The notes under the pieces: generated by a model | Told to the model about the DNA's origin: nothing | Databases searched by the model: none | What the model saw: only the letters and a program-made list of their open reading frames with translations | Shown here: positions 1 through 11,784 of the stretch, piece after piece | Layout of the letters: each line of letters opens with the position of its first letter | How positions within the stretch are numbered: the stretch's first letter is position 1 | Assembly (NCBI GenBank): GCA_026415985.1 | Contig: JAOAGA010000056.1 | Span: 1 to 11,784, forward strand | Direction: 5' to 3' | DNA length: 11,784 nt | Source of the DNA: Pseudomonadota bacterium | GTDB lineage: Bacteria; CALINM01 | Position numbers and translations under genes: made by a program

Positions 1-1
1 G

Positions 2-736
2 TTCAGGATGAAGCTTTTAGGGGCGGAAGTTGTTCCTGTTTATTCCGGCAGTAAAACATTGAAAGATGCAATAAATGAAGCCCTAAGAGACTGGGTTACC
101 AATGTATCCGATACACACTATGTTATCGGAACGGTCTTTGGTCCCCATCCTTACCCCGAGATGGTAAGGGAGTTTCAGTCCGTTATAGGCATTGAAACTT
201 TCAGGCAGATTAAAAAATCAGAGGGCAAACTTCCTGATTTCGTAGTTGCCTGTGTTGGCGGTGGCAGTAATGCAATAGGAATATTTTATCCTTTTCTTGA
301 TAAAAGGCACGTAAAGCTTATAGGCGTAGAAGCAGGAGGATTAGGGATAGAATCAGGTAAACATGCGTCGAGATTCAGCGGAGGAAGCATTGGTGTTTTT
401 CAGGGCACAAAAAGCTATCTTCTGCAGGATAAGAACGGTCAGATACTTACCACTCATTCCATATCTGCAGGCCTTGATTATGCAAGTGTTGGTCCTGAGC
501 ATTCATACCTTTTTGAGTCAGGAAGGGCTGAATATACCTATGCAACGGATGATGAGGCACTTAATGCCTTTAAGCTTTTATCTGAAACAGAAGGAATAAT
601 CCCTGCATTAGAAAGTAGCCATGCCCTTGCATATATTATAAAAAATGCTAATATTTTAAAAGACAAGCTTGTAATTGTTAATCTTTCCGGCAGAGGTGAT
701 AAAGACGTTTCTTATGTCAGTGAGATATTAAGATGA
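2..736 (+). CDS. trpB: tryptophan synthase beta subunit, 5'-truncated by the window edge
   Basis: TrpB is the PLP enzyme that joins indole (channelled from TrpA) and L-serine to make tryptophan in the cytoplasmic alpha2beta2 complex. Only about the last 244 codons are present. The frame is open to the left edge, with Phe-Arg before the first visible Met (position 8), so that Met is internal. Counting from it, the PLP-phosphate loop GGGSNA is at residues 84-89. Further on are the [12 protein letters not shown] segment, the [12 protein letters not shown] segment holding the conserved Glu near PLP, and SGRGDKD at 227-233, whose Ser contacts the PLP ring nitrogen. The catalytic Schiff-base Lys and the COMM-domain start lie outside the window. 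The usual Pro in GLDxPSVGP is Ala here, a mild variation. The stop overlaps the trpA start as ATGA, which suggests translational coupling. Identification is certain; only completeness is unknown. Confidence 0.97.
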
Positions 737-1527
737 ATCATATAGAGACAGTTTTTAAAAATTTAAAAAAAATCAGGAAAAGGGCTTTCATACCCTATAT
801 AACAGCGGGAGATCCCGATTTAGAGCAAACTTTTAATGCCTTAAAATTTTTTGCTGAAGAAGGGGCAGATATAATTGAGTTAGGGGTCCCCTTTTCTGAC
901 CCGATGGCTGACGGAGAAACAATTCAAAGGGCAATGGAACGGGCTCTTGTATCAAAAACAAACCTGCCGGGGATTCTTCGTTTAGTAAAAAAATTTAAAG
1001 AGAGCTATTCAACCCCGATCATTCTTATGGGATATTATAACCCCTTCTACAAGTATGGTCTTGAAAATTTTGCTAAAGATGCGGTATCAGCAGGAGTAGA
1101 CGGAGTCTTAACAGTTGATTTACCCCCTGAAGAGGCAAGGGAGTTTGTTTCCCTTCTAAAAAAATACAAAATTACCCCTGTCTTTCTCGCTACCCCAACA
1201 AGCGATGTAAAAAGGCTTTTAAAGATTAAAAATTTTGCTAAAGGCTTCATTTACTTTGTTTCTGTAACCGGTGTTACCGGTGAAAGAACTGATTTATCCG
1301 AAGATATTAAGGAAAAACTTAACCTGATAAAAAAGACTATCGGACTTCCTGTTGTTTTAGGATTTGGCATATCAACACCAGAGATTATAAAGAAATTTTA
1401 TAAATATGCCGATGGGTTTGTGGTTGGCAGTGCTATTGTAAAAAGGTGGGAAAGATATATAAAAAGTGGTGACAGAGGGGATTTTGAAAAATTTTTCAGA
1501 GTTATGGTGGAAAGTTGTTATATGTAA
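733..1527 (+). CDS. trpA: tryptophan synthase alpha subunit
   Basis: TrpA cleaves indole-3-glycerol phosphate to indole and glyceraldehyde 3-phosphate and passes the indole through the tunnel to TrpB. The 264-residue TIM barrel is full length (E. coli has 268). The catalytic residues fall at the same numbers as in E. coli: Glu49 in the [11 protein letters not shown] segment and Asp60 in the MADG that follows. Other family landmarks are [10 protein letters not shown], the TVDLPPEE loop, the mobile loop VTGVTGER and the phosphate-binding LGFGIST and GFVVGSAIV segments. The ATG shares ATGA with the trpB stop, and no strong Shine-Dalgarno sequence is seen, so coupled re-initiation is likely. The gene ends just before a stem-loop, so the trp unit may end here. 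All catalytic residues are present. Confidence 0.98.
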
Positions 1528-1556
1528 AAGTGAGATAAAACAATTTTTTCTCACTT
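1528..1556 (+). terminator. stem-loop immediately after trpA, possible terminator
   Basis: AAGTGAGA (1528-1535) is exactly complementary to TCTCACTT (1549-1556). After one T-T mismatch four further A-T pairs form (1537-1540 with 1544-1547), leaving a 3-nt loop. The stem starts at the first base after the trpA stop codon. No T-run follows on the + strand, so it is not a standard intrinsic terminator. It could instead slow 3' exonucleases or weaken read-through into the next gene. The inverted repeat is seen; the role is inferred. Confidence 0.4.
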
Positions 1557-1589
1557 GCCCTTGCTTTCACTAAACTTTTTGGGGGAGAT

Positions 1590-2360
1590 ATGCTCATTGA
1601 GGTCTTAGGCTGTTTTGGTGGTGTAGATCCGAAACACAATCCCGTTACCTTGCTACTTGATGATAAAATACTTTTAGACGCTGGCTCTATTGTTTCCGTT
1701 CTCCCTTTGGAGAGACAGAAAAAAATTCAGTCTATTTTTATTTCCCATTCCCATCTTGACCATATAAAGGACCTTTGCTTTTTGGCAGACAATTTTATTA
1801 TGATGGGAAAAGGTCCTGTTAATGTTTATGGTATTCCTGAAGTTCTTGAGATGTTGAAAAAATATGTAATGAATAATAAAATCTGGCCTGATTTTTTTGA
1901 GATTAAGGGGGCAAAGGGGAAAAAGGTCCTGTCCTTAAACCCCATAGAAATAGGCAAACCTATAAAAATTAACGGAAGATACACAATTGAAGCAATATGT
2001 ACAAACCATTCCATAGATTCTTCCGGGTATCTGATAGGATATAATGATAAATACTTTGCCTACACCGGCGATACAGGCCCCTGTCCCTCTTTATGGGAAA
2101 GATTAAATAAAGTAGATAATCTCAGGGCACTTTTTATAGAGGTATCTTTTCCAAGTCAGAACAAAGACCTGGCTTTAATTACCGGACATTTAACACCTTC
2201 ACTTTTAATGGAAGAGTTAAAGAATCTCAAAAATAAAAAAACAAAGATATATATTTTTCATATTAAGCCACCCTTTATGGATAAGATAAAAGAAGAGTTT
2301 TGCCATTTAAGTAATAAACAGGTTACTCTTCTGGAAGACGGTCAAAAGGTTAAAATATAG
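1590..2360 (+). CDS. metallo-beta-lactamase-fold hydrolase, class-II cyclic-nucleotide phosphodiesterase type
   Basis: A 256-residue cytoplasmic metallohydrolase without signal peptide or membrane segment. The metal site is intact: HSHLDH at residues 53-58, His140 (CTNHS), Asp161 (YTGDTG), His200 (TGHLTP) and His224 (HIKPP). The pairing of an IEVSFP segment (183-188) with GHLTP is the pattern I associate with class-II cAMP phosphodiesterases (the yeast Pde1 type) rather than with RNase Z, glyoxalase II or beta-lactamase. The likely reaction is therefore hydrolysis of a 3',5'-cyclic nucleotide, but another phosphodiester substrate is possible. GGGGGAG at 1581-1587 lies just upstream of the ATG and supports this start. 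It sits 62 bases after trpA and 41 before folC, in a position where many bacteria carry accD. No cyclase or cAMP receptor is visible here. The fold is sure, the subfamily likely, the substrate inferred. Confidence 0.85.
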   Translation: MLIEVLGCFGGVDPKHNPVTLLLDDKILLDAGSIVSVLPLERQKKIQSIFISHSHLDHIKDLCFLADNFIMMGKGPVNVYGIPEVLEMLKKYVMNNKIWPDFFEIKGAKGKKVLSLNPIEIGKPIKINGRYTIEAICTNHSIDSSGYLIGYNDKYFAYTGDTGPCPSLWERLNKVDNLRALFIEVSFPSQNKDLALITGHLTPSLLMEELKNLKNKKTKIYIFHIKPPFMDKIKEEFCHLSNKQVTLLEDGQKVKI

Positions 2361-2374
2361 TTTTTCTTTTTTTT
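2344..2374 (+). terminator. weak A-T stem with a T-rich tract after the phosphodiesterase-like gene
   Basis: AAAAGG (2344-2349) can pair with TCTTTT (2365-2370), and inside it AAAA (2352-2355) with TTTT (2361-2364) around a 5-nt loop; a T-run follows. The stem is almost all A-T and overlaps the last codons, so it would be a poor terminator. The T-richness is plain, but termination is only a possibility. Confidence 0.22.
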
Positions 2375-2384
2375 CTGTTCTCTA

Positions 2385-2390
2385 TATAAT
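2385..2390 (+). promoter_or_regulatory. perfect TATAAT -10 element just upstream of folC
   Basis: TATAAT at 2385-2390 ends 11 bases before the folC ATG at 2402. At a 17-base spacing the -35 position reads TTTTCT, which matches TTGACA poorly. If used, transcription would start near 2397, giving a leader of only about 5 nt. That would explain why no Shine-Dalgarno sequence is visible before folC. In DNA this AT-rich a chance hexamer is quite possible. Confidence 0.33.
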
Positions 2391-2401
2391 TTTATCTGAT
2401 T

Positions 2402-3667
2402 ATGGCAAATAATGTATTCCGCTATCTTTACAGCCTTGAGAAATATGGCATTCTTTTGGGTCTCGAAAACATAGAGATTATTCTTTCATTAATCGGCAAT
2501 CCCGAAAAAAAATTAAAGACTGTCCATATTGTCGGCACCAATGGTAAGGGCTCAACTGCATCCTTTCTCTCAAAAATTCTTATGTCCGGGGGATACAAGG
2601 TAGGTGTTTATACATCTCCCCATCTTATTAAATTTAACGAAAGAATTAAGATTAACAACAGGTTAATCAGCGATAAAGACATAGAAAAGATTGCCTTTCA
2701 TATAAAAGAACAAATTGACAAATCCAAACACAAAGAAAGGCCCTATACCTTCTTTGAGGTTACAACCGCCCTTGCCTTTAAGTATTTTTATGAAAAAAAG
2801 GTTGATATTGCGGTGATTGAAGCTGGGCTGGGCGGAAGGCTTGATGCCACAAACGTTTTAAACCCTTTCCTTACTATTATTACAAATGTTGGGTTGGAAC
2901 ATAAGGAGTTTTTAGGTGATACCCTTGAAAAGATTGCCTTTGAGAAGGGATCGGTTATTAAAAAATCAACACCTGTTATAACCGCAGTGGAAGAAAGCGG
3001 TCCTCTTCAAGTAATATCAAATATTGCAGATGAAAGACAGGCGCCCTTGTTTGTTCTTGGCAGAGATTTTAATTTTCAGAGGAAGAATCTTTTTGAGTTT
3101 GATTATCACGGCATTAAGAAAAAACTCAAAAATCTTAAACTTAAAAACCTTATTGGCATTAATCAGTTTAAGAACGCCTCTCTCGCCCTCGCAGGGGTTG
3201 AGATTTTGACAAATAAAGGTTTTAAGCTCTCTTTAGAATCAATAAAAAGCGGTATTTCCAATGCAACGTGGGAGGGTCGCTTTGAAATCATAAGAAAAAG
3301 ACCCCCTTTTATAATAGACGGTGCCCACAACCCCCACGGTGTTAAAGCCCTAATAGAAAATATCAATCATTTCTATCCAGATAAAAGGTTTATATTTATA
3401 CTCAATGTTTTAAAGGACAAGGATATTCACGAGATGATTGATAGCATAATACCCTATGCTACAAACATCTATCTTTGCCCCAACAAAAATGACCGTTCAT
3501 ACTCCGCAGTGGAGTTGAGAAATCTGTTTGCCAATAAAGAACCTTTTCTTGTCTTTGATGATATACCATCTGCTATTGATTTTGCCTTTTCAAAGAGACT
3601 TCCGACAATTTTTACCGGTTCCCTTTACGGAATTGGAGAAGCAAAGGAATATCTCAAAAAATGTTAA
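2402..3667 (+). CDS. folC: folylpolyglutamate synthase / dihydrofolate synthase
   Basis: FolC is a cytoplasmic Mur-ligase-family enzyme that uses ATP to add glutamate to folates, and in many bacteria also joins dihydropteroate and glutamate. The 421 residues match the family length. The ATP P-loop GTNGKGS is at 45-51, followed by SPHL (72-75) and ERI (80-82). TFFE (116-119) and AGLGGRLDATN (141-151) come next. Lys182 in the FEKGSV segment fits the carbamylated lysine. NQFKNASLA (254-262), WEGRFE (290-295), DGAHNPHG (306-313) and FTGSLYGIGE (404-413) complete the central and C-terminal domains. I cannot tell a one-activity from a two-activity enzyme. The chosen ATG gives the usual N-terminus leading into LYSLEKYGI, but no Shine-Dalgarno sequence precedes it. 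The 3' end overlaps lptD by 7 bases, so folC probably heads the folC-lptD-engB-creatininase unit. Confidence 0.96.
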   Translation: MANNVFRYLYSLEKYGILLGLENIEIILSLIGNPEKKLKTVHIVGTNGKGSTASFLSKILMSGGYKVGVYTSPHLIKFNERIKINNRLISDKDIEKIAFHIKEQIDKSKHKERPYTFFEVTTALAFKYFYEKKVDIAVIEAGLGGRLDATNVLNPFLTIITNVGLEHKEFLGDTLEKIAFEKGSVIKKSTPVITAVEESGPLQVISNIADERQAPLFVLGRDFNFQRKNLFEFDYHGIKKKLKNLKLKNLIGINQFKNASLALAGVEILTNKGFKLSLESIKSGISNATWEGRFEIIRKRPPFIIDGAHNPHGVKALIENINHFYPDKRFIFILNVLKDKDIHEMIDSIIPYATNIYLCPNKNDRSYSAVELRNLFANKEPFLVFDDIPSAIDFAFSKRLPTIFTGSLYGIGEAKEYLKKC

Positions 3668-5589
3668 AAAATTTTCTTGTCATAATCTTTTTATTATTTT
3701 CTATCACTTACTCTTATGGCAAAGATGTGGAAATTACTGCAGATGAGCTTTTGATAGACAAAGAACAAGATTTATTTATCGCCAAAGGAAATGTAATTAC
3801 CAATTTTGAAGGCTATACAGTTTATTCCGATAATATCTTCTATGATAAAAAATACGAAATTATTTATATTGAGGGCAAACTCAAGTTTATCAATGATTTT
3901 TTAGGTATCGGAGAAAGTCTAAAGTATGACTTGAAAAATAAGGAGGGATATTTAAGCAGGGTTGATCTCTTCTATTTCTCTCCCGATAAGAAAAGGCAAA
4001 AATTTATAAGCGGTGAAGACATCATTATATATGATAAAGATAACTACAACATTAAAAGAGGTAATTTCAGCAGTTGTGAAGGCGAGAAAAAGGCATGGTA
4101 TATAAAGGGTTCTGATATAAACATTACCTTAGGAGAGTATTTAACAGCAAAAAATGTTACCCTCTATGGTGGTTCTGTTCCTGTAGTTTTTGTTCCCTAT
4201 TTTCTTGCACCCATTAAAAAGGAAAAGGAAACGGGTTTTTTATACCCTTACTTTGGTTTATCAGGAAAAAATGGCTTTATTATGAATCTTCCATACTATT
4301 TCTTTCTTGATGAAAGTTATGACGATACGCTTACTCTTAAAATGAGAACAAAAAATACAATCGGTTTAGATAATGAGTTCAGATACAAACTGTCAAAAAA
4401 TGAAGAAGGAGTTTTAAATCTCTCGTTATATGATAATTACGAGAAAAAAAGAGACTATGGTTTATTAAATTTCAGGCATGCTAAAGATACCTTTCTTAAG
4501 GCAGACTTATATCTTATAAACAGACGTGATTTTTTTTACGAATACAATAATGATATTAATCTCAGAAGTTTACCATTCTTAAGAAGCAGTGCCTTTTACG
4601 AGATTAAGTCCAACCGTGCCCTTTATTCTCTCAATCTTTTTAATGGTTATAATCTAAATCTTAATGAGAAAGACTTTCTGTCTTTATCAATCAACAGGAA
4701 CTCCTTTCCTTTAGGTTTAACCAGAAACTTGTTTTATAATATAGATGGCTCTCTCTCCTATTTTAACAAAGGAAATAAAGATTTTGAGCGAATCTACCTG
4801 TCTCCCTATGGTCTTTACAGATACTCAAAAAATAACTATGATTTATCTTTAAAAATCTTTGCCGATATGAACTATTATAGTGAAGAGCTCAAAGGGGAAC
4901 AAAAAAGAACATACTTAATACTGAACCCTTCAGGAGAAACCTATAAATCTCTTTTGATAGATGATAAATATCTGGCACGTAACTCCCTTAAATTAACAAG
5001 TTTTTTACCCTTCAGGGTTGTAGATGATTTAACCCTTAATAATGATTTAACTGATTTTTTTAACAAATCCAAACGAATAGAATTAGCCCTTCAACAGGAA
5101 ACCATCTCTGTTGAAAGCGGACAGTTATTATATAATCTGAAAATAAGCCAGAGCTATTTTCTTGATGACCTTTATCAGAAAGAAAAATTTTCTGATACCT
5201 CCTTATTGTTCAGAACAATAGCAACTGATATTACATTTGGTCTGCTTGGTGAATATAACCATAAAAGGTCATCTTTTTCGAAATTTTTAGCCTATGGGGA
5301 TTATAAGTCTGATTTTTTTTCTTTTAATCTAAACTATAATAAAAATATAGGACCCTCTGAGTTTATAACGATCTCCCTGACAAAGAAGTTAAATGATAAT
5401 ATTAATACGGGATTATCGGGCAGATATGATCTTTCTGATAAAATACTAAAAGAGACCGGATTGATCTTTGACTATCTTAAAAATTGTTATAGTATCAAGC
5501 TTGATTTGAGAAACAGAAAGGAACCCTCTGAGTTTATTTTCTTGGTTTATATAAATCTATATGGATTGGGAGAGATAAAGTTTGAATAA
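3661..5589 (+). CDS. lptD: LPS-assembly outer-membrane protein LptD
   Basis: LptD is the outer-membrane beta-barrel that, with the lipoprotein LptE, inserts LPS into the outer leaflet; its N-terminal domain receives LPS from the LptA bridge. Residues 1-20 form a signal peptide (hydrophobic core from Phe5, probable cleavage after SYG). Residues about 21-135 are the LptA/OstA-like domain (ITADELLID, AKGNV). The barrel follows, with the family signature VPVVFVPYFLAP (173-184), TGFLYPYFGLSG (191-202) and MNLPYYFF (208-215). It ends in alternating strands up to LYGLGEIKFE. At 642 residues it is shorter than E. coli LptD (784). Only two cysteines exist, Cys139 and Cys609, against four in E. coli. 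The ATG lies inside the folC 3' end with AAGGA at 3642-3646, and its stop shares TAATG with engB. No lptE candidate is in the window. The identification rests on several independent motifs. Confidence 0.93.
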   Translation: MLKNFLVIIFLLFSITYSYGKDVEITADELLIDKEQDLFIAKGNVITNFEGYTVYSDNIFYDKKYEIIYIEGKLKFINDFLGIGESLKYDLKNKEGYLSRVDLFYFSPDKKRQKFISGEDIIIYDKDNYNIKRGNFSSCEGEKKAWYIKGSDINITLGEYLTAKNVTLYGGSVPVVFVPYFLAPIKKEKETGFLYPYFGLSGKNGFIMNLPYYFFLDESYDDTLTLKMRTKNTIGLDNEFRYKLSKNEEGVLNLSLYDNYEKKRDYGLLNFRHAKDTFLKADLYLINRRDFFYEYNNDINLRSLPFLRSSAFYEIKSNRALYSLNLFNGYNLNLNEKDFLSLSINRNSFPLGLTRNLFYNIDGSLSYFNKGNKDFERIYLSPYGLYRYSKNNYDLSLKIFADMNYYSEELKGEQKRTYLILNPSGETYKSLLIDDKYLARNSLKLTSFLPFRVVDDLTLNNDLTDFFNKSKRIELALQQETISVESGQLLYNLKISQSYFLDDLYQKEKFSDTSLLFRTIATDITFGLLGEYNHKRSSFSKFLAYGDYKSDFFSFNLNYNKNIGPSEFITISLTKKLNDNINTGLSGRYDLSDKILKETGLIFDYLKNCYSIKLDLRNRKEPSEFIFLVYINLYGLGEIKFE

Positions 5590-6137
5590 TGAAGGTAAAA
5601 TTTCTTAAAAGTATTTACGATTTTAAAGACTACAAAGGTTTTAATCTTCCCGAGTTTGCCTTTGCGGGCAGATCCAATGTTGGCAAGTCATCATTAATTA
5701 ATACCCTTGTTAATACAAAGATCGCCCATACCAGTAAGACACCCGGAAAAACCCGCGCAATAAATTTTTTTCTAATAGAAGACAAATATGTTCTTGCTGA
5801 CCTGCCCGGTTATGGCTATGCTAAGATCACTAAAGAGGCTCAGCTGAGCTGGAAAGAGCTTATAGAAAACTATATAACCAGCTCAAAAAATCTAAAGATA
5901 CTTTTTATACTTGCAGATATTTCAAGGGGATTGGAAGATGAGGAGCTAACACTGATAGATTGGCTAAAGTATATAAAAAGACCTTACAAAATTATCTTTA
6001 CAAAAACAGACAAATTATCCAGGAATGAGTTAAGAACAAAGATTAACACATATAAAGATCTTTCTCCCCTTTATTTTTCTTCGGTTAATAATGAAGGAAA
6101 AAGAGAGCTTATTAAATTCATAGAGGAGGCACTTTGA
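5589..6137 (+). CDS. engB: EngB/YsxC-type ribosome-biogenesis GTPase
   Basis: EngB (YsxC, YihA) is a small cytoplasmic TRAFAC-class GTPase needed for late assembly of the large ribosomal subunit. All G motifs are present in the 182 residues: G1 GRSNVGKSS at 27-35, the G2 region SKTPGKT at 49-55, G3 DLPGYGYAK at 71-79, G4 TKTD at 138-141, and a G5-like FSS at 163-165. The DLPGYGYAK segment is typical of EngB and separates it from Era and Der. Length is slightly below the usual 190-210, with a short N-terminal tail and no extra domain. The start codon shares one base with the lptD stop (TAATG), and the nearest purine-rich stretch (GGGAG at 5568-5572) is rather distant, so translation is probably coupled to lptD. 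A ribosome-assembly gene inside an envelope/folate cluster fits growth-linked co-expression. No motif is missing. Confidence 0.96.
   Translation: MKVKFLKSIYDFKDYKGFNLPEFAFAGRSNVGKSSLINTLVNTKIAHTSKTPGKTRAINFFLIEDKYVLADLPGYGYAKITKEAQLSWKELIENYITSSKNLKILFILADISRGLEDEELTLIDWLKYIKRPYKIIFTKTDKLSRNELRTKINTYKDLSPLYFSSVNNEGKRELIKFIEEAL
6123..6129 (+). promoter_or_regulatory. Shine-Dalgarno sequence that fixes the creatininase-family start
   Basis: GAGGAGG lies inside the end of engB. It is 7 bases before the ATG at 6137 but only 4 before the in-frame TTG at 6134. The spacing and the stronger codon both favour the ATG. Confidence 0.75.
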
Positions 6138-6874
6138 TGTATCTTTCTGATATTACAATGAAAGAGCTAAAAAATAATATTAAAAAATGCCCTATAGTAA
6201 TTGTTCCTTTGGGCTCATTAGAAGAGCACGGACCTCATCTGCCACTTGCAACAGATACTATTCAGATTATAGAGATATTAAAAACTGTTGAAAAAAAGAC
6301 CGGTGTCTTTATTGCTCCACCGATAAATTACGGAGTTTGCCGAAGCACAGAAGATCATACAGGAACAGTAGGAATTTCTGCAGATACCTTAAGATCTCTG
6401 ATAACTGATTTGCTTATGGAACTTAAAAGACAAGGGTTTAAAGCAGTTTTTTTCATTTCCGGTCATGCAGGAAAGCTACACAGTATTTCTATAATAGAAG
6501 CCTGTGAAAAGTTTATAAAGGCAAACTCTGATATCAGGGTATTTTACTTCTCCGAGCTTGAGCTAATGGGAAAAGAACTATCAGGCATTATTGAGACAGA
6601 TTTTGATTCCCATGCAGGGGAGATTGAGACTTCGAGGATGCTTTATATAGACAGAAACTTAGTAAAAGGTGATATAACAAAAATTCCCGCCGACAAACCT
6701 GCTTTCCCAGCAGGGGAGATTATAAAAGACAAGCTTAAATACTGGAAAAGTGGCGTTTGGGGTGATCCGACAAAGGCGAATATAGAAAAAGGTGAAAAGA
6801 CGCTTACACTTTCGGCAAACAAGATAACAGAAATTATAAAGAAAGTTAAAAGAGAGTTGAGTTCTAAGCCTTAA
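6137..6874 (+). CDS. creatininase-family metal-dependent amidohydrolase
   Basis: A 245-residue cytoplasmic protein of the creatininase family, enzymes that open or cleave cyclic or formyl amides with a dinuclear metal site. Metal ligands line up with the family: Glu29 and His31 in GSLEEHGPHLPL, Asp40 in ATDT, His110 in ISGHAG and Glu162 in DSHAGEIETS, with His159 nearby. The usual NGHGGN segment reads SGHAGK here, so this need not be creatininase itself. Known relatives include creatininase, mycofactocin-system MftE and the archaeal formamide hydrolase ArfB; nothing in the neighbourhood points to one of these pathways. I chose the ATG at 6137 over the TTG at 6134 because GAGGAGG (6123-6129) is ideally spaced. 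The ATG shares one base with the engB stop. The 3' end overlaps the opposing DUF1858 gene by 11 bases. The family is sure; the substrate is unknown. Confidence 0.88.
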   Translation: MYLSDITMKELKNNIKKCPIVIVPLGSLEEHGPHLPLATDTIQIIEILKTVEKKTGVFIAPPINYGVCRSTEDHTGTVGISADTLRSLITDLLMELKRQGFKAVFFISGHAGKLHSISIIEACEKFIKANSDIRVFYFSELELMGKELSGIIETDFDSHAGEIETSRMLYIDRNLVKGDITKIPADKPAFPAGEIIKDKLKYWKSGVWGDPTKANIEKGEKTLTLSANKITEIIKKVKRELSSKP

Positions 6875-7064
6875 CCTCGATAGCCTCGTTTAATTCCTTT
6901 AAAAGCTGGTCAACATTGATTCCGTGAACCATTGCACCCTGTTCAATATTCTCAAACTGTGCAGCATGGCAACCAATACAGCCTAAACCATACCTTACGA
7001 AAACCTGTATTGTCTGGGGATATTTTCTGACAACTTCCTGAAAGGTCATATCTTTTGTAATCAT
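6864..7064 (-). CDS. DUF1858-type small CxxC redox protein
   Basis: A 66-residue soluble protein made of a single DUF1858 domain. The sequence opens with MITKDMTFQEV, then a helix holding a YPQT segment, then GLGCIGCH with Cys29, Cys32 and His33, then AQFENIEQGAMVHGI. This is the pattern of the hybrid-cluster-protein-associated redox-disulfide family and of the ScdA/RIC N-terminal domain. These are linked by genome context to anaerobic redox or nitrosative-stress chemistry; the exact activity is not established. The start is supported by GGAGGA at 7068-7073. Upstream, 7065-7231 is AT-rich and noncoding; I found no convincing promoter or terminator there, so read-through from dnaB is possible. 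No gene for hybrid cluster protein or iron-sulfur repair is nearby. Its 3' end overlaps the creatininase-family gene tail to tail. Family call good, function open. Confidence 0.85.
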   Translation of the reverse strand: MITKDMTFQEVVRKYPQTIQVFVRYGLGCIGCHAAQFENIEQGAMVHGINVDQLLKELNEAIEVKA

Positions 7065-7231
7065 CTTTCCTCCAAAAAAAATCTTTCTTTTATTTAACCA
7101 TAAAAAATTGCTAAATGGAAGATGTTAAATTTAAAACGAACGGCTCATAAATTAAAGGCGGAAGTATTGTTTTATCATAAAGAAATTTCTATAAACCAAA
7201 ATCAGACAGAAGATCTTTTTTTAAATTATCC

Positions 7232-8602
7232 TTAATCTATATTTGAGGTATAATTGGGTGCTATATCGCTGAACAGCGTAAGTTTATCATTAAAAAAGAC
7301 TTCCACGGTATCTGTGGGACCATTTCTTTGTTTTGCAATTATTATTTCTGCTATATTTCTCTTGTCTTCAGGAACTTCTTTATGGCTAAGTTTAAGATAG
7401 TATTCCTCTCTGTAAATAAACATTATCACATCAGAATCCTGCTCTATGGCGCCAGACTCCCTCAGATGTGCAAGCTGTGGTCTTTTTTCCATTCCCTTGC
7501 CGGTCTCAACCGCTCTGTTTAACTGGGAGAGTGCTATAACGGGAATGTTTAGTTCTTTCGCTAAAGCCTTGAGAGATCTTGATATCTCAGAAATTTCCTG
7601 TTCTCTGTTTTCTCTTCTGTCGCTTCCTCTCATAAGCTGTAAGTAGTCAATAATTATCAGCCCGATATTTTTTTCTGTCTTCAGCCTTCTTGCCTTTGAC
7701 CTTAGCTCCAATACAGAAATAGCGGGTGTATCGTCAATATAGATATTTGCGTTTGACAGCTTTGAAATCGCATGGGTAATTTGGGACATATCTTTTTTAT
7801 CAAGAAACCCTGTCCTTAACTTATGGAGTTCTATTTTTGCCTCTGCACAAATAAGCCTGAGCCCTATCTGCTCTCTCGACATCTCAAGAGAAAAAAAGGC
7901 ACAGGGCTCATTTCCCAAGATAGCAGCATTTTTAAGGATTGAAAGTGCAAAAGATGTCTTTCCCATGCCCGGTCTTCCCGCAATGATAATTAAATCCGTT
8001 GGCTGGAGTCCTGCGGTTAACTTGTCTAATTTTGAAAAACCTGTCGGAATTCCCGTAATTGTTTCCTTTTTTCTCCAGAGCCTTTCTATGGTTAAATAAC
8101 TTGAGGTCAAGACTTCTTTGATTGGACTTACAGAGCTTATAGTTCTTTCTTTTTGTGTGATTGAAAAGATCTTTTCCTCGGTTTTGTCTAAAAAGCCTTC
8201 CACATCATCTACAGGCTCAAAGCAGGAGTTGTAAATATCACCGGAAACGTTAATTAATTTTCTTAAGATTGCCTTTTCTTTAACGATTTTTGCATAATGG
8301 CTGATGTTTGCAGAAGATGCAATATTGTCGAGGATACTTGAAAGGTAGCCCGCTCCGCCAACCTTATCAAGAATACCCTTTTTAAGAAAAAAATCGGTCA
8401 GTGATATTAAATCAACAGGCTCATTTCTATCGGTCATCTCAATTATTGCCTGATAGATGAGCCTGTGTTGTTCAAAATAAAAATCTTCTATCTTTAATAT
8501 ATCCGCTACTTTATGAATAGCTTCTTTATCAATTAAGATTCCTCCCAATATGGACTGCTCTGCATCCTTATTGTGAGGTAATACCTTTGTTTTATCTCTC
8601 AT
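7232..8602 (-). CDS. dnaB: replicative DNA helicase DnaB
   Basis: DnaB is the hexameric ATP-driven helicase that unwinds the replication fork and recruits primase. At 456 residues it has standard length, with no intein. The N-terminal primase-interacting domain begins with LPHNKDAEQSILGGILID. A linker runs from about 150 to 185, and the RecA-like domain follows. Walker A is GRPGMGKT (209-216), the Walker-B segment IIIDYLQL (316-323) contains Asp319, SQLNR is at 359-363, and the RESGAIEQDSD segment is at 381-391. IAKQRNGPT (422-430) is the usual C-terminal signature. The start codon lies inside rplI, which it overlaps by 11 bases (ATGAGAGATAA), with only a weak purine stretch upstream, so translation is probably coupled to L9. 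It is the last gene of the rpsF-led block before a 167-base gap. It could be a chromosomal or an integrated-element DnaB; the context says chromosomal. Confidence 0.98.
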   Translation of the reverse strand: MRDKTKVLPHNKDAEQSILGGILIDKEAIHKVADILKIEDFYFEQHRLIYQAIIEMTDRNEPVDLISLTDFFLKKGILDKVGGAGYLSSILDNIASSANISHYAKIVKEKAILRKLINVSGDIYNSCFEPVDDVEGFLDKTEEKIFSITQKERTISSVSPIKEVLTSSYLTIERLWRKKETITGIPTGFSKLDKLTAGLQPTDLIIIAGRPGMGKTSFALSILKNAAILGNEPCAFFSLEMSREQIGLRLICAEAKIELHKLRTGFLDKKDMSQITHAISKLSNANIYIDDTPAISVLELRSKARRLKTEKNIGLIIIDYLQLMRGSDRRENREQEISEISRSLKALAKELNIPVIALSQLNRAVETGKGMEKRPQLAHLRESGAIEQDSDVIMFIYREEYYLKLSHKEVPEDKRNIAEIIIAKQRNGPTDTVEVFFNDKLTLFSDIAPNYTSNID

Positions 8603-9044
8603 CTTCTTTTACTATTGATAACTTTAGATTGGCAGAAACATTGCCCTCTAATTTAATCTTAACTTCATAATCACCAAGCATCTTTAACGGTTGTTCTAAT
8701 ACTATCTTTTTTCTATCAATATCAAAACCCTGCTTTTTCAGCTCTTCGGCAATATTAATAGAGGTAATAGAACCAAAAAGCTTGCCCTCTTCCCCTGCTT
8801 TTGCGGTAATTGTTAAGGTTAAGTTTGATAATTTTTCTGCCAAGCTTTCTGCCTGTTTCTTAATCTTTTTTATCTTCTCTTCCGTTTGTCTCTTCAGATG
8901 CTCAAATACTCTCAAATTCTTTTCGTCAGCAATGACCGCAAGCTTTCTTGGAATTAAAAAATTTCTTGCATAGCCATCGGACACATTCACAATCTCTCCC
9001 GCCTGTCCGAGTGACTCAACATCTGCCTGTAATAAAACTTTCAT
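8592..9044 (-). CDS. rplI: 50S ribosomal protein L9
   Basis: L9 binds 23S rRNA domain V near the L1 stalk and reaches towards the neighbouring ribosome, helping to keep the reading frame. The 150 residues match E. coli (149). The N-terminal rRNA-binding domain starts MKVLLQADVESLGQAGE and carries the signature DGYARNFLIPRKLAV (residues 23-37). A long charged helix runs through about 41-74. The C-terminal domain contains GKLFGSIT and ends KEDER. A strong Shine-Dalgarno sequence, AAAGGAGG at 9053-9060, sits 8 bases before the ATG, inside the end of the DUF2232 gene. The stop codon lies within dnaB's start region. Nothing is unusual in the protein. Confidence 0.97.
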   Translation of the reverse strand: MKVLLQADVESLGQAGEIVNVSDGYARNFLIPRKLAVIADEKNLRVFEHLKRQTEEKIKKIKKQAESLAEKLSNLTLTITAKAGEEGKLFGSITSINIAEELKKQGFDIDRKKIVLEQPLKMLGDYEVKIKLEGNVSANLKLSIVKEDER

Positions 9045-9047
9045 AAT

Positions 9048-9959
9048 TTATGCCTCCTTTAAACGCTTTTTAATATCAAATTTCACATCAAGAACACCAA
9101 TAAAACTTATTAAAAACCACATTATATGATTGGCTAAAAAAAAGAAATAGAAAAAAAAGGCTACAAAAAGCGGTATACCAAACCTTGCAAAAAACAGGTT
9201 GGTTGTCGCAATCCCCTGAAAAAAATAAAAGGCTAAAAAATATAATGCTAAGTTAATCCCTATGAGACCCAGTCCTTTTTCGCCGAAAATGATAAATAAA
9301 AGTATCCCCAAATTGACAAGCCAGACTCCAAAGAAGCTTATATTTATATTTGAGAAGGGCTCAGCAAGACGAGGGGGTATATCGGGAAAAAGCTTTGTAA
9401 CAATATAGAGATTAACAAAACCAAAGATAATAAACTGCAAAAGAGCAAGGAAGGGATAATATTTTTTGATTAATGATTTGCTGAACTCCTGATATTCCTT
9501 CACAGCCTTTTCATCCATAACACCTTTCAGAATATTTCCCGATATGTTATCCACTTCTGAAAAGGCTTCGGCAATAGTATTTGATATTAATCCTGTCTTT
9601 TTTTCAAGAAAAGCCATAAAAAACACGAAAAATATGGAAACAATAATGGTCGATAGCATGAAAATATCGCCTTTGTTTACATTTTCAAGATAACGATATA
9701 TTAACCAGACCACGCCCGCAAAAACATAGGGATAAAACAGGTTAAAAGCAAATACCATCTGATCATTCATAAAAAGAATTACCCCGGAAAATGCCAAGGA
9801 AATAACAAGAAAAACCCTTCTGCCTTTTACAAGAGAACCCAATAGTATTCCACCAAGAAGATAACTCAGAGTCACATACAGAGTTGGTGAAACAAAAAAG
9901 GATCCAAAAATAATAAAAAGCAAAAAAATTATCTTTCTGTCATTAGCTGGTAAAAACAT
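9048..9959 (-). CDS. DUF2232 (YybS-like) polytopic membrane protein
   Basis: A 303-residue, very Phe/Leu/Ile-rich inner-membrane protein with roughly eight membrane segments, near residues 8-43 (probably two), 48-64, 70-90, 97-118, 168-190, 207-226, 229-250 and 262-288. A soluble, more charged stretch of about 45 residues (120-165) separates the N- and C-terminal sets. The C-terminal [15 protein letters not shown] matches the G-x-x-D tail I know from DUF2232/YybS proteins, and that family commonly sits between rpsR and rplI, as here. Its role is unknown; the fold class resembles integral membrane carrier-like proteins, but no transport motif is visible. The ATG overlaps rpsR by 17 bases and has no clear Shine-Dalgarno sequence, so it is probably coupled to S18 translation. 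Its end carries the L9 ribosome-binding site, and its stop lies 3 bases before rplI. Confidence 0.83.
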
Positions 9960-10203
9960 GTGTTACCGTCGTATATGGCAAAAGTGCTAACTGTCTTGCC
10001 CTTTTTATAGCGGTGCTAAGCTCTCTCTGATGCTTGGCACAGTTGCCGGTATATCTTCTTGACAGTATTTTTCCTCTTTCTGATACATACTGTTTCAGGA
10101 AATTAGGCTTTTTGTAATCGATAATAAGCTTCTTGTCTGCACAGAACCTGCAAAACTTCTTTTTTGGAACAAACTTTTTTCTATCATTAATATTAACTGC
10201 CAT
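9943..10203 (-). CDS. rpsR: 30S ribosomal protein S18, zinc-binding form
   Basis: S18 pairs with S6 and binds the central domain of 16S rRNA on the platform. The 86 residues contain the core signature: [19 protein letters not shown] (29-47), then RRYTGN (49-54) and [20 protein letters not shown]. Cys18, Cys21, Cys55 and His58 form the CxxC...CxxH set of the zinc-binding variety of S18; many bacteria carry a form without these cysteines. The start is supported by a GGAGG-type site at 10211-10216. The short THVFTS tail after LPY is ordinary. The gene follows ssb by 20 bases, and its 3' end is overlapped by the DUF2232 gene. Confidence 0.97.
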
Positions 10204-10223
10204 AAAATTACCTCCGTAAAATT

Positions 10224-10646
10224 TTAAAATGGTATATCTTCTTCTAATGGTAAATCTTCAATAATATCGGAATCGCTACCGTTGCTGAAGTCATCACTGA
10301 TAGCTCCGCCCGTAGGTTTTCCTCCTAAAAACTGTACCCTCTGAGCAATAACATAAACCTTACTTCTCTTAGTTCCATCCGGTGCTTCCCACCTTCTCAT
10401 TGCAAGTCTCCCATCAACAAAAACAGACCTTCCCTTGTTTAGATAACTGGCACAATTCTCCGCCTGTTTTCCGAATACAACAATCTCAAAAAAGCCAACT
10501 TCCTCTTTGACTCCCTGCTCCTTTGTGCTGTATTTTGAGTTAATTGCAAGAGTAAAGTTGGCGACTGCAAGCCCGGAAGGGTTATGCTTTAGTTGCGGGT
10601 CAGCAGTGAGATTTCCCATCAAAAGCACCTTGTTATAGGATGCCAT
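10224..10646 (-). CDS. ssb: single-stranded DNA-binding protein
   Basis: SSB coats single-stranded DNA as a tetramer during replication, recombination and repair and recruits partners through its C-terminal tip. The OB fold spans about residues 1-110, with [18 protein letters not shown] at the start, ANFTLAIN, the [10 protein letters not shown] segment and [18 protein letters not shown] short Gly/Ser/Asp-rich linker follows. The protein ends LEEDIPF, the acidic tip that binds partner proteins. At 140 residues it is at the short end of the family (E. coli 178) because of the brief linker. A CAGGAG site lies at 10655-10660, in the end of rpsF, and the rpsF stop is 3 bases away. Placement between rpsF and rpsR is the usual one. 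Confidence 0.97.
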
Positions 10647-10649
10647 AAA

Positions 10650-10982
10650 TTATTCTCCTGTTTCTTTTTTTGGCTCTTCCTTAGGAAGATAGGGTGTAGG
10701 ATCATCAATTTTCACGGACAGATACCTCAAGACATCTGCCTGAAGATTCATCTCCTGTTCCAGTTTTTTAACACACTGCTCGTTTGCCTCATAAAAGAGA
10801 TAAACATAGTAGCCGAAGTCTTTGTGATTGATAGGATAGGCAAGCCTTCTTCTGCCCCATTCATCTTCCTTGATAATCTTTCCGTTTTTCTGGATAACAT
10901 TCCTGAAACGTGATTTAAGATTGTCTTTCTCTTCCTGAGAAAGCTCCGCCGATAAGACGTACGTCGTCTCGTAGTAACGCAT
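10650..10982 (-). CDS. rpsF: 30S ribosomal protein S6
   Basis: S6 forms a dimer with S18 on the 16S rRNA central domain. The 110 residues show the S6 ferredoxin-like fold. The N-terminal strand MRYYETTYVLSAELSQEE leads into GKIIKEDEWGRRRLAYPINH. DFGYYVYLFYEA and LRYLSVKID follow, and the charged tail is KEEPKKETGE. It is the first gene of the translation/replication block. A full AAGGAGGT at 10989-10996 sits 6 bases before the ATG, and a sigma-70-type promoter lies at 11052-11080. The leader between them can fold in ways that touch the Shine-Dalgarno sequence (see the leader entry), which fits the autoregulation by S6:S18 known for this gene in other bacteria. Nothing in the protein is unusual. 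Confidence 0.97.
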   Translation of the reverse strand: MRYYETTYVLSAELSQEEKDNLKSRFRNVIQKNGKIIKEDEWGRRRLAYPINHKDFGYYVYLFYEANEQCVKKLEQEMNLQADVLRYLSVKIDDPTPYLPKEEPKKETGE

Positions 10983-11045
10983 CTAACTACCTCCTTATGG
11001 TTAATTTTTTATTAGCCCCAAATGGAGCAAGGAGCAAAAAATTAT
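10983..11045 (-). promoter_or_regulatory. rpsF leader with a possible Shine-Dalgarno-sequestering structure
   Basis: In the - strand RNA two GCUCC copies (11035-11031 and 11028-11024) precede one GGGGC (11019-11015). The second copy can pair with GGGGC over an AUUU loop, including one U-G wobble. CUCCUU (11034-11029) is exactly complementary to AAGGAG of the Shine-Dalgarno sequence (10996-10991), so that helix could stack on the hairpin and hide the ribosome-binding site. If instead the first GCUCC pairs with GGGGC, the site is free. The complementarity is seen; regulation is inferred. I see no CCG bulge of the kind I recall from described S6:S18 leaders. Confidence 0.5.
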
Positions 11046-11051
11046 TAGGTT

Positions 11052-11080
11052 ATTTTACAAAAAATTTTTCGTTATTACAA
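11052..11080 (-). promoter_or_regulatory. sigma-70-type promoter of the rpsF-ssb-rpsR-DUF2232-rplI-dnaB block
   Basis: On the - strand TTGTAA (11080-11075) is followed by exactly 17 bases and then TAAAAT (11057-11052), matching the -35 and -10 consensus at 4/6 and 5/6. An A/T-rich run just upstream (11081-11095) resembles an UP element, as expected for a strongly expressed ribosomal operon. The predicted start is near 11045, leaving a leader of about 63 nt before rpsF. Confidence 0.65.
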
Positions 11081-11127
11081 ATATTTTTTATTTATCTACG
11101 GTTACTATAATAAAGTGGCAGATTTAT

Positions 11128-11149
11128 AAAGGGCCTCTGGGAATCCTTT
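11128..11149 (-). terminator. weak stem-loop after the DUF2231 gene
   Basis: In the - strand transcript AAAGG (11149-11145) pairs with CCTTT (11132-11128), with possible G-U pairs inside; the arm ends in TTT and then ATAAAT. It lies 14 bases past the stop of the DUF2231 gene and before the rpsF promoter, a sensible place to end transcription. The stem is short and the U-tract poor, so this is only a candidate. Confidence 0.25.
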
Positions 11150-11162
11150 AGTCAAGATTATT

Positions 11163-11784
11163 TTACTTACCAAATACCAAAAGTCCGCCAATATGACCAA
11201 GGGTTGCAATCACACACATATTGGCAAACATTATAAGAAAATAGACACAAGCCAGAATAACACTAAGGGGATTAAAAAATACAAAACCATTGCCCGCGAA
11301 AATCAGCCCACTGGTCTGTAAAATGAAAGCAATGACCCCCAATAGCAAAAAGAGAAAGGAAAAATAGATTTTTACTGTAATCATACGATATTTTCTCTTT
11401 TCATAACGCCTATACCAGTCATAATAACCGGAGGCAAAAGTTATCAGAGAAAAAACCACTGAAAGTAAAAGAAAAATATCAGACATCTTTTTTACGGAAG
11501 GAACGTATTGAAGAAAAATCTCGTCTAACGTAAAACCGCCTTGGAGATAAAAATACTGGATAACCGATATTATGAACACATATAGCATGCCAAGAAGAGC
11601 AAAGGGAAAAAGACCTATCGGGATATGAGTGGAGAGTGGATGGATTCTCATTTTGGGCTGATGTCTTTTTATTTCCACATCGTGAACCACTGGCAGTGGA
11701 TGGCCAAAAACATCTGTTACTTCAATTACTATTCCACAAAGGGGACATACCAAAAGTCCATCTTTATCTGCATCGTGAAAAGAT
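11163..11784 (-). CDS. DUF2231 membrane protein with an N-terminal CxxC motif, truncated by the window edge
   Basis: The frame is open to the right edge and codes Asp-Ala-Asp-Lys-Asp-Gly before a TTG at 11753, so the true start is probably outside the window. Counting from that TTG, a CPLCG motif (Cys3, Cys6) opens the visible part, like half of a zinc or iron ribbon. A His-rich linker follows (His18, 24, 31, 38, 43), and then about four membrane segments at roughly 45-68, 91-111, 128-148 and 160-185. HPLSTHIPIGLFPFAL (38-53) and ASGYYDWYRRY (107-117) are the hallmarks of DUF2231, and the end LGHIGGLLVFG carries a further His187. DUF2231 proteins are inner-membrane proteins of unsettled, perhaps redox-related, function; conserved histidines could bind heme or metal, but that is inference. 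It lies 180 bases upstream of rpsF and is probably a separate transcript. The family call is good; extent and role are unknown. Confidence 0.72.
   Translation of the reverse strand, partial: SFHDADKDGLLVCPLCGIVIEVTDVFGHPLPVVHDVEIKRHQPKMRIHPLSTHIPIGLFPFALLGMLYVFIISVIQYFYLQGGFTLDEIFLQYVPSVKKMSDIFLLLSVVFSLITFASGYYDWYRRYEKRKYRMITVKIYFSFLFLLLGVIAFILQTSGLIFAGNGFVFFNPLSVILACVYFLIMFANMCVIATLGHIGGLLVFGK

Follow-up and report, generated by a model that had tools for sequence, protein, structure and literature searches.

The 5′-UTR of rpsF in the window (the whole 11,784-nt stretch of DNA analyzed here, belonging to the genome referred to as G000 hereafter) is very probably an autoregulatory element of the rpsF operon, to which the dimer of the ribosomal proteins S6 and S18 binds. 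In the known S6:S18-binding rpsF leader of E. coli and B. subtilis (Matelska 2013; Fu 2014; Babina 2015), the element precedes rpsF, and rpsR belongs to the gene cluster. It consists of a stem containing the Shine–Dalgarno sequence (H1), a second stem stacked directly on it (H2), and a cytosine pair (CC) in the internal loop on the 3′ side. The leader in the window shares all of these features. Three differences were found: the window has CCA for the quoted CCG, its linker between H2 and CC is 14 nt as against about 7 nt, and ssb occupies the place of priB in the cluster. The motif itself (Matelska 2013; Fu 2014; Fu 2013) is used here as relayed in PMC4647458 and PMC10931766.

Structure of the leader and its operon

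The elements are arranged on the minus strand in front of rpsF in the order 5′-AUAAUUUUUUG CUCCUU GCUCC AUUU GGGGC UAAUAAAAAAUUAA CCAU AAGGAG GUAGUUAG AUG. The Shine–Dalgarno sequence AAGGAGGU (10989–10996), identified by sequence and by covariance model match, has the core AAGGAG (10991–10996), which forms the 3′ strand of H1. The initial annotation had claimed that CUCCUU (11029–11034) is its exact complement and that a GCUCC/GGGGC hairpin adjoins it, and both claims were borne out. CUCCUU is the anti-Shine–Dalgarno 5′ strand of H1, so that this stem contains the Shine–Dalgarno sequence. The hairpin is H2 (11028–11015), composed of the 5′ strand GCUCC (11024–11028), the loop AUUU (11020–11023) and the 3′ strand GGGGC (11015–11019). 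Since H2 begins on the base next to CUCCUU, with no gap on the 5′ side, the two stems can stack. The linker (11001–11014) follows, and then the unpaired CC (10999–11000, within ACCAU at 11001–10997) between H2 and H1.

The regulated gene, rpsF (10650–10982, minus strand; start codon AUG at 10982–10980), encodes ribosomal protein S6 of 110 aa (PF01250, 91.3 bits). It is followed by ssb (10224–10646, minus strand) and rpsR (9943–10203, minus strand), and the gene order downstream of the leader is rpsF-ssb-rpsR-DUF2232-rplI-dnaB; thus, the leader is the 5′-UTR of rpsF in an operon with rpsR. The S18 encoded by rpsR contains CRFC and NCAKH and resembles a zinc-binding form of this protein.

A putative promoter, TTGTAA-17-TAAAAT (11052–11080, minus strand), would place the transcription start at about 11045. 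The number of promoter-like sites in the window is not above chance. In another genome of the phylum, G001, the leader is preceded at a roughly equal distance by a similar element (TTGnnn-16/17-TAAAAT). A start downstream of 11030, which the initial annotation had named as counting against its reading, is unlikely judging from these sequences, with the promoter-like element closely preceding the leader in each of the two genomes.

The minimum free energy and centroid structures of the leader both contain H1 and H2. The folding energy was not unusual as compared with dinucleotide shuffles of the leader (z = −0.79; 40 of 200 shuffles were equally good), which is in line with the view that no regulatory element exists here and that the complementarity to a strong Shine–Dalgarno sequence arose by chance in an AT-rich leader. 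An exact Shine–Dalgarno-complementary hexamer with a directly adjoining 5-bp hairpin was found in 0.4% of the shuffles (the hexamer alone in 3.8%); when G–U pairs were allowed, these frequencies rose to 15% and 89%, respectively. Because of these frequencies for hexamer plus hairpin, the leader sequence alone is suggestive and not conclusive, and it is conservation that makes the layout significant. The predicted probability of H1 in the window was 0.6–0.7 and became lower once 42 nt of the coding sequence was included. In folds including at least 42 nt of the coding sequence, the upstream copy of GCUCC (11031–11035), one of two in the leader, pairs with GGAGC (10947–10943) in the start of rpsF; this predicted pairing takes the place of H1 in those folds and thus competes with it on paper.

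Conservation and covariation of the two stems

The phylum of the window is represented by three genomes in the searched set, and one of the other two, G001, has rpsF; its S6 is 55% identical to that of the window. No rpsF match was found in G002, a 92% complete genome of the same family, which may be due to an assembly gap, and a search of named genomes for closer relatives yielded distant ones only. Comparison of the G000 and G001 leaders revealed that CUCCUUGCUCCAU, GGGGC and AACCAUAAGGAGGU are all kept, and the G001 leader retains both stems, CC and the Shine–Dalgarno sequence. The H2 loop has changed (AUUU in the window versus AUAGUAA in G001), and so has the linker (14 versus 7 nt). Loss of the pairings in relatives, which the initial annotation had also held to be damaging, was thus not seen in G001. 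Many unrelated families have leaders built on the same scheme, examples being CUCCUUGCUCC..GGGGCUGCAAAACCGAGAGGAGG and UUCCUUGCUCC..GGGGCCUCAGACCAUAAGGAGG.

Two covariance models were built from the leaders of other phyla: R1 from 18 leaders with trimmed loops, and R2 from 21 untrimmed leaders, G000 and G001 being excluded. R1 matched the window in a single place, 10991–11034 on the minus strand (16.6 bits, E = 0.021), and R2 gave its best match at the same positions (24.8 bits, E = 4e-4; the next match 10.1 bits), these E-values being rough on account of shortened calibrations. The window leader is thus recognized by an independent model. In G001, R2 scored the leader at 40.5 bits, while the next match in that genome reached 17.9 bits. 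When the whole genome of the window was searched, the leader ranked second with R1 (16.6 versus 18.4 bits). In the R2 search, for which 150 of 303 candidates were scored, the leader was not among the matches listed, probably because only about half of the candidates were scored. In the newest, third set of leaders from other phyla, 32 of 60 matched at E values up to 0.1, and all 32 matches were on the rpsF strand.

Across phyla, the two stems show strong covariation. As MAFFT misaligned H2 when applied to the raw leaders, we used anchored columns and then alignment by the covariance model. In the three sets of leaders from other phyla, the covariation scores were 0.405, 0.416 and 0.434, as against 0.209, 0.183 and 0.229, respectively, for shuffled partners. 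That is, the real score was about twice that of the shuffled partners, no shuffle reached it, and structures slid along the alignment attained 0.23 at most, roughly one half of the real score or below. Sets 2 and 3 had not been used in building the model. Paired cells amounted to 93–94% across the three sets, a count that leans towards the structure since the alignments were fitted to it. The conservation in G001, the independent covariance models and this covariation together refute the view that the layout is a product of chance, which can hardly be correct in spite of the ordinary folding energy.

The Rfam scan that had been proposed for the leader was carried out with RF02893 (RpsF_leader; gathering threshold 37 bits) and was uninformative: no match was found in the window, and none was found in any of 25 other motif-bearing leaders (0 of 25), whereas the E. 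coli leader, used as a positive control, scored 110 bits. As all 25 of those leaders were missed, a negative scan with this model carries no information outside its own group, and RF02893 appears to cover a narrow group. The E. coli member has the same gene position and the same H1, H2 and CC anatomy as the window leader, and yet the model scores the former and not the latter. We therefore assign the element in the window to the broad published motif and not to RF02893 as modeled.

The cytosine pair and its counterparts in S18 and 16S rRNA

In the E. coli rpsF leader, which has H1 with the Shine–Dalgarno sequence and H2, the conserved cytosine pair mimics C719/C720 of 16S rRNA. Repression by S6:S18 is lost entirely or almost entirely when the cytosines or the strand pairing with the Shine–Dalgarno sequence are mutated, and K60 and R63 of S18 also matter (PMC4647458). 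By the role described there, CCA at 10998–11000 (minus strand), made up of the CC and a purine, is presumed to be the S18 contact of the window leader. The S18 in the window keeps AIKRAR, which corresponds to K60, R61 and R63 of E. coli S18, the residues that touch CC.

The initial annotation had noted an apparent lack of a CCG bulge and, for this reason, suggested a divergent or different leader. In this it overlooked the CC, and among the collected leaders CCA occurs no less often than CCG: CC was found at the equivalent place in 71 of 73 leaders, and the base after it was always a purine, with 23 A to 18 G in the first two sets and 18 A to 14 G in the third set. The strict trinucleotide CCG, as quoted in a review, is absent from the window, which reads CCA; given the regularity above, this is no departure from the family, whose signature is shown to be CC-purine and not CCG. 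It was also found that the 16S rRNA of G000 reads ACACCAGTGG at the site of C719/C720, the S18 site by helix 23a, and thus contains CCA, as does its own leader. Among the 23 genomes with A or G, the correspondence of the base after CC to position 721 of the own 16S rRNA was not significant (Fisher's test, p = 0.15).

The linker between H2 and CC

The linker is where the window leader lacks the usual spacing: 14 nt, as against 4–10 nt in 64 of 66 leaders. The spacing is not a defining feature of the motif. Nevertheless, such a linker, together with the lower R2 score of the window than of G001 (24.8 versus 40.5 bits), may be taken to mean that the leader is degenerate, that is, the stems persist while protein binding has been weakened or lost through the doubling of the linker, and what is left is constitutive masking of the Shine–Dalgarno sequence. 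We consider this unlikely: H1, H2, CC and the contact residues of S18 are all intact, and even longer linkers were found in two other leaders, those of G172 (24 nt; L170) and G347 (20 nt; L180), the former with a stable extra hairpin. From these two cases, insertions at this place seem to be tolerated.

The 14-nt linker may alter the geometry of S6:S18 binding. In a further reading, the leader is a linker-expanded variant in which the 14 nt act as an extra module that changes the reach of S18 to CC or adds an input, for example, temperature, the latter because the mini-hairpin UAAU/AUUA that the linker can form is paired by A–U only. This reading, in which the mini-hairpin would parallel the stable one of the G172 linker, is quite improbable. 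The mini-hairpin is weak, with a conditional probability of about 0.3.

Two kinds of additional structure were observed in other leaders. The 24-nt linker of the G172 leader (L170:87–152, minus strand) holds its extra hairpin as UUGUCU/AGACAA, possibly a third helix of the motif. The H2 loops of L125:79–197 (minus strand; G100) and L127:112–233 (plus strand; G366) are 86–89 nt long, apparently reflecting a large insertion inside H2.

The competing fold

The GCUCC copy at 11031–11035 (minus strand), which overlaps CUCCUU, had been proposed to compete for GGGGC, so that two mutually exclusive folds would constitute a switch. As a regulatory mechanism, this corresponds to a riboswitch-like leader with two states: the pairing of this copy with GGGGC frees the Shine–Dalgarno sequence (ON), and H1 with H2 hides it (OFF). 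The repeat of GCUCC is present in the window, and the pairing is possible on paper; however, it is 5.4 kcal/mol worse than H1 plus H2, and its probability is about 0.03. Among 38 leaders, the complementarity for the competing pairing was 112, the same as for dealt-out partners (112.3), while that for H2 was 189 (control 154, sd 3). Among 65 leaders, the pairing of the anti-Shine–Dalgarno strand inside the H2 region had a mean probability of 0.01, as against 0.09 with the loops shuffled, a control that also breaks extensions of H2.

G001 was the single exception, with a probability of 0.56 for the competing pairing. In its leader (L029:1434–1483, plus strand), a 9-bp hairpin, CUCCUUGCU/AGUAAGGGG, is possible between the anti-Shine–Dalgarno strand and the 3′ strand of H2, and its formation would release the Shine–Dalgarno sequence. 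This hairpin counts in favor of two states, but it is made possible by the loop of that leader by happenstance, and the leading G of the upstream GCUCC copy is U in G001. A dedicated alternative-hairpin switch is not a conserved property; a functional alternative pairing of the copy is unsupported, and a two-state leader is very unlikely in the window. Of the switch as initially conceived, the sequestration of the Shine–Dalgarno sequence beside a stacked hairpin and the control of rpsF by S6:S18 hold, while the two-fold arrangement and the significance attached to the missing CCG do not.

Proposed mechanism and implications

The S6:S18-binding leader remains our reading. The present analysis shows the structure of the leader with its conservation and covariation, as well as the conserved CC and the conserved contact residues of S18; for the binding, the repression and its direction, we infer from E. 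coli and B. subtilis how the element would work. When S6 and S18 are in excess of the available 16S rRNA, the S6:S18 dimer would bind H2, CC and H1. The bound dimer would stabilize H1, in which the Shine–Dalgarno sequence is paired with CUCCUU, and translation of rpsF would be blocked; the coupled downstream genes, ssb and rpsR, would fall along with it. In the ON state, H1 would be open and H2 kept, a state favored by ribosomes, for which a second dedicated hairpin would be unnecessary; in the established mechanism, it is enough that H1 opens in opposition to its closure, which the protein stabilizes.

The window leader is a genuine, conserved and ordinary S6:S18 rpsF leader with one unusual spacer, and it comes from a poorly sampled phylum. 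The known range of this widespread autoregulatory RNA is thereby extended to that phylum, of which the searched set contains three genomes, and the linker between H2 and CC of rpsF leaders is found to be expandable. A model of the rpsF leader broader than RF02893 would find many more leaders.
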